Source: Arcobacter porcinus (GTDB taxonomy: Bacteria > Campylobacterota > Campylobacteria > Campylobacterales > Arcobacteraceae). Taken from it: DNA of 64,000 bases. Of this stretch, positions 1 through 64,000 are shown piece by piece. Within the stretch, counting starts at the first letter, position 1. Every line of letters starts with the position of its first letter. The notes below the pieces were generated by a model. The model had not been told where the DNA came from. It saw nothing but the letters and a program-made list of their open reading frames with translations, and did not search any database. Location: the NCBI RefSeq assembly GCF_004299785.2, contig NZ_CP036246.2:1054001-1118000 (forward strand), in the 5' to 3' direction. The translations under genes and the position numbers were made by a program.

Positions 1-24
1 ATAGTAGCTATTAAAGTTACTCAT
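1..24 (-). CDS. ilvN: Acetolactate synthase small subunit, 5' end only
   Basis: Only the first eight codons (MSNFNSYY) lie in the window. The ATG overlaps the ilvB stop codon by one base (TAATG), and an AGGAG ribosome-binding site sits just upstream inside the end of ilvB. The identity is inferred from position: the regulatory small subunit normally follows ilvB in a translationally coupled pair. The visible residues alone would not identify it. Confidence 0.6.
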
Positions 25-1721
25 TATTTATCTCCTTTTAATAAAGTCATCTCATTTAAAGAGTGTCCATTTGGAACCATTGGTAATACCTCTTCATTTC
101 TTGCTACAATTACTTCAATCATAGCTGGTTTTCTTTTTTCAACTGCATCTTTTAATGCTTTATCAAATTCATCTTTTGTGCTTACAGTGTATCCTAAGCA
201 ATGAAATGCTTCAGCTAAAGCTTTAAATTTTGGTTGATTTGTCAAATCTGTTTCTGCCAATCTATTTTCATAAAACATTGTTTGCCATTGTCTTACCATT
301 CCTAGATAGTTGTTATTTAAAATTATATTTATAACAGGTAATTCATACTCACTACAAGTCATAAGTTCTTGAATATTCATCAAAATAGAACCATCTCCTG
401 TAAAGTTTACTACAACTCTATTTGTGCCTTTAAATGCTCTTGCAGCTCCAAGTGCAGCTGGAAGACCAAACCCCATAGTTCCTAATCCACCACTTGTAAT
501 AAACTGTCTTGGATGAGTAAATGGGAAAAATTGTGCTGTCCACATTTGGTGTTGTCCAACATCTGTTGAAACTATTGCATTATCTCCAAGAATTTTTCCA
601 ACTCTTTCTATTGGCCATTGAGGTTTAATTAAATCATCAGTATCAATATATCTTAAAGGCTCTTTTTCTCTATAATCTTTTAAAAGTTCAACCCAATTTG
701 AGAAATCATTCATTTCAAACTCAGGAATACTTTCAATCATAGCTTTAACTGTAAGTTTTAAATCTCCAACTATTGGATAATCTGGAACTATTAGCTTTGC
801 AATACTTGTTGGGTCAATATCAATATGAATAACTTTTGCCTTACTAGCAAATTCATCTAATCTTCCTGTAACTCTATCATCAAATCTAGCTCCTAAAGAG
901 ATTAATAAATCTGTTTCATGTGCAGCCATATTTGCAGCATACTCTCCGTGCATTCCTAACATACCAAAGAAAAGTGGATTTGAATCTCCCATTACTCCTC
1001 TTGCCATTAATGTTTCAACAGCAGGAATATTTAGCTTTTTTGCCAACTCTCTAATATCTGTTCCACAGTTTGATAAAATAGCTCCTCCACCAATATAAAG
1101 TAGTGGTTTTTTAGCACAACTTATAGCTTCCATGGCTTTTTTTAACTGTCTTTTATTGTAGTTAATTGTTGGCTTATATGTTGGCATATTTACCTCTTCA
1201 GGATAAACAAACTCAGCAATTTGAGCTGTAATATCTTTTGGTATATCAACATGAACAGGTCCTGGTCTTCCAGTGCTTGCTAGATGAAAAGCCTCTTTCA
1301 AAATTTTTGGTAAATCTTCAATTTTATTTACCAAATAGTTGTGCTTTGTACAAGGTCTTGAAATTCCAACAGCATCTATTTCTTGGAAACCATCTGTTCC
1401 AATAATTGTTGTTGGAACTTGTCCTGAAATTATTACAAGTGGAATTGAATCCATATAAGCATCTGCAATTCCTGTTACAGCATTTGTAAACCCTGGACCT
1501 GAAGTAACTATTGCAACTCCTGTTTTTCCAGTACTTCTTGCATACCCTTCAGCAGCAATAACACAAGCTTGTTCATGTCTATTTAAAATATGTTCAAAAT
1601 AATTTTGTTTATAAATTTCATCGTAGACGTTCATAATAGCGCCTCCAGGATATCCGAATACAACTTCTACCCCTTCTTGATGTAATGATTCTATTACCAT
1701 TTTTGCGCCAGTCATTTTCAT
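24..1721 (-). CDS. ilvB: Acetolactate synthase large (catalytic) subunit
   Basis: Thiamine-diphosphate enzyme that condenses pyruvate with pyruvate or 2-oxobutyrate, the first common step of branched-chain amino acid synthesis, in the cytoplasm. Counting from the upstream in-frame ATG at 1733, the cofactor-activating Glu of the RHEQ motif is residue 54 and the ThDP/Mg motif runs from GDGS (446) to NNN (473-475). Full length for the family (565 residues from the chosen start). I chose the ATG at 1721 because GGAG stands six bases before it, while the ATG at 1733 has no ribosome-binding site. Translationally coupled to ilvN. Confidence 0.95.
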   Translation of the reverse strand: MKMTGAKMVIESLHQEGVEVVFGYPGGAIMNVYDEIYKQNYFEHILNRHEQACVIAAEGYARSTGKTGVAIVTSGPGFTNAVTGIADAYMDSIPLVIISGQVPTTIIGTDGFQEIDAVGISRPCTKHNYLVNKIEDLPKILKEAFHLASTGRPGPVHVDIPKDITAQIAEFVYPEEVNMPTYKPTINYNKRQLKKAMEAISCAKKPLLYIGGGAILSNCGTDIRELAKKLNIPAVETLMARGVMGDSNPLFFGMLGMHGEYAANMAAHETDLLISLGARFDDRVTGRLDEFASKAKVIHIDIDPTSIAKLIVPDYPIVGDLKLTVKAMIESIPEFEMNDFSNWVELLKDYREKEPLRYIDTDDLIKPQWPIERVGKILGDNAIVSTDVGQHQMWTAQFFPFTHPRQFITSGGLGTMGFGLPAALGAARAFKGTNRVVVNFTGDGSILMNIQELMTCSEYELPVINIILNNNYLGMVRQWQTMFYENRLAETDLTNQPKFKALAEAFHCLGYTVSTKDEFDKALKDAVEKRKPAMIEVIVARNEEVLPMVPNGHSLNEMTLLKGDK

Positions 1722-1842
1722 AGCATACTCCATAATTTATAAAATTTAGTGTATATTTTACTCAAACTAGCATTAAACTATCCATATACAAAGCCTTTTA
1801 TTATAAGAAAAACAGCAAAAAGATATTTAATAATTTTTGTGA

Positions 1843-1848
1843 TACAAT
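1843..1848 (+). promoter_or_regulatory. Extended -10 promoter element of the flagellin-like gene
   Basis: TGATACAAT (extended -10) lies about 33 bases before the ATG at 1881. No sigma-28 or sigma-54 flagellar promoter signature is visible, so housekeeping sigma-70 transcription is inferred. The 1734-1880 gap otherwise holds only AT-rich sequence. Confidence 0.45.
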
Positions 1849-1880
1849 ACAAGAAATTTGCAAACTTTTGGGAGAATTTT

Positions 1881-2672
1881 ATGGATATCAATGCAATAAA
1901 TAGCACAAACAGTATTCAAAATCTTAATAACTTAAATAATAATCAAAACTCAGCACTACAAAAATCTCAACTAAAATATCAAGTAGAAGATTTTCAAAGT
2001 ACAGAATCAACAGCCTTAACTGTAAGTAAAAGTTCAATAATTAGAAGTGAATTTTCTCAAGATTTACAATCTACAAATGAAACAATTGCAAAAACAAAAA
2101 TTTCTGAAAATGCAATAAATAATCTACAAGAATATCTAAAAAATATTGATATAAAGTTACAAAATAGTAATAATATGCAAAATAAAAATGATTTGAAACA
2201 AGAGATAAATCAAGAGTTAAGAGATTTCAATCAACTTGCTTTTGATACAAAATATAAAGGTGAAAATCTTATTGCAAATAGATTAAATGATGAACAAGAC
2301 TCAATAAAACTTAGTGCAAATGGAAAGTTATATTCTCTTGATAAAACAAATATTGCAAACTTCACAAATAATATTTTTGATGCTGTAAATAGTGGAGATT
2401 TAAATAATCCTGAACACTTACAAAAAGCTATGAAAACAGTAGAAAACACTTCAAGACAGATGAATGAAATATCTCAAAACTTATCAGATTTCACACAAAT
2501 TCTTTTAAATGATGCAAGAGATAAAATAGCAGAACAAAACTATAACAACTATATAGATTTTGGAAAAGAATCAAGTGATTTTTCTAAAGCAAATATAAAT
2601 TTAAATGCTGGATATTTAGCAGCTTCTCAAGCAAATGTTGTTCAAGAACAAAGTGTAAGGCTTCTTTCTTAA
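1881..2672 (+). CDS. Flagellin-like protein with conserved C-terminal helix
   Basis: Asn/Gln-rich protein of 263 residues. Its C-terminus (NLNAGYLAASQANVVQEQSV, then RLLS) matches the terminal D0 helix of bacterial flagellins, and a central coiled-coil-like region around FNQLAFDTKYKGENLIANR resembles the flagellin segment after the N-terminal helix. The usual flagellin N-terminal D0 motif is not obvious. I chose ATG 1881 over an upstream in-frame ATG at 1749 because GGGAGA precedes it and the extension is low-complexity leader. It could be an alternative filament or junction subunit, or a protein that only borrows the flagellin fold. A terminator hairpin overlaps its stop codon. Confidence 0.6.
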   Translation: MDINAINSTNSIQNLNNLNNNQNSALQKSQLKYQVEDFQSTESTALTVSKSSIIRSEFSQDLQSTNETIAKTKISENAINNLQEYLKNIDIKLQNSNNMQNKNDLKQEINQELRDFNQLAFDTKYKGENLIANRLNDEQDSIKLSANGKLYSLDKTNIANFTNNIFDAVNSGDLNNPEHLQKAMKTVENTSRQMNEISQNLSDFTQILLNDARDKIAEQNYNNYIDFGKESSDFSKANINLNAGYLAASQANVVQEQSVRLLS

Positions 2673-2685
2673 GCCTTACTTTTTA
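2655..2685 (+). terminator. Rho-independent terminator of the flagellin-like gene
   Basis: A perfect 9-bp stem (GTAAGGCTT / AAGCCTTAC) with a 7-base loop is followed by TTTTT on the plus strand. It overlaps the stop codons of both convergent genes. Confidence 0.8.
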
Positions 2686-3589
2686 TTGCAAAATCTATTG
2701 CAATACCTTCTCTAAGTCCATCATCAAGAACTATCGATTCTTTTTTATTTAAAAGTTCAAAGAACATTCTATAAATATATGTCCCAACTTCTAAATACTC
2801 TATTCTTCCTTTTCCAGCAATCTTTATTAATGATTCAAATGATGTTTCTTTTAATAAATTTAAACTATTTTCTAAATCTTGAAGATTTAAAACTGTTCCA
2901 TTTACTACATTTTTATCATAATTAAAATAGCTATATCCTAGTTTTATAGATGCTATTGTTGTAGGAGTTCCTGCTGTTGCAATGAATATAAAATCTTCTA
3001 TTGAAAAACTAAGAGTATTTAAAAACTCTTTTATCTCTTTTTTATATAGTTCCAACTCTTCAAATAACTTATTTTTATCTTTTAAAGAGTTTTGAGTAAG
3101 TGTCACTATTCCAAAATCAAAGCTTTTACTAAAAAATTCTTCATCTTTTGAAACAATAAGTTCAGTAGATCCTCCACCAATATCCAAAAGTATAAAGTTT
3201 TTAGAGTCTATTTTTTCTCTTTTTAATGCATGTTTTATAGCAAGTAAAGTAAGTCTTGACTCTTCATTTGAATCAATTATTTTAAAATTGGCTCCACCAT
3301 TTTCTTTAATATATTCTAAAACTTCTTTTGAGTTTGTTGCTTTTCTTGCTGCTGCTGTTGTGATACAAACAGCATCTTTTGGATCAAAATTTAATTTTTC
3401 TGATGCAATTTTTAAAGCATCAACAACTCTTTTACAAGCTTCAATACTAATTTTTCCACTATTTACTAAACCATCAGCAAGTCCTACAACTTGATGATAT
3501 TCATCAATAATCTTATAATTAATACAATCGAACTTTAAAACTCTAAATGAGTTTGAACCTAAATCTATTGTTATAACTTCTTTTTTCAT
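2669..3589 (-). CDS. Ppx/GppA family exopolyphosphatase / pppGpp phosphatase
   Basis: Hydrolyses inorganic polyphosphate or the pppGpp 5'-phosphate. The ASKHA-fold motifs are clear: DLGSNSFR at 9-16 (phosphate loop 1), SNEESRL around 107-113 with the catalytic Glu, and DIGGGSTEL at 136-144 (phosphate loop 2). At 306 residues it is the short two-domain form, without the C-terminal HD extension of E. coli Ppx. It overlaps the pssA stop by one base, so both are probably co-transcribed. Sequence alone cannot decide between Ppx and GppA. Confidence 0.9.
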   Translation of the reverse strand: MKKEVITIDLGSNSFRVLKFDCINYKIIDEYHQVVGLADGLVNSGKISIEACKRVVDALKIASEKLNFDPKDAVCITTAAARKATNSKEVLEYIKENGGANFKIIDSNEESRLTLLAIKHALKREKIDSKNFILLDIGGGSTELIVSKDEEFFSKSFDFGIVTLTQNSLKDKNKLFEELELYKKEIKEFLNTLSFSIEDFIFIATAGTPTTIASIKLGYSYFNYDKNVVNGTVLNLQDLENSLNLLKETSFESLIKIAGKGRIEYLEVGTYIYRMFFELLNKKESIVLDDGLREGIAIDFAIKSKA

Positions 3590-4146
3590 TATAAATGCTT
3601 TATTTTAATTTTTGAATTTAATAAATATCCAACTAAAACCATAAAAAATAGTACAAAATACTCATTTATATATCCTGTTAAAAAAACAAGATAAACAATC
3701 CAAAGTAAAATTGCACCAAGTGGAGTTGGAATACCTGTAAAATATTTTTCAACTTCTCCCTCATTTGCATTTAGGTTAAATTGAATTAATCTTCTAAGTC
3801 CTGAAATTACATAATATACAAAAACAGCTGCAATAAAAGTCATACTAAAAAACTGCTCTTTCCCATCAAATATTGCAAAATATATAAACATAGCAGGAAC
3901 TATAACAAAAGATAAAAAATCAGCATATGAATCAAGTTGTATTCCAAATTCTGTTGATAGATTAAATTTTCTAGCTATTTTTCCATCAAAAATATCAAAA
4001 GCTCCAGCAAGCCAAGCAAATAAAGCAGCTCCTAAAAACTCATCGTGTGTTAAAAAGTATATTGCAAATATTCCACATGTAATATTGAAAAATGTAACAA
4101 TATTTGCCAAATTAAAATGACTATACTTATTAAATAAAAAATTCAT
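3589..4146 (-). CDS. pssA: CDP-diacylglycerol-serine O-phosphatidyltransferase
   Basis: Integral membrane enzyme that makes phosphatidylserine, the precursor of phosphatidylethanolamine. The complete CDP-alcohol phosphotransferase signature is present: D54-G55-x2-A58-R59-x8-G68-x3-D72-x3-D76, with the metal-binding aspartates. About five or six hydrophobic segments follow. At 185 residues it is shorter than the roughly 235-260 usual for PssA, the missing part being the C-terminal membrane segments. A phosphatidylglycerophosphate synthase is the alternative, but the serine-type sequence around NLSTEFGIQLDSYAD favours PssA. Confidence 0.85.
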   Translation of the reverse strand: MNFLFNKYSHFNLANIVTFFNITCGIFAIYFLTHDEFLGAALFAWLAGAFDIFDGKIARKFNLSTEFGIQLDSYADFLSFVIVPAMFIYFAIFDGKEQFFSMTFIAAVFVYYVISGLRRLIQFNLNANEGEVEKYFTGIPTPLGAILLWIVYLVFLTGYINEYFVLFFMVLVGYLLNSKIKIKHL

Positions 4147-4234
4147 TCTTTGCCCTTAATATATATTTTAAAAAACTTTGAAATATTACTATAAACTTGC
4201 TCAATTTATGATTTACTATTATTTATAAAACTTA

Positions 4235-4243
4235 TGTTAAAAT
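4235..4243 (+). promoter_or_regulatory. Extended -10 element upstream of the SprA-family gene
   Basis: TGTTAAAAT (TGn plus TAAAAT) lies about 32 bases before the TTG start at 4275, with AAGGAG at 4264-4269 as ribosome-binding site. Confidence 0.4.
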
Positions 4244-4274
4244 ATTTTCTAACTATTCCAAAGAAGGAGTAATT

Positions 4275-4763
4275 TTGGAAATTCAAACTGATTATTTAAA
4301 TACATCATCTATCTATGCAGAACTTTCACTAAAAAAAAGTCAATTAGCAAATATTGATAAACAAGAGCTTTTGAAATCAACTTTTGAAAAAAATGATAGT
4401 GCTAATCCTATTTCAAAATATGATGAAAAAGACTATGAAAGAGTTTTAGATAAATTTAAAAGCAAAGATGCAGAAGTAAAAGCTCATGAGCAAACTCATG
4501 CAAGCCTTGGAACTACAACTACTCCAATAAGTTATAACTATCAAGTAGGACCAGATGGAAAACTCTATGCAACGGGTGGAAGTGTAAGATTTGATACTTC
4601 TATTCCTAAAGATAAAGAAGAAGCTAGTTTAAAACTAGATAAATTACAAAAAGCTTCAAGTTCTGTTGATGATTTAAGTAGAGCTGATATAGCTATTTCA
4701 TCAGCTGCAAACTTAAATAAAATGTTACTAAATTCACTATTAGGATTTGAAAATGAGAATTGA
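4275..4763 (+). CDS. SprA-related putative zinc metalloprotease
   Basis: Matches the SprA-related family: after a variable N-terminus comes an HExxH-type site, H71-E-Q-T-H75, then a conserved region with PISYNYQVGPDGKLYATGG. No signal peptide is visible. The start is TTG, supported by an AAGGAG seven bases upstream; no better ATG exists. The family function is unknown. The immediate downstream neighbour overlaps by 11 bp and looks like a flagellar rod/hook-type protein, which hints at a flagellum-related or secreted role. Confidence 0.75.
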   Translation: MEIQTDYLNTSSIYAELSLKKSQLANIDKQELLKSTFEKNDSANPISKYDEKDYERVLDKFKSKDAEVKAHEQTHASLGTTTTPISYNYQVGPDGKLYATGGSVRFDTSIPKDKEEASLKLDKLQKASSSVDDLSRADIAISSAANLNKMLLNSLLGFENEN

Positions 4764-4992
4764 TAATAATCTAAATGCAATGTTAAGTGCTGGTTTACAA
4801 ATTCAAGAACAAGCTTCAAATATTGCTCAAGTTGCAAATGTAACAGCCGAACCAGAATTTCAAGAGGCTGCTAGTGATATTGTTTCAAGTATGGTTGAAC
4901 AAATTCCAGAAGTTATTGCTTATAGTGCAAATGCTAAAAGTATTGAGATTCAAGAGATAACTATGCAAAGACTTCTTGATATAAAAGCCTAA
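4753..4992 (+). CDS. Minimal flagellar rod/hook-like protein
   Basis: An 79-residue protein consisting of little more than the two terminal helices of the flagellar axial family. The N-terminal RIDNNLNAMLSAGLQIQEQA and the IAQVANV segment resemble the FlgB/FlgC/FlgE start. The C-terminal segment VSSMVEQIPEVIAYSANAKS resembles the DLVEEMVxMIxAQRAYxANAK motif of rod and hook proteins, and the end (MQRLLDIKA) also fits. The ATG at 4753 is used; an upstream in-frame TTG at 4747 is less likely. It overlaps the SprA-family gene and ends in a terminator. The function is inferred; the family is not one I can name precisely. Confidence 0.65.
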   Translation: MRIDNNLNAMLSAGLQIQEQASNIAQVANVTAEPEFQEAASDIVSSMVEQIPEVIAYSANAKSIEIQEITMQRLLDIKA

Positions 4993-5016
4993 TTTATGGC
5001 TTTTATATATTTTTTA
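4979..5016 (+). terminator. Rho-independent terminator after the SprA/rod-like pair
   Basis: An 11-bp stem (ATATAAAAGCC / GGCTTTTATAT) with an 8-base loop is followed by ATTTTTTA on the plus strand. It lies across the stop of the rod-like gene. Confidence 0.8.
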
Positions 5017-5494
5017 TAAATTTATTTAACTCTTTTAATTCATATTCATTAAAAACTTTTATTCCATTTTCTTCTAATAATCTGGCACTCAAACCTTTTT
5101 CTTTAATCAATTTTTTGCTAAATGTTCCATCATAAACTTCAATATTTCCACATGATGGAGATTTTGATTTAAATAAAGCGACTTTTATACCATTTTCTAA
5201 ACATATATCTAAAGCTTTTTTAGCACCAAGCAAAAAATTTATTGTAATATCCTCTTTATTTTCATCAATAACTTTAATTGGCTTTTCATGGCTTATAATT
5301 TCAGCTTTTGCTCTAGGTACACCTAATCCACCAGATATTTCAGGACAGATTGAATATATCTCATTTTCACACATAATATCCATAAAAAGTTCTTTTTCTG
5401 AAAACTTAAATTTTGGATTTAAAGCTATATTTGAGCTCTCTGCATCATATCTTGTATTCTCTCCTAAAAGGCAAGAAGATACTAAGATTTTCAT
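5003..5494 (-). CDS. DUF523 family protein
   Basis: Small cytoplasmic protein (163 residues) with the DUF523 hallmarks: an N-terminal SSCLLGENTRYD, a central CPEISGGLGVPR, and FKSKSPSCG in the last half. The three conserved Cys-containing loops suggest metal or Fe-S binding, but no activity is established for this length of the family. Single gene facing the SprA operon, ending inside that operon's terminator. Confidence 0.8.
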   Translation of the reverse strand: MKILVSSCLLGENTRYDAESSNIALNPKFKFSEKELFMDIMCENEIYSICPEISGGLGVPRAKAEIISHEKPIKVIDENKEDITINFLLGAKKALDICLENGIKVALFKSKSPSCGNIEVYDGTFSKKLIKEKGLSARLLEENGIKVFNEYELKELNKFIKNI

Positions 5495-5555
5495 ATATTA
5501 TATTCCTTAATATTTTATTTTTGCGAATTGTAGCAGTTTATGAATTTAATTTATA

Positions 5556-7229
5556 TTAGTTTGTTTTTGCAACTTTAACTGTAAAAATAGCACCTACATC
5601 ACTATTTTTAACATTTATAAAACCTTTCATATTTCTTTCTATAATATTTTTTGCCATATAAAGACCTATTCCAGTACCTTGAGTTTGATATCTTGTTGTA
5701 AAATATGGGTCAAAAATTTTATCAATGTTTATTTTATCAACTCCTCCTGCATTATCTTTTATTTTAATAATTGCATATTTTACACCATTTTTTATCTCTA
5801 AAATTATTTTTGGATTCTTTATATCTCTTTCAATTAAAATATCTTTTGCATTGTTTATTAAATTTAAAATAACTTGAGAGAATTCATTTTTGTAGGCCAA
5901 AATATCTATATCATCTTTTATATCAAATCTCATTTCAATATTATGATATTTTAAAGTAGATTCAACTATAAAATATGCATCTTTACAAGCTTGTTCTATT
6001 GAGAATAACTCTTTTTCTCCTTGAGGTTTAAAGAAATTTCTAAAATCATCTATCGTTTGAGACATATAATTAGTTAATTTATTTGCTTCAATTATCTTTT
6101 TTTCTAAGTACTCTTTTGTAAATTTATCAAAATTATAAGTTACTTTCATATTCATATGAATAGCTGATATTTGAGATAAAGGTTGTCTCCATTGATGAGC
6201 TATATTTCCTATCATCTCTCCCATTGCAGCTAATTTACTTTGTTGAATTAAGATTTGCTCTTGTTTTAATCTATGTTTTATCTCTTTTTGAATTCTATTT
6301 TCAAGATTTCCTATAACACTATTTATCATATTTTTAAGTTCATTTAATGAAGTATCATTTGTATCTTGGGTAAGTCTAGTTCCTAAGTTACCACTTTTTA
6401 TATTTTCTAAAACTTTAGTAGCATTTTTAATTAAAGCTTCATTTTGTTCTATATTTTCTCTAATATAAGATACATTTTGATTTATCATTTTAGCTATTTG
6501 ACCAAATTCATCTTTTCCTTCATTATTTATATCTGAAACTTCTGTTTTTTTATCATTTAAATAATAGAAAAAATTTGTAAGAGCACTTTTTACTTTGTAA
6601 ATTGATTGTAAAATATTATTAACAATAAATAATCCAATAAAAATTGAAAAAGAGAGTATTAAAGCTATACTTATAAAAACTTCAAGTTTTACTTCTGTAA
6701 ATTTATTTGAAGCATCATCATATACTCTTGATACATTATTTAAAGCATCTTTTTGTAAATTTAATATTTCTGATACTAAAAGATCAAACTGTTTTTTACT
6801 AACAGTAGTTACATTTATATAAGCTCCTTCTTCAAATTCATCTTCTAAATATTTTTTAGTTTTTGAGATATTATTTTTATATTTTTCAAACATTTTATAA
6901 AGATTTTCATTACAAATATCTCTATTATTAAAATTTTTATCCAATTCTTTTAAGACAAAATCTAATTCTTTTGATATTTGAGCTCTTATCTCATTATTTG
7001 GAGCAATTACTAAAGATTGATGAAGTTGTCTTAGATTGTATAAAGGAGTTATTATTTCATTTTGTAAAAATAAAACAATTTCTGATTTACTATGAACTAT
7101 TTTCATAGTCATTTTATTATCTTCACTAATATCAATAGTTTTATATCCTAAAAGAAAGATAGAGCTACACAACAAAATAAACAATATCGCAAGTTTTGTT
7201 CTGATTTTTAAATTTTTTAATAAATTCAT
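5556..7229 (-). CDS. Membrane sensor histidine kinase of the S/N-oxide reductase locus
   Basis: 557 residues. A membrane segment at 12-29, a helical periplasmic sensor region of about 150 residues, a second membrane segment at 183-203, a HAMP-like linker, a coiled coil, then the kinase core. The phospho-acceptor is H345 in [10 protein letters not shown]. The ATPase has the N box (NLINNAKDI), DNAGG and [13 protein letters not shown]. It overlaps the binding-protein gene by 4 bp, and that gene overlaps the response regulator by 8 bp, so all three are one operon. Together they resemble the layout of the E. coli TorT-TorS-TorR system, but the sensor domain is not recognisably TorS. The ligand is unknown. 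Confidence 0.88.
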   Translation of the reverse strand: MNLLKNLKIRTKLAILFILLCSSIFLLGYKTIDISEDNKMTMKIVHSKSEIVLFLQNEIITPLYNLRQLHQSLVIAPNNEIRAQISKELDFVLKELDKNFNNRDICNENLYKMFEKYKNNISKTKKYLEDEFEEGAYINVTTVSKKQFDLLVSEILNLQKDALNNVSRVYDDASNKFTEVKLEVFISIALILSFSIFIGLFIVNNILQSIYKVKSALTNFFYYLNDKKTEVSDINNEGKDEFGQIAKMINQNVSYIRENIEQNEALIKNATKVLENIKSGNLGTRLTQDTNDTSLNELKNMINSVIGNLENRIQKEIKHRLKQEQILIQQSKLAAMGEMIGNIAHQWRQPLSQISAIHMNMKVTYNFDKFTKEYLEKKIIEANKLTNYMSQTIDDFRNFFKPQGEKELFSIEQACKDAYFIVESTLKYHNIEMRFDIKDDIDILAYKNEFSQVILNLINNAKDILIERDIKNPKIILEIKNGVKYAIIKIKDNAGGVDKINIDKIFDPYFTTRYQTQGTGIGLYMAKNIIERNMKGFINVKNSDVGAIFTVKVAKTN

Positions 7230-8875
7230 TTTATTCTCTTTGGTTTTATTGGTTTTTCTAACTCTTTATCATATTTTTTATCACCTCTTATTGACCAATG
7301 ATTTGTGCTAACTTCCATCTCCCATAAAGGTATAACACCTCCTCTATAAGGTTTAAAGATAAGCTCTTTATTTAATGCAAATACATTATTTAAAGAAGGA
7401 ACTCTTAAAGTATAAGCTTTTTCTCTTTCTCTATGTAAAATATTTTTTACAATATTTTTATACTCTTTTGTATGTGCTTTGGTAATAAAAAAACTTTGAA
7501 TATTTTTTTGCATAAACTCATCTTTTGGAATAGTTGACCATGCGCTTCCATGTTTATATATAAAAAAGACACTCCAAGGATTTTGTCCATACCAATCATC
7601 ATCTCCCCAAACTAATAAATCCCAATCTTTTTTATTTTTATTTTTACTTGTTGTTAAAAGTTCTTGATATATATCTTTTTCACTTCTTGTAATTGTATAA
7701 TTAAACTCTACTCCATATTTTTTTAGTTGAAACTCTATTCCTTTTAATAAAAATAAAAATCTATCTTGAGTAAAAATATTTAATTTTATTCCATTTAACA
7801 GAGTTTTTAATTCATCTTGTGTGAAGTTTTTCTCTTTTATTTCAAAATCATTTGCCACTTGTTCTACAATATCATAATTTATTGAAGCAGTAAAAGGAGA
7901 AATTCTGCCTTCATTTTTATATACAAAATTTAGTAAGTTTTCTTGATTTAATGCTTGATTTAGTGCAACTCTTACAATATCATTTTCTAATTTTTTATTT
8001 CCATTTATTAAATTAAAAAATATAATAAAATTATCTGTCGATTTTGAAATAATAAGTTTTGAATATTTTGATAATATTATTTCAAACTTTTTATTAAAAG
8101 GAATTGGCATAAAGTCTAATTTTCCTTCATTTTTAGTAATATCTTCTATTGCTTTGTTTACATCTAACTGCGTATAAACTGTTATTCTTTTTATTTTTGG
8201 AAATCTTTTATCCCAATAATATGGATTTGCAATCAGTTCTAATTTTTCTGTATGCTTATCTCCAATTGCAAAGCCCTCTTTTAAAATATAAGGTCCCATA
8301 CTGTAAGCACCTGATGCTTTATTTGCTGTTCCTGTATATTTACCAACTGGATTATATTTTTCTATATACTCCTTTTTATAAAAATATATAGCTGCTAAAT
8401 CATTTAAAAATAACTCATATTTACTTTTTAAAACTATCTTGATTCTTTTGTTATCAAGTTTAAAAATATCAAAACTTACTTTATCTATATTTGTATATAA
8501 ATATGGGTTATTTTTAAAAAATTCTAAATTATAAATTACATCATCAATAGTAAAATCATCTCCATCTTGGAATTTTAAATTATCTCTTAATGTAAAAATA
8601 TATGTAAAATCATCTAATCTTTCATGAGATTCTGCAAGGTCGTAAACCCAACCATTTTTATTATCATAAGTTCTTAAAAGTCCAGAATTTGTAGCTTTAG
8701 CTACATAAGAGTAAGGCAAAGAAGGAAGAAAAATATTAATATGAGAATTTGGATGAAGTTTACTTGCCCTATTTTTAATACTACTATCTTCTCTAAATTC
8801 TAAATTATCAGCAATATACTCAGAAGAGAACAAAAATGATGATAAAAAAAGTATTAAAAAAAGTTTTTTAAACAA
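7226..8875 (-). CDS. Periplasmic extracellular solute-binding protein, family 5 (peptide/nickel type)
   Basis: 549 residues with a signal peptide (MFKKLFLILFLSSFLFS). The body has the SBP_bac_5 pattern: a motif near the start listing the running state of transport (SLPYSYVAKATNSGLLRTYD), LRDNLKFQDGDDFTIDDVIY, and a second-lobe region with VRVALNQALNQENL. No ABC permease or ATPase gene is nearby; instead it is coupled to a histidine kinase and a response regulator. I infer a periplasmic ligand sensor for the kinase rather than an uptake component. The ligand could be the reductase substrate or a peptide. Confidence 0.85.
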   Translation of the reverse strand: MFKKLFLILFLSSFLFSSEYIADNLEFREDSSIKNRASKLHPNSHINIFLPSLPYSYVAKATNSGLLRTYDNKNGWVYDLAESHERLDDFTYIFTLRDNLKFQDGDDFTIDDVIYNLEFFKNNPYLYTNIDKVSFDIFKLDNKRIKIVLKSKYELFLNDLAAIYFYKKEYIEKYNPVGKYTGTANKASGAYSMGPYILKEGFAIGDKHTEKLELIANPYYWDKRFPKIKRITVYTQLDVNKAIEDITKNEGKLDFMPIPFNKKFEIILSKYSKLIISKSTDNFIIFFNLINGNKKLENDIVRVALNQALNQENLLNFVYKNEGRISPFTASINYDIVEQVANDFEIKEKNFTQDELKTLLNGIKLNIFTQDRFLFLLKGIEFQLKKYGVEFNYTITRSEKDIYQELLTTSKNKNKKDWDLLVWGDDDWYGQNPWSVFFIYKHGSAWSTIPKDEFMQKNIQSFFITKAHTKEYKNIVKNILHREREKAYTLRVPSLNNVFALNKELIFKPYRGGVIPLWEMEVSTNHWSIRGDKKYDKELEKPIKPKRIK

Positions 8876-9554
8876 ATCTATAACCTATACCTGAAAGATT
8901 TAATATAATATCACTAGGAAGCTTTTTTCTTAAATTTCGAACTAAAGACCTTAAAGCACTATCTGTCATAATATCATCTTGCCAAACTTTACTTTGCAGC
9001 TCTTCATACGTAGTTACTCTATTTTTATTTGATATTAAAACTTCAAAAAATGACATCTCTTTTTTATTTAAAAATATAATATCATCTTTATATCTTAACT
9101 CTTTTTTATCATAATCAAAACTATAATTTTCATCTGTTTCAAGTAAAACAATATTATTAATATCAAGATTTAAAATACATTTTTCTAAAGAATCCAATAG
9201 TTCATCTAATTCTATTGGTTTTACAATATATTTTTCCATATGAAGCTCAACAGCTTCAAGAAGATATTTTTTATCTGTAAAAGCTGTAATCATAACAATT
9301 GGTATATTTCTATCTTCTTGCCTTACTTTTTTGACAAATTCAATACCATTTAAAATTGGCATATGTATATCACTAAGAATAATATCTGGTTTTTCTCTTT
9401 TATAAAGGTCAAAGGCTTCTTCACCATTTGAAGCCTCTATAACCTTTTTTACATAGTATCCTAAACTATCTGCAATATTTTTTCTTATTCCTTCTTCATC
9501 TTCTACATAAAGTATTGTCAAGTTTTTCAACTTTTCAATATTTTCTTCTTTCAT
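8868..9554 (-). CDS. OmpR-type response regulator of the S/N-oxide reductase locus
   Basis: 228 residues. A receiver domain (LYVEDEE near 16-22, phospho-acceptor D62 in LSDIHMP, T90 in MITA, K112-P113) is followed by a winged-helix DNA-binding domain (SALRSLVRNLRKKLP, GIGYRFV). First gene downstream of the cytochrome, and it overlaps the binding-protein gene by 8 bp. It probably activates the torA promoter region in 12549-12662. It resembles the regulator at 23127-23810 closely in both domains. Confidence 0.9.
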   Translation of the reverse strand: MKEENIEKLKNLTILYVEDEEGIRKNIADSLGYYVKKVIEASNGEEAFDLYKREKPDIILSDIHMPILNGIEFVKKVRQEDRNIPIVMITAFTDKKYLLEAVELHMEKYIVKPIELDELLDSLEKCILNLDINNIVLLETDENYSFDYDKKELRYKDDIIFLNKKEMSFFEVLISNKNRVTTYEELQSKVWQDDIMTDSALRSLVRNLRKKLPSDIILNLSGIGYRFV

Positions 9555-9562
9555 AAATCTAC

Positions 9563-10108
9563 CTATTTGTTATTTTTATAAAAACCATCTTTTGCATTTG
9601 CTTTTAAATATCTTAACATATAATCTGTTTCGCTATCATCAAGTTGAGCAAAACCTTTCATAGTTTGTAATATTGCTTCCCATTCTAGCATAGTATGAGT
9701 TACAGCTCTATGTCCAGCATGACAAGAAGAACACATATCATAATAAAACTCTTCATGCTCTTCCCAAGAATCTTTTATTTTTGAAGTTAAATATGATTTT
9801 TCAATTTTTGCTTCTATTTTTATTGCTTGAAGTTCATTTGAATCTTTTATAAAATTATCACTATTTGTTGCCATCAAAAGAAGTTTTGAATTATTTGAAT
9901 AAAATTGATTTTTTATAGCAAAACCATCAATCTCTACTAATGATATTTTATCATCTATATCTTTTATTAATTTAACAGGTGTTCCAATTAGAATTTCACC
10001 TTTTTTTCCATCAAATTCAACTTTTGCATTCTCTAAAAGATACATTTCATTTGAATAAGAAAAACTTGTTAAAAAGAATAAACTTAATACTATTTTTATA
10101 ATTTTCAT
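9563..10108 (-). CDS. Periplasmic monoheme c-type cytochrome, partner of the TorA-type reductase
   Basis: 181 residues with a signal peptide (to about residue 19) and a single haem site C126-S-S-C129-H130 near the C-terminus; M140 may be the sixth ligand. The N-terminal 100 residues form a beta-rich domain without a known motif. The gene starts two bases after torA. The layout matches the Campylobacter jejuni Cj0264c/Cj0265c pair, in which the cytochrome feeds electrons to a TMAO/DMSO reductase. It lacks the pentahaem membrane anchor of E. coli TorC. Confidence 0.85.
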   Translation of the reverse strand: MKIIKIVLSLFFLTSFSYSNEMYLLENAKVEFDGKKGEILIGTPVKLIKDIDDKISLVEIDGFAIKNQFYSNNSKLLLMATNSDNFIKDSNELQAIKIEAKIEKSYLTSKIKDSWEEHEEFYYDMCSSCHAGHRAVTHTMLEWEAILQTMKGFAQLDDSETDYMLRYLKANAKDGFYKNNK

Positions 10109-10109
10109 T

Positions 10110-12548
10110 TTAAGCTCCTACTATTTTTGGTGGATTATAAGCTAAATTTGGTGTAATAACTTTAACTTTCCTTATACTTACAAGAGTTGAATTTACAGAA
10201 GTTGCATTTGCCATTTTTGATGTTGCTTTTGATGTTGTTAAAACATTTACATGTCCTGAATTACATCTTACTTTTCTTTGATCATTTCCAGAAAATAAAG
10301 AATCACCAGCATTTGCATCTTCAGGAGAATACCAAGCACCCTCTTCAATAGCAACAACTCCATCTCTAATTGTATTTGTAACAACAACACCTGCTAAAAT
10401 ACTCCCTCTTTCATTATAAACTTCAACAACTTCCCCATCTTTAATTCCAAATTTCTTTGCATCATTTGGAGATATTCTTATTGGTTCTCTGCCTTGTACT
10501 TTTATCGCATTTTGTACCCAAGTATTATCTAATTGTGTATGAATTCTATTTGTTGGATGTGGACTTAAAAGATGTAATGGATATTTCTTAATTAATTCTT
10601 CATTACCTAACCATTCTGTTGGTTCAAACCACATTGGATGTCCTTTAAAATCATCATATCCATATGAAGCTAATTTTTCAGAATAAATCTGTATTTTCCC
10701 AGTTTCTGTTTTTAGTGCATTTGCAATAGGATCTTTTCTAAATCCTTCATGTCTTACATATTTTTTTGCACTTTCTGGAATATCATAAGCAATAACACCT
10801 TTTTCCCAAAACTCTTCAAAAGATATTTTCATATTTCTTTTTGCTGAAGATATATTATAAATTCTTTCTAGCCAATCTTTTGGTGTTCTGTCTCTTGTAT
10901 AAGCTTTTTCTTTTCCAAATCTTTTTGCTAATTCTGTAAAAATTTCATAATCATCTTTTGCTTCATATCTTGCATCAACAATCTTTTTCATAGCATAAAT
11001 TCTATCATTTGAATATGACATTGCACTTGCAATATCATCTCTTTCCATTGTTGTAGTTGCTGGTAAAACTATATCAGCCATTTTAGCTGTTGGAGTCCAC
11101 CAAGGTTCAATTACAACAAAAGTATCTAATTTTCTTAAAGCATCAATTAGCTCATTTGTATTTGGTTGATGACCAATAGGTGAAGCTCCAGCACTTAACA
11201 TAAAATGAACTTTTGGATAAATAATTTCACTACCTTTATATGTAACTTTTTCACCTGGCTTATTTATTAAATCACTCATTCTTGAAGCTGGAATAGAGAT
11301 ATTAACTTCATCTCCTCCTCCTTGACTAATTCCACCAACTGTTCTTTGTCCTGAAGCGGCATCCCCTCCTCCTTCATAATGCATAGAAAACCCAAAACCT
11401 CCTCCTGCTAATCCAACTTGACCTATCATAGAAGCTAAAGTAATTAATGCCCAATCCACTTGCTCTCCATGTTCTGCTCTTTGCATAGCCCAGTTTCCTG
11501 CTATAAAAGTTCTATTTGAAATCATAATATCTGCAAGTTTTTCAATAGTTTTAGCTGGAATTTCAGTCAGTTTTTCTGCCCATTTTGTAGTCTTTTCTAT
11601 ACCGTCACTTTCTCCAAGTAAATATGGTAAGAATTTATCAAAACCATATGTATATTTTTCAATAAACTCTTTATCATATTTTCCACTTTTATATAAGTAA
11701 TTCATCATAGCTAACATCAAAGCAACATCAGAACCAGGTCTAATTTTTATCCAATCTGCTTTGAATTCTTTCGCTGAAGTAGTATATATTGGATCAATTG
11801 ATATTACTTTTATACCTGCTTTTTTATACTCTTCATATGCATCATAACATCTATGATTTGGTACAGAATAACCTGCTCTATTTGTTTTATAAAGGTCAGC
11901 TCCCCATAAAACTAGAACTTTTGTATTTGCAATTATTTGTTCATGTGCTGTTTGAATAGAATAAACTTCCATATCACCAACTATTGATGGGTTTACAGCT
12001 CCAGCTGCTCCATTTGAATACTCTCCAAAAGTTCCAACAGCTCCACCAATTTGATTAAAAAATCTTCCTGCTAAAACATTTGGTTTAAATGTACCTGGAT
12101 GTGACCAACCACCATAAGAAGCATTATAAAGTGATTCGTTTCCACCTTTTTTTTGTGCTTTTTTTATAGCCTCAACAACTAAATCCAATGCTTTTTCCCA
12201 AGAAACTCTAACAAACTCTTCTTTTCCTCTTAGTTCACCTTTTTCTTTTCCTTCTAAATAACTCTTTCTTACAACTGGATATTTAACCCTTGAATCAGAA
12301 CTATTTCTATCTGCTAAAGCCTTAACCAAAACCGTAGGATTTGCATCAGAATCAAGCTGAGAAGTAATATCAACAATTTCTCCATCCATTACATGTGCAT
12401 AAAATGCACCAAAATGTGATGCACTTGGAATTTTTACAGTTCTTTTTGCAAACTCTTTTGCAAAAGCACCACTTAATGTACCACTTCCTGCCAAAACTGC
12501 CGAAGTTGCAGCTGAAACTTTAAGAAAATTTCTTCTAGATTTAATCAT
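10110..12548 (-). CDS. torA: Periplasmic molybdopterin oxidoreductase (TMAO/DMSO reductase, TorA/BisC type)
   Basis: 812 residues. A twin-arginine signal (SRRNFLK) marks Tat export of the folded enzyme. No N-terminal CxxC 4Fe-4S motif is present, as expected for this subfamily. SYGGWSHPG and the Mo-ligand loop EYSNGA (S178) match the DMSO reductase class with a serine ligand, and the C-terminal molydopterin dinucleotide domain (SPHPTNRIHTQLDN, then GREPIRISPNDA) is complete. It reduces S- or N-oxides as terminal electron acceptors, with the adjacent cytochrome as donor. The exact substrate cannot be told from sequence. Divergent from a porin gene. Confidence 0.88.
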   Translation of the reverse strand: MIKSRRNFLKVSAATSAVLAGSGTLSGAFAKEFAKRTVKIPSASHFGAFYAHVMDGEIVDITSQLDSDANPTVLVKALADRNSSDSRVKYPVVRKSYLEGKEKGELRGKEEFVRVSWEKALDLVVEAIKKAQKKGGNESLYNASYGGWSHPGTFKPNVLAGRFFNQIGGAVGTFGEYSNGAAGAVNPSIVGDMEVYSIQTAHEQIIANTKVLVLWGADLYKTNRAGYSVPNHRCYDAYEEYKKAGIKVISIDPIYTTSAKEFKADWIKIRPGSDVALMLAMMNYLYKSGKYDKEFIEKYTYGFDKFLPYLLGESDGIEKTTKWAEKLTEIPAKTIEKLADIMISNRTFIAGNWAMQRAEHGEQVDWALITLASMIGQVGLAGGGFGFSMHYEGGGDAASGQRTVGGISQGGGDEVNISIPASRMSDLINKPGEKVTYKGSEIIYPKVHFMLSAGASPIGHQPNTNELIDALRKLDTFVVIEPWWTPTAKMADIVLPATTTMERDDIASAMSYSNDRIYAMKKIVDARYEAKDDYEIFTELAKRFGKEKAYTRDRTPKDWLERIYNISSAKRNMKISFEEFWEKGVIAYDIPESAKKYVRHEGFRKDPIANALKTETGKIQIYSEKLASYGYDDFKGHPMWFEPTEWLGNEELIKKYPLHLLSPHPTNRIHTQLDNTWVQNAIKVQGREPIRISPNDAKKFGIKDGEVVEVYNERGSILAGVVVTNTIRDGVVAIEEGAWYSPEDANAGDSLFSGNDQRKVRCNSGHVNVLTTSKATSKMANATSVNSTLVSIRKVKVITPNLAYNPPKIVGA

Positions 12549-12630
12549 TATTTATCCTTTATAATAAATTAAAATTATTTTAATCTAAAAAAAGAGCAAA
12601 AAAATCGATTATTTTTCTATTTTATTTTTT

Positions 12631-12636
12631 TATAAT
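12631..12636 (+). promoter_or_regulatory. -10 element of the porin promoter
   Basis: A perfect TATAAT lies 27 bases before the porin ATG, with a T-rich tract upstream as is usual for Campylobacterota sigma-70 promoters. AAGGGAAAGAGA precedes the ATG as ribosome-binding site. The 12549-12662 gap must also hold the torA promoter, which I could not place. Confidence 0.6.
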
Positions 12637-12662
12637 ACATTATCTTAAAAAAGGGAAAGAGA

Positions 12663-13871
12663 ATGAAAAAATTTAATTTGAGTTTAATCGCTGTTTTAGC
12701 TATATCATCAGCTTCAGTAATACATGCTTCAACACTACAAGAAGCACTAAAAGATGGTAAAGTAAGTGGAGAAGTTACACTTACAACAGAAGAGAGATAC
12801 TTCAAAAAAGATATTGACTCTTATTATAGAGATAGTGCTTATGGAGTTGGTTCTTTTGCATTAAAGTATGAAACAGGTGTTTGGAATAATTTAAGCCTAA
12901 CAAGTAAAACAAGAGCATATAAAACTATATGGGAAAAAAGTAGAACAAAACCTACAGGTACAGGTACAGGTGATGCAACTGGAAGATTTTATGAAAAAGA
13001 TGGTGTAAAACAGACAGTTGATATTGAATCACTATTTTTAGAATATACTCCAAATTCAAATATAAATGTTAAAGCTGGTAGACAGGATTTAAATTCTGAT
13101 TGGATGAATAAAATTCATGATGCTGTAAAAATTGAAGCTAATTTCAAAAATACTTCTATTGAAGCTATTTGGTCAATAAGAGATGGTAGAGTTCATGCTA
13201 GAGATTATAGACCTTTAGAAAAAATGAATGGAAACAAAGGTGTTTATAAATTAGGTATTAATCAAAAATTCAATGAAAATATATCTGCAACTGCTTATGG
13301 TTTAGTTTTTCCAGATTCAAAAGAGATTTATGGAGCAAAAGTAAATTTAGCCTATGATGACACAAAAGCAAGAATCCACTACGCATATAGTGATGAAGGA
13401 AAATCTTTAGATAAGAATTCTGTAAAAGATGTAAAATCTGACATTATAGATATTATGTTTAGTACATCTTTATTTGGTTTCTCTCCTTATTTAGGATATG
13501 CAAAAGTTAGTGATGACTTAGCATTTCCAGGATACAATACAAATGAAAAAAGTAGAGAATCAGGAGAAATCATAGTTCCTTTTGAAGAGGGTGATTATTT
13601 TTATAGTAGAGGTGCTAGCACAATTTATGCAGGTATTGGTAAAACAATTGGTGATTTTAATGCCACTTTCCTTTATGGAAATACAAAATATTATAAAGAT
13701 CCAAAAGGTCAAGATAATAAAAAGAATACTGTTGATGAAGCAACACTTTGGCTTGGGTATAAAATTACATCTGATTTAAAATCTAATTTAGGTTACACTT
13801 ATGTAAATGAAAAAGATACAAATATTGGTGAGTATAATCAAGTAAATCTTACTTTTACTTACTCATTTTAA
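12663..13871 (+). CDS. Outer membrane porin, OprD-like (Campylobacterota Opr family)
   Basis: 402 residues with a 22-residue signal peptide ending IHA. The body alternates amphipathic strands (for example VNLTFTYSF at the end) and finishes with the C-terminal Phe recognised by the Bam machinery. SLFLEYTPNSNINVKAGRQD is a typical porin strand-turn region. Likely a general or substrate-specific channel. It is divergent from torA, so it may supply the oxide substrate, but this is inference. Its stop lies next to a hairpin that serves the convergent gene. Confidence 0.85.
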   Translation: MKKFNLSLIAVLAISSASVIHASTLQEALKDGKVSGEVTLTTEERYFKKDIDSYYRDSAYGVGSFALKYETGVWNNLSLTSKTRAYKTIWEKSRTKPTGTGTGDATGRFYEKDGVKQTVDIESLFLEYTPNSNINVKAGRQDLNSDWMNKIHDAVKIEANFKNTSIEAIWSIRDGRVHARDYRPLEKMNGNKGVYKLGINQKFNENISATAYGLVFPDSKEIYGAKVNLAYDDTKARIHYAYSDEGKSLDKNSVKDVKSDIIDIMFSTSLFGFSPYLGYAKVSDDLAFPGYNTNEKSRESGEIIVPFEEGDYFYSRGASTIYAGIGKTIGDFNATFLYGNTKYYKDPKGQDNKKNTVDEATLWLGYKITSDLKSNLGYTYVNEKDTNIGEYNQVNLTFTYSF

Positions 13872-13898
13872 AAAATACTAGGATTTTATCCTAGTATT
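13869..13898 (-). terminator. Terminator of the ttcA-like gene
   Basis: A 10-bp stem (AATACTAGGA / TCCTAGTATT) with a 5-base loop. On the minus strand it is followed by TTTTTAAAA, so it terminates the minus-strand gene, whose stop codon lies inside the stem. No T-run follows on the plus strand. Confidence 0.7.
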
Positions 13899-14670
13899 AC
13901 TCATCAAAATTTAAATATATATCTTTTAAATCTTTATAAAAAAATGTTGGGAGTTGGATATTACTAAAAGCAGCTTTCATTGATACGAATATTTTTGGAT
14001 TTTGTTCTTCTAGTTTTGCTAAAAGCTCTTTTGTTGTAGCTCTTGCATGTGGCATTTTTACATCAAATCTAAGTCCTGGACAAGCTTCATCTCCAATTAC
14101 TCTAATCTCATTTGATGCTGCAAATGCTCTTAATTGTCTCTCTCTTGTAAAAATCAAAGGTCTAATTACTTCTAATCCATTTTTTGCTTTGTAAATTGGT
14201 GGCATAGTTCTCATTGTTCCATTGTAAAATAGATTCATAAAATATGATTCCATAGCATCATCTAAATGATGTCCTAAAGCTACTTTGTTATACCCTTGTT
14301 CAAGTGCAGTTGTATATAAATATCCTCTTCTCATTCTTGAAAAAAATGAACAAAATGAAGAGTTTTTTCTTATTTTTTCACCAGCTAAATCAAAAATTTG
14401 TGTATCAATTACTTCGTGCTCTATTCCATGCTCTTTACAGTGATTACTCAAAAATTCAATTTGTTCACCCATTCCATAAGTGATTGTTACAGCTTTAAAA
14501 TCAAATTTAAAAGGTGCTTTTTTCTTCATTCTATTTAAAGTATGTATTAAAGTTAAAGAGTCTTTTCCACCACTAAAACCGACCATTACTCTATCATTTT
14601 CTTTTATTAGATTGTAAGTTGCATTTACTCTTGCTACATTTGATGTGATTTTCTTACTTATTTCTATCAA
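13897..14670 (-). CDS. ttcA: TtcA-like PP-loop tRNA thiolation ATPase lacking one cluster cysteine
   Basis: TtcA makes 2-thiocytidine at position 32 of tRNA. 257 residues with the PP-loop SGGKDS at 33-38 and the family stretch SRMRRGYLY, ALGHHLDDAM and GTMRTMPP. The canonical TtcA CxxC is here C107-S-F-F110: the second cysteine is Phe (codons TGT TCA TTT TTT). C197 in EACPG corresponds to the third cysteine. Since the 4Fe-4S cluster of E. coli TtcA uses these three cysteines, this protein may bind it differently or have another function. Single gene. Confidence 0.75.
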   Translation of the reverse strand: MIEISKKITSNVARVNATYNLIKENDRVMVGFSGGKDSLTLIHTLNRMKKKAPFKFDFKAVTITYGMGEQIEFLSNHCKEHGIEHEVIDTQIFDLAGEKIRKNSSFCSFFSRMRRGYLYTTALEQGYNKVALGHHLDDAMESYFMNLFYNGTMRTMPPIYKAKNGLEVIRPLIFTRERQLRAFAASNEIRVIGDEACPGLRFDVKMPHARATTKELLAKLEEQNPKIFVSMKAAFSNIQLPTFFYKDLKDIYLNFDE

Positions 14671-14742
14671 TTCTTATTATCCTAAAATATTTTTTGCGAT
14701 TATATCAAAAAAGCTTTAATATACTATTTTAGGAAAAGATTA

Positions 14743-14748
14743 TATAAT
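14743..14748 (+). promoter_or_regulatory. -10 element of the small ORF-moeA-EamA operon
   Basis: TATAAT lies 35 bases before the ATG at 14783, in the gap after the divergent ttcA-like gene. Confidence 0.5.
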
Positions 14749-14782
14749 CTTGCTTTAAATTTTAAATAACAAAGATAATAAT

Positions 14783-14977
14783 ATGACACTAGAAGAACAA
14801 AATATATTTATAGAAAAAATCAAAGAATCTATTTTGCCAGTAGCAATGTATATGGATGATCAACAAATTTTTTTACTTTTAGAAGATGTTCAAGCATCAA
14901 ATGATTCACTTACTGAGGGATTTGCAAAGATGCTTTTTGAACAGATTATTATCTTAAAATATAATAGATTAGGTTAA
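14783..14977 (+). CDS. Small conserved-looking protein upstream of moeA, unknown function
   Basis: 64 residues, acidic, with predicted amphipathic helices and no signal peptide or known motif. The stop is four bases before the moeA ATG, so the two are translated from one transcript. A good -10 (TATAAT) stands upstream. I do not recognise it; a small MoeA-associated or regulatory protein is possible but nothing in the sequence proves it. Confidence 0.6.
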   Translation: MTLEEQNIFIEKIKESILPVAMYMDDQQIFLLLEDVQASNDSLTEGFAKMLFEQIIILKYNRLG

Positions 14978-14980
14978 GAG

Positions 14981-16195
14981 ATGAGAGATTTTATAACTTA
15001 CGAAGAGTCATTAAAAATAATAAATAATATAAAAATTTCAAATTCAACAGAAAAACTATTTTTAACAAATGCTCTTGGAAGAATTTTAGCACAAGATATT
15101 ATTGCAGATCATAACAGCCCTGCTTTTCCAACTTCTGGAATGGATGGTTATGCAATTAAATTTGAAGATATTGAAAAAGAGTTAATAATAACTGATAAAA
15201 ATCCAGCTGGATTTGTAGTTGAAAAAAGTGTGGAAGAAGGAACTTGTATAAAAACTTTTACAGGTTCACTAATGCCAAAAGGAAGCGATACTTTAGTTCC
15301 TATTGAAAATGTAGAAGTAATTGATAACAAAATAAAAATAGTAAAAACTGTTCCAAAAGGCTTTGCTGTTAGAAAAGTTGGAGAAAATTACAAAAAAAAT
15401 GAAGTTTTAATAAAAGCTGGTACAAAAATAGGTTTTAGTGAAATTGGAGTAATGGCATCTTTAAATATTCCACAAATTGAAGTATTTATAAATCCAACTA
15501 TTGCAGTTGCTAGTACTGGGAGTGAAATATTAGATTTGGGAGTTACTCAAACAAATGATTCTCAAATAAGAAGTTCAAATCATCTTACACTTGAAGCACT
15601 TTTTAGAAGTAATGGAGCAGAAGTTTTACAAGCTGGTCCAATAGTTGATGATATGGATTCAATCACAAATTTCTTTGAGAAATCACTAAAGAAAGCTGAT
15701 ATTGTTGTGACAACTGGTGGAGTTAGCGTTGGAGATTATGATTTTGTACAAGATGTTATTAAAGATATATTAAAAGCAGAAGTATTGTTTCATGGAGTTT
15801 TAATAAAACCTGGAATGCATATTCTAGTAGCTTTAAAAGGTGAGAAAATAATAGTAGCACTTCCTGGATTCGCATATTCATCAACTGTTACAGCAATTTT
15901 ATACATATTACCTTTGATTTATAAATTTAGAAATTCAAAAGAAAATTTACCATTTGTAAAAGCTAAAATAAATCAAGATTTCTCAAGAACTCAAGATAAA
16001 ACAATTTTTACTGCATGTAATGTAAACTATATAAATGGTGAATATATTATTGATTTTATTGGTAAAAAAAGTGGAACAAGTGCAATATTGACAAATATGC
16101 TAGAAAACCCTGCTTTATTGATTCAAAACCAAAGTAGTGAAGATATAAGAAGTGGTGATTTAGTGGATATTATTCTACTTAACAACTTAAAATAG
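14981..16195 (+). CDS. moeA: Molybdopterin molybdenumtransferase MoeA (copy 1)
   Basis: Inserts molybdate into adenylylated molybdopterin, the last step of molybdenum cofactor synthesis. 404 residues with all four MoeA domains: SPAFPTSGMDGYAIK in domain I, GTKIGFSEIGVMASL before the MoaB-like domain, VVTTGGVSVGDYD for the nucleotide site, and VALPGFAYSS (usually LPGNP; here GFAYS). The change at LPGNP is unusual and distinguishes it from the second MoeA at 28858-30102. The EamA gene follows with a one-base overlap. Confidence 0.9.
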   Translation: MRDFITYEESLKIINNIKISNSTEKLFLTNALGRILAQDIIADHNSPAFPTSGMDGYAIKFEDIEKELIITDKNPAGFVVEKSVEEGTCIKTFTGSLMPKGSDTLVPIENVEVIDNKIKIVKTVPKGFAVRKVGENYKKNEVLIKAGTKIGFSEIGVMASLNIPQIEVFINPTIAVASTGSEILDLGVTQTNDSQIRSSNHLTLEALFRSNGAEVLQAGPIVDDMDSITNFFEKSLKKADIVVTTGGVSVGDYDFVQDVIKDILKAEVLFHGVLIKPGMHILVALKGEKIIVALPGFAYSSTVTAILYILPLIYKFRNSKENLPFVKAKINQDFSRTQDKTIFTACNVNYINGEYIIDFIGKKSGTSAILTNMLENPALLIQNQSSEDIRSGDLVDIILLNNLK

Positions 16196-17109
16196 TGGAA
16201 AACAAAAACCTATTCTATCTTTTGATAGTAATTTCTATGATTCTTTGGGGAGCTTCTTGGATAAGTACAAAAGCTCTTACTCCTTATATAAATGCTTATG
16301 AAATGGTGTTTTTAAGAATGGGAATATGTTTTATAACAATGTTTCCTATTATATTTATCTCAAAAATGAAGTTCAAACTTGATTTGAAAACTCTAACTTT
16401 AGTTCTTCTTGCATCACTTTTTCTAGTTTTATATAGTGTTTTTATGTTTTTTGGAGTTGAGCACGGAACAGGAAGTTTAGGTGGAGCGATGGTTCCTTCT
16501 ATGATTCCAATTATTACATATATTTTTGTAGCTATTTTAAGTAAAAAAACAATAAGCCTAAAACACTCTTTTGCTCTTATTTTAGGAGTTTTTGGTGTTT
16601 TAAATATGATTGATATTTGGAAATTTGACACAAAAGTAATTTTTAGTGCAGATAATATTTATTTTACTGTTGCTTCGACATTATGGGCTATTATTACAAT
16701 AATTACAGCAAAATCAACTAAAATAAATGCTTTTGTATTTACAACTTATACATATTTAATCTCTAGTACAACTCTATATATTTTTTATATTGATAACTCT
16801 ATTTTTACAAGAGTTTTAGAGTTTGATACGATTTTTTGGTTTAATATCTTTGTAATAACTGTATTAAGCACTACATTTGCAACTTCTATATATTTTTTTG
16901 GAGCAGCTAAATATGGAGCAAAAGAGGTTTCATCTTTTGTATTTTTAGTTCCAGCAAGTGCAATAATAATAGGAAGTATATTCTTAGGTGAAAAAATAGA
17001 GTTTACCACTATTATTGGAGTTATTTTTGCAATGATTGCAATATATATTTTAAATAATCTAAGTTTTATAAAAATATTTAAAAATAAGAAGAGTAAGAGA
17101 AACTCTTAA
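16195..17109 (+). CDS. EamA/DMT-family membrane transporter
   Basis: 304 residues with about ten hydrophobic segments in two five-helix repeats, the pattern of the drug/metabolite transporter superfamily. The GTG start overlaps the moeA stop (TAGTG), so translation is coupled. SMILWGASWISTKAL at the start and GEKIEFTTIIGVIFAMIAIY near the end are family-typical. Substrate unknown. A hairpin terminator lies at its 3' end. Confidence 0.85.
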   Translation: MENKNLFYLLIVISMILWGASWISTKALTPYINAYEMVFLRMGICFITMFPIIFISKMKFKLDLKTLTLVLLASLFLVLYSVFMFFGVEHGTGSLGGAMVPSMIPIITYIFVAILSKKTISLKHSFALILGVFGVLNMIDIWKFDTKVIFSADNIYFTVASTLWAIITIITAKSTKINAFVFTTYTYLISSTTLYIFYIDNSIFTRVLEFDTIFWFNIFVITVLSTTFATSIYFFGAAKYGAKEVSSFVFLVPASAIIIGSIFLGEKIEFTTIIGVIFAMIAIYILNNLSFIKIFKNKKSKRNS

Positions 17110-17124
17110 TCTTCTTAACTGTTT
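17085..17124 (+). terminator. Rho-independent terminator of the moeA-EamA operon
   Basis: TAAGAAGA-G-TAAGAG / CTCTTA-A-TCTTCTTA forms a 14-bp stem with one mismatch and an AAA loop. It overlaps the stop codon and is followed by ACTGTTTTAT. Confidence 0.65.
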
Positions 17125-18341
17125 TATATAAATCTCTCTCTTTCAACATCATATCCCAACTCTTTAAATCTTTCAACAAGTGGTGGATGAGAGTAGTAAA
17201 AAAATACAAATATTTTATGAGAAAGTGGAAATGATTTATTCTCATTTGCAAGTTTTAATAGTGCATTTACAAGATCTTCTTTATTTGTAAGATTTGATCC
17301 AAAACTATCTGCATTATACTCATTGTGTCTTGAAATAAGTGAGATTAAAGGCATTAAGAAAAAGCTTAAAACTCCTGAAAACATCATAAACAGAGTTATA
17401 ATCGCATATGATTCATTGTTTAATCCAAGAGATAAAAATAAACTATCACTTAAGTTTCCAAAAATTGCAAAAAACACAAACATTACAAATCCAATAATTC
17501 CTATATTTTTAAGAATATCTCCATTTTTAAAATGTCCAAGCTCATGTCCTAAAACTGCTAGAAGTTCATTATGACTTAATTTTTCAATTAATGTATCAAA
17601 AAGAACAACTCTTTTTGTAGCTCCTAAGCCACCAAAATATGCATTTAATCTACTATCTCTTTTACTTGCATCAACACTAAAAACTCCACTACTTTTAAAA
17701 CCAACATCTTTTAATAGTTTCTCTATTTTAGCTTCTAATTCACTATCTTTTAACTTCTCAAATTTATCAAACATTTTATCTCTAATTACAGGATAAAGCA
17801 TATTAATCAAAATAATAACAGCAAAAATAAATATAAATCCAAATATCCACCAAGTTGGTAAAGTTTCAATAATATATGCAATTCCAGCAACAACAAGTGA
17901 ACCAAAAATAAAAAATAAAATCCCACTTTTAATTGTATCTTTTATATATAAAGCTTTTGTCATATTTGAAAAACCATATTTTTTATCTAATTTAAAAGTT
18001 TTATACAAATCAAATGGCAATCCTAAAAACCAATTAACTAAAATAAAAATATCTACAAATAATACTGCTTTTAAAATATTTGATTCAATAAGTAAAATAG
18101 AATCAAGAAATTTAAGTCCAAAACCAAGCCAAACTATAAAAACAACAAAATCATAAAACTGAGAAACTAAAGCTAATTTCTCTTTCTCAATAGCATAATT
18201 TGCTGCTTCTTGATAAGTTTTTGTATCTAAAATTATTGCTCTTTTTCTTTTTGAATCATTTACAAAACCAATTTGCATAAATGATGTATAAGTTTGCATT
18301 ACAAAATATATACAAAGTAATGCTATAAAAAATGTTAACAA
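17124..18341 (-). CDS. M48-family membrane metalloprotease (Ste24/CAAX-type)
   Basis: 405 residues with seven or so membrane segments and the zinc site H266-ELG-H270, plus E341 in NEYNAD as third ligand. The Ste24-type N-terminal membrane region with an FDLYKTFKLDKKYGFSN motif is intact. It probably acts in membrane protein quality control, cleaving damaged or misfolded membrane proteins. First gene of a minus-strand stretch with the PLD-like and thioesterase genes upstream (15 and 1 bp gaps). Confidence 0.9.
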   Translation of the reverse strand: MLTFFIALLCIYFVMQTYTSFMQIGFVNDSKRKRAIILDTKTYQEAANYAIEKEKLALVSQFYDFVVFIVWLGFGLKFLDSILLIESNILKAVLFVDIFILVNWFLGLPFDLYKTFKLDKKYGFSNMTKALYIKDTIKSGILFFIFGSLVVAGIAYIIETLPTWWIFGFIFIFAVIILINMLYPVIRDKMFDKFEKLKDSELEAKIEKLLKDVGFKSSGVFSVDASKRDSRLNAYFGGLGATKRVVLFDTLIEKLSHNELLAVLGHELGHFKNGDILKNIGIIGFVMFVFFAIFGNLSDSLFLSLGLNNESYAIITLFMMFSGVLSFFLMPLISLISRHNEYNADSFGSNLTNKEDLVNALLKLANENKSFPLSHKIFVFFYYSHPPLVERFKELGYDVERERFI

Positions 18342-18356
18342 AATATAATCCTCTCT

Positions 18357-18827
18357 TTATTTAAAATCTCTTCTAAAATCTTTTAATCTATTTATTAAAC
18401 TCTCTTCACTACTTATATAAAGTAGTTCATAATTCTCTTCAAAGCTCTTTTTTGTATAGTTTGCACTTCCAATCAGTGCAATGTTTTCATCTATTAGCAT
18501 GGCTTTTATATGCATTTTTATTTTATCATCTATTATTTTTGTCTCTATTTTATTTTTTTTAAGCATTTTATAGATTTTATCATCTTCTTCTACTTTGACT
18601 TTATCAAAAATTACAAGAATTTCAACTCCTCTTTCTTTTGCTTTTATAAGCTCTTTTGCTAATTTTTTACTTGAAAAGTTATAAATGGAGATAAAAATTG
18701 ATTTTTCTGCATTTAAAACTAATTTTTCAAGTTCTTTTTCAAAAATATTTTTATCTTTTGGTAAAATAAAAGTTTCACTTGCAAAAATATTTATAACAAA
18801 AATAAAAATTATTAATAGTTTTTTCAT
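18357..18827 (-). CDS. Periplasmic phospholipase D-like nuclease, single HKD motif
   Basis: 156 residues with a signal peptide (to about residue 17). One HKD active site: H106-x-K108 with D113, followed by G120-S-x-N123. This matches the small Nuc-type endonucleases of the PLD superfamily, which work as dimers, each monomer supplying one HKD. Likely a periplasmic or exported nuclease; a phospholipase is possible. Adjoins the thioesterase start with no gap. Confidence 0.82.
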   Translation of the reverse strand: MKKLLIIFIFVINIFASETFILPKDKNIFEKELEKLVLNAEKSIFISIYNFSSKKLAKELIKAKERGVEILVIFDKVKVEEDDKIYKMLKKNKIETKIIDDKIKMHIKAMLIDENIALIGSANYTKKSFEENYELLYISSEESLINRLKDFRRDFK

Positions 18828-19193
18828 CTATTTTTCCAATATTTCAAATATCTCACTTGGTATTTTAGATGGTTTACCATTTTTTAAGAAAACAAGTTTA
18901 AACTCTGCACTAAAAATTAGCTCTTCATCTTTTAAAATATCTTGTTTCATAATTATTGAAGCTGCTTTTTTTTCTATAAGTTCTGTTTTTACATCTAATA
19001 TATCAGCAAACTTTGCAGATTTTATCCAATTTGCTTTGCACTCTTTTACTACAAAAAAGTGTGTATTTGAGTGTGGAAGCAATCCTTTTTGAAAAAACAA
19101 TTCACTTCTAGCTCTTTCACAATAGTTTAAATAGTTTGAGTGATAAACCATATCACCGCAATCTGTATCTTCATAATAAACTCTCAATTTCAC
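18828..19193 (-). CDS. ybgC: Acyl-CoA thioesterase, YbgC/4HBT hotdog family
   Basis: 121 residues, a typical single hotdog domain. The catalytic motif YYEDTDCGDMVYHSNYLNYC near the N-terminus holds the conserved Asp of the YbgC group. YbgC hydrolyses short-chain acyl-CoA and is often part of the Tol-Pal locus, but no tol genes are seen here. First gene of the minus-strand run, with its promoter somewhere in the 19194-19655 gap. Confidence 0.88.
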   Translation of the reverse strand: MKLRVYYEDTDCGDMVYHSNYLNYCERARSELFFQKGLLPHSNTHFFVVKECKANWIKSAKFADILDVKTELIEKKAASIIMKQDILKDEELIFSAEFKLVFLKNGKPSKIPSEIFEILEK

Positions 19194-19419
19194 TTTATTA
19201 TCCCCTTCTTTTAAATTTAGGTGTTTTCTTTAATGAAAAGTGCCAATATTTTCAATATTTTTACATTTTATAAATAATCTATAAAAAAAATATATCCCTA
19301 AGATTATACAAATGTCTAGCTTGTATCAATCTTTTAGATAATTAACTTATATTCAAGTTTCTACTGTTTATTAATTTTTTATTGTATTATTATTAACTTT
19401 TTACTATTAGAATCATTTT

Positions 19420-19495
19420 GTAGCTTAATTAAATTTAACTACATTCTCCCCTAACTGAAGAGTCAATAAAATTTATTGACTCTTCTTTTTTATTT
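19420..19495 (+). ncRNA. Candidate small RNA with C-rich linker and strong terminator
   Basis: A -10-like TAGAAT (19408-19413) precedes a short stretch with no ORF. It holds a first hairpin GTAG-C-TTAA / TTAA-CTAC (about 19420-19442), an unpaired linker with CTCCCC (19446-19450), and a 13-14 bp terminator stem (19457-19470 / 19472-19485) followed by TTTTTT. A terminator with no gene upstream on that strand is best explained by a short transcript of about 70 nt. The C-rich linker could pair with G-rich ribosome-binding sites. The strand and ends are inferred. Confidence 0.45.
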
Positions 19496-19622
19496 ACATC
19501 ATTATTTAATTTAATATTTTTTATAAGCTATACAAATATAATATCTGTGTATTTATTACACCTTTTTATACTTAATATAAATATTTATAAATTAATTTCT
19601 TCCATTAAATCACTATTAAGCT

Positions 19623-19628
19623 TATAAT
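19623..19628 (+). promoter_or_regulatory. Probable original promoter (-10) of the sulfide dehydrogenase operon, now cut off by IS110
   Basis: TATAAT, about 28 bases before the IS110 insertion point. If the element is removed, this -10 would lie about 38 bases before the cytochrome ATG, a normal distance. A second TATAAT is at 19537-19542. The rest of 19496-19655 is AT-rich sequence without ORFs. Confidence 0.4.
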
Positions 19629-19892
19629 TATTATTATCTATTCTTATTATATACTAAGCCTTTTTATAAAGAATAACTTAAAATGAAGAGAAAATTAAAA
19701 AAGGCAATATTTTATTAACAATATATTTTTAAAGAACATTTGCAAGTAAATATTTCTTGCTGATGTTTGATTTTTGAAGTACTATTTTTAATGCAATTAT
19801 CTAGAATTTTGCAAATAGTATTTTGATAATCAAACAGTAATGTTTGGTTAAACAATTTAGTAAAGTGATAGCTTTTTTTAATGCTATCTTTT

Positions 19893-19940
19893 AGATTTAA
19901 GTACTAACTTGTGATCTTTTTACAATTTACTGTTTATGAC
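19893..19940 (+). repeat. Left subterminal inverted repeat of IS110 copy 1
   Basis: This 48-bp segment, at the end of the transposase gene, is an imperfect inverted repeat of 21386-21432 in the leader. They share the 12-bp core AAGTACTAACTT exactly and, in the left orientation, end in TATGAC. About four fifths of positions match. Such internal repeats are more like the subterminal repeats of the IS1111 group than plain IS110. Confidence 0.7.
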
Positions 19941-21163
19941 TTAGAAAATACACGAGATGGATCATATGGAGTGTTGTATCTAAATATAGAGTAAATTATG
20001 GTTGCAAGTTTTCTAGCAACAGCAATAATTCCCTCCTGTTTGGATTTACCTTGAGACTTTTTTGTATCATAATATTGTTTTAGTTCTTTGTTGTGTAATA
20101 AACAACTAACACTTGCCATATATAAAGCATGTTTAGCTAAAGAAGAACCTCTTTTGCTTAAATGACCTGTAGATTTGGAATTACCTGAGCTATTTTCTGT
20201 TGGAAATAATCCAAGATAACCAATAAATTTAATAGGTGTTTTAAATCTTGATAGATCTCCACATTCACTAATAACTGCAGCAATAGTTTTAGATGAAACT
20301 CCAGGAATAGTTTTTAAGTTCTCAATCAATGAATTAGTTGGAACATCTTTTTCCTCTTTAATACCATTTTTTTCAAGAAGTGCTAATATCTCTTCTTCTA
20401 ATATAGATAGTTCTTCTTGATATATTTTAAGAAGTCTAATAGAACTTTTAATAGCAATAGCTCTTGCATCTTTGGCTTTACCTGAATAAATAGAGTTTTT
20501 TGCTAACTCTAAAACCTCTATAGCCTTTTGGTTATTAAAACTATTTCCTTGAATATGTCTAAAAATTTTAAGTATCCTGTCAACACTACTATGTTTATAG
20601 TGGTGTGCAGTTGGATATTTATCTAAAAGTGCAAGCCCTGTGATGCTAAATATATCAATAAAATTTTCAAGTTCTGGAAATGTAACTGTTACTTGAGTAA
20701 GTATTCTCTTCTTTACTTCTTTCATGTCTGATTGTATAGAAGCACGATTACGATATAAAGTTCTTAAACTCTGATATTCGTCATCAGTTACATAACCTGA
20801 ACTATATTTACCATCTTTTAAAAATAAAGCTATGATCCAAGAATCTATGTTGTCGTTTTTTACTTTCTTCATTGTGTGTTGTTCTCTATATCTAGTTGTT
20901 TGAAATGGATTTAATAGTTTAACATTAAACCCATGAGAATTTAAAAACTCCCAAAGGTTTTCACCATAAATACCAGTTGCTTCAAGACCAATTATAAAAT
21001 CATTTGTATTTGATGAAATAGTTTCAAGTTTAGTAATAAACTTTGAAAATCCATCAATACAGTTTGTAACTCTTATAGGTTTTTGTGTAACTTTTACTTC
21101 ATTCTCATCAATGATAGTAACAACATGAAAGCTTTTAGCAATATCAATTCCAACATAATACAT
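19934..21163 (-). CDS. IS110-family transposase (DEDD recombinase), copy 1
   Basis: 409 residues. The N-terminal RuvC-like DEDD domain starts YYVGIDIAKSFHVV with the first Asp, and GLEATGIYG holds the Glu. The C-terminal Tnp domain has IPGVSSKTIAAVISECGDLS and the serine region SKRGSSLAKHALYMASVS. Full-length and intact. Identical in protein to the copy at 51726-52955, so both are recent and at least one was active lately. Transcribed from the long leader at its right. Confidence 0.95.
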   Translation of the reverse strand: MYYVGIDIAKSFHVVTIIDENEVKVTQKPIRVTNCIDGFSKFITKLETISSNTNDFIIGLEATGIYGENLWEFLNSHGFNVKLLNPFQTTRYREQHTMKKVKNDNIDSWIIALFLKDGKYSSGYVTDDEYQSLRTLYRNRASIQSDMKEVKKRILTQVTVTFPELENFIDIFSITGLALLDKYPTAHHYKHSSVDRILKIFRHIQGNSFNNQKAIEVLELAKNSIYSGKAKDARAIAIKSSIRLLKIYQEELSILEEEILALLEKNGIKEEKDVPTNSLIENLKTIPGVSSKTIAAVISECGDLSRFKTPIKFIGYLGLFPTENSSGNSKSTGHLSKRGSSLAKHALYMASVSCLLHNKELKQYYDTKKSQGKSKQEGIIAVARKLATIIYSIFRYNTPYDPSRVFSKS

Positions 21164-21186
21164 TTTTTTATACCTCGTTTATAATA

Positions 21187-21295
21187 ATCTTTAGTTGCCT
21201 AGCCTAAGCTAGATTCACAGCCTCGTTAATCTATATGTAGTAAGTGCTATACAGCTACCTCCACAGCTTTTAATAAATGATTAACAACTAAAGAT
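21187..21295 (-). ncRNA. Candidate IS110 bridge (guide) RNA in the transposase leader, copy 1
   Basis: The 327-bp leader upstream of the transposase has no ORF. It folds with a perfect 11-bp closing stem (21187-21197 / 21285-21295), a CTAGC/GCTAG hairpin (21199-21212) and a nested TTAATC/GATTAA stem (21226-21231 / 21279-21284). The IS110 group encodes its guide RNA in this position. An identical structure is at 52979-53087 in copy 2. Boundaries and strand are inferred; the functional RNA may extend further toward the element's end. Confidence 0.5.
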
Positions 21296-21385
21296 ATCAA
21301 CAGGCTTATATAATGTAGTTTGCTAGAATAAATATAAATTCAATTCCATCATTGCTACAAGGAAAAAAATGTTGTTATATCTAAA

Positions 21386-21432
21386 GTCATAGACTGTAAA
21401 AAGTAAAAGATTTGAAGTTAGTACTTCAATCT
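21386..21432 (+). repeat. Right subterminal inverted repeat of IS110 copy 1
   Basis: Inverted partner of 19893-19940, with the exact core AAGTTAGTACTT at 21415-21426. It lies 58 bp inside the right end of the element. Confidence 0.7.
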
Positions 21433-21467
21433 TAAAAGAATATATTTTTTAGCTAAAAGCTAGGTTA

Positions 21468-21473
21468 TATATT
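21468..21473 (+). promoter_or_regulatory. Possible outward-reading -10 at the IS110 right end
   Basis: TATATT, 27 bases before the cytochrome ATG, lies in the last 25 bp of the element and points outward. A TAGCT/AGCTA hairpin (21450-21462) is just upstream. It could replace the promoter that the insertion cut off. Weak evidence, as the whole end is AT-rich. Confidence 0.3.
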
Positions 21474-21500
21474 CATAAATTTATTATACGAGGATAAAAA

Positions 21501-21797
21501 ATGAAAAAAATATTGTTTTTACTATTTTGTATTGCAAATTTATCATTTGCTGCAAAATATGATTCAGCTAGAGCTGAAATGTTATCACTTTCATGTGTAA
21601 ATTGCCATGGAAACAATTCAAGCTACTCAACAGCTATTCCTTCTATTGTTGGTAAAGATAAGTCTTATCTTTATAATACTCTTTTAGAGTATAAGTCTGG
21701 AAAAAGAGTTGATACTTATATGATGCAAAAACATACAAAAGGTTTTTCAAATGAAGAACTTGAACAACTTGCATATTACTTCTCAAAAATAAAATAA
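21501..21797 (+). CDS. fccA: Monoheme cytochrome c subunit of flavocytochrome c sulfide dehydrogenase
   Basis: 98 residues: signal peptide to about residue 17, haem site C32-V-N-C35-H36 and one later Met (in YMMQKHTKGF) as the likely sixth ligand. It carries electrons from the adjacent FAD subunit in the periplasm. The IS110 element ends nine bases before the ATG; the AGGA ribosome-binding site belongs to the insertion junction. The FAD subunit follows 14 bp downstream. Confidence 0.85.
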   Translation: MKKILFLLFCIANLSFAAKYDSARAEMLSLSCVNCHGNNSSYSTAIPSIVGKDKSYLYNTLLEYKSGKRVDTYMMQKHTKGFSNEELEQLAYYFSKIK

Positions 21798-21811
21798 GTA
21801 AAGGGGATAAA

Positions 21812-23101
21812 ATGTTAAATAGAAGAGATTTTGGAAAAATAGTTCTAAGTGCAAGTGCTTTATCTTTTGCAGCTTGTAATAGTTTAGTAAGTCCTGAACT
21901 TACAACTTTAAATAAAAATAGACAAAGAGTTGTAATAGTAGGTGGTGGTTTTGGTGGTGCAACTGCTGCTAAATATTTAAGAAAATATGATAAAGATGTG
22001 GAGATTGTTTTAATTGAACAAAATAAAGAGTACTATACTTGCCCATTTTCAAATGCTGTAATTTCTGGTATAGAGAAAATGGATTTTATAAAACAAGATT
22101 TAAAAGCTCTACAAAAAAATCATAATGTAAAAGTAATTTATGCAAATGTAAAAAAAGTTGATGGAGCAAATAATTCAGTTGTTCTAGAAAATGGAGAAGC
22201 TATAAGATATACAAGAGCTATTGTAAGTCCTGGAATTGATTTTAAATTTGAAAAAGGTTATACACAAGATAATCAAAAATATGCTCCTCATGCAGTACAA
22301 GCAGGAGAGCAAACAATAATACTACAAAAACAGCTAGAAAATATGAAAGATGGTGGAACATTTGTTCTTGTTTCTCCTGCTGATCCATTTAGATGTCCTC
22401 CTGGTCCATATGAAAGAGTATCTTTGCTTGCTTATTATCTAAAAAACAATAAACCAAATTCAAAAATCATTATTTTAGATCAAAAAGAGAGTTTTTCTAA
22501 ACAAGGTCTATTTTTACAAGGATGGAAAGAACTTTATGGAGATATGATTGAATGGAGAGCTGGTTCTTTTGGTGGAAAAGTTATAAGTGTTGACCCAAAA
22601 AATAGAAAAGTTTTAACAGATGAAGAAGAGATAGAAGCTGATGTTTTAAACTATATTCCAAATCAAAAAGCAGCTAAGATTGCATTTGATTCTGGTTTGG
22701 TTGAAAATGATTGGTGTCCTGTTCATCCAAAAACATTTGAATCTAAACTTGTAAAAAATGTACATGTAATTGGAGATGCAAGTATTGCAACACCTATGCC
22801 TAAATCAGCATTTAGTGCTAGTACTCAAGCAAAAGTTACTGCTTTACAAATTTCAAGACTATTAAAAAAACAAGCAATTATTAATCCTCCAAAATTAGCT
22901 AATACTTGTTATAGTCTTTTAAATCCAAATTATGGTATTTCTGTTGCAGCTGTTTATAGTGCAGAAGATAAATCAATAATAGCTATTGAAGGTGCTGGTG
23001 GAGTAAGTCCATTAAAAGATCCAGATGGACATATTAGAGCTTTAGAAGCTAAATATGCTTATGCTTGGTATGAAACTCAAACAAAAGATATCTTTAAGTA
23101 A
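21812..23101 (+). CDS. fccB: FAD subunit of flavocytochrome c sulfide dehydrogenase
   Basis: 429 residues. A twin-arginine start (NRRDFGK) indicates Tat export. FAD-binding VVIVGGGFGG lies at 40-49. C77 in YYTCPFSN corresponds to the cysteine that holds FAD covalently in Allochromatium FccB. C195 (FRCPPGPYE) and C302 (DWCPVHP) match the two cysteines of the redox disulfide. The C-terminal GDASIATPMPKSAFSA region is conserved. It oxidises sulfide in the periplasm and passes electrons to the monoheme subunit. An NAD(P)H or sulfide:quinone reductase function is less likely with the cytochrome partner present. Confidence 0.87.
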   Translation: MLNRRDFGKIVLSASALSFAACNSLVSPELTTLNKNRQRVVIVGGGFGGATAAKYLRKYDKDVEIVLIEQNKEYYTCPFSNAVISGIEKMDFIKQDLKALQKNHNVKVIYANVKKVDGANNSVVLENGEAIRYTRAIVSPGIDFKFEKGYTQDNQKYAPHAVQAGEQTIILQKQLENMKDGGTFVLVSPADPFRCPPGPYERVSLLAYYLKNNKPNSKIIILDQKESFSKQGLFLQGWKELYGDMIEWRAGSFGGKVISVDPKNRKVLTDEEEIEADVLNYIPNQKAAKIAFDSGLVENDWCPVHPKTFESKLVKNVHVIGDASIATPMPKSAFSASTQAKVTALQISRLLKKQAIINPPKLANTCYSLLNPNYGISVAAVYSAEDKSIIAIEGAGGVSPLKDPDGHIRALEAKYAYAWYETQTKDIFK

Positions 23102-23129
23102 GAAATAGGAGATTCTCTCCTATTTCTTA
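23099..23129 (+). terminator. Terminator hairpin between fccB and the convergent regulator
   Basis: A 14-bp stem (arms 23099-23112 and 23116-23129, TAAGAAATAGGAGA / TCTCCTATTTCTTA) with a TTC loop. The following TATCTTATTT is U-rich but not a clean U-run. It may serve both convergent transcripts. Confidence 0.65.
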
Positions 23130-23810
23130 TATCTTATTTATAAAATATCCAACACCTTGACTGTTTTTTAGAAAATCTTTTGGTATTTTCTTTCTCAAAT
23201 TCTTTATAAAAAGCCTAAGAGCATTTTGGCTCATGATTGTATCATCTTCACAAAAATAATTTTGAATCTCTTCATATGGGATTACCCTATTCTTATCTAT
23301 TAATAATTTCAAAAACATTGTCTCTTTTTTTGTTAGAACTATCTCTTCTTTATTATTTAATACTATTGATTTATCAAAGTTTATAGAATAATCTTCATTT
23401 ATATAATATAAATTTATATCTTCAAATGATTTCAAGAATAGCTCAAAAGCTTCTAATAGTTTCTCATTATTAATTGGTTTAACAATATATTTTGTAAGAT
23501 TAAGTTCTGTTGCTTCTAATAAATAATCAAGATTTGTATATGCAGAAGTTATTATTACTCTTATATTTTTATCGTTTTGTCTTACTCTTTTTATAAAATC
23601 TATACCATTATCATTTTCTAATTTTATATCTGTAATTATAAGATCTAAATATTCATCATCATAAATACTTACAGCTTCAAATAAATTAGAAGCTGTAAAA
23701 ACTTCTCTAAAATAGTGTTCAAGTATCTCTTTTATATTTTTTTGAATACCTAAATCATCTTCAATATATAAAACTTTATATTTTTTTAGATTAATTAAAT
23801 TTTTTTTCAT
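23127..23810 (-). CDS. OmpR-type response regulator of the TRAP transporter locus
   Basis: 227 residues. Receiver domain with LYIEDDLG at the start, phospho-acceptor Asp in LIITDIKLENDNG and K in TKYIVKPINN; then a winged-helix domain (NALRLFIKNLRKKIP, GVGYFI). It is divergent from the Cache kinase, 65 bp apart, so the pair shares a regulatory region. It likely controls the nearby TRAP genes. Its overall layout matches the regulator at 8868-9554. Confidence 0.9.
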   Translation of the reverse strand: MKKNLINLKKYKVLYIEDDLGIQKNIKEILEHYFREVFTASNLFEAVSIYDDEYLDLIITDIKLENDNGIDFIKRVRQNDKNIRVIITSAYTNLDYLLEATELNLTKYIVKPINNEKLLEAFELFLKSFEDINLYYINEDYSINFDKSIVLNNKEEIVLTKKETMFLKLLIDKNRVIPYEEIQNYFCEDDTIMSQNALRLFIKNLRKKIPKDFLKNSQGVGYFINKI

Positions 23811-23875
23811 AGTAAAAAGTCCAATTAGTAAAGATGTGATATTATAACAGACGATTTTTAAGAAAAGGATAGTTA

Positions 23876-25357
23876 TTGAATAATAAGATAGAAAAAAATC
23901 TATTAAAAGCGATAATGTTAAGTTTTATTTTCACTATGAGTGCAATAGTTTTAACAATATCTCTATTTTACTACATAAATACAAAAGAGAGTTTTGATAG
24001 ACAAATGATTCTTTATGAAGATGAATTTTATGAAAAAGTAAAAACAAATCTAAAAACAAAAGCTATGATGGTAAAAGATATTATAAATTATAATATTACA
24101 AACTCAAATTTAAGTAAAGAACAACAAAGAGAATATGCTATAAAACTATTTAGTACTTTTACATTTGAACAAAATAGAAGTAATTATATATTTATTTATG
24201 AAGTTTTAAATTATGAAGGTGGTGATGATTTTGCAATTATGATGGTAAATCCAAATAGACCTGATCTTTTTGGAAGATTAATCTCTACAAATGATACAGA
24301 TGTAAATGGAAAAAAATTTAGAGAGATTTTTCTAAAAGATATTAATGAAAAAAAAGAGTCTTTTGTAACTTATTCATATAAAAAACCTGATGCAGATGGA
24401 TTTATAGAGAAGTTATCTTATTTTGAACTGTTTCCTGAATTTGATTGGATTATATCTGTTGGGATCTATATAGATGATGTTCAAGAAGCTATAAATATAA
24501 AAAGAAAAGGTCTTGAAGAGGAGATAAAAAAACAGATTTTTCAAAATATTATTCTATTTGTTTTGGCTTTGTTAATAGCAATTTTAATATCAACAGCAAT
24601 CTCAAATGAAATATACAAGATATTAAAAAATTATAGAAAACAAGTTGATGAAAATGAAAAAGAGTTAAAAATATTAAATAAATCTCTTGAGGAGATGATG
24701 TTAAACATAGCTCATCAATGGAGACAACCTCTAGCTGAACTATCTTCAATTTTGATGGTAATAAAATTAAAATATGATACAAATAAACTTGATGCTATAA
24801 CAATGGAACAAAAAGGGAAAGAAGCTAATATGGTTTTGGAATATATGTCAAATACCATTGATGATTTCAGAGGTTTTTTCTCATCAAATAAAGAGAAAGA
24901 GAGTTTCATTCTTTTTGAACTAATTTCAAGTGTAATTAGTATAAATAAAAATGTTTTTAATTTAAATGAGATAATAGTTGATGTAAATATTGATAAAAAT
25001 ATAAAAATCTATAATATTTTAAATGAATATCAACAAGTTGTATTAAATATATTAAAAAATGCAAAAGATGTTTTACTTGAAAAGAGAATAGAAAATCCTA
25101 AAATAATAATTTATGCAAAAGATGATGAAAATAGTACAACACTATTTATAGAAGATAATGCAGGTGGAATATCTATATCTCCAATCAATAAAATATTTGA
25201 AGCATATTTTTCAACAAAGAATGATAAAAATGGTGTTGGGATTGGTCTTTATATGTCTAAAGTGATTGTAGAGAAAAGTTTAAAAGGGAAAATATTTGTA
25301 GAAAATAGCTCTTTAGGAGCTAAGTTTTCTATTGTGATTTTTAAAGATAAGATATAA
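23876..25357 (+). CDS. Cache-domain sensor histidine kinase
   Basis: 493 residues from a TTG start with AAAAGGAT upstream. Membrane segment at 14-34, a periplasmic single-Cache domain of about 180 residues (NYIFIYEVLNYEG, MMVNPNRPDLFGR, and FDWIISVGIYIDDV near its end), membrane segment at 223-242, then the kinase core with H280 in [10 protein letters not shown] and [13 protein letters not shown]. Cache domains bind small organic acids or amino acids. With the TRAP genes next door, sensing the transported carboxylate is a reasonable inference. Confidence 0.88.
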   Translation: MNNKIEKNLLKAIMLSFIFTMSAIVLTISLFYYINTKESFDRQMILYEDEFYEKVKTNLKTKAMMVKDIINYNITNSNLSKEQQREYAIKLFSTFTFEQNRSNYIFIYEVLNYEGGDDFAIMMVNPNRPDLFGRLISTNDTDVNGKKFREIFLKDINEKKESFVTYSYKKPDADGFIEKLSYFELFPEFDWIISVGIYIDDVQEAINIKRKGLEEEIKKQIFQNIILFVLALLIAILISTAISNEIYKILKNYRKQVDENEKELKILNKSLEEMMLNIAHQWRQPLAELSSILMVIKLKYDTNKLDAITMEQKGKEANMVLEYMSNTIDDFRGFFSSNKEKESFILFELISSVISINKNVFNLNEIIVDVNIDKNIKIYNILNEYQQVVLNILKNAKDVLLEKRIENPKIIIYAKDDENSTTLFIEDNAGGISISPINKIFEAYFSTKNDKNGVGIGLYMSKVIVEKSLKGKIFVENSSLGAKFSIVIFKDKI

Positions 25358-25375
25358 ATCTTATCTTTAATTTTA
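25341..25375 (+). terminator. Rho-independent terminator of the Cache kinase gene
   Basis: A 13-bp stem (TTAAAGATAAGAT / ATCTTATCTTTAA) with an ATAA loop, overlapping the stop codon, then TTTTAAT. Confidence 0.7.
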
Positions 25376-25388
25376 ATAACTATTTCTT

Positions 25389-26672
25389 TTAGTATCCATA
25401 CATTAAGTTTGGAAGCCATAATGAAATAGCTGGAATATATGTAACTAAAGCTAATCCAAAAAGAAGAACTAAAGTCATAGGTAAAGATGCCTTTATTACT
25501 TGACCCATTGTAAGTCCGGTTATCCCACTTGCAACAAAGAGATTCAGACCAACAGGTGGAGTAAGCATTCCTATTTCCATATTTACAACAATTATAACTC
25601 CTAGATGAATTGGATCTATTCCAAGAGCCATTCCAATTGGAAGTAATAAAGGAACAGTAATCATAACAACTGAACTAGGTTCCATAAATTGTCCCATAAT
25701 TAAAAGTAAAATATTTACGATTAATAAGAACATTAATGGACTAACATTTGCTTCAATAATCATTTGAGTAATTTGGTGTGGTATTCTTTCATCTGTTAAG
25801 AAATGTGCAAAAAGCATAGCATTTGCAATAATAAAGAATATCATCGAGCTTGTTTGTGCTGAATCAAGAATAATTTTATGTAATTGTTTAAACTTTACAT
25901 CTTTATACACAAAATAAGAGATAAAAAATGCATAAATAACACTTACAGCTCCAGCTTCTGTTGGAGTAAATAATCCTCCATAAATTCCACCAATAACAAT
26001 AAATATAATAAGTAGTGCCCAAAAAGCCTCTTTAAATGATATAACAATCTCTTTAAAACTTGCCATTTTTTGAGCTTTAAATCCACTTCTTCTAGCCAAA
26101 ATATATGTTGCAAACATCATCATAGCACCTATCATAATTCCTGGCATAACACCAGCCATAAATAGTTTACCAATAGATTGTTCAGCAATAACACCATACA
26201 CAATAAATACAACAGATGGTGGAATTAAAATTCCTAATGTTCCAGAAGTTGCAATTGTTCCAATAGCAAATTGCTCATTATATCCAGCTTGTTTAATAGC
26301 ACCATACATAACTGAACCAATAGCAGCAACAGTTGCAGGAGAACTTCCACTAATAGCAGCAAAGATAATAGATGCCAAAATAGCAGCGATTGGAAGACCA
26401 CCTGGAAGGTGTCCAACTAAACTTTTAGCAAAATTAATAATTCTTCCAGCTGCACTTCCTCTTGCAAGTAGTGATCCAGCCAAAACGAACATTGGAATTG
26501 CCATAAGAGTATAATGATTTAAACCATCAAAAATCTTTGATGAAATTCCCATTAAATCCATATCAGTGAAGAAATATGCTGAAGCTAATGTACTAGTTCC
26601 TAAAGCAACTGCAACAGGAACTCCTACAAGCATTAAACCAAAAAGTAAAATAAAAAGTGTTGCAATAACCAT
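25389..26672 (-). CDS. dctM: TRAP transporter large membrane subunit
   Basis: 427 residues with about twelve hydrophobic segments and the DctM family pattern (SGSSPATVAAIGSVMYGAIK, FTPTEAGAVSVIYA, LTPPVGLNLFVASG). It is the substrate-translocating subunit, driven by a sodium or proton gradient. It overlaps dctQ by one base. Confidence 0.93.
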   Translation of the reverse strand: MVIATLFILLFGLMLVGVPVAVALGTSTLASAYFFTDMDLMGISSKIFDGLNHYTLMAIPMFVLAGSLLARGSAAGRIINFAKSLVGHLPGGLPIAAILASIIFAAISGSSPATVAAIGSVMYGAIKQAGYNEQFAIGTIATSGTLGILIPPSVVFIVYGVIAEQSIGKLFMAGVMPGIMIGAMMMFATYILARRSGFKAQKMASFKEIVISFKEAFWALLIIFIVIGGIYGGLFTPTEAGAVSVIYAFFISYFVYKDVKFKQLHKIILDSAQTSSMIFFIIANAMLFAHFLTDERIPHQITQMIIEANVSPLMFLLIVNILLLIMGQFMEPSSVVMITVPLLLPIGMALGIDPIHLGVIIVVNMEIGMLTPPVGLNLFVASGITGLTMGQVIKASLPMTLVLLFGLALVTYIPAISLWLPNLMYGY

Positions 26673-27217
26673 TATTTTTCTCCTTTGATTTCTTCTAAAA
26701 TGGCTTCATGTTCGCTAAATAATTTAATTTCTTTAGCATCAGTTCTATATAACTCAACTAATTTTTCAGCAACTCTATAAGCAGCTGTTAAAAAAGCAAG
26801 TGGAATAACAAGTTGTGGCACCCACATTGGAACATGTAAATCAACACTCATTTCTCCAAAATCCATAAGCATTAATATTAATTGATATCCAAAATATGAA
26901 ATTAATAATAAATATGCAATAGATAAAATATTTGCAAATATTAAAAAGAATTTCATAGCAATTGCTGGTAATCTTTCAATTATAAGTGTGATTGAAATAT
27001 GTGCACCTTGTTTAAATCCATAAGCAGCACCAAATAGTGCAGACCATATAAATAGATAGTTAGTTAATTCACCAGCCCAAGGAAGACTCATATCAAAGGC
27101 GTATCTTAGTACTACATTAATAAAAGCCAATATAACCCCCAATGTCAGTCCAAAGACTGCCATTGTTTGGTTTATCGTTCCAACTACTACATCGATAACG
27201 TTAAAGAATTTATTCAT
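26672..27217 (-). CDS. dctQ: TRAP transporter small membrane subunit
   Basis: 181 residues with four hydrophobic segments and the DctQ pattern: an early FINVVLRYAF and SLPWAGELTNYLFIWSALFG, then GAHISITLIIERLP. Together with DctM it forms the membrane complex. It starts 12 bp after dctP and overlaps dctM by one base. Confidence 0.92.
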   Translation of the reverse strand: MNKFFNVIDVVVGTINQTMAVFGLTLGVILAFINVVLRYAFDMSLPWAGELTNYLFIWSALFGAAYGFKQGAHISITLIIERLPAIAMKFFLIFANILSIAYLLLISYFGYQLILMLMDFGEMSVDLHVPMWVPQLVIPLAFLTAAYRVAEKLVELYRTDAKEIKLFSEHEAILEEIKGEK

Positions 27218-27229
27218 ACTTTTACTTCA

Positions 27230-28222
27230 TTACTTTGTATTAATAGCTTTTTTGATTAAGTCTTCACCAATAACTTTGTAGAATTGTGGGTAAACTTTTT
27301 CCATCACTTTTCTCCAGTTAGCTACTTGTGCATCACTTAACTCATAAATCTCTAATCTACCTGATTCCTCAGCATATTTTTTTAGAGCTTCTCTAATTTT
27401 TTGATCTTCAATAGCTGTCTCTTTTCTCTCTAGCTCAGTTGCTTCTTTCATAGCAATTGCAACTTTTTCTTGTAGATCTTTTGGTAATTTATCCCAGAAT
27501 TGTTGATTCATTACAACTAAATATCCTAAATAACCATGGTTACTCATTGTTACACTTGATTGAACTTCATAGAATTTTTTTGTATAAAGATTTGAAAGTG
27601 GATTTTCAGTAGCATCAACTACACCTTGTTGTAATGCTGAATAAACTTCTGAAAATGGTAAAATTTGAGGATTTCCACCAATAGCTTTGAATTGTGCTTC
27701 AAGAACTTTTGAAGATTGAATTCTATATTTTAAACCTTTTCCATCTTCTGGATTTAAAATAGCTTGTTTTGAACTAGATAATTGTTTAAATCCTGCATCC
27801 CAGTAATCAAATGCTAGCATTTGTTTTTTTGCATTAATAAATGATTTTAGTTTATCTCCAACTTCTCCATCCATAACTTTGTATAAATGATCTTTATCTC
27901 TAAAAAGAAATGGTAAATCAAATAGTTGCATTTGTGGTGCAATACTTGTAAATTTAGATAAGCTTGGCATGATTAATTGAACATTATTCATAGCAAGTGC
28001 TTTCATCTCATCAGCATCACCATAAAGTTGTGAATTTGGGAAAACTTGTACTTCAATTTTTCCTGCTGTTAACTCTTCAATTCTTTTTTTTAGGTAGTCT
28101 GAAGCTATACCTTTTGGTGTGCTTGAACTAACAACGTGACTAATTTTCATAGTATAATCAGCTGCTAATCCAGAAGTCGCTAATAAAGCCGTAGCTGTAA
28201 GCATTAATAAACTTCTTTTCAT
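27230..28222 (-). CDS. dctP: TRAP transporter periplasmic substrate-binding protein
   Basis: 330 residues with a signal peptide ending GLA. The DctP family hallmarks are present: KISHVVSSSTPKGIASDYLK, VFPNSQLYGD, and GVVDATENPLSNLYTKKFYE with the conserved Arg region in GLKYRIQSS. The ligand is probably a dicarboxylate or other carboxylic acid; the exact compound cannot be told. First gene of dctPQM with AGGAG upstream. Confidence 0.92.
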   Translation of the reverse strand: MKRSLLMLTATALLATSGLAADYTMKISHVVSSSTPKGIASDYLKKRIEELTAGKIEVQVFPNSQLYGDADEMKALAMNNVQLIMPSLSKFTSIAPQMQLFDLPFLFRDKDHLYKVMDGEVGDKLKSFINAKKQMLAFDYWDAGFKQLSSSKQAILNPEDGKGLKYRIQSSKVLEAQFKAIGGNPQILPFSEVYSALQQGVVDATENPLSNLYTKKFYEVQSSVTMSNHGYLGYLVVMNQQFWDKLPKDLQEKVAIAMKEATELERKETAIEDQKIREALKKYAEESGRLEIYELSDAQVANWRKVMEKVYPQFYKVIGEDLIKKAINTK

Positions 28223-28250
28223 CTTTTCTCCTTTTTTTAATTTGAAATTT

Positions 28251-28283
28251 ATTGTAGCTAAAAGATATGTAACTATTATGTAA
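28251..28283 (-). promoter_or_regulatory. dctP promoter with tandem TTACAT operator
   Basis: Minus strand: -10 TACAAT (28256-28251), 29 bases before the ATG. Over the -35 region two TTACAT direct repeats (28283-28278 and 28272-28267) lie 11 bp apart. Tandem repeats one helical turn apart are typical of OmpR-type regulators, so the regulator at 23127-23810 is the obvious candidate. Confidence 0.45.
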
Positions 28284-28331
28284 ATATGGATATAATCAAC
28301 TTATTTTATATTTTTTGCTAAAAGAGCTAAA

Positions 28332-28821
28332 ATGAGACCAAAAAACTTCTTTATTTATATAATTCTAATTTTAATTATTTTTATATCTTGGAATAGATAT
28401 TTTGATATTTATACAATTGAGTTAAATTCAAATTATCTTTTGGAAACAACTATCGCTTTTGCTAGTTTGAAATTTCTATAATCACTTTTAAGTCTTGCTT
28501 CAAACAGACCATTTTATGAGCTTTATTTAAACAAATAATAGATTTTACATATAAGATAAAAAATCTATTATCTCTATCTTTATTATCTTTATCTTTATAA
28601 AAAGTTATATTAATTTTTATGCAATCTTATATACTAAACTCTTTACTCACAATTATTATTTTAATATATTTATTAAGTAAATTTTTCAATCTTATAAGTG
28701 TGTAAAATAGTAACAAATTAGGATATCTTTTACCAATAATTATATTTTTTAGATTTTTTATGATTGTTATAGCTTTTTTAACAATATCGTTTGAAAATAG
28801 TATAAAATCATATCAAAATTA
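28332..28821 (+). pseudogene. Decayed gene for a small membrane protein
   Basis: An ATG at 28332 opens a 49-codon frame with one membrane segment (RPKNFFIYIILILIIFISW) ending TAA at 28479. Reading on in the same frame gives a plausible protein stretch (SLLSLASNRPFYELYLNK), then stops. Further hydrophobic coding (from the ATG at 28619 in another frame, through a TAA at about 28703, to the stop at about 28821) follows. The pattern of several stops plus a frame change suggests a degraded membrane protein gene. The 49-residue frame may still be translated. I cannot name the family. Confidence 0.4.
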
Positions 28822-28857
28822 AATGATTAGAAATAAGAAACCATACAAAACAATAGT

Positions 28858-30102
28858 TTAATTTATAAAATTAGATTTTTTAGAAGAAAAATTACAGTTA
28901 AATTCTATAACTTTAATCTCCTCTTCTTTTTTGATATTATGAATATTTCCACTACTTATAAATAAAGCATTGCTATCTTTTAATAAACTAATCATTCCTG
29001 AACCATATTTATTATTTTTTGTTGCAAAAAATTCACCATTTTGAACTTTTCCTAAAACAGCTTCAACTCTTCCCTCTTTTACAAAAAACTCTTCTTTATT
29101 CTTTACTTTTATATAATCTTGGTAAATTTCATCTGAATTTTGCATCTTATTTAATATTGGTCTTAAAAATATATATGCATTTATAATTGCAGCAAGTGGA
29201 TTTCCTGGTAAACTTAAAAGCAAGCTATTTTCAAATTTTCCAAATAACATTGCACGACCAGGTTTTATATTAACTCCATGATAAATTATCTCTAATCCAT
29301 TTTCTAAAAAAGCTTTTGCTAAGAAATCAGCTTCTCCCATAGAGATTCCACCACTTGTTATTATTAAATCAAAACTTTTTAAATCTTTTACATACTCTAT
29401 TTGCTTTTCTAAATCATCAGGAATTACTCCTAAATATTTAGATGTAAACCCATTTTCTTTTAAAAAGCTTAATATAGCAAGAGCATTTACATTATAGATT
29501 TCATCTTCACTAGCCTTTTCCCAAGGCTCTTTTAACTCATTTCCAGTTGATATAATTGCTATTTCTATATTCGAATAAACTTCAATCATGGTAATTCCTT
29601 GAGAAGCTAAAAGTGCAAGATGTGAAGAGTTGATTTTTTGACCTTTTTTTAAAATAGTCTCATCTTTTTTTATCTCTTCACCTTTTAATCTAATATTTGT
29701 ATATTTTTTATAATCTTTAGGAATTCTTATTTTATTCTCATCAAAAGCTACTGTTTTTTCAAAAGCTATTATACTATCTGCACATTCTGGAACTTTTGCA
29801 CCTGTCATTATTTTATAACATTCATTATCTTTTAATTCTTTAAAATCTTTTTTATCCCCAGCAAAAATAGTATCTATAATATTAAATTCAAAAATATCTT
29901 TATTATATTTAAATGCATATCCATCCATTGCTGAATTATTAAATGATGGCAAATTTTTGTTTGATTTAATATTTTTTGATAAAACTCTATTTAAAGATTC
30001 AAATATAGATATTATCTCTATTTTTTTAATCTTTTTTAATGAATCTATTGTATTAAAAGTTTTTTCAAAAGCCTCTTCAAAATCTAAATAATTTAATTTC
30101 AT
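28858..30102 (-). CDS. moeA: Molybdopterin molybdenumtransferase MoeA (copy 2)
   Basis: 414 residues with the standard MoeA motifs: LPSFNNSAMDGYAF, MTGAKVPECAD, ITSGGISMGEADF and the canonical LPGNP (in SLLSLPGNPLAAI), which copy 1 at 14981 lacks. It inserts molybdenum, or possibly tungsten, into molybdopterin. As the last gene of the formate dehydrogenase operon it probably serves that enzyme. In other organisms two MoeA-type genes may divide Mo and W; here this is inference. Confidence 0.9.
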   Translation of the reverse strand: MKLNYLDFEEAFEKTFNTIDSLKKIKKIEIISIFESLNRVLSKNIKSNKNLPSFNNSAMDGYAFKYNKDIFEFNIIDTIFAGDKKDFKELKDNECYKIMTGAKVPECADSIIAFEKTVAFDENKIRIPKDYKKYTNIRLKGEEIKKDETILKKGQKINSSHLALLASQGITMIEVYSNIEIAIISTGNELKEPWEKASEDEIYNVNALAILSFLKENGFTSKYLGVIPDDLEKQIEYVKDLKSFDLIITSGGISMGEADFLAKAFLENGLEIIYHGVNIKPGRAMLFGKFENSLLLSLPGNPLAAIINAYIFLRPILNKMQNSDEIYQDYIKVKNKEEFFVKEGRVEAVLGKVQNGEFFATKNNKYGSGMISLLKDSNALFISSGNIHNIKKEEEIKVIEFNCNFSSKKSNFIN

Positions 30103-30114
30103 AATTTCCCCTCA

Positions 30115-31086
30115 TTAATAGCTTTTAATTTGTATATATTTTTTATATAAAATATCAACTATTTTATCTATATTTTCATCACTTATATCAAAATTAAAAG
30201 AAAAACTCAAAGCGTTTCTGCTAATTTTATCTTCATATCCCATATTTTGAACAACTCTTGATGGTTTAGAAAGCCCTAAACTACACCCTTCTCCATTTGA
30301 TAAAAATATTTCATCAAATGCTAATGTACGAATTAAATCTCTAGCTTTTATATCTTTTAATCCTATATGAAAAGAGTTTTCTAAACTATTTTCATTGTTT
30401 ATAAAATAGTATAAATCATCTTTAAATCTATCTTCAAGTTTTTTAATAAATATATTTTTCATACTTGTTTTATTTTTTTGTTTTAATGCTTCTAAACAAA
30501 ATTTTATAGCTAAAGTATCAGTAAAACCAATATTTTCTTGAGAGATATTATCATCATTAAAACATAAAATTCCAGATAAAAAATATCCACTAATTTTATA
30601 ATTATCAAAATATATAATATCACTATAAGAAGAGAAATCAGCACTTGCATTTGATACTATTTTTGCTTTTGTATGTTTTTTAATCTCATTTATATCTATT
30701 TTAAAAAAAGTGTCCATAATATAAGAAGATAAAAATATATAATCAAAATTACTATTTTTTATCTTTTCTAAATCAATATTTCCATCTTTTGTAAGTTCAA
30801 TAAATTCTATATCTAAACCTAAGTTTTGATACATTTTTGCTGCTTCTATAATTGCTATACTTTCACCTTGACTTACAGCAATTTTACCTTTTAACTCTAT
30901 AAAAAGTGATAAAAAGCCCTCTTTTGAAAAAGAGAAAGTTTTTAATTTCTTAAAATTAAATCTATTTAAAAACTCTTTTGTATTGTTTTCAAAATCATCA
31001 TTTTGAATTAAAGAGTCCAAAGAGTAAGAGTTTATATCAAAATTTATATCTAATTTATTGTATTGCAGATAGTTTAATTTAATCAA
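30115..31086 (-). CDS. Divergent NifS/IscS-like PLP protein in the formate dehydrogenase operon
   Basis: 323 residues with the fold pattern of cysteine desulfurases. The PLP lysine appears to be K164 in DNYKISG, and the mobile-loop cysteine is C268 in NGEGCSLGLSKPSRVV. Key features of true NifS are altered: the His beside the PLP lysine is Tyr, and the substrate His of the TEHNA motif is Ser (SQGES, 72-76). It overlaps fdhD by 8 bp. E. coli IscS passes sulfur through FdhD to the formate dehydrogenase cofactor, so a dedicated sulfur donor for FdhD is the obvious guess. It may also be inactive as a desulfurase. Confidence 0.7.
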   Translation of the reverse strand: MIKLNYLQYNKLDINFDINSYSLDSLIQNDDFENNTKEFLNRFNFKKLKTFSFSKEGFLSLFIELKGKIAVSQGESIAIIEAAKMYQNLGLDIEFIELTKDGNIDLEKIKNSNFDYIFLSSYIMDTFFKIDINEIKKHTKAKIVSNASADFSSYSDIIYFDNYKISGYFLSGILCFNDDNISQENIGFTDTLAIKFCLEALKQKNKTSMKNIFIKKLEDRFKDDLYYFINNENSLENSFHIGLKDIKARDLIRTLAFDEIFLSNGEGCSLGLSKPSRVVQNMGYEDKISRNALSFSFNFDISDENIDKIVDILYKKYIQIKSY

Positions 31087-31915
31087 CTTTTACTCTTCCA
31101 CTATGAGTATATACATTCATTTTATGCTCTCTTGCAAAACCAATTAATGTAACTCCATGCTCATTTGCAGCTTTAATTCCTTCATAAGTTACAGCTGCTT
31201 TTGAAACAACTATTGGAATTTTGTGCATAACACATTTCACAACCATCTCATTTGATAATCTTCCAGTCACATATAAAATTGATTTTTTTAAATTTTTTTT
31301 TGCAATTGTTGCAAGACCAATAACTTTATCAATAGCGTTGTGTCTTCCTATATCTTCAGCCTCATAAATAGTTTCATCTTCTAAAACTATTCTTGCTTTG
31401 TGTACACAACCTGTTTGGTCAAAGAGCTTTGAAGATTTGTTAAATTCACTCATTTGTTCTAATATTTTTGATGAATTTAATTTAAAATTTGTACTAATAA
31501 ATGAGCAATCAAAAACTTTATCAGCATTTCCTGTAACTCCAACACAACATCCTGAAGTTAAAGTTTTCTGTTTAAATAGATTTTCATATGCTATATTTGA
31601 TATATCAGCTTCTACAAAAACACTTAAACCATCTTCACTAATTTTTAATGACTTTATATCATCAATATTTGAAATTACGGCTTCACTTAGTAAAAATCCA
31701 ATAATATGTGCATCTTGATGCTCTTTTATTGTCATTACAGATATTAATTTTTCACCATTTAAATAAAAATCTATCTTTTCATCTTTTATAACAAAATCTT
31801 CAAAACTCTCAAAACTATTTTCAAGAAATTTTTCAACAATAATTTTTTTTGAGTTAATATTTTCTTTTTTTAAAAAGGTTGAGGCAAATGCCTCTGAACC
31901 TAAAAAATTATTCAT
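31079..31915 (-). CDS. fdhD: Formate dehydrogenase accessory sulfurtransferase FdhD
   Basis: 278 residues. FdhD transfers sulfur to the Mo/W-bis-MGD cofactor so that formate dehydrogenase is active. The family motif EDIGRHNAIDKVIG and the C-terminal region (GRLSNEMVVKC, VSKAAVTYEG) are clear. The usual CxxC sulfur-carrier loop is here SGC123-C124-V-G, so the second cysteine of CxxC is replaced by Gly and a neighbouring Cys is present. It overlaps fdhC by 4 bp and the NifS-like gene by 8 bp. Confidence 0.9.
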   Translation of the reverse strand: MNNFLGSEAFASTFLKKENINSKKIIVEKFLENSFESFEDFVIKDEKIDFYLNGEKLISVMTIKEHQDAHIIGFLLSEAVISNIDDIKSLKISEDGLSVFVEADISNIAYENLFKQKTLTSGCCVGVTGNADKVFDCSFISTNFKLNSSKILEQMSEFNKSSKLFDQTGCVHKARIVLEDETIYEAEDIGRHNAIDKVIGLATIAKKNLKKSILYVTGRLSNEMVVKCVMHKIPIVVSKAAVTYEGIKAANEHGVTLIGFAREHKMNVYTHSGRVKVD

Positions 31916-32868
31916 TTTTTTGCTTCTCTTATAGAGATATCTTCTAAAACATCTGGAGCTATTTGCTCTAAATACTCTCTTGGATATTTCCCTGTAATCA
32001 AACCTTTAAAGTTACCTTTTACAGCAACTAAACTTGAATATACAAAATCAAGTAAAAAGAACATAATTAATACACTAGCTCCAAAATGTAAATATAAAAG
32101 TGCTCTTTTAAATTGTATAAATTGAGCATTTGTATAAGCATCTGGATGAATAAACCATATTAAAAATCCACTAAGAAGTAATCCACCACCCATAGCAACA
32201 AAAACTATAAAAATAATTCTCTTCATAGGCGTATGTTTTCCAGCTAAAACTATTTTATGTATAAGGCTGTTTTTTGATAAGATTTTTAAATCTTTAAAAG
32301 CTATTATACTCATTAGTAACCAGAATGGAAACCATAGTATTCCTGTAACTTCGTGTGTTCCTCTTAAGATATATGGAATATACCCACCTTCACTTCTTAA
32401 ACTCCAAGTTATGTTAAATCCTGTAATAATTAAAGCAATAATAATAATTACATTTAACCAAATTATAGCTCTATGAACAAGTGAAAATACTTCCACTTGA
32501 TCATTTGGATTTGTAACTATTGCTTCTTTTCTACCATAAAAAGTGTACATGAAGCAAAAAATTGCAATCTCAGCTACAAAAACCCACCAGATAAAAAGTT
32601 GTCTTTCATTACTAGCTCTAATAATCTCAGGTGCAATTGCTCCATAATTTGGTCCAAAAGCTCTATTTACCATCTCTTGATAATGTGTTTCTGCTGGAAC
32701 TAAAATACCATCTATATTTCCACCTGTTAATATATGAAAAGTATATTTAATTAGATATGCCCAATCAATTACCATTAAAAAACCAACAAAAACTCCACCA
32801 ACAATAGATAGCCCTAAAAGGGTATAAATATAAGCTTTGTTCCTTTCAAAAAATGAGCTATTTTTCAT
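31912..32868 (-). CDS. fdhC: Formate dehydrogenase cytochrome b subunit
   Basis: 318 residues. An N-terminal membrane anchor, a periplasmic loop, then about four membrane segments with the gamma-subunit pattern (ITGFNITWSLRSEGGYIPYI, HEVTGILWFPFWLLMS, LYLHFGASVLIMFFLLDFVY), which carry haem-binding His residues. It passes electrons from the iron-sulfur subunit to menaquinone. Larger than E. coli FdnI and closer to the Wolinella FdhC type. Ten bases downstream of fdhB. Confidence 0.88.
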   Translation of the reverse strand: MKNSSFFERNKAYIYTLLGLSIVGGVFVGFLMVIDWAYLIKYTFHILTGGNIDGILVPAETHYQEMVNRAFGPNYGAIAPEIIRASNERQLFIWWVFVAEIAIFCFMYTFYGRKEAIVTNPNDQVEVFSLVHRAIIWLNVIIIIALIITGFNITWSLRSEGGYIPYILRGTHEVTGILWFPFWLLMSIIAFKDLKILSKNSLIHKIVLAGKHTPMKRIIFIVFVAMGGGLLLSGFLIWFIHPDAYTNAQFIQFKRALLYLHFGASVLIMFFLLDFVYSSLVAVKGNFKGLITGKYPREYLEQIAPDVLEDISIREAKK

Positions 32869-32877
32869 AAACTATCC

Positions 32878-33471
32878 TTACCAACCATATGAAGGCGTTG
32901 CAATACCTCTACCTTTATTTACTGCTCTATATTTTTTAATTAAAGCAACTTCATTTGCATCACCTACAAGAAGAGCTTTAGTTGAACACATAGATGCACA
33001 CATAGGAACTTTTCCTTCACTAATTCTATTTTGTCCATATTTATGGAACTCTTCAGGTGAATTTGTCTCTTCTGGACCTCCTGCACACATTGTACATTTA
33101 TCCATTTTACCTTTTGTTCCAAATGCTCCATCTTGTGGAAACTGTGGTGCTCCAAATGGACAAGCAAATAGACAATATCCACAACCTATACATTTGTTTT
33201 TATCGTGTAAAACAATTCCATCTGTTCTAATATAAAAACAATCTGTTGGGCATACTTGTTGGCAAGGTGCATCATCACAATGCATACAAGCCATAGATAT
33301 TGAATACTCTTGTCCTACAACACCTTCATTTATTGTTACTACTTTTCTTCTATTAACTCCAACTGGAACTTCGTGTGCTTCTTTACAAGCAACTACACAT
33401 CCATTACAATTAATACAAAGATTTTCATCACAATAAAATTTCATACTTGAAAAATCTACATTATTACTCAT
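32878..33471 (-). CDS. fdhB: Formate dehydrogenase iron-sulfur subunit
   Basis: 197 residues with four 4Fe-4S cysteine clusters: CINCNGCVVACKE, CMHCDDAPCQQVCPTDC, CIGCGYCLFACPFG, and CTMCAGG with CASMCS. It wires the catalytic subunit to the cytochrome b. Lies 10 bp after fdhA. Confidence 0.92.
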   Translation of the reverse strand: MSNNVDFSSMKFYCDENLCINCNGCVVACKEAHEVPVGVNRRKVVTINEGVVGQEYSISMACMHCDDAPCQQVCPTDCFYIRTDGIVLHDKNKCIGCGYCLFACPFGAPQFPQDGAFGTKGKMDKCTMCAGGPEETNSPEEFHKYGQNRISEGKVPMCASMCSTKALLVGDANEVALIKKYRAVNKGRGIATPSYGW

Positions 33472-33481
33472 AGTTCACTCC

Positions 33482-36283
33482 TTATGCTTTCTCTATTCGT
33501 ACAAGCGAACATTTTGTTTCTGGACAAGCTGTTTGTTGATCAAATCCATAACTTGTAACTTGTGTTGAGTTTTCACCCATTGCATATGGTTGTGTTCCTT
33601 CTGGGTATCTATATAATAGATTTTCTCCACTCCACCATCCTGAGAAGTTTTGAGGTAAAAATACTGAAGTATCATTAACTCTTAAGCTTACTTTACATTT
33701 GATTTTAATTTTTCCACCATTTGTACCATAAACCCACATCATCTCACCATTTTTAATTCCTAATTTAGCAGCTAAATTTGGATGAATTTCACCATACATT
33801 TCAGGACTCAATTCTGCAAGATACTTACTAGATCTAGTTTCTGTTCCTGTTCCCATATGTTCAACAACTCTTCCTGAAACAATATTAATTGGATAGTCAT
33901 TTACCCAAGTTTGTTGTGTTTGTCTACTTCTATATGGTAAATTAACCCTAAAGTGATTTTTCTTATCGTCACTTGCTGGATATTTATCAATTAAATCTGG
34001 TCTGAATGAGTGTAAAGGCTCTCTATGTTTTGGAATTGGATCAATAAAACCTGACCAAACAATTGTTCTTGCTTTTGCATTTCCATAAGGAACTAGACCA
34101 GCTTCAAGTGCATATTTTACTAAAATTCCACTATCATCAGTTTTCCAGTTTGTACCTTTTACAAGTTCTTTCTCTTTTTCAGTTAATTTAATTCCTGCTA
34201 AAGCCTCAATATTATCAGCTGTTATCTCTGCATAACCACCTTTTATTTTTGAATCTTTTGGATAACTTCCATTTGCAGCTAATAAGCTAACTCCATCTCT
34301 TTCTAATCCAAAGTTTGCTCTAAATCCCATACCACCTTGGCTTACTGGTAAATCTGTATTATATAATACTGGACTTCCTGGGTGAGTTACACTCCAACAA
34401 GGCCATGGTAAACCATAATACTCTTTAGAAAATTCACCTGTACCTAAAAGTGTAGTAGGATTAAATAGATGCCAACTCTCTTGTTGTTTTTTAATTCTTT
34501 CAGCAGTTACACCTGTCATACCAATAGTTTTAAGTGCTCTTGCAATTTCATTTGTTGCATCTTCTGGCCATTGGAAATTATCTCCTTTACCCATACCTGC
34601 AACTAATTCGTTATAGAATCCCATTCTTTTTGCAAAATCAAACAGTATTTCATGATCTGTTCTTGCTTCAAATAATGGCTCAACAACTTTTGTTCTCCAT
34701 TGTGCACTTCTTCCTGTATTTACAACTGTTCCACTTGTTTCAACTTGTGAAGCAGCTGGAAGTAAAAACAGATTATCTGTTCTTGAAGTTATTACAGCAG
34801 CATCATTTACATAAGGATCAATAAATACAACTAAATCTAATTTATCAAGTGCATCTTTAATTCTTTTAACATCTGTTACTGTTGAAATACCATTTCCAAT
34901 ACAAACAAGAGCTTTAATAGTTGATCCACCATTATATTGTGCATTCTCTTCTTTTAAAACACCATCAGCAAATAATGAAAGAGAGTTACCTTTTGATTCC
35001 ATTAACTCTTTTGATTTAAATCTTCCTTTTAACCATTCATAATCAACTTTCCATTGTCTAGCAAAGTATTTCCATGAACCTTCTGCAAGACCATAATATC
35101 CTGGTAATGTATCAGATAAACAACCAATATCAGTTCCACCTTGAACATTATCGTGTCCTCTTAAAATATTACATCCACCACCAGCTTTTCCAACATTTCC
35201 AAGGATTAATTGCATAATTGATCCAAGTCTTGTGTTTGATGATCCAATAGTGTGTTGTGTCCAACCTTGATTCCAAATTAAACATCCAGGTTTTGAACTT
35301 GCATAAAGTGTTGCAGCTTGAATTAAAGTCTCTTTTGGAAGACCAGTAATATGTTCAACATGCTCAGGAGTATATTGTTCACACTCTTTAAATATCTCTT
35401 CAACACCATAAACTCTATCGTTTAAATATTTTTTATCATACCAATTATTAATTTTTATAAGTCTAATCATTCCATATAAAAATGCAATATCTGTACCTGT
35501 TCTGATTCTACAATATAGATCAGATTTTGCAGCAGTTTTTGTATATCTTGGGTCAACAACAATGATTTTTGCACCATTTTGTTCTTTTCCTTTTAATATA
35601 TGTTGCATTGCAACTGGATGATTATCAGCAGGATTTGCTCCAATTATAATAATAGCCTTAGATTTGTGCATATCACCTAAGTGATTTGTCATAGCACCAT
35701 ATCCAAATGTATTTGCCACACCGGCAACTGTTGGGCTATGTCAGATTCTTGCTTGATGATCTATATTATTTGTTCCAAACATTGAAACAAATTTTTTAAT
35801 ATAATATCCTTGCTCATTACTAGTTTTTGCTGAACCTAAAAACATTATTGAATCTGGTCCAAATTTTTCCCTTAACTCAAGTAATTTATCAGAAATTTTT
35901 GACATTGCATCATCCCATGATACTCTGTTCCATTTTCCAGCAATTTTTTCTGTTGGATACTGTAATCTGTTTGTTGATCTGATTTTATCAATCATATCAG
36001 CACCTTTACAACAGTGTCCTCCTCTACTAATTGGGTGATCTTGAGCTACCTCTTGTCTTACCCAAACACCATTTTGAACTTCAGCAATAACTCCACATCC
36101 TACCGAGCAGTGTGTACAAATTGATTTTACTAATTTAGATCCAGGAAAAGGATTTCTTACTTCCTCTTCTGTTGCATCTCTTAGTACTTTATTTGTATTT
36201 GCAAAAGCAGATGTAGCAGTAAAAGCTGTTGCTAGTGAAGCCATTTTAAGAAATGTTCTTCTACCAAAGCTATTTGCTCCCAT
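33482..36283 (-). CDS. fdhA: Formate dehydrogenase catalytic subunit, selenocysteine-containing
   Basis: One gene of 934 codons (933 residues) read through an in-frame TGA (35743-35741, codon 181). The site is HQARI-U-HSPTVAG-VANTFG, aligning with the Sec/Cys position of formate dehydrogenases. The frame is exact, and a SECIS-like hairpin follows the TGA. A twin-arginine signal (GRRTFLK) is at the start, then a 4Fe-4S site (CTHCSVGCG) and GGHCCKG. It oxidises formate to CO2 in the periplasm with Mo/W-bis-MGD and Sec. It also contains the MopB C-terminal domain. If selenocysteine insertion fails, only 180 residues are made. selD is in the window; selA, selB and selC are not. Confidence 0.95.
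35705..35743 (-). promoter_or_regulatory. Bacterial SECIS element for UGA recoding in fdhA
   Basis: Directly after the TGA the transcript reads CAU AGC CCA ACA GUU GCC GGU. UUGCC and GGCAA (35727-35723 and 35717-35713) form a 5-bp apical stem closing a GGUGU loop. The GGU lies at codon +7, the same spacing as in the SECIS of E. coli fdhF, whose loop is AGGUCU. It recruits SelB-Sec-tRNA. Confidence 0.75.
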
Positions 36284-36311
36284 ACTATCCTCCTTTGTAT
36301 TATTTCAACTA

Positions 36312-36536
36312 TTAATTAGCTGAGTTATAAAATTCATTCCAAGCTAAACTTTTTTTGTATAAAATCTCTTTTTTATTAGATCTTCCTACAACTACACCGT
36401 TACCTTTATCACTGTTAGCACCTCTATCTTGTCTTTCTGTAGTTGCAGCAGTTGCAACAACACTTCCAGCTAAAACAGTAGCAGCTATACCAGCTCTTTT
36501 GATAAATTGTCTTCGTTGTTCTAATTCATCAGCCAT
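36312..36536 (-). CDS. Formate dehydrogenase-region TAT-target protein
   Basis: 74 residues with a twin-arginine-type start (EQRRQFIKRAGIAA) and a hydrophobic core, then a short mature part of about 40 residues. It matches the small family called formate dehydrogenase region TAT target, which always sits just upstream of a Sec/Cys formate dehydrogenase in Campylobacterota and some others. Function unknown: it may help assemble or export FdhAB. Gap of 28 bp to fdhA. Confidence 0.8.
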   Translation of the reverse strand: MADELEQRRQFIKRAGIAATVLAGSVVATAATTERQDRGANSDKGNGVVVGRSNKKEILYKKSLAWNEFYNSAN

Positions 36537-36559
36537 GATAACTCCTTTATTGAATTTGG

Positions 36560-36609
36560 GTTAAAAGCCCCTCTAAAAACTCCTCTAAGCTTTTAGAGCG
36601 ACTTTTAAC
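36560..36609 (-). other. Two-tier intercistronic stem-loop in the formate dehydrogenase operon
   Basis: GTTAAAAG (36560-36567) pairs with CTTTTAAC (36602-36609), and CTCTAAAA (36571-36578) with TTTTAGAG (36591-36598), with 3/3 internal and 12-base apical loops. No T-run follows on the minus strand, so it is not an intrinsic terminator. An mRNA processing or stabilising site that separates chaperone and enzyme expression is possible. Confidence 0.5.
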
Positions 36610-36615
36610 AAATAA

Positions 36616-37212
36616 TTAACTCTCTAAATATGCCTTCTCAAATCCATAAAAACTCTCTAGAATAAGAGCTATTTTTGAATATATAGGGGAACTTGTTCCC
36701 ATTAATTTAAAGAAAAATTTATCTAAATGAAGTTTTATAACTTCATCAAAAAGCTCTTTTTGTAAATTCTCTTCAATTTCTCCAACAATTTGTTTTTCTA
36801 TTAAATATGCACTTAAAGTAAATATAAAACCTAAATGATCTTCTTGTGCTGTAAAAGTTTTTTCATCTCTTCTTATCTTTGTTTTTCCTAAAACATCTTT
36901 CACTTTTAACTGCATAATTCCACCTTCTCTTTGTTCATGGTACCACGAAACACTAAGTGGAATAAAAGTTCCAAAAGGTATTAAAAAAAGTTCTTGATAC
37001 TCTTTATAAACCTCTTCTTTTCCTTTTTCCTCTATTACTTTTATAATTTCTAAAGATGCTTCTTCAACAATAGGACTAAAAGAGTTTCTACTTAAAACCT
37101 CTAAGCTTGAAATAATTTCATCAACTTTTGTTTTAGAATACTCTTCAACAAACATTAGTGATAAAAGATTGTATATGAACATTCTGGCTTTATCTATCTC
37201 AATATTTTGCAT
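36616..37212 (-). CDS. TorD/DmsD-family molybdoenzyme chaperone
   Basis: 198 residues, all helical. The family region PFGTFIPLSVSWYHEQREGG with the EQREGG motif (usually E/DH..PDH elsewhere) and EDHLGFIFTLSAYLI is evident. TorD-type proteins bind the Tat signal of a molybdoenzyme and keep it open for cofactor insertion. Here it lies before fdhA and is likely its chaperone; torA, which also has a Tat signal, is 24 kb away. Overlaps the polyferredoxin gene by 14 bp. Confidence 0.82.
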   Translation of the reverse strand: MQNIEIDKARMFIYNLLSLMFVEEYSKTKVDEIISSLEVLSRNSFSPIVEEASLEIIKVIEEKGKEEVYKEYQELFLIPFGTFIPLSVSWYHEQREGGIMQLKVKDVLGKTKIRRDEKTFTAQEDHLGFIFTLSAYLIEKQIVGEIEENLQKELFDEVIKLHLDKFFFKLMGTSSPIYSKIALILESFYGFEKAYLES

Positions 37213-38878
37213 TTTTACTCATCTCCTCTTTTATCATAATTTTTGGTTTACAATCTCCACAGCAATATAAGCTTCTTGCTTTTGCAGGACTTTGTGTTTT
37301 AAAAATTGGCTCCATCATAAGAGCAATTTTTTCAATAGCTTTTGTTGTTGCAAACTCTTTTCCACATTCAACACAGGCAAATAGTTTATCTTGAGCTAAA
37401 ATTGTCTCTTTAAACCAATTTGGACTTAACTCAAGTTCATCTTGTTTAATAGTTAAACAGTCATTTTCAGGACAAACAGCTTCACAATATCCACATGCTG
37501 TACATAAACTAGGATTAATTCTTAGTGAAAAATCAGCTTCATTTGCGAATAATGCATCAACATTACAAGCTCCAACACATGATAAACATAATGTACAGTT
37601 TGAATCATTTACAAGAACTCTTCCATAATGAATATTTTCTCCTGTTTTTACAAGACCTAAATCATCATTTGCAACAAGTTTTTGTAATCTTTGAGAAAAA
37701 ATCTCTCTCTTTCTCATTCCATTTTGATTAAAGTTATAATAAGAGTTTTCTATAAATTCTTGTTTATTTAATGCTTCTTCTAACTCTTTTTCATCTGAAA
37801 CTAAATAAATAGCAAGTTTTCCATATTTTTTCATATATATATCATTTACTATTCTAATACTATCTTTTGTACCTTTTGATATATCATTTGAAAAATATAC
37901 TATTTGAGAAGAGCTCATTTGAAGATATGTTAAAAAAACTGATTCATCAAAAATATCACCTATAATATAAAGTGGTAAAACTCCTTCATTTAAATCTACA
38001 TTGATATTTCTAATATCTGATTTTGAAGATATTATAAGTGGTTTTGTATTTTTATAAAATGTTGATATCTCATATAAACTATCTTTTGTAAAAGCTCCAC
38101 TATTTAATGATCCACTAGGACATGCACTAACACACTCTCCACATGTAATACAATTTACTAAATCAAAAACCAATCTTCTATTTTCTTCATCTTTAGTAAT
38201 AGCATTTGTGGGACAAACTTCCGCACATTTAAAACATATTTCATCTTTTCTTTCATTGTATTGACAAATTGATTTATCATAAAGTATAGTTTTTCTAAAT
38301 TTATATCCATTTAAATTTTCTCTTATAGTTTTTAGAACTTCTTCTATATTAGAGATATTAGGATCATATATTCCAGCTCTTTTTTTCTCTAAATTTTCAT
38401 TAAACCAAACTATTTGTGATACATTTAAAACAATATCTTTATCTCCAGCATCAACAATAACATCAAAATTTCCAACACTGTTTTTTATCTCTTTTATAAG
38501 TTTTGATTCAACTTTATACAAATCAAACTCATTTGCATTTATGTTTTTTGTAAAGTTTTTAAAATCTTCTAAATTGTCATAAACAATCATAAGTGAGTTT
38601 GAAATATTTACACTCTGATCTAAATCTTGTGCAAAATCAAATTTTGTAGCATTTATTTCATAAAGTTTTAAAACATTTTCGATTTTTGAAGATAAATTAT
38701 CTTTTGAATTTTTAATATAAAAATCTATTTCATTTGCGATAGCTTCGCTTTTAACTTCATTAGTATTTGAAATTAGAAAATTATTATCTTTTAATTCCTC
38801 AAAAGTAGTAGCAACTTGGATTTTTTCACTCAGTGGGAAATCCAACCCAGCTTGATTAAAATATATATATTCTTGCAT
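37199..38878 (-). CDS. Polyferredoxin with C-terminal Cys-rich region, formate dehydrogenase operon
   Basis: 559 residues. Four 4Fe-4S clusters are visible: CQYNERKDEICFKCAEVCP, CITCGECVSACP, CTLCLSCVGAC and CTACGYCEAVCP. The N-terminal 170 residues and the middle have no clear motif. A C-terminal zinc-ribbon-like region (FACVECGKEF ... LYCCGDCK) follows. No signal peptide, so cytoplasmic. Family members are found beside formate dehydrogenase genes in Campylobacterota; the exact role (electron carrier or assembly) is not known. First gene of the operon with its promoter in 38879-39030. Confidence 0.78.
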   Translation of the reverse strand: MQEYIYFNQAGLDFPLSEKIQVATTFEELKDNNFLISNTNEVKSEAIANEIDFYIKNSKDNLSSKIENVLKLYEINATKFDFAQDLDQSVNISNSLMIVYDNLEDFKNFTKNINANEFDLYKVESKLIKEIKNSVGNFDVIVDAGDKDIVLNVSQIVWFNENLEKKRAGIYDPNISNIEEVLKTIRENLNGYKFRKTILYDKSICQYNERKDEICFKCAEVCPTNAITKDEENRRLVFDLVNCITCGECVSACPSGSLNSGAFTKDSLYEISTFYKNTKPLIISSKSDIRNINVDLNEGVLPLYIIGDIFDESVFLTYLQMSSSQIVYFSNDISKGTKDSIRIVNDIYMKKYGKLAIYLVSDEKELEEALNKQEFIENSYYNFNQNGMRKREIFSQRLQKLVANDDLGLVKTGENIHYGRVLVNDSNCTLCLSCVGACNVDALFANEADFSLRINPSLCTACGYCEAVCPENDCLTIKQDELELSPNWFKETILAQDKLFACVECGKEFATTKAIEKIALMMEPIFKTQSPAKARSLYCCGDCKPKIMIKEEMSKNAKY

Positions 38879-38969
38879 AAACTATGCCCTTAATTTGTCT
38901 TTAGTAAAAAATATTTTACCATATTTTATATACAATAAGATTAATTGAAACTTAATATCTAAAATTTTA

Positions 38970-38995
38970 ACACTTTAGTGTCCGATTTTTACACT
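38970..38995 (+). promoter_or_regulatory. Candidate operator in the fdh / binding-protein divergent region
   Basis: A perfect dyad ACACT-TT-AGTGT (38970-38981) is followed by another ACACT at 38991-38995, with 21 bp (two helical turns) between the ACACT starts. It lies between the two divergent operons and could bind the regulator at 41708-42364. The rest of 38879-39030 is AT-rich. Confidence 0.35.
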
Positions 38996-39030
38996 ATTTT
39001 ATTTTAATAGCTATTTGAGTAATATTTCAA

Positions 39031-40143
39031 ATGCTAAAAAAGTTTATAATATCAATTTTTATTTTATTTATAATGCTCATTTACTTATCTAAAAATAGAT
39101 ATACAAATGAGAATATTGTTATTGCATCTTCTATGCCTTTAAGTGGTATTATGAAACCTTGGGGAGAAGGTGCTAAAAATAGTATCGATGCATATTTTTC
39201 TTATATAAATCAAAATAATATATTAGATGATAGAAAATTAGAGTTTGTAACTTTAGATGATAAATATGAACCTGATTTAACAGAAGAGAACATCTCTTTG
39301 CTTCTTTCAAATCCTGATACTTTTCTTCTTTTTGCAATGGTTGGTACTCCAACAGTAAAAAGAGCAATTCCAATAATAAATGAGAATAACTCATTTTTAT
39401 TTGCTCCATTTTCAGGAGCATCATTTTTAAGAGATAATAATTTTTCAACAATTTTAAACTTTAGAACTTCATATGAAGATGAAATCAACTCTTTAGTTGA
39501 TTATATTGTAGAAGAGAAAAATCATCAAAATATTGCTATTTTTTATCAAAATGATGAATATGGAGAAGAAGGTTATATATCATTTTTAAAAGCTTTAAAT
39601 AAACATAAACTAAATCCATCTAGCTTTGGAACTTATACAAGAAATACTTTAGCAATAAATTTATCATTTAATAAAATAAAAGAAGAGAAGCCTCAAACTG
39701 TCTTTTTAATAGGTTCATACAAAGCAAATGCACTTTTTATACAAAAAGCTAAAAATAGTGAAGAGTTTAAAGATACAATATTTTGTAATATATCTTTTAG
39801 TGATGCTAACTCAATAGTAAAAGAGCTAAAAAACAAAGATATTGATACTTCAAATTTGATTTTTTCTCAAGTTGTTCCAAACTATTTAGATGAGAATATA
39901 GAACTTACAAAAGAGTATCAAAATTTAATAGAAAACTATGCACAAAATAAAGAATTGAGTTTTTTATCTTTTGAAGCATTTCTAGCTTCTAAAGCTTTAG
40001 TAAATGCGATAAAAGAGAATATAAATAATCTTTCATTAAAGAGAATATATAAATCTTTAGAAAATAGAGATTGCAATGGTTTAGAGAAAAAAGTATATCT
40101 TTTTGAATATTTAGATGATAAATTTATAGAAATAAACCCATGA
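39031..40143 (+). CDS. Periplasmic binding protein, amino-acid (LivJ-type) family
   Basis: 370 residues with an N-terminal membrane segment (6-19) that may be an uncleaved anchor. The body is Peripla_BP_6: IVIASSMPLSGIMKPWGEG at the start, MVGTPTVKRAIPIINENNSFLFAPFSG in the first lobe, and IAIFYQNDEYGEEGY. It overlaps the kinase gene by 4 bp and no ABC transporter genes are nearby. I infer that it is a sensory rather than transport protein. The ligand is unknown. Confidence 0.8.
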   Translation: MLKKFIISIFILFIMLIYLSKNRYTNENIVIASSMPLSGIMKPWGEGAKNSIDAYFSYINQNNILDDRKLEFVTLDDKYEPDLTEENISLLLSNPDTFLLFAMVGTPTVKRAIPIINENNSFLFAPFSGASFLRDNNFSTILNFRTSYEDEINSLVDYIVEEKNHQNIAIFYQNDEYGEEGYISFLKALNKHKLNPSSFGTYTRNTLAINLSFNKIKEEKPQTVFLIGSYKANALFIQKAKNSEEFKDTIFCNISFSDANSIVKELKNKDIDTSNLIFSQVVPNYLDENIELTKEYQNLIENYAQNKELSFLSFEAFLASKALVNAIKENINNLSLKRIYKSLENRDCNGLEKKVYLFEYLDDKFIEINP

Positions 40144-41723
40144 AAAAATATATTACAATTCTTTTAGACTATTTTTCTAGCTTAAAATATAGCTATAAGG
40201 CAAACTTCCTAGTATTTATTATTGCTGGTGGAATGTTTTGTATTATATTTTTATCTCAATTATCTCTTTTTGTTTTAAAAGATGATTTTGATACTTTATT
40301 TGATATTAGAACAAAAAGCTTAAGTAAACTAGAGACAATAAAAGATACTTTTAGAATAAATATTCAAAGTACACTACAAGATTTTCAAGATAAAGATTTA
40401 GAGTATGATCAATCTTTGGAAGTATTAATTTTAGCAAAAGAGATTATTGAAAAGAATTATTCAGAGTATAAAACTGGCTTTAGAAATAAAAATAGATTAT
40501 TTATAATTACTTTTATAAAATATTTTATAATAAGTGAACAAGCTTACTATAAAAACGAACTTCTAAAAAATAGTTTAATTGATAATATTGACACTCTTTA
40601 TTTATCAATTTTCAATAAAATAGATCTTCTTGAAGCAAATAGTGACAAAGATTATTTCAAAAACATAAATCTTGATATAAATGAGATAGATATTTTTTTA
40701 TCAAGTTTAATTAATTATGATTTGATTTTAGCAATAAATGAAAAAAGAGATACAGATAAAATATTTAATACAATTCTGATATTCTCATTTATATCTATAT
40801 TTTTAGTTCTATTTTTCACAATTTTACTATCATTTTTTATTACAAGGCACTTTAAAAATGTTCATACAGTTCAAGAAAAAATTGTTGAAGATAAAACAAA
40901 AGAGCTAAAAGAGTTAAATAGCTCTTTGGAGTTAAAAATATCTCAAGAGGTTGCTAAAAATAGGAAAAAAGATATTATTATGTTTCAACAAGCAAGATTA
41001 GCAAGTCTTGGTGAAATGTTAAACAATATTGCACACCAATGGAGACAACCTTTGGGAAGTATTTCTATGATTATTCAAAGTTTTAGAACAAAACAAAAAT
41101 TAAATAAATTAACAGATGATTTTATAGAACAAAAAACGAAAGATGCCCTACTTTTGGCACAAAATATGTCAAATACTCTTGATGATTTTAAAAACTTTTT
41201 TGATCCAAATAGACAAAAAATAAGATTTTTTATAGAAGATTGTATTTTACAATCTATTGAACTCTCAAAATACTCTTTAAGCAAAGAAAATATAAAAATT
41301 AAATTAAATATAAAACAAAATATTGAATTGTATAGCTATTATAATGAACTTTCTCATGTAATTTTGAATATTTTGTCAAATTCCAAAGATGCTTTAGCTA
41401 GCTTAGAAAATAAAGATGATAGAATAATCAAAATTATTACAAAAGCTTATAAAAAATATCTAATAATCAATATTTTAGACAACGGTGGAGGAGTTCCAAA
41501 GGAGATTCTACCAAAAATTTTTGAGCCATATTTTACTACGAAATATAAAAGTGCAGGAACAGGAATTGGACTTTATATGTCAAAAATGATTATTGATAAA
41601 CATTTAAAAGGTAAAATAAATTGTAAAAATATTAATCAATTTCATAAAGGAAATGAGTACACTTTTACTTCATTTACAATTAAATTGCCAATAGAAGAGG
41701 AGAAAAATTGGAAAGAGATTTAG
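40140..41723 (+). CDS. Membrane sensor histidine kinase of the binding-protein/Nramp operon
   Basis: 527 residues. Membrane segments at 23-46 and 211-234 enclose a helical periplasmic domain of about 165 residues. The kinase core has H299 in [22 protein letters not shown] for the N box, DNGGG and [13 protein letters not shown]. It overlaps the binding protein gene by 4 bp and the regulator gene by 16 bp, so it is coupled in translation to both. Confidence 0.88.
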
Positions 41724-42364
41724 AAATATTAAAGAATTTTAATATTTTATATTTAGAAGATGATGAGGATTTATTAAGACATACAAAAGATATTTTAGAA
41801 GATTTTGTAGATAATATTTATGCTGTTCAAAACAGTGTTGATGCTATGAAAATAGTTTTAGAAAAAAGAGTTGATGTAATAGTAAGTGATATTTTACTAA
41901 AAAACGAAAATGGTATAAATTTTCTAAAATATCTAAAAAATAAAAATATATTTATTCCCACAATATTAACAACTGCTCATACAGATACAGTTTATTTACT
42001 TGAAGCAATTAAATTAAAAGTTGAAAACTATATTATAAAACCAATAGAAATTGATGAGCTTTTAAACACTTTACATGATTTACTTCTTCCAAAGATTCAA
42101 GGAGATGAGATTAAAAGAAACCAAAATATAATAAAAACTATTGGCATAATTTGTGATAATAAGCAAGTTGAAATAGTAAAACATATTTTTAATAATTTAG
42201 ATGAAGATAATCATTTTTGTGCTTCATATACTGAAATTATGGATCAATTTTCTATCTCAAAACCAACTTTAATTAAACTATTTAAATATTTAGCAGATAA
42301 AAATATATTAACAAAAATCGCACATAAAACCTATAAATTTGATGAAAAGAGCTTAAATGATTAA
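41708..42364 (+). CDS. Response regulator with non-OmpR winged-helix output
   Basis: 218 residues from a TTG start. Receiver domain: LYLEDDED, phospho-acceptor Asp in VIVSDILLKNENG, and K in IIKPIEIDEL. The C-terminal domain (NHFCASYTEIMDQFSISKPT, LIKLFKYLADKNILTKI) has a helix-turn-helix with wing of a kind that I cannot assign; it is not the OmpR type of the other two regulators here. It overlaps the Nramp-like gene by 8 bp. Confidence 0.85.
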   Translation: MERDLEILKNFNILYLEDDEDLLRHTKDILEDFVDNIYAVQNSVDAMKIVLEKRVDVIVSDILLKNENGINFLKYLKNKNIFIPTILTTAHTDTVYLLEAIKLKVENYIIKPIEIDELLNTLHDLLLPKIQGDEIKRNQNIIKTIGIICDNKQVEIVKHIFNNLDEDNHFCASYTEIMDQFSISKPTLIKLFKYLADKNILTKIAHKTYKFDEKSLND

Positions 42365-43616
42365 TCGTATAAAAAACACTTATAAAATCTTTGGTCCTGG
42401 TATTTTAATGGCAACTGCTGCAATTGGTGGTTCACATTTAGTAGCTTCAACTCAAGCTGGAGCTTTATTTGGTTGGAGTTTAGCAATATTTATACTTGCA
42501 GTAAACTTTTTAAAATATCCATTCTTTTTGGCAAATGTTAAATATACAATGGCTACAAAAAGGAGTTTGATTGAAGGTTATGCATCTTTAGGAAATGCTT
42601 GGCTATGGCTATTTACTATTTTAGCTGTAATTGCTGCTGTTGTAAATACAGCTGCTGTTTCTATGTTTGCAGCTAGTTTACTTGGATATTTTATTCCTAT
42701 ACAATTAACTATAAAACTTTTAAGTTTAATAATAATTGTTGCATGTTTATTGATTTTAATTGCAGGAAAATATAATCTTTTAAATAATGTTTCAAAAATA
42801 ATTATGATCTCTTTGAGTTTAGCAACAATAGTTGCTGTTTCAATGGCTGTTGTTCAAGAAGCAAATACAAATATCGTTGATGATTTCATATCTCCATCTC
42901 CTTGGACTCTTGCTAGTTTAGGATTTATCGTTATTTTAACTGGTTGGATGCCAGCTCCTATTGAGATATCAAGTATTAGTTCTATTTGGTTAAAAAATCA
43001 AATAAGAGAGACAAATATTAATTCAAAAAATGCTTTACTTGATTTTAATGTTGGATTCATAGGAACTGCTATTTTAGCAATATTCTTTTTGGCTCTTGGT
43101 GCATTAGTATTACATGGAAGTGCTTATGAATTTAAAGATGGAATAGCATTTGCTGATCAACTTGTAACTATGTATTCAAGTGTTATTGGTGATTGGTCAA
43201 AGCTTTTAATAGCATTTATAGCTTTTGCTTGTATGTTTGGAACTTCAATAACAGTTATTGATGGATATGGAAGAGCTGTTGCTGAAGCTTTCTCTTTAAT
43301 AAAAAGTAAAAAATCTGCAAGCAATAAAAGTGTTGCTATTTGGACACTATTTATTAGTATTGTTGGTTGTTTAATAATACTATTTTTTACAAGTTCTATG
43401 AGAACTATGCTTGATTTTGCGATGATACTATCATTTTCAACAACACCAATTTTTGCATTTTTAAACTATAAACTCGTAAAAAGTACAAAACTTCCAAAAG
43501 AGCTTCAATCTGGTAGATTCTTAAATATCTTATCTATTTTAGGTCTAATATTTTTATTTGGATTCTTAATTCTATTTATAATTTATAGATGGTTTCCATT
43601 CTTACTAGGTATGTAA
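42357..43616 (+). CDS. Nramp-related metal transporter lacking the canonical metal-binding motifs
   Basis: 419 residues with about eleven hydrophobic segments in the Nramp fold order. Canonical Nramp has DPGN in segment 1 and MPH in segment 6. Here these are GPGI (KIFGPGILMATAAIGGSH) and MPAP (GWMPAPIEISS). The metal-coordinating Asp and Asn of DPGN are missing, while the Met of MPx is kept. So manganese/iron transport cannot be assumed; another divalent ion or organic substrate is possible. Translationally coupled to the regulator gene. Confidence 0.8.
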   Translation: MINRIKNTYKIFGPGILMATAAIGGSHLVASTQAGALFGWSLAIFILAVNFLKYPFFLANVKYTMATKRSLIEGYASLGNAWLWLFTILAVIAAVVNTAAVSMFAASLLGYFIPIQLTIKLLSLIIIVACLLILIAGKYNLLNNVSKIIMISLSLATIVAVSMAVVQEANTNIVDDFISPSPWTLASLGFIVILTGWMPAPIEISSISSIWLKNQIRETNINSKNALLDFNVGFIGTAILAIFFLALGALVLHGSAYEFKDGIAFADQLVTMYSSVIGDWSKLLIAFIAFACMFGTSITVIDGYGRAVAEAFSLIKSKKSASNKSVAIWTLFISIVGCLIILFFTSSMRTMLDFAMILSFSTTPIFAFLNYKLVKSTKLPKELQSGRFLNILSILGLIFLFGFLILFIIYRWFPFLLGM

Positions 43617-43646
43617 AAGTAGATTAATTATCTACTTTGTTTTTTA
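43616..43646 (+). terminator. Rho-independent terminator of the binding-protein to Nramp operon
   Basis: A 9-bp stem (AAAGTAGAT / ATCTACTTT) with a 5-base loop is followed by GTTTTTTAT. It starts at the Nramp stop codon and the convergent MerP-like gene ends inside it. Confidence 0.75.
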
Positions 43647-43914
43647 TAAATGTATCAATTAAAATACCTTCATAAGAAGTTGTTTTAATTGCTTCTAAAA
43701 TATCTTCTATTTTTACTTTTTCTTCATCATAAATTACATTTACTTCTTTTGTATTTAATCTAACACTTACTTTTTCTACTCCTTCAAGATTATTAATTGC
43801 TTTTTTAACAGCTGTTGTACAAAGTGGACAATGCATCCCTTCAACTTTAATAAGTGATATTTGTGAAGAAAAAACAAAATTAAAAAAGATAAAAAATAGA
43901 AATATAACTCTCAT
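43624..43914 (-). CDS. Periplasmic heavy-metal-binding protein, MerP-like
   Basis: 96 residues: signal peptide (to about residue 16) and one HMA domain with the metal-binding pair in GMHCPLC, then the ferredoxin-like fold of MerP. It would deliver a metal ion, classically Hg(II), to the MerT-like transporter whose gene it follows by 2 bp. No merA or merR gene is in the window, so copper or another soft metal is also possible. Confidence 0.8.
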   Translation of the reverse strand: MRVIFLFFIFFNFVFSSQISLIKVEGMHCPLCTTAVKKAINNLEGVEKVSVRLNTKEVNVIYDEEKVKIEDILEAIKTTSYEGILIDTFIKNKVDN

Positions 43915-43916
43915 AT

Positions 43917-44243
43917 TTACTCCATAAAAAGTGGTAAAATCTCTGGATAAAAAAGCAATAATAAAATTAATATAAAAAAGATTAGAGCTAATATATAACT
44001 TCTTATTCTAATTTTTTTATCACAGTTACATGCTACCTTTTTCTTCAAATTATAAATTGATATCAAAAAAAAGATAATTGCTAAAATAGCAAGTGGAACT
44101 CTAGTTTTTTCTAAAGTAGTAAAATAACTTAAAACTCCACTTGATACTCCAAAAAATATAAATAATAGTGCTGGTAAACAACAAAGTGTTGATAAAAAGG
44201 CAGTTATAACTGCCCCTATTATCGTAAAATTTATTTTTTTCAT
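43917..44243 (-). CDS. MerT-like metal ion transporter
   Basis: 108 residues with three or four hydrophobic segments. The Cys pair in TM1 (TLCCLPALLF) and the second pair in the cytoplasmic loop (ACNCDKK) match MerT. Partner of the MerP-like protein. It overlaps the transglutaminase gene by 4 bp, which is an unusual partner for a mercury cassette. Confidence 0.8.
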   Translation of the reverse strand: MKKINFTIIGAVITAFLSTLCCLPALLFIFFGVSSGVLSYFTTLEKTRVPLAILAIIFFLISIYNLKKKVACNCDKKIRIRSYILALIFFILILLLLFYPEILPLFME

Positions 44244-45331
44244 AAAAGCTCTTGCGAATTATATGTATAAGAAAAAGTTTTTGGATTGTAGTAATCTTTT
44301 GCATCTTCTCCAACTTCAGCATAAGGATAACCTAACATATTTAATGGATATTGTGTTGGTTTTGGCTCAAGTATGAAATCTCTAGCACTATTAAATGCTA
44401 TCCAATTCATCTCCCAAGAACCAAAGAAATACTCTTTTACATCTTTTAATTTTTTATCATTATTTGTAAGTTTTTCTGCAAGTTTTACTTTTGTTACATC
44501 AGCTGGATCACAAGGAACCCATCCAAGTCCATCTATATAAAACTCTGCTCTACAATGTTGTGCACCTGTAATATTTGCAAAACCTTTTTCATCTGCTTTT
44601 CCACAAGCATCTGAAATTTTTGATTGTCCAGCTCTTATTCCAAAAGTTTCACGTGCAGGAATTTTTGCATTTCTTAATAGACATACAAATACAGAACTTA
44701 TATCTGTACATTTTCCACCATATATTTTATCTTCAATTGATTTCTCAGCATCTCCTATTCCACAACCTATAACACTCTCATCTCTATACATTGTATTTAC
44801 AGTCCAATTATAAATAGCTCTTGCTTTTTCAAGTGGTGTTTTTGCATTTTTTGTAATTTCATTTGCGTAATTTGTAAGCTTTTTTGTTATTGGAATATGT
44901 GTTGTAGCTTTTAAATACTCTTTTACATAATTTGGATAATCTATATTTGAAGTGGCTTTAGAAAAATCAGTAGTTCTCTCTTGCATAATAACTGAAAAAT
45001 TTAGATCTAATTTAGCTTGAATATTTTTATCCCATTTTGCATATAAAACTTCTGTATTGTAAGGATTTTTTACAATTTTAGCCTCTGTGAAATTTCCTTT
45101 GTAGTCTATATCAATCACTTCATGATAACTCTCATTTTTTGGAAGTGGAATCCAAACTTGTGTTATCTCTTTAGTTTGTTCAAACTCATATCTATTTGTT
45201 ACACAAAATTTTCTAGGAGTTTTTGTAATTCCAAATGGATTTTTATTTTCATTAGCAAATATAAATTTTGGAGACAAAACCGAAATTGCTGAAAAAGTAG
45301 TAGCTGTTTTTAAAAATGTTCTTCTTTTCAT
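44240..45331 (-). CDS. Exported transglutaminase-like protein
   Basis: 363 residues. A twin-arginine start (KRRTFLK) followed by a hydrophobic core indicates Tat export. The transglutaminase core triad is C208 (GGKCTDISSVF), H259 (GAQHCRAEFYI) and D275 (WVPCDPAD), with the family spacing. It could act as a peptidase, cross-linker or cysteine protease in the periplasm. It is coupled to the MerT/MerP-like genes, a combination that I do not know from characterised systems. Confidence 0.82.
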   Translation of the reverse strand: MKRRTFLKTATTFSAISVLSPKFIFANENKNPFGITKTPRKFCVTNRYEFEQTKEITQVWIPLPKNESYHEVIDIDYKGNFTEAKIVKNPYNTEVLYAKWDKNIQAKLDLNFSVIMQERTTDFSKATSNIDYPNYVKEYLKATTHIPITKKLTNYANEITKNAKTPLEKARAIYNWTVNTMYRDESVIGCGIGDAEKSIEDKIYGGKCTDISSVFVCLLRNAKIPARETFGIRAGQSKISDACGKADEKGFANITGAQHCRAEFYIDGLGWVPCDPADVTKVKLAEKLTNNDKKLKDVKEYFFGSWEMNWIAFNSARDFILEPKPTQYPLNMLGYPYAEVGEDAKDYYNPKTFSYTYNSQELL

Positions 45332-45390
45332 AATATTTTCTTTTTAGTATTTGTTCTATTTAGAGATAAAGAAAAGTAAAAGTCTCTTTA

Positions 45391-45411
45391 TGTCAAACCA
45401 TAACCTATGGT
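45391..45411 (-). promoter_or_regulatory. Possible operator and -35 of the transglutaminase-MerTP operon
   Basis: A dyad ACCATA-ACC-TATGGT (45397-45411) is immediately followed, on the minus strand, by TTGACA (45396-45391). No convincing -10 was found at the normal distance, so the promoter assignment is weak. The remaining 45332-45552 gap is AT-rich. Confidence 0.3.
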
Positions 45412-45517
45412 CTATGAACTATTTAGAATACAATACTAATGAAGGAAAGATAAAAATATTCTTAAATAGTAAAACTTTATTTACTTTAACTTAACTAAAT
45501 TTTTAAATATGCTTAAG

Positions 45518-45523
45518 TATAAT
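45518..45523 (+). promoter_or_regulatory. -10 element of the selD promoter
   Basis: TATAAT, 30 bases upstream of the selD ATG. The ribosome-binding site (AAAGAAAG) is weak. Confidence 0.5.
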
Positions 45524-45552
45524 TAAAACTATTTTTAAAGAAAGATTTATAA

Positions 45553-46587
45553 ATGAATAACGAATATAAATTAACAAAATTCGTTCAGGCTGCTGGTTGT
45601 GCTGCAAAGATGGGTCCGGGGGATCTAAAACAAGCTCTTTGTAACTTAGAATCAAAAAGCGAACAAATTTTAGTAGGATTTGATACAAGTGATGATGCGG
45701 GAATTTATCAATTAAATGAAGATTTAGCACTTGTTCAAACAGTTGATTTCATAACACCTGTTGTTGATGATCCATATATTTATGGGCAAATTGCAGCTGC
45801 AAACTCTTTAAGTGATGTTTTTGCTATGGGAGCTGATGTTAAAACTGCTTTAAATGTAGTAGGTTTTGATGGTGCAAATGTTTCAAAAGAGGCTCTTGGA
45901 GAGATTTTAAGAGGTGGGAATGATAAGATAAAAGAGTGTGGCGGTTCACTTCTTGGAGGTCATACTATTCAAACACCTGAAATGTATTATGGTTTGAGTG
46001 TAACTGGTATTATAAATCCAAAAAAGATTATACGAAATAATAGTGCAAAAATTGGAGATATCTTAATTTTAACAAAACCATTAGGAATGGGTATTTTAAC
46101 AACTGCAATAAAAAGAGATTTAATACCTTTAAATTTAATCAAACATTGTGCAGATATTATGGCAAGTTTAAACTATATTCCATCAAATATTATGAAAAAA
46201 TACAAAGTTAGTTCTTGTACAGATATTACAGGTTTTGGTCTTTTAGGTCATGCATTTGAGTGTATAAATGAAGATATAAGTTTTTCTATAAACTCTTCTG
46301 ATGTTCCTTTTGTAAAAGAAGCTTTTGAGCTTTGTAAAGATGGAGTAATTCCAGGTGGCTCAAAAAGAAATATAAAATTTATAGAAGATAAATCAAGTTT
46401 TTTTAATATTGATGAGACTTTAAAAGCTATCTTATGTGATGCACAAACTTCAGGTGGACTTCTACTTGCAATAGATAAAAATGATGCAAAAGAGTTTTTA
46501 AAAGAGATAGAAGATTATAGTTTTGGTTATGCAAAAATTATTGGGGAAGTTATTCCAAAAGATAAAGAAGATCTATTAATTTACTAA
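45553..46587 (+). CDS. selD: Selenide, water dikinase (selenophosphate synthetase)
   Basis: Makes selenophosphate from selenide and ATP, the selenium donor for Sec-tRNA. 344 residues. The catalytic loop is AAG-C16-AAK19 at the N-terminus: the position that is Sec in some species is Cys here. DDAGIYQLNEDLALVQTVDFI and the GGHTIQTPEMYYGLSVTG motif are intact. It is required by the fdhA UGA codon in this window. Single gene with its own promoter and terminator. Confidence 0.95.
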   Translation: MNNEYKLTKFVQAAGCAAKMGPGDLKQALCNLESKSEQILVGFDTSDDAGIYQLNEDLALVQTVDFITPVVDDPYIYGQIAAANSLSDVFAMGADVKTALNVVGFDGANVSKEALGEILRGGNDKIKECGGSLLGGHTIQTPEMYYGLSVTGIINPKKIIRNNSAKIGDILILTKPLGMGILTTAIKRDLIPLNLIKHCADIMASLNYIPSNIMKKYKVSSCTDITGFGLLGHAFECINEDISFSINSSDVPFVKEAFELCKDGVIPGGSKRNIKFIEDKSSFFNIDETLKAILCDAQTSGGLLLAIDKNDAKEFLKEIEDYSFGYAKIIGEVIPKDKEDLLIY

Positions 46588-46592
46588 AATTT

Positions 46593-46628
46593 AAAAGTAG
46601 GGAAATTATATAAACCCTACTTTTTATA
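46593..46628 (+). terminator. Rho-independent terminator of selD
   Basis: A 10-bp stem (AAAAGTAGGG / CCCTACTTTT) with a 12-base loop is followed by TTTATAA just after the selD stop codon. Confidence 0.7.
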
Positions 46629-46646
46629 ATTTATTTAAAACTTTAA

Positions 46647-47216
46647 TTAGTTTTCAATAGCAATTTTTAAATATTTTTCAAGTTCATCTTCTGGAACTTT
46701 TCCTACAAATTTATGAACAAATTTTCCACTTTTTGAAAATAAAAACATCTCAGGAACTCTTCTTACATTTAATTCATCTGCTAAAGCTTGATTTTGTTCT
46801 CCCATTGTGATTGGATAATTTATTTTATGTTCTTCTATAAAATCATTTATCTCTTCAACACTTTTTTCATCTTGAAAAAGTACAGATATTATTTGTAAAT
46901 CATCTTTATTTTTTTCTTGAATTGATTTTAACATTGGTAAACTCTCAATACAAGGCGGACACCAAGTTGCAAAAATATCAATAATAACTACTTTTTTATC
47001 TTTAAAGTCTTTAAAATCTGCACCAATTTCTGTTGTAGAAAATTCAATCTTTTTATTATCTGAACTTGTTAGAACAAAACTTTTAGGCTCAAATTCTGCT
47101 TCTATTTCATTTATTTTATTCTTTGCTAAAGAGTTTGAGTTTATAGCTCCTCCGCTATCACAAGCTATGAATAAAAAAGCTATAAAAGCAAATAATATAT
47201 ATTTTAAATTTCTCAT
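46647..47216 (-). CDS. TlpA/ResA-type thioredoxin-fold lipoprotein
   Basis: 189 residues. A lipobox (FIAC19) follows a short hydrophobic signal. The thioredoxin fold has WC86-P-P-C89 and the cis-Pro in VRRVPEMF. Likely a membrane-anchored thiol oxidoreductase for periplasmic Cys reduction, for example in cytochrome c maturation. It adjoins a DsbA-like and a DsbB-like gene, forming a thiol-redox cassette. Confidence 0.87.
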   Translation of the reverse strand: MRNLKYILFAFIAFLFIACDSGGAINSNSLAKNKINEIEAEFEPKSFVLTSSDNKKIEFSTTEIGADFKDFKDKKVVIIDIFATWCPPCIESLPMLKSIQEKNKDDLQIISVLFQDEKSVEEINDFIEEHKINYPITMGEQNQALADELNVRRVPEMFLFSKSGKFVHKFVGKVPEDELEKYLKIAIEN

Positions 47217-47876
47217 CTATTTCTCCTCTTTTATAATGTTTTTAAATACTATATCAAATAGCTCTTCACTCGATAATCTTTTTAATAATTCACCATTTAT
47301 ATATAGTGTTGGTGTTCCTAATACACCTAAAGATATTGCATCATCTTTATCTTGTTTTATAATATTTAAAATTTTTTCATCTTGCATATCACTTCTTAAT
47401 TTTTTCATATCAATATTTGGTATTTGTGATAAAAATCCATATAAAAGCTCTGGCTTTTCATAATTATGTTTTGCCCATAAATCTTGAGTAGAAAATATAA
47501 TATCTAATGACTCTTCGTATAATCCTTGAGCTCTACTAGCTTCTAAAAGTTTAATTACAAACTTAGAGTTTTTATGATTTGGAATATATTTTGTAACAAT
47601 CTCTATTTCACTATAATAATCTTTATAAAGTTTCTTTACAAACTCATGAAAAATTGCACATGATTCACACTCTGGATCAATAAATTGAACTACTGTTACG
47701 TTTTTAGAGTTATCACCAATTTTATATGAATAATCTCTTTTTAACATCAAATCTTTTTCTTCTTTACTTATTAAATTATTTTCTTTTTTATTTGACTCTT
47801 TATAGAAAATTGAAAGCCCAATAAAAACCCCTACAACTAAAAGTAAAGATAAAATGATTTTTAATCTATTTTGCAT
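47217..47876 (-). CDS. DsbA-like thiol oxidoreductase
   Basis: 219 residues with one N-terminal membrane anchor (8-25). Active site C70-E-S-C73 (in DPECESCAIFHEF) and cis-Pro loop LGTPTLYINGE; a helical insert is present. It resembles the BdbD/DsbA thioredoxin-like family that introduces or shuffles disulfides in the periplasm. Overlaps the dsbB-like gene by 11 bp and abuts the TlpA-like gene. Confidence 0.85.
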   Translation of the reverse strand: MQNRLKIILSLLLVVGVFIGLSIFYKESNKKENNLISKEEKDLMLKRDYSYKIGDNSKNVTVVQFIDPECESCAIFHEFVKKLYKDYYSEIEIVTKYIPNHKNSKFVIKLLEASRAQGLYEESLDIIFSTQDLWAKHNYEKPELLYGFLSQIPNIDMKKLRSDMQDEKILNIIKQDKDDAISLGVLGTPTLYINGELLKRLSSEELFDIVFKNIIKEEK

Positions 47877-48303
47877 GATTCTCCCTTAATTTTTCTGAAA
47901 CTTTAACCAATGAAAGATAATGAAGCATTAAAGATATTAATATTATTAAAAATGCTATTGTTGATAATAGTGGAATTGTAATAAATCCAAAAACATTTAA
48001 ATAGTCTACACTACAAGGAACTCCACCAATACAAGGTGATAAATCTTCTGGAATTATTTTATAAACTAGTAAATTATGATAAATAGAGATTAAAAATCCA
48101 ACAATTGCAAGTGGAGTTGCATTTAAAATAACTTTGCTATCTTTATAAAGCAATGAAATAGTTAGAATAAATAGAAGAGGATACATAAATATTCTTTGAT
48201 ACCAACACAAAGAACAAGGAATAAAATTCATAATTTCAGAAAAAAATAGACTTCCAAAAGTTGCTATTAATGATGTAAAAAATGCTAAAAAAAGAGGATT
48301 CAT
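47866..48303 (-). CDS. DsbB/BdbC-type disulfide oxidoreductase
   Basis: 145 residues with four hydrophobic segments. First Cys pair C30-S-L-C33 (IPCSLCWYQRI) and second pair C91/C97 (SPCIGGVPC), as in BdbC and short DsbB. It passes electrons from the DsbA-like partner to quinones. The short length fits BdbC better than E. coli DsbB (176). Confidence 0.87.
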   Translation of the reverse strand: MNPLFLAFFTSLIATFGSLFFSEIMNFIPCSLCWYQRIFMYPLLFILTISLLYKDSKVILNATPLAIVGFLISIYHNLLVYKIIPEDLSPCIGGVPCSVDYLNVFGFITIPLLSTIAFLIILISLMLHYLSLVKVSEKLRENHAK

Positions 48304-48383
48304 TTAAGTCCTTGAAAAAATTATTAATATTTATTCTATCAAAATGATGATAATATCTAGCTTTTTATATAAGGAGCTCAAGT

Positions 48384-50915
48384 TTGAGATATTTAATATT
48401 TGCACTAAGTTTATCTGGACTATTTTTACTTTTTTACTGGCTTACTAATGATAACTTCATAAATTTAAAAGAGGACTCTTTTGATAAAGTTCAATCTGTT
48501 TCATACTCACCATTTGAAGGTTTTGAAAGAAATCTATTAAAAGATGAAGATATTAGAAAAGATATTATTTTATTAAATGATTATACATATAAAATAAGAA
48601 CTTATGGTACAAAAGAGGCTGAGAAGATTTTAGAAGCTATTAGTGGTTTAGAAAACTCAAATTTAAAAATAGATTTAGGTCTTTGGTTAGGCAAAGATAA
48701 AGAAGATAATAATATTGAAATTATAAGAGCTTCATCTTTACTTGAAAACTATCCATCATTAATAGATAGTGTAATTGTAGGAAATGAGGTTTTATTAAGA
48801 AAAGACTTAGATCCTATTGAGCTTTTTACTTATGTAACTTTAGTAAAGGATTTTACTACAAAACCAGTAACAATCGCTGAAACTTGGGATATTTGGGAGA
48901 AAAATCCTGAATTATCTTCTTATGTTGATTATGTGATGATTCATATCTTACCTTATTGGGAAAAGGTTCCAATAAAACAATATAATAGTTTCGTTGTAGA
49001 AAAATTTACTCTAATTAAAGATCTATTTCCTTATAAAAAAATTGTAATAGGAGAGACAGGTTGGCCAAGCCTTGGTTACAACAATAATAGTGCAGTTCCT
49101 AGTGTTAAAAATCAAGCAAGAGCAATAAGAGGTTTTTTAAATTTAGCAAAAGACAAAGGATATACTTATAATATTATTGAAGCTTTTGATCAACCTTGGA
49201 AAGGCTATGATGAAGGAAATGCAGGACAATATTGGGGACTTTTTAATACAAATAGAGAAGCAAAATTTACTCTTCATGGGGAGTTTCAAGCAAATAAATA
49301 TTGGGCTTATCAAATATTTTCTGCTATATTTTTAGGAGTGTTTCTTACTTTTATAGGACTTAGAAATCAAAAAATAAATGCAAGTCACTTCTTCGCTTAT
49401 AGTATTGCATCTTTTGGTATGGCATTTGGTATTGTTATGGCAATTTTCTATCCACTTTTAAACTATATGAATTTTGGAATGTGGATTATGTGGGGAATGG
49501 GAAGTTTACTTATGATTCCACTTGTAATTATTACTTTAGCTAAAGCAAATGAACTTTTTAGAAGTTCAATTGGAATAGCTCCATCAAGACTTATTCCTCT
49601 TGATTTAAAATCAAAAAACATCCCAAAAGTATCAATTCATGTTCCAGCATATAAAGAAGAGCCTCATGTTTTATCTGAAACTTTAAAAAGCCTTTCAAAA
49701 CTTACTTATCCAAATTATGAAGTTTTGGTAATTATAAATAATACTCCTGAAGATTATTATAAATCTCCTATAAAAGAGTTATGTGAAGATTTAGGTGAAA
49801 AGTTTAAATATCTTGACATAACTTGTACAGGTTTTAAAGCAGGTGCTTTAAATATGGCACTTGATTATACAGATAAGGATACTGAAATTATTGCTGTTAT
49901 TGATGCTGATTATAAAGTTGAATCATCTTGGCTTGTAGATTTAGTTCCTTTATTTGATGATCCAAAAGTAGCAATAGTTCAAGCACCTCAAGATCATAGA
50001 GATGGTGATGAAAGTATAATAAAGTCTGCTATGAATGCTGAATATGCTGGTTTCTTTGATATTGGTATGGTTGATAGAAATGAAGAAAATGCAATTGTTG
50101 TTCATGGAACAATGGTTATGGTAAGACTGAGTTCCATGATGGAAGTTGGTGGTTGGGGAACTGATACTATTGTTGAAGATAGTGAATTAGGTCTTAGACT
50201 TTTTGAAGCTGGATATATAGCTCACTACACAAATAGAAGATATGGTTTTGGTTTACTTCCTGATAGTGTTGAAGCTTTTAAAACTCAAAGACATAGATGG
50301 GCATATGGTGCTATTCAGATTTTGAAAAAGCATTGGAGAGAGTTTAAACCTAGCTCAAAAAAATTAAGCTCTGCTCAAAAAAATAAATTTGTAACAGGAT
50401 GGTTTTTTTGGTTAAGTGATGCAATGGGTCCTGTTATGGCGATTATGAATATTATTTGGGTTCCTGTTATTATTTTTGTTGGTGTTACAATTCCTACAAT
50501 TCCACTTACAATTCCAATCATAACAGCATTTTTAGTAAATATTTTGCATACATTTATCTTATATAGAACAAAAGTAAAAGCTACCTTTAAAGAGATATTT
50601 TTAAGTTCAATTGCATCTATGAGCCTTCAGTTGATTATTTTTAAAGCTGTTTTTGATGGATTTATTAAAGATGGATTACCTTTTAAAAGAACTGAAAAAG
50701 GTGGAAAAGCGAAGAAAGGTTCAAGCCCTATAAAATATGAAACAATTTTTGCGATTCTACTTCTAAGTGCATTTTTCTCTCTTATATTTACAAATAGTTC
50801 AGGAATCTTTGAGATATATCTATTTGCTAGTACAATTTTAATTCAAGCTATTCCATATATTAGTGCGATTATTTTAAGAGCTTTAGAACTATACTCTATA
50901 AAAAACAACAAGTAG
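48384..50915 (+). CDS. GH17-GT2 fusion: membrane beta-glucan synthase (NdvB-like)
   Basis: 843 residues from a TTG start with AAGGAG upstream. N-terminal membrane anchor, then a GH17 domain (about 35-300) with catalytic E135 (IVGNEV) and nucleophile E224 (IGETGWPS). Two or three membrane segments follow at 307-385, then a GT2 domain with D507-A-D509, the catalytic E598-D599 (VEDSELGLRL) and Q635-RHRW. Further membrane segments are at 650-840. The combination matches the NdvB type of Pseudomonas and Bradyrhizobium, in which GT2 builds a beta-1,3-glucan and GH17 remodels or branches it. Likely product: a periplasmic or exported glucan. Confidence 0.87.
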   Translation: MRYLIFALSLSGLFLLFYWLTNDNFINLKEDSFDKVQSVSYSPFEGFERNLLKDEDIRKDIILLNDYTYKIRTYGTKEAEKILEAISGLENSNLKIDLGLWLGKDKEDNNIEIIRASSLLENYPSLIDSVIVGNEVLLRKDLDPIELFTYVTLVKDFTTKPVTIAETWDIWEKNPELSSYVDYVMIHILPYWEKVPIKQYNSFVVEKFTLIKDLFPYKKIVIGETGWPSLGYNNNSAVPSVKNQARAIRGFLNLAKDKGYTYNIIEAFDQPWKGYDEGNAGQYWGLFNTNREAKFTLHGEFQANKYWAYQIFSAIFLGVFLTFIGLRNQKINASHFFAYSIASFGMAFGIVMAIFYPLLNYMNFGMWIMWGMGSLLMIPLVIITLAKANELFRSSIGIAPSRLIPLDLKSKNIPKVSIHVPAYKEEPHVLSETLKSLSKLTYPNYEVLVIINNTPEDYYKSPIKELCEDLGEKFKYLDITCTGFKAGALNMALDYTDKDTEIIAVIDADYKVESSWLVDLVPLFDDPKVAIVQAPQDHRDGDESIIKSAMNAEYAGFFDIGMVDRNEENAIVVHGTMVMVRLSSMMEVGGWGTDTIVEDSELGLRLFEAGYIAHYTNRRYGFGLLPDSVEAFKTQRHRWAYGAIQILKKHWREFKPSSKKLSSAQKNKFVTGWFFWLSDAMGPVMAIMNIIWVPVIIFVGVTIPTIPLTIPIITAFLVNILHTFILYRTKVKATFKEIFLSSIASMSLQLIIFKAVFDGFIKDGLPFKRTEKGGKAKKGSSPIKYETIFAILLLSAFFSLIFTNSSGIFEIYLFASTILIQAIPYISAIILRALELYSIKNNK

Positions 50916-50934
50916 TAAAAAACTACTACTTGTT
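50899..50934 (-). terminator. Terminator at the end of the interrupted antiporter gene
   Basis: An 11-bp stem (AACAAGTAGTA / TACTACTTGTT) is followed on the minus strand by GTTTTTTAT. It overlaps the stop codon of the glucan synthase. The antiporter's original stop lies within it. Confidence 0.75.
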
Positions 50935-51448
50935 AATCATATTTATGATGTTTTATATCACAACAATTTGTTGCTTCTTCAACTAAAAGTCTTCCTACTT
51001 CTGCGTGAGCATGAACAAACTTTTTAATATTTAAATCTAAGAAATGATGTTTCTCTTCCAAAGACTCATATTTTAATATAATATTAGTTTCAGGTGCATA
51101 TTTTAAAATTGCATCACAAACTAAAACTTTTTCATATGTTTCAGTTGTAGTTATTAATACACTTGAACTCTTTTCTACTTTTAAAGCTTCTAAAACTGCT
51201 CTTTTATTAAGATGCCCGAAATATGCTGTATATCCTAGTTTAGTCGCTATTTGAACCTGTCTTATATCATTTGAAACTATGATAAAAGGAAGATTTCTAT
51301 CTGCTAAATCTTTTGCTACAACTCTTCCTAAAATAGAGAATCCAAAAACTATTATATGTTTATCTTTATCCCCTATTTCTATATCATCTGATTCATATAA
51401 ATCAACAGAAAATAAAGATGATATTTTATAAATATTATTTAATAAAAA
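50933..51448 (-). pseudogene. C-terminal part of a Kef-type antiporter, cut off by IS110 copy 2
   Basis: 171 residues open at the N-terminal side: a hinge (LLNNIYKISSLF), then a TrkA-N/RCK NAD-binding domain (KHIIVFGFSILGRVVAKDL, ending VGRLLVEEATNCC) and a natural stop. It has no start of its own. In the intact protein it follows the membrane part (53283-54392) directly. The reconstructed junction reads ILTP-FLLNN in frame, giving 541 residues. So the RCK control domain is lost from the remaining membrane part. Confidence 0.85.
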
Positions 51449-51725
51449 AGCCTTTTTATAAAGAATAACTTAAAATGAAGAGAAAATTAAAAAAGGCAAT
51501 ATTTTATTAACAATATATTTTTAAAGAACATTTGCAAGTAAATATTTCTTGCTGATGTTTGATTTTTGAAGTACTATTTTTAATGCAATTATCTAGAATT
51601 TTGCAAATAGTATTTTGATAATCAAACAGTAATGTTTGGTTAAACAATTTAGTAAAGTGATAGCTTTTTTTAATGCTATCTTTTAGATTTAAGTACTAAC
51701 TTGTGATCTTTTTACAATTTACTGT

Positions 51726-52955
51726 TTATGACTTAGAAAATACACGAGATGGATCATATGGAGTGTTGTATCTAAATATAGAGTAAATTATGGTTGCAAG
51801 TTTTCTAGCAACAGCAATAATTCCCTCCTGTTTGGATTTACCTTGAGACTTTTTTGTATCATAATATTGTTTTAGTTCTTTGTTGTGTAATAAACAACTA
51901 ACACTTGCCATATATAAAGCATGTTTAGCTAAAGAAGAACCTCTTTTGCTTAAATGACCTGTAGATTTGGAATTACCTGAGCTATTTTCTGTTGGAAATA
52001 ATCCAAGATAACCAATAAATTTAATAGGTGTTTTAAATCTTGATAGATCTCCACATTCACTAATAACTGCAGCAATAGTTTTAGATGAAACTCCAGGAAT
52101 AGTTTTTAAGTTCTCAATCAATGAATTAGTTGGAACATCTTTTTCCTCTTTAATACCATTTTTTTCAAGAAGTGCTAATATCTCTTCTTCTAATATAGAT
52201 AGTTCTTCTTGATATATTTTAAGAAGTCTAATAGAACTTTTAATAGCAATAGCTCTTGCATCTTTGGCTTTACCTGAATAAATAGAGTTTTTTGCTAACT
52301 CTAAAACCTCTATAGCCTTTTGGTTATTAAAACTATTTCCTTGAATATGTCTAAAAATTTTAAGTATCCTGTCAACACTACTATGTTTATAGTGGTGTGC
52401 AGTTGGATATTTATCTAAAAGTGCAAGCCCTGTGATGCTAAATATATCAATAAAATTTTCAAGTTCTGGAAATGTAACTGTTACTTGAGTAAGTATTCTC
52501 TTCTTTACTTCTTTCATGTCTGATTGTATAGAAGCACGATTACGATATAAAGTTCTTAAACTCTGATATTCGTCATCAGTTACATAACCTGAACTATATT
52601 TACCATCTTTTAAAAATAAAGCTATGATCCAAGAATCTATGTTGTCGTTTTTTACTTTCTTCATTGTGTGTTGTTCTCTATATCTAGTTGTTTGAAATGG
52701 ATTTAATAGTTTAACATTAAACCCATGAGAATTTAAAAACTCCCAAAGGTTTTCACCATAAATACCAGTTGCTTCAAGACCAATTATAAAATCATTTGTA
52801 TTTGATGAAATAGTTTCAAGTTTAGTAATAAACTTTGAAAATCCATCAATACAGTTTGTAACTCTTATAGGTTTTTGTGTAACTTTTACTTCATTCTCAT
52901 CAATGATAGTAACAACATGAAAGCTTTTAGCAATATCAATTCCAACATAATACAT
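51726..52955 (-). CDS. IS110-family transposase (DEDD recombinase), copy 2
   Basis: The 409-residue protein is identical to the transposase of copy 1, with the same N-terminal DEDD domain and C-terminal serine region. It is inserted antisense to no gene but in the same sense as the antiporter it splits. Transcription of the antiporter's upstream part could run into it. Confidence 0.95.
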   Translation of the reverse strand: MYYVGIDIAKSFHVVTIIDENEVKVTQKPIRVTNCIDGFSKFITKLETISSNTNDFIIGLEATGIYGENLWEFLNSHGFNVKLLNPFQTTRYREQHTMKKVKNDNIDSWIIALFLKDGKYSSGYVTDDEYQSLRTLYRNRASIQSDMKEVKKRILTQVTVTFPELENFIDIFSITGLALLDKYPTAHHYKHSSVDRILKIFRHIQGNSFNNQKAIEVLELAKNSIYSGKAKDARAIAIKSSIRLLKIYQEELSILEEEILALLEKNGIKEEKDVPTNSLIENLKTIPGVSSKTIAAVISECGDLSRFKTPIKFIGYLGLFPTENSSGNSKSTGHLSKRGSSLAKHALYMASVSCLLHNKELKQYYDTKKSQGKSKQEGIIAVARKLATIIYSIFRYNTPYDPSRVFSKS

Positions 52956-52978
52956 TTTTTTATACCTCGTTTATAATA

Positions 52979-53087
52979 ATCTTTAGTTGCCTAGCCTAAG
53001 CTAGATTCACAGCCTCGTTAATCTATATGTAGTAAGTGCTATACAGCTACCTCCACAGCTTTTAATAAATGATTAACAACTAAAGAT
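52979..53087 (-). ncRNA. Candidate IS110 bridge RNA in the transposase leader, copy 2
   Basis: Same sequence and fold as 21187-21295 of copy 1: closing stem, CTAGC/GCTAG hairpin and nested TTAATC/GATTAA stem. It lies between the transposase start and the antiporter fragment. Confidence 0.5.
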
Positions 53088-53282
53088 ATCAACAGGCTTA
53101 TATAATGTAGTTTGCTAGAATAAATATAAATTCAATTCCATCATTGCTACAAGGAAAAAAATGTTGTTATATCTAAAGTCATAGACTGTAAAAAGTAAAA
53201 GATTTGAAGTTAGTACTTCAATCTTAAAAGAATATATTTTTTAGCTAAAAGCTAGGTTATATATTCATAAATTTATTATACG

Positions 53283-54392
53283 AGGAGTTAAAATCATAGA
53301 AAGAACAGATATTAGCATCAAAAAACTTGCTACATTATCTTCAATTAAACCTTTATTTGAAGCCAAGGTAAATATTGCAAAAGAGAACTCTCCAACTTGA
53401 CAAAGAGCAATTGCACTTTTAACAGATGTATTTTTATCTGCTTTTCTTCTAATAATAATATATATAACTATTGCTTTTATAAGCATCACAAGAAAAAATA
53501 ATCCAAAAACAATATGAATATTCTCTATAAAGTATAAAATATCAATTTTTGTTCCAACTGTAAAAAAGAATGTTCCTAAAAGTAAATCTTTTGAATTTGA
53601 GATATCTGATTCTACTTTTATTCTAAACTTTGTATCAGCTATTATCATACCTGCTAAAAATGCTCCTAAAGAGTATGTAAATCCAAGATATTCAGCCAAA
53701 AGTGATGCTCCAAGAACTATTGAAAAAACAGCTCCAAAAAACAACTCTTCTAATCTAGTTTTTGATGAAAATCTTAATAACCAATCAATTATCTTTTTTC
53801 CAAAAATAAACATAAAAAGAGTAATAACAGCAGCAGAAATAAAAGTTTTTATAAATACTTCTGTGATACTTAAATCTTTATTTGTCAAAAAAGAGATTAA
53901 AAGTAAGATTGGAATTACTGCTAAATCTTGATATATAAGAATTGCTGTACTTTTTTCTCCATAAGGAGTATAAATATCTTTTGATGATTTAAAATATGGA
54001 AGAACAATTGCTGTTGAAGATAAAGAGTAAGCAAAAGCAACAATTAAAGATATTTCAATACTTAAATGAAATAAGAAATATGCAATAGCAAAGATTATTG
54101 CTGCACTTATATGAACTTGCAAGAAACCATTTAAAAGTAGAATCTCTTTCATTTTTTTAATTTTATCAACACTTATTTCAAGTCCTATTGTAAACATTAG
54201 AAAAACTATTCCAAATTCTGCAATAGCATCTAAAGATTGTATATCTGCACCCTTAAAATGAAAACCATATGAAATTATGGCTCCTGTTAAGATATATCCA
54301 ATAATAGGAGATACTTCAAACTTTTTTAATATTATATTTATAACAGTTGCTAAAAAGATAGCCAAAAATAGTGTCAATAAAAGATTTTCCAC
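53283..54392 (-). pseudogene. N-terminal (membrane) part of a Kef-type cation/proton antiporter, interrupted by IS110 copy 2
   Basis: 370 original codons from a GTG start: ten or more membrane segments of the sodium/proton exchanger (CPA2) type, with VSPIIGYILTGAIIS and LSSTAIVLPYFK. Five further codons and a stop come from the insertion sequence. The frame ends at ILTP, where the rest (50933-51448) should follow. The fragment could still give a membrane protein without the RCK domain, but its loss probably abolishes control or stability. The methyltransferase gene lies 38 bp upstream. Confidence 0.87.
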
Positions 54393-54430
54393 TTGATTTC
54401 TCTTTTCATTTTTTTTGTGGGAAGTATACT

Positions 54431-55336
54431 CTATTTTTTTATAAAAACTAGAGACTTTAAGCCCTTTTCTTCATCATTTATTACAAATTCTTTATTTTGT
54501 GGAATTCTATTTATATATTTAAAATTTATTAAATATTTATTAAAAAGTTCTTTTATAAATTCTGATTCAACAAAAGGATCATTTAAACAAGCAAGAATGA
54601 TAGCTCCACTATTCGTATATTCATCAACTCTTTTTATGATTTTTTCATAATCTTTACTTAAAACAAATGAACCTTTTTGAAATGATGGTGGATCAATAAT
54701 TATAATATCATAAGGAGACAATTTTTTAATTTTTCCAAATGATTTTAAAATATCATAAGAGAAAAACTTTACTTTTTTTGTATCAAGACTATTTATATGA
54801 TGATTTTCTCTTCCTATGTTTAAACTACTGCTACTCATATCAATATTTATTACACTTTTTGCACCACCTGCAATAGAAACTACACTAAATGCACAGGTAT
54901 ATGAAAAAAGGTTTAATACAGTTTTATCTTTTGAGATAGATTTTATATACTCTCTTGCATTTTTAATATCAAAAAAAAGTCCAAGATTTCTATTCTTGAA
55001 ATTTATTTTATATTTTAAAGAGTTTTCAATTACATAAAAACTTTCAGGGATTTCTCCAAATATTAATTCATATAAGTCACTATCTTTATATTTTCGTTGA
55101 ATTATAAAATTCTCAAAACTAAAATTTTTTGCTATATTTTCTAATAGTTCTATAATATTTTTTTCAAGTTCATTTTCTTCATAAAAAGTAGTAAAAAGTA
55201 CATTATCAAAGCTATCAACTGTAAGATAAGAGAAGTTTTCATAGAAATTTCCTCGTCCATGAAAAACTCTCTTTGCTTCAGATGTTTTATTTTTTAAATT
55301 GCTTTTTACAATAAGTTCTAAATCGTCTAAATTCAT
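54431..55336 (-). CDS. Class I SAM-dependent RNA methyltransferase, RlmI/RlmK-like
   Basis: 301 residues. The SAM site is VLNLFSYTCAFSVVSIAGGAK (VLNLFSYTCAF here), followed by NIDMSSSSL, and the catalytic DPPSF motif in IIIDPPSFQKG. This DPPSF form is found in RlmI and related 23S rRNA cytosine/guanine methyltransferases. It lacks the N-terminal PUA domain of E. coli RlmI. Substrate not certain. Confidence 0.82.
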   Translation of the reverse strand: MNLDDLELIVKSNLKNKTSEAKRVFHGRGNFYENFSYLTVDSFDNVLFTTFYEENELEKNIIELLENIAKNFSFENFIIQRKYKDSDLYELIFGEIPESFYVIENSLKYKINFKNRNLGLFFDIKNAREYIKSISKDKTVLNLFSYTCAFSVVSIAGGAKSVINIDMSSSSLNIGRENHHINSLDTKKVKFFSYDILKSFGKIKKLSPYDIIIIDPPSFQKGSFVLSKDYEKIIKRVDEYTNSGAIILACLNDPFVESEFIKELFNKYLINFKYINRIPQNKEFVINDEEKGLKSLVFIKK

Positions 55337-55353
55337 ATAAAAATTTTAACTAC

Positions 55354-56517
55354 TTATTTTACAAATTTATCTACATAAGTTCCAGCAAAATTTGTAACTC
55401 TTTGTAAAAGCATGCTTACAAGAATAAATACAACAAGCCAAACTAAAACAGCTGCCCATGATGGTAAATATACAAAAAAGATATCATATTTTGCCATTAG
55501 TGGCCAATGTATTAAATATACTTCATAAGAGAAACTTCCATAAAGAGCCAAAAATTTACTCTCAACTTTTTTTAGTACAAATATAACAATAAATGCAAGC
55601 ATAATAACTATTGAAGCCATTTGTTCTATATAGAAGTTAGGTAAAGATAATGATTGAAGTCTTGGCCAAGAATCTCCTACTTGTCTTTGAGCAAAATAAA
55701 AAATAACAACAAACATTAAAAACATAATTATATATTTAAAATCTTTTGAATTATCTCTGAAGTTTTTTACATAACTTACAAATTTATTATCAATTCCATC
55801 TTTAGAGTATAAAATCCAAGCTCCTAAAATTCCTAAAGAAAATGCCAAAGTATGAAGTCTATGAAGCCAATTTGACCCCAAATCAAATATATTAAATGTT
55901 CCTATTAATGTAGCAATTACTGCTAAAAGTATTGCAGTAAGCCAAACTCTATTTTTGAAAAATAGAATTGGAAATAACAGATAAAACATTATCATCCATG
56001 TAATATACCAAAAAGGAGAGTTTACATCAGCAAATCCGTCTGCTGTTGGGAAGAATCCTAAAATTGATTTTATAATATATGAAAATGAGTAATATTTATC
56101 CATAAAAATTGCATCTGCAAGAAAAAGTAGAATTAAAGCTATCCAAAATGGAATAAAAATTTTTATAACTCTTTTTTTATAAAAATCTAATATTTTCATT
56201 GGTCTTTTTAGCATTCCAACTGTAAGTCCAAAACCTGACATAAATAAAAATAGATCAACTCCAACTCCAGCTATTGTTGAAAGTGGAAATAAAAACTCCC
56301 AAGTACCACTAATTTTCATAAATGCAAAGTGTGCAAAAACAACAGTTAAAATACCTAATCCTTTTAACTCATTTGTTACAACTATTGGAAAAACATCACT
56401 ATGTGTTGTTGGTTTTAAAGAAGTAAGAAAAATCAAAACCATTGAAGCAATTACAATATATGTTGATAATTGTATATAAGAAAATGTTGCTAGTTCATTT
56501 GTAAGCTCTATTGTCAT
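55354..56517 (-). CDS. Acyltransferase family 3 membrane protein
   Basis: 387 residues with about ten membrane segments. The family His is in LTVVFAHFAF, and GVGVDLFLFMSGFGLT and FWYITWMIMFYLLFP are typical. Such proteins O-acetylate sugars of lipopolysaccharide, capsule or glycans. Only the GT2-type glucan synthase is near as a possible substrate maker, 5 kb away. Substrate unknown. Confidence 0.85.
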   Translation of the reverse strand: MTIELTNELATFSYIQLSTYIVIASMVLIFLTSLKPTTHSDVFPIVVTNELKGLGILTVVFAHFAFMKISGTWEFLFPLSTIAGVGVDLFLFMSGFGLTVGMLKRPMKILDFYKKRVIKIFIPFWIALILLFLADAIFMDKYYSFSYIIKSILGFFPTADGFADVNSPFWYITWMIMFYLLFPILFFKNRVWLTAILLAVIATLIGTFNIFDLGSNWLHRLHTLAFSLGILGAWILYSKDGIDNKFVSYVKNFRDNSKDFKYIIMFLMFVVIFYFAQRQVGDSWPRLQSLSLPNFYIEQMASIVIMLAFIVIFVLKKVESKFLALYGSFSYEVYLIHWPLMAKYDIFFVYLPSWAAVLVWLVVFILVSMLLQRVTNFAGTYVDKFVK

Positions 56518-56572
56518 ATAAAACCCCTAAGTAAAATTTAGGGATTTTAACGAAAATAATTTTATAAATAGA

Positions 56573-57739
56573 TTATTTCTCTACAAACTCTTTTATTCTA
56601 TTTATTCCATCAATTATAGCTTCCATTGATGTTGCAAAAGACAATCTAACATATCCTTCCATCCCAAATGCAACTCCAGGAACTAAAGCAACACCTTTTT
56701 GTTCTAATAAATCTGCACAAAATTTCATAGAATCGTTTGAAAAACCTTTGATGTTTACAAAAAGATAAAAAGCTCCGTCAGGATCGTAGCAAGATAGATT
56801 TTTAATATCATTTATTGCTTTTACTGCATAATCTTTTCTTCTCTCAAATTCAACTCTCATAGCTTCAATATCTTTATCAGCTTTTCCATCTAAAGCAACA
56901 ATAGCTGCATATTGTGTCATAGAATTTATATTTGAAGTCGCTTGACCTTGTAATTTTGAAATTGCTTTTGCAAGTTTTTTATCAGCTGTTGCAAAATATC
57001 CAAATCTCCATCCAGTCATCGCAGCTGATTTACTTAAACCATTTATTGTAATAGTTCTATTATACATATCAGAACTAACTTCAGCACTTGCTGTAAATCT
57101 TTTACCTTTATAGTTTAATTTTTCATACATTTCATCAGATAAAACAATAATATCTGTTCCTTTTAAAACTTCTCCAATAGCAAGTAACTCATCTTTTGTA
57201 TAAATAGATCCAGTTGGATTTGAAGGTGAATTTAACATCAAAATTTTTGTTTTCGGAGTTATTGCATCTTTTAATTGTTTTGCAGATATTTTAAATTCAC
57301 AACTCTCATCTGTTTCTAAAAAAACGGGAACTCCACCACTATAAATTACTAGTTCAGGATATGTAACCCAATAAGGACTTGGAATAATAACTTCATCGCC
57401 TTCATCAATTAAAGCTTGAGTTAAATTAAATAAAGAGTGTTTTGCTCCGTTACTTACAACAATACCATCTAAACTATATTCTAAATTATGATCTCTTTTT
57501 AACTTATCTACAATTGCTTGTTTTACCTGTTTTATACCTTCAACTGCTGTATATTTTGTTTTACCATTATTGATAGCTTTTATAGCCTCATCTTTTATAA
57601 TCTGTGGTGTATCAAAATCAGGTTCACCTGCACTAAAGCTTAATATATCTTTACCTTGAGCTTTTAATTCATTTGCTAAGGCTGTTATTGACAAAGTAAT
57701 AGAAGGAGAAAGTTTATCTATCCTACTTGCTATTTTCAT
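56573..57739 (-). CDS. aspC: Aspartate aminotransferase, class I PLP
   Basis: Transfers the amino group between aspartate and 2-oxoglutarate. 388 residues from ATG 57739, which has AAGGAAC upstream; an in-frame ATG 57 bp further upstream lacks a site. The PLP-binding lysine is in GLSKSAAMTGWRFGY. NSPSNPTGSIYT and the C-terminal RLSFATS (Arg binding the carboxylate) are present. The gene may also serve other transaminations. Confidence 0.9.
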   Translation of the reverse strand: MKIASRIDKLSPSITLSITALANELKAQGKDILSFSAGEPDFDTPQIIKDEAIKAINNGKTKYTAVEGIKQVKQAIVDKLKRDHNLEYSLDGIVVSNGAKHSLFNLTQALIDEGDEVIIPSPYWVTYPELVIYSGGVPVFLETDESCEFKISAKQLKDAITPKTKILMLNSPSNPTGSIYTKDELLAIGEVLKGTDIIVLSDEMYEKLNYKGKRFTASAEVSSDMYNRTITINGLSKSAAMTGWRFGYFATADKKLAKAISKLQGQATSNINSMTQYAAIVALDGKADKDIEAMRVEFERRKDYAVKAINDIKNLSCYDPDGAFYLFVNIKGFSNDSMKFCADLLEQKGVALVPGVAFGMEGYVRLSFATSMEAIIDGINRIKEFVEK

Positions 57740-57817
57740 AATAGTTCCTTTTTTTAGTATCATTATAAGTATGTTATAATCTGGCAATTTTAACAAAATT
57801 TAACTTAAAGGTTTTAT

Positions 57818-58411
57818 GTGATTTTTACACTATTTTTAAATGATAATCTTGTAAATGTTGAGCTTTTAAATAAAAATCATATAAAGCATTGTTATTTAAG
57901 AGTAATAAAAAAAGATTTAATCCAAATAAAGGCAAATAAATATTTTACTTTAAGTGATGCAAAAAAATTAATTGAAGAAAAAAAAGATTGGTTGAGTAAA
58001 AACTTAGAAAAAAAAGAAGAAAAAGAGCTAAATGAAGATGAATTTATGCTTTTAGGTGAAAAGAGATTAAAAAAAGATTATAAAATAAAAAATATTGATA
58101 CTTTTTATAAAGATATTTGCAAAATTTATATCCCAAAATTTATTGAAAAATATCAAGTATTGATGAATCTACATCCTACAAAAATATCTTATAGAAAAAA
58201 TAGAAGAACTTGGGGTTCTTGCAACTATAAAAATGAACTAAACTTTAATATAAATTTAGCAAAATATCCTCTGAATATAATGGAATATATTGTAATTCAC
58301 GAACTATCTCATATAAAACATAAAAATCATTCAAAAGATTTTTGGGCTTTAGTAAAAGAGTTTTCTCCAAATTATAAAGAGATAGAAAAAGAGTTTAAAT
58401 CTCTTTTATAA
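57818..58411 (+). CDS. YgjP-type (DUF45) zinc metalloprotease
   Basis: 197 residues from a GTG start. Zinc motif HELSH in VIHELSHIKHKNHSKDFW, with the extra His, as in the YgjP/DUF45 family. NRRTWGSCNYKNELNFN before it is family-typical. Cytoplasmic, no signal. The function of the family is not firmly known. Confidence 0.87.
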   Translation: MIFTLFLNDNLVNVELLNKNHIKHCYLRVIKKDLIQIKANKYFTLSDAKKLIEEKKDWLSKNLEKKEEKELNEDEFMLLGEKRLKKDYKIKNIDTFYKDICKIYIPKFIEKYQVLMNLHPTKISYRKNRRTWGSCNYKNELNFNINLAKYPLNIMEYIVIHELSHIKHKNHSKDFWALVKEFSPNYKEIEKEFKSLL

Positions 58412-58814
58412 TAGCTCTAATATTTTCAAATTTTTTATATATTTTCTCATCTTTTGCTCTGTTTTCAAAAATTGCAAAACTTCTTTCAAAATATTTTTCT
58501 TCTACATTTTCTTTTTCTTCTACAGCTTTTTCAATAACATTTGTCACAAAAAATACAAAAGAGTTTACATTTTCTATCTTTGCCATTTTTAGAAGTGCTT
58601 CTAATGTTTGTTTATTATGTTCAAATTCAACTTTAAAAAGTTGATGTTTTAGAACAAAATGCATAGTTTGATTCTTTATATATACAAATTTTATTCCACT
58701 TTTTAATTTTAAAGGTAGTATATTTACAAATCTTTTTATATCTAAGAAGATATTTATTTTATTAAAATTAGGATTGAGTGCAATATGAGCAAGAATTTCA
58801 TTAATATTTTTCAT
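58395..58814 (-). CDS. Unknown protein, possibly DciA/DUF721-like
   Basis: 139 residues from ATG 58814. The region PLKLKSGIKFVYIKNQTMHF followed by LKHQLFKVEFEHNKQTLEAL resembles the KH-like core of DUF721/DciA, the helicase loader of many bacteria, but the similarity is weak and I cannot confirm it. The C-terminal third is rich in Glu, Lys and Phe. It overlaps the convergent YgjP gene by 17 bp and the divergent small lipoprotein gene by 30 bp. An in-frame upstream start gives 27 more residues that run through the lipoprotein coding sequence, so I reject it. Confidence 0.6.
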   Translation of the reverse strand: MKNINEILAHIALNPNFNKINIFLDIKRFVNILPLKLKSGIKFVYIKNQTMHFVLKHQLFKVEFEHNKQTLEALLKMAKIENVNSFVFFVTNVIEKAVEEKENVEEKYFERSFAIFENRAKDEKIYKKFENIRAIIKEI

Positions 58815-58901
58815 GGTGTGATTATAGCTATTTTTATATTTAGTTTTAGTGCTTGTGGATACAAAGCAGATCCAGTTTACACAAAAACTGAACAAAGATG
58901 A
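58785..58901 (+). CDS. lptM: Tiny lipoprotein, LptM (YifL)-like
   Basis: 38 residues, too short for usual gene finding. A basic start and hydrophobic stretch lead to a lipobox with the lipidated cysteine C24 (FSAC-GYKADPVY). CGxKxxPVY matches the LptM signature (CGQKGPLYLP in E. coli). LptM helps oxidise and assemble the lipopolysaccharide transporter LptD. The ATG has AGGA about 11 bp upstream, and its stop overlaps the nadB ATG by four bases (ATGA). Confidence 0.7.
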   Translation: MSKNFINIFHGVIIAIFIFSFSACGYKADPVYTKTEQR

Positions 58902-60346
58902 TTTATGATTATATAATTATTGGTTCAGGAGTAGCTGGATTAAATGCTTCAAGATTAATTCCAAAAGATAAAAAGGTACTTATTTTATCAAAAATGCTTC
59001 CTTGGAACTCAAATACTTTTTGGGCTCAAGGTGGAATTGCTAGTGCAAAAGATGAAAACGACATAGCTTTACATATAGAAGATACTATTAAAGCTGGTGC
59101 TTTTTATAACAATATAAAAGCCGTAGAAATTTTAAGTAAAGAGTCAATAAATGCTATAAAAGATTTAATCGATAATGGTATGAATTTTGATAAAAACAGC
59201 GATGGAAGTTTGAACTATACAAAAGAAGCTGCACATAGTACAAATAGAATTTTACATACAGGCGATGCAACTGGAAGAGAACTTCATCATTTTTTACTTC
59301 AAAATATTAAAGCTGAATTAATTTGTGAAGCAAGTGTTTGTGATCTTCTTTTAGAAGATGATATTTGTTATGGAGTATCTTATTTTACAAAAACAAAAGA
59401 GCAAAAAACAGTTTATGCACACAATACCATAATAGCAAGTGGTGGTTTTGGCTCTATTTATCAATATCACACAAACTCTACTGCCGTTTGTGGAGAGATG
59501 CAAGGTTTAGCAAAATTAAAAGGTATAAAACTAAAGGATATGAATTTTACACAATTTCATCCAACAGTTTTAAAAGGTACAACTTTTGCAAGAAAACCTT
59601 TGCTTTCAGAATCATTAAGAGGTGAAGGTGCTCATATAGTTGATGAAAACAATAAAAGATTTTTATTTGATTATCATAAAGATGGAGAATTAGCTCCAAG
59701 AGATGTTGTAAGCCGTTCGATTTATGATTACAACAAAAAAACAGGACTTGAAATTTATCTATCATTTGATAATTTTGAGAAAAATGCTTTTAAAAAAAGA
59801 TTTCCTAATATATATTTAAATCTCAAAGAGCTAGGTTATAGTTTACCTTTTGAAAAAGTTCCAATAAGTCCAGCTTTTCATTATAGTATGGGTGGAGTAG
59901 AGGTAGATTTAGAGACTCGAGTTTTAGGATATAAAAATCTTTTTGCTATTGGAGAGGTTGCTTGTATGGGACTTCATGGAGCAAATAGATTGGCTTCAAA
60001 CTCTTTACTTGAAGGTTTGGTTTTCTCTAAAATAGCTGTTTTTAACTCTTTAAAAGAGAATTTCAAAATAGATATAGATAACTATAAAAATGGTATTGAA
60101 CAATTTATAAAAACTAAAGAGATTGATAAAGAGATCAAAAATAGTTTAAGAGAAATTATGTGGAACAGTGCTGGAATTATAAGAGATAAAAATGATTTAA
60201 AAGATGCAATTTCAAAAATTGATAACTTTTTAAATCAAGATATTGGAAGAATGTTACAATTAAGACTGCTTTGTGCTAAAGAGGTTTTGATTGAAGCTAA
60301 GAGTATGGAAAAATCTTTGGGTGCACATTTTATAAAAGAAAATTAA
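58898..60346 (+). CDS. nadB: L-aspartate oxidase
   Basis: First step of NAD synthesis: FAD-dependent oxidation of aspartate to iminoaspartate. 482 residues. FAD motif IIGSGVAGL (7-15), SNTFWAQGGIAS and the catalytic Arg/His region of the succinate dehydrogenase/fumarate reductase superfamily (HSTNRILHTGDATG, GVEVDLETRV). Some members of this superfamily use fumarate as acceptor, so it can work without oxygen. It starts in the stop of the tiny lipoprotein gene and its product is a cytoplasmic protein. Confidence 0.93.
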   Translation: MIYDYIIIGSGVAGLNASRLIPKDKKVLILSKMLPWNSNTFWAQGGIASAKDENDIALHIEDTIKAGAFYNNIKAVEILSKESINAIKDLIDNGMNFDKNSDGSLNYTKEAAHSTNRILHTGDATGRELHHFLLQNIKAELICEASVCDLLLEDDICYGVSYFTKTKEQKTVYAHNTIIASGGFGSIYQYHTNSTAVCGEMQGLAKLKGIKLKDMNFTQFHPTVLKGTTFARKPLLSESLRGEGAHIVDENNKRFLFDYHKDGELAPRDVVSRSIYDYNKKTGLEIYLSFDNFEKNAFKKRFPNIYLNLKELGYSLPFEKVPISPAFHYSMGGVEVDLETRVLGYKNLFAIGEVACMGLHGANRLASNSLLEGLVFSKIAVFNSLKENFKIDIDNYKNGIEQFIKTKEIDKEIKNSLREIMWNSAGIIRDKNDLKDAISKIDNFLNQDIGRMLQLRLLCAKEVLIEAKSMEKSLGAHFIKEN

Positions 60347-60408
60347 AAAGAGTTTAGATAGAATATCGGATTAAAAATTAGCGTGATTAGAAAGAAAGGT
60401 TAAATTAG

Positions 60409-61944
60409 ATGAAACATGTACCAATAGTTGTATTAGATTTTGGTAGTCAATATACACAAATTATAGCTAGGAAGCTAAGAGAAAATGGAGTATATTCTGA
60501 AATTGTTCCTTATAATGAATCAATTGAAGATATTATGGCAAGAACACCAAAAGGAATAATTCTTTCAGGTGGACCAGCTTCTGTTTATGCAAGTGATGCT
60601 TATCATCCAGATAGTACAATTTTTGACTTAGGTCTTCCAATTTTAGGAATTTGCTATGGAATGCAACTTATTTCTCAACATTTTGGAGGAAGTGTAATTC
60701 CAGCAACAAGCCATGAATACGGAAAAGCTAAATTAGATTTTGTTGTTGAAAATGATATTTTCAAAGATACTCCAAATGGTCAAACAGTTTGGATGAGCCA
60801 CGGAGATAGAGTTGAAGATATTCCAAATGGATTTTCAAAAATTGCAACAAGCGAAAATTCTCCATTTGCAGCAATAGCAGATACAAATAGAAATATCTAT
60901 GCATTTCAATTTCACCCTGAAGTTTATCACTCTGAGCACGGTTCAAAACTTCTTAAAAACTTTGCAAAATATATTTGTGGATGTGAAAGCACTTGGAATA
61001 TGGGAAGTTTTGCAAAAGAACAAATAGCAAAAATCAAAAATCAAGTAGGAAATAAAAAAGTTTTATGTGCTGTTTCAGGTGGAGTTGATAGCTCTGTTGT
61101 TGCAACACTTCTATTTGAAGCAATTGGAAATCAAGTTATTCCTGTTTTTGTAGATAATGGTCTTTTAAGAGCAAATGAGAGAGAACAAGTTGAAACTATT
61201 TTTAAATCAAGAGGAATTGATTTAATAACTATTGATGCAAGTGAAAAATTCTTAACAAAACTTGCAGGTGTTACTGATCCTGAAACAAAAAGAAAAATCA
61301 TTGGTGAAACATTTATTGAAGTTTTTGATGTTGAAGCAAAAAAACACGAAGGTGTTGAGTTTTTGGCTCAAGGAACACTTTATACAGATGTTATTGAATC
61401 TGTTTCAGTTAAAGGTCCTTCAAAAACTATAAAATCTCATCACAATGTTGGTGGACTTCCTGATTGGATGAAATTCGAACTTGTTGAACCTTTAAGAGAG
61501 ATTTTTAAAGATGAAGTAAGAGAACTTGGACTTGAGCTTGGACTTCCAAGAAATATGATAAATAGACATCCATTTCCTGGACCTGGACTTGCTATTAGAG
61601 TTATGGGAGATGTAAATAAGCCTGATTTAGATCTTTTAAGAAAAGCTGATGTTATTTTACTAGATGTTTTACACTCAACTGGATACTATGAAAAGACTTG
61701 GCAAGCATTTACAGTGCTTCTAAATGTAAAATCAGTTGGAGTTATGGGTGATAATAGAACTTATGATAACACTGTTTGTGTAAGAATTGTTGATGCAACA
61801 GATGGTATGACTGCAACATTCTCTCACATTCCTCACGAAATTCTTGAAACAATTTCAAGAAGAATTATAAATGAAGTAAATGGAATAAACAGAGTAGTTT
61901 ATGATATCTCTTCAAAACCACCTGCAACTATTGAGTGGGAATAA
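60409..61944 (+). CDS. guaA: GMP synthase, glutamine-hydrolysing
   Basis: Converts XMP to GMP. 511 residues. The class I amidotransferase domain has the nucleophile Cys in ILGICYGMQ and the catalytic His and Glu in FQFHPEVYH. The PP-loop domain has SGGVDSSV. The C-terminal dimerisation domain is conserved up to PPATIEWE. Full-length. The gap before it (60347-60408) has a likely -10 but nothing else. Confidence 0.97.
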
Positions 61945-61975
61945 TTCTAACAATTTCCACTAATTTTTCACTCAA

Positions 61976-62014
61976 ATTTGGCTTGATGTACTATTTAGTA
62001 CACCTTCGCCAAAT
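61976..62014. other. Compound hairpin in the convergent guaA-mazF gap
   Basis: ATTTGGC (61976-61982) and GCCAAAT (62008-62014) form an outer stem enclosing a perfect GTACTA-TT-TAGTAC hairpin (61988-62001). No T-run follows on either strand, so it is not a classic terminator. Confidence 0.45.
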
Positions 62015-62037
62015 CTAAACAAAATATACAAAAAAAT

Positions 62038-62373
62038 TTAGAAAATTATACTTTTAGTAATTCCTAAAACTTGATTTAATGTATTTTCATCGACTTTTTC
62101 CACAAACTTTACTTTTCTTGCATTAAAATCTATGGATTTAATTTGTTCAGTCATTATAAAACCTTTTAGATTTTCGGCTTCTAGTTTTATATGAAAAGGG
62201 AAGTTTCTATCTGTATTTGTAATTGGACAAGCTATTGCTAAGCCTAATGCTTTATTAAAAAGTTCATTACTTATAATGAGTGCTGGTCTTCGACCTTTTT
62301 GTTCATGTCCTGATGATGGATCAAAAGAGAGTATTACCAAATCACCTTTTTTAGGAATATATTTTTTTACCAC
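62038..62373 (-). CDS. mazF: MazF-type mRNA interferase toxin
   Basis: 111 residues, a complete PemK/MazF fold: KKGDLVILSFDPSSGHEQKG with the conserved Arg in GRRPALII and the ACPITNTDR region (active-site Thr), then QIKSID. It cleaves single-stranded RNA at specific triplets to tetramers. It overlaps mazE by 7 bp, as is usual. Specificity not predictable here. Confidence 0.92.
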   Translation of the reverse strand: MVKKYIPKKGDLVILSFDPSSGHEQKGRRPALIISNELFNKALGLAIACPITNTDRNFPFHIKLEAENLKGFIMTEQIKSIDFNARKVKFVEKVDENTLNQVLGITKSIIF

Positions 62374-62612
62374 TCTTCTTTTCCTATAACTTTATCAAAC
62401 TCTTCAATAACTTTATAGTCATTTGGTATTTTTGAAATTAATTCTTTTAAATCATAATTTAAAATATCTTTTTTTATTGGTTCTAGAATCACTTTTCCAT
62501 CTGTAAGAGTTATTCTAACATCATCTCCTACTTTAAGTTCTAAAGTTTCCATAATATCTTTTGGCATTCTAAGACCTTGTGAATTACCCCATTTTGAAAT
62601 TTTAGCAGTCAT
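62367..62612 (-). CDS. mazE: MazE-type AbrB-fold antitoxin
   Basis: 81 residues from ATG 62612, which has AAAGGAG upstream; an ATG 24 bp further upstream is less likely. N-terminal AbrB/MazE DNA-binding part (ISKWGNSQGLRMPKDIM) and an acidic C-terminal tail that would neutralise MazF. It normally represses its own operon. Confidence 0.92.
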   Translation of the reverse strand: MTAKISKWGNSQGLRMPKDIMETLELKVGDDVRITLTDGKVILEPIKKDILNYDLKELISKIPNDYKVIEEFDKVIGKEEW

Positions 62613-62626
62613 TTTAACTCCTTTAT

Positions 62627-62658
62627 GTATATCCAAAGTATATCTTTTATAAGTATAT
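62627..62658 (-). promoter_or_regulatory. Possible mazEF operator (three GTATAT repeats)
   Basis: GTATAT occurs at 62627-62632, 62638-62643 and 62653-62658, 11 and 15 bp apart, in the 64-bp gap upstream of mazE. It may be the binding region for MazE(F) autoregulation. The promoter itself was not resolved. Confidence 0.35.
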
Positions 62659-62676
62659 TTGTCAATATTTATTATT

Positions 62677-64000
62677 TTAAGATGAACAGCTTACATGAGA
62701 AACCCCAGCTATTCCAAAATACTCTTTTGGTTTTTTAGAATAGTATTTCTCTTCAATATCTTTACTTTGTTCTTCATATGGTTTTATCATAATTTTTTCT
62801 AACTCTTTTAAAGATTCATAATTTTCTTTTTGGGCTTCTTTATATGCCCAAACTAAATGCCACTCTCTTAAAACATATTTTGGATTTATAGCTTTCATAT
62901 TTTTAATAAGATTTTCTTTCGATTCTTCATCTTCTATATTAATTTTTGTTTTCCAAGATTCAAACCACTTTTGCCATCTATTTTTTAAATTTTCATCTAA
63001 TTTATCATAAAAACTTTTTTCTAAATCTAAAACTTCCTTAGGAATATTTGATAACTCTCTAAAAAATATTGTGTAATCAACTTTTGTTTCAATCATAAGA
63101 TTTACAAGCTCTTCAAAAAGTTTAAAATCAAAACTTTCAAGCCCTAGTTTACTTGCCCACATATTTTCTATTTTATCTTGCATAATATTTAAAAAGCCAT
63201 TTTCTATATTTTCAAGCTTTTCTAAATACTCTTTATTTGAATTAATCAAAGGTTTTAAAGAACTACAAAAAGATCTAAAGTTTTTTTCTGCAGCTCTTGG
63301 CTGATTTAGAAATGAAAAATGTACTCCTCCACCTGTCCATGATTGATATTTTGGATCAAACATCTCCATAAAGCCAAATGGTCCATAATCAAGTGTAAAA
63401 CCACCAGCTGCACAATTATCACTATTGAAATTTCCTTGACAAAATCCAACTCTTATCCAATTTACAACTAAAGATATAACTCTATCTTGAAACTTACCTG
63501 CAAGTAATAAAATCTTATCTTCTAAAGCCAAATCTTTATCTATCTCTTTTTTATATTCTCTTTCAATCAAATGTAAAACAATCATCTCTAGCTCTTTTAA
63601 AGCATTTTTATGTTCATTCTTTCTAGCTCGTCTAGCAAAAAGTTCTATCTGCCCTACTCTTAAAAATGAAGATGCAATTCTTGTACTTATTGCAACATCT
63701 TCATTTATCATAAGTTCAGGATCATACGAATATGACTTATCTTTAAACCAAGTTCTTCTTACTTGCTCTTTTTTACTTGTAAACAAAGTTAATGACCTAG
63801 AAGTAGGAATATTTAAAGCATTCATATGTTCTTGAGCCAAAAATTCTCTAATACTTGATCTTAAAACAGCTCTTCCATCAGCACCTCTACAATATGGAGT
63901 TTTTCCAGCACCTTTAAGCTGAAATTCCCATCTTTTACCATTTATAATAGCTTCAAAAACAGATATTGCTCTTCCATCTCCATAAGCATTTCCAGTTTGA
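62677..64000 (-). CDS. selO: Protein adenylyltransferase SelO (5' end beyond window)
   Basis: About 440 residues visible; the start lies beyond 64000. A pseudokinase-like AMPylating enzyme: it transfers AMP to Ser/Thr/Tyr of redox-related proteins. Motifs seen: GDGRA near the window edge, LKGAGKTPYCRGADGRAVLR, GNFNSDN and LDYGPFGFMEMF, and the C-terminal CSS. The residue that is Sec in human SelO is Cys here, as in E. coli YdiU. The name comes from the family; the protein here is not a selenoprotein. Confidence 0.93.
   Translation of the reverse strand, partial: QTGNAYGDGRAISVFEAIINGKRWEFQLKGAGKTPYCRGADGRAVLRSSIREFLAQEHMNALNIPTSRSLTLFTSKKEQVRRTWFKDKSYSYDPELMINEDVAISTRIASSFLRVGQIELFARRARKNEHKNALKELEMIVLHLIEREYKKEIDKDLALEDKILLLAGKFQDRVISLVVNWIRVGFCQGNFNSDNCAAGGFTLDYGPFGFMEMFDPKYQSWTGGGVHFSFLNQPRAAEKNFRSFCSSLKPLINSNKEYLEKLENIENGFLNIMQDKIENMWASKLGLESFDFKLFEELVNLMIETKVDYTIFFRELSNIPKEVLDLEKSFYDKLDENLKNRWQKWFESWKTKINIEDEESKENLIKNMKAINPKYVLREWHLVWAYKEAQKENYESLKELEKIMIKPYEEQSKDIEEKYYSKKPKEYFGIAGVSHVSCSS

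Follow-up and report, generated by a model that had tools for sequence, protein, structure and literature searches.

A five-gene operon in Arcobacter porcinus, coding for a TorA-type reductase, a cytochrome c, an OmpR-type regulator, a family-5 solute-binding protein (SBP) and a histidine kinase, seems to be run by a sensor of its own. We consider it probable that the SBP acts as a soluble periplasmic sensor rather than as part of a transporter and that, once loaded with ligand, it would dock at the membrane-distal tip of the helical sensor domain of the kinase, where the APN and F-x-E-[GA]-[AS] loops lie; the kinase would then phosphorylate the regulator, and this would bind the 11-bp tandem repeats that immediately precede torA and turn on the whole operon, including the regulator, SBP and kinase genes, in a positive feedback. 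The contact between SBP and kinase, the direction of control and the binding of the regulator to the box are proposed steps; what is observed is the conserved gene set, the rarity of ABC neighbours, the shared sensor domain, the loss of the tip motif from five kinases that lack an SBP gene, and the conserved box.

Organisation of the operon

The window, that is, the whole stretch analysed, comprises 64,000 nucleotides. Genes were called with a custom greedy ORF script and named after their best BLAST match. All five genes lie on the minus strand (Table 1). The ORF coordinates and Pfam domains bear out the order torA, cytochrome c, OmpR regulator, SBP_bac_5 protein and kinase given in a preliminary description of this DNA, together with its overlaps of 4-8 bp (8 bp between regulator and SBP, 4 bp between SBP and kinase); the gaps, put there at 2-9 bp, are 1 bp between torA and cytochrome c and 8 bp between cytochrome c and regulator. 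The flanking genes scanned code for a 2-thiouracil desulfurase-domain protein and an Opr porin, with no ABC gene among them.

Table 1. Features of the operon and its upstream region, in window coordinates
Feature	Position	Strand	Basis
Sensor histidine kinase	5556..7229	-	HATPase_c, and HisKA match below its cut-off; AF2 model
Periplasmic helical sensor domain of kinase, ~residues 31-190	6660..7139	-	AF2 model, profile comparison
FEEGAY motif (residues 132-137), where the SBP is proposed to dock	6819..6836	-	Motif conservation
APN motif, residues 76-78, helix break	6996..7004	-	AF2 model
Family-5 SBP, proposed dedicated sensor	7226..8875	-	SBP_bac_5 PF00496, 113 bits (cut-off 32.4)
OmpR/PhoB-type response regulator	8868..9554	-	Response_reg PF00072, 95.3 bits; Trans_reg_C PF00486, 50.4 bits
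Monoheme cytochrome c	9563..10108	-	50.7 bits to C-terminal part of TorC; single CxxCH in ORF
TorA/DMSO-reductase-family molybdoenzyme (S/N-oxide reductase), first operon gene	10110..12548	-	Pfam Molybdopterin/Molydop_binding
Predicted regulator box, two 11-bp units TCGATTTTTTT GCTCTTTTTT, 39 bp before torA start	12588..12608	-	
Possible second box copy (1 mismatch), facing divergent porin gene	12605..12625	+	
Opr-family porin, divergent	12663..13871	+	NF033923, 552.5 bits

The torA product is a clear relative of the bisC_fam proteins but stays under the curated cut-offs, with 960.4 bits against TIGR00509 (cut-off 1017.55) and 713.6 bits against TIGR02164 (cut-off 1465); its closest PDB relative by sequence is 7l5i, a trimethylamine-N-oxide reductase. 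The cytochrome c ORF gives no Pfam match at 0.001 and resembles the C-terminal part only of pentaheme TorC, well under the cut-off of 478.2 bits; it is likely to be the electron donor. Against the TorR equivalog NF008034 the regulator reaches 74.1 bits (cut-off 275).

The binding protein and the sensor domain of the kinase

The SBP has an N-terminal signal-peptide-like stretch without Cys. Its AF2 model has a mean pLDDT of 93.9, and the fold (VIA Z 32.0 to AapF) agrees with the SBP_bac_5 assignment; the A. porcinus genome holds two SBP_bac_5 matches. Comparison with the close relative G236 gives dN/dS values of 0.11 for the SBP and 0.12 for the kinase, and both are under purifying selection. 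In Dpp and Opp proteins an Asp binds the N-terminus of the peptide. Within the SBP family Asp427 and Pro433-Trp434 are invariant over 32 rows, and over 46 rows Pro433 is invariant and Asp427 and Trp434 stand at 90% or more. We nevertheless draw no conclusion on the ligand from the pocket, because around Asp427 and Pro433-Trp434 the family cannot be aligned reliably with generic SBPs by profile.

Pfam finds HisKA and HATPase_c only in the window kinase, with no receiver or phosphotransfer domain, and no match to 4HB_MCP_1 (PF12729) at 1e-3. Searched against the PDB, the sensor-domain profile gives ten matches up to E 10, the best being a designed helical protein (0.0015) and none of them a sensor; the Foldseek and VIA rows for the whole kinase cover the kinase core and leave the sensor domain uncovered. 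From the helix lengths in the model we read the APN motif as probably membrane-distal. A loose APN pattern is present in 75/76 partnered kinases, and the tip motif F-x-E-[GA]-[AS]-[FY] in all 76 distinct ones (72 by a strict pattern, three with FQEGAY, and L079, whose kinase lay outside the segment searched by the strict pattern and is absent from the non-matching rows of a separate motif comparison).

Distribution of the module in Campylobacterota

The operon is not peculiar to one genome; the module is distributed across the phylum, at some loci next to Dms-type reductases. Every one of the 49 Campylobacterota loci of a phylum sample has the order regulator-SBP-kinase, and a Tor- or Dms-type gene of the TorA/DmsA family lies near 47 of them; at locus L074 the module is present with no recognised reductase nearby. 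The sensor domain occurs in 37 of 397 genomes and the SBP in at least 33, all within those 37, the latter count being a lower bound as at most three candidates per genome were scored. A further SBP turned up in L037. In a wider search, which overlaps with the phylum sample in genomes, the best 80 of 108 matches comprise 59 family loci, of which 44 are counted as Campylobacterota, including L112 in spite of its Proteobacteria title (its genes share 87-98% identity with those of Sulfurospirillum type). The full order is kept in 41 of these 44; L118, L137 and L139 each lack one part of the module, the last two at contig ends.

The lack of transporter genes next to the SBP, remarked on at the outset, largely extends to relatives: an ABC ATPase, the component counted, is found no more than 3 kb from the SBP at 1 of 108 family loci compared with 8 of 14 generic SBP control loci. 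ABC genes are thus rare beside the SBP, and the finding named in the preliminary description as a refutation, a full ABC transporter with the SBP in relatives, did not emerge from this count.

In a tree of the SBPs, those linked to the same kind of reductase group together, with 6 changes for 69 rows; over all groups there are 14 changes, the shuffled mean being 51.8. The tree has 90 rows: the SBP of the window and the 89 of 109 SBPs left once copies of at least 98% identity had been removed, among these 89 the generic L062, which serves as outgroup. The 109 do not include proteins shorter than 480 aa or locus L131. Part of this clustering reflects shared ancestry.

Among the 56 sensor-domain loci, 51 have an SBP gene, and five keep the regulator, the kinase and torA with the SBP gene absent. 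The kinase can therefore exist without the SBP. The tip motif F-x-E-[GA]-[AS] is found in none of these five kinases, which suggests that the loci may be treated as natural deletions pointing to a docking loop. At least three losses of the SBP are independent, on starred branches of the tree; a sign test on three to four losses gives p 0.25, too few events.

The promoter box and the divergent porin

With up to 3 mismatches allowed, a limit picked after the counts were known, 18 of 20 TorA operons of the sensor type have the 11-bp tandem box, which stands ~40 bp ahead of the reductase gene; 16 of 19 DmsA-like operons have the box too. It is absent from all 20 control torA genes, the fewest mismatches there being 4; these controls are the highest-identity torA genes from sensor-less genomes, one with a short upstream stretch. 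The pattern was written from Arcobacter-type operons first, and the DmsA-like set and the controls were scored later. The three DmsA-like operons that miss the box (L056, L099 and L124) have apparent coding sequence before TorD, and may therefore begin further upstream. The six promoters of SBP-less loci have 1 and 3 mismatches (the two torA copies of G260), 5, 5, 4 and 5, so that only the two of G260 fall within the limit.

In the A. porcinus genome itself a backwards control pattern also gives 2 matches at up to 2 mismatches, and hence only the exact box match carries much weight there. The second copy, facing the porin gene, could be due to chance, and the porin gene is a possible second target of the regulator, judging from the sequence.

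The Arcobacter-type box occurs in none of 12 Sulfurospirillum TorA operons, 11 of which have another repeat of 11-bp period, CTCATT-N5-CTCATT-N(6-8)-GTTA, derived from the same sequences in which it was counted. This repeat has 19 matches in 1.88 Mb of overlapping family loci.

Sign of control and nature of the ligand

The SBP might instead be a brake, in which the ligand-free protein holds the kinase off and either ligand binding or loss of the SBP frees it. In the absence of chitin the Vibrio protein CBP represses ChiS in this way (PMC10208484), the PDB proteins closest to the SBP in sequence include chitin-oligosaccharide-binding proteins, and the SBP-less loci retain kinase and reductase. 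Decay of the tip motif in the SBP-less kinases fits either sign of control, however, and so gives no preference for a brake over an activator; we think a brake unlikely. Far less probable still, to the point of being very improbable, is that the SBP serves an unlinked ABC importer in trans and that its place in the operon is incidental. The genome does have seven BPD_transp_1 matches, but none of the seven is near the SBP, ABC ATPases are seldom near it in the family, and the fixed regulator-SBP-kinase order in the phylum and the receptor neighbours in other phyla also count against an importer.

For a ligand-activated sensor, the ligand is most likely an S- or N-oxide respired by means of the neighbouring reductase. 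It is rather doubtful, though less so than a brake, that the module senses a proxy for this substrate, such as a peptide, an amino acid, a metal complex or a product of oxidative damage. The ligands of the proteins nearest to the SBP in fold are peptides, metal complexes, sugars and a signalling molecule, and in other phyla the usual neighbour of the subfamily is a chemoreceptor, no TorA/DmsA relative being recognised up to seven genes away; the tracking of reductase type by SBP clades, and the TorA/DmsA-family genes near almost all loci of the phylum sample, argue against a proxy. The family would form a testable sensor-reductase code: as SBP clades track reductase type, the ligands of a few SBPs could help to assign the substrates of Dms- and Tor-type reductases.

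Comparison with known sensing systems

The module resembles TorT-TorS-TorR in that a periplasmic binding protein, a kinase and an OmpR-type regulator would control a TorA-type reductase. TorT belongs to a binding-protein family other than SBP_bac_5, and TorS is a hybrid kinase with receiver and phosphotransfer domains. Here, in contrast, the binding protein matches SBP_bac_5 only, upholding the initial view of a different family, and the kinase has HisKA and HATPase_c only; the TorR, TorC and TorA equivalog cut-offs are all missed, and the regulatory genes sit inside the reductase operon. An origin independent of Tor sensing is partly supported by the SBP family and the kinase architecture; the claim rests on these because the fold and profile matches of the kinase gave no comparison with the TorS sensor domain. 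The roles of TorT, TorS and TorR in TMAO sensing by E. coli are described in PMC5908839, as are the arsenic oxyanion sensing systems AioX/ArxX/ArrX-S-R, which likewise have a signalling SBP, a kinase and a regulator adjoining a molybdoenzyme. AioX, unlike the SBP here, is of another SBP type with PhnD as structural homologue, the Aio-type ligand is an arsenic oxyanion, and the regulators of these systems act upstream of an RpoN promoter (PMC5908839). On the best reading of these comparisons, the module would work like TorT-TorS-TorR and AioX-AioS-AioR and belong to neither.

Other SBPs also act on receptors. CBP, which is related in sequence to the window SBP, controls the membrane receptor ChiS, but as a repressor (PMC10208484) and not in a reductase system, and it takes part in chitooligosaccharide uptake as well (PMC8449061). 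In Helicobacter, of the same phylum, the SBPs AibA and AibB pass an AI-2 signal to the chemoreceptor TlpB, a different receptor that serves chemotaxis (PMC11705807). AibA, the AI-2 binding protein A of the PDB, matches the window SBP in sequence and fold. We know of no two-component system adjacent to the AibA/AibB-TlpB genes. Gene neighbourhood alone can mislead: in Pseudomonas aeruginosa PA0602 and AgtB, two SBPs that neighbour AgtS, were not bound by its sensor domain in vitro (PMC11113362). In the literature searched, by titles and the starts of abstracts, we recognised no case of a Tor or Dms reductase under the control of a family-5 SBP, and the accessible part of a review on how Campylobacterota regulate respiration names no S/N-oxide sensor (PMC6682613).

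Relatives in other phyla

At 15 loci outside Campylobacterota the gene after that of the SBP mostly codes for a chemoreceptor or a kinase. Profile comparison of the kinase sensor domain with these chemoreceptors and kinases gives a probability of 99.9 (E 1.8e-31). The partner shares the periplasmic helical domain of the kinase, of four-helix type, at 9 of the 15 loci (scanned with Pfam in 7, aligned in 9), and 4HB_MCP_1 matches 7 of 10 scanned partner proteins (L107 below cut-off), whose domain aligns with that of the window kinase.

This gene context suggests one type of SBP-receptor pair reused for gene control and for chemotaxis. More tentatively, and with somewhat less than even confidence, we envisage a cassette shared across phyla, in which a peptide-type SBP subfamily has abandoned transport entirely and is coupled to a single helical receptor domain (APN, F/Y-x-E-x-A tip) in histidine kinases, hybrid kinases or chemoreceptors; its Campylobacterota members would each be tuned to individual S/N-oxide electron acceptors and regulate the reductase that fits, so that acceptor sensing would have been invented independently once more beside TorT and AioX, and elsewhere the cassette would steer movement toward such compounds. 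Chemoreceptors of another kind are found at 5 of the 15 loci (L127 and L135 scanned; L126, L128 and L136 judged from sequence), and at L103 the neighbour of the SBP is a COX1 gene.

Organisation of the operon

The five genes form an operon, as the preliminary description proposed. All lie on the minus strand (5556-12548); two junctions are separated by 1 and 8 bp, and the other two overlap by 8 and 4 bp. Domain scans uphold the identities of the reductase, the regulator, the family-5 solute-binding protein (SBP) and the kinase; the similarity of the cytochrome is confined to the C-terminal part of TorC. The genome comprises 2.02 Mb in one contig, and among the public contigs compared, from which very near records may be missing, its closest named relative by SBP is Aliarcobacter vitoriensis (75%). 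Comparison with genome G236 gives dN/dS values of 0.11 for the SBP and 0.12 for the kinase, indicating purifying selection. Against L063, a related locus, torA has a dS of 0.23 compared with 0.53-0.57 for the three adjoining sensor genes, which may reflect recombination or codon selection. Several relatives have ORFs of ∼164 residues, matched by place and size alone, at the position of the desulfurase-domain gene that follows the kinase.

Features of the operon, its surroundings and its genome (window positions unless a contig or locus is named)
Feature	Position	Strand	Remark
torA	10110-12548	-	
Monoheme cytochrome c	9563-10108	-	
OmpR-type regulator	8868-9554	-	
SBP (SBP_bac_5, PF00496)	7226-8875	-	
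Histidine kinase	5556-7229	-	tip motif FEEGAY
2-thiouracil desulfurase-domain gene	5003-5494	-	61 bp after kinase
Promoter box	12588-12608	-	sole exact match in genome
One-mismatch box copy	12605-12625	+	faces divergent Opr porin gene
ORF resembling transposase	19934-21163		presumably IS110 type
Second SBP_bac_5 match	G000:C1:136580-138082 (L062:8581-10083)		ABC ATPase-like ORF ∼3 kb off; no evident transporter genes directly beside
Second TorA-family reductase	G000:C1:1973287-1975710 (L162:7246-9726)		43% to first; own cytochrome gene adjoining; no adjacent regulator, kinase or SBP recognised

The separation of this SBP from ABC transporter genes, also claimed at the outset, largely extends to the family. 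With an ATPase rather than a permease as the criterion, an ABC gene lies within 3 kb in 1/108 family loci, which contain repeats of the same genomes, compared with 8/14 generic SBP controls, and within 5 kb in 2/108. The source genome has two SBP_bac_5 matches, and none of its seven BPD_transp_1 matches is near the reductase operon.

Distribution and reductase partners

The SBP is present in 33 of 397 Campylobacterota genomes (E 1e-30 or better), and in all 49 loci, cut as wide stretches around these matches, the order is regulator, SBP, kinase. In 47 of the 49, a TorA- or DmsA-family gene is no more than about seven genes away (truncated at the contig end in L071); the others are L074, where none was recognised, and L077, at a contig end. 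One type of neighbourhood consists of TorA and a cytochrome. At L033 the neighbours are instead a DmsA-like protein, a ferredoxin resembling DmsB and a chaperone of TorD/DmsD-like type, each scoring under its curated cut-off, and at L079 DmsA- and DmsB-family proteins score above cut-offs and a chaperone-like protein below. Since torA is found in 159/397 genomes (E 1e-120), the sensor accompanies only part of it. The suggested check of co-occurrence bore out the association: of 11 genomes with a TorA that shares 73% identity or more with that of the window, 10 have the SBP in the same operon, G260 being the sole exception.

The predicted SBP model, which is of high confidence (mean pLDDT 93.9), has a family-5 fold. 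In a second-look comparison its best match is AapF with a signalling molecule (Z 32.0, rmsd 2.7, 448 aligned), closely followed by DppA, AppA, OppA and NikZ; since such folds bind many ligands, the fold names no single one. The SBP tree follows the neighbouring reductase, with 6 changes among three types over 69 rows, and with 14 changes over all groups compared with 51.8 on average after shuffling; some of this clustering comes from near-copies and shared ancestry. The two S. diekertiae SBPs, L110 and L113, are placed with their reductase types and not with each other. The DmsA-like loci L076, L099 and L100 are nested among Arcobacter TorA loci, showing that a reductase switch has happened.

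A candidate docking site on the kinase

The long helices of the modelled kinase (mean pLDDT 79.3) are interrupted at residues 76-78 (APN) and around 130-142, and both breaks would lie at the membrane-distal end, as read from helix lengths rather than from a distance measurement. Of the 397 genomes, 37 have the sensor domain (E 1e-8), including all 33 with the SBP. Its 58 rows represent 56 loci, 51 with an SBP gene and five without (L170, L171, L172, L166 and that of G260); G061 (L166) is the only one of the five SBP-less cases whose genome has an SBP elsewhere. In G260 the regulator and kinase are apart, each adjoining one of two torA copies (L163, L164) ∼23 kb from each other, and the SBP gene is absent.

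The motif F[DE]E[GA][AS][FY] is found in 72 of 76 distinct partnered kinases and FQEGAY in three; the fourth, L079, lay beyond the searched segment, but this kinase is absent from the non-matching rows of another motif check. The motif is missing from all five SBP-less kinases, even with F-x-E allowed. The Fisher value for motif against SBP presence (4.9e-6) ignores relatedness. The kinase-core tree places three or more separate losses of the SBP on starred branches, and its best topology gives four. At each loss the motif has gone with the SBP, although three loss pairs cannot reach significance (p 0.25).

Relatives in other phyla

A named genome collection holds at least 59 family loci (L083-L141), at least 15 of them outside Campylobacterota and mostly in draft or metagenome records. 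Their hosts are Thiotrichaceae, Thiomargarita and Beggiatoa relatives, another gammaproteobacterium, Planctomycetota, Verrucomicrobia relatives, Endozoicomonas, Marinomonas, Celerinatantimonas, Vibrio penaeicida and a Desulfococcaceae bacterium. Domain scans identify the gene after the SBP as a chemoreceptor with a four-helix sensor (L102, L104, L107, L109, L123), a hybrid kinase (L114), a kinase (L134) or a chemoreceptor with another sensor type (L127, L135; also L126, L128 and L136, judged by sequence); at L103 it is a COX1 gene. Alignments of the kinase sensor domain (22 rows) and of partner sensor domains (9 rows) match with probability 99.9 and E 1.8e-31, sharing PL..LR..S..VMAPN, W..YK and (F/Y).E.A(F/Y)IN, from the last of which L134 deviates. 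No convincing sequence match of the domain to any solved structure was found.

The promoter box

Arcobacter-type operons carry, ∼40 bp before the torA start codon, two tandem units repeated with an 11-bp period: first TCGATTTTTTT, then either TCGATTTTTT or GCTCTTTTTT. This direct-repeat period is favoured by OmpR/PhoB-type dimers. With up to three mismatches, the box is present in 18/20 such operons, the window excluded (0/400 shuffles), in 16/19 DmsA-like operons, which played no part in writing the pattern (∼0.5% of shuffles), and in 0/20 torA genes whose genomes lack the sensor. Both torA copies of G260, which has no SBP gene, carry the box, with 1 and 3 mismatches. The copy facing the porin gene may co-regulate porin and reductase, and two further two-mismatch sites lie elsewhere in the genome; a backwards control pattern also gives two matches, so these inexact sites, including the porin copy, may be chance. 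None of 12 Sulfurospirillum TorA operons has the box; 11 have a different repeat of 11-bp period, and their regulators are more distant (46-51% to that of the window).

Proposed mechanism and ligands

In the most likely working, the ligand-loaded SBP would dock on the kinase tip, and the kinase would then phosphorylate the OmpR-type regulator, whose binding to the tandem box would raise operon expression. This resembles TorT-TorS-TorR and AioX-AioS-AioR, but tested defining features of both (PMC5908839) were absent here. In CBP-ChiS, an SBP related to that of the window controls its receptor as a repressor (PMC10208484), so control of either sign is possible. The principle is already known: two papers, citing a review, state that 13 or more SBP families have members acting on receptors (PMC9602780, PMC11113362). 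The literature searched, partly available as excerpts, yielded no description of this SBP family, its association with reductases, the sensor domain common to its partners, the motif or the promoter box.

Methionine sulfoxide, nicotinamide N-oxide and also DMSO are candidate ligands because they are known substrates of S/N-oxide reductases (PMC12096835); we conjecture that the larger S/N-oxides might be better suited to a pocket of peptide size. At L046 and L081 (both in the phylum sample, between regulator and kinase), L105, L118, L131 and L141, a single kinase is preceded by a tandem pair of SBP genes or of SBP ORF fragments. Both SBPs exceed 500 residues in L046, L081 and L105, where one kinase may serve two ligands.
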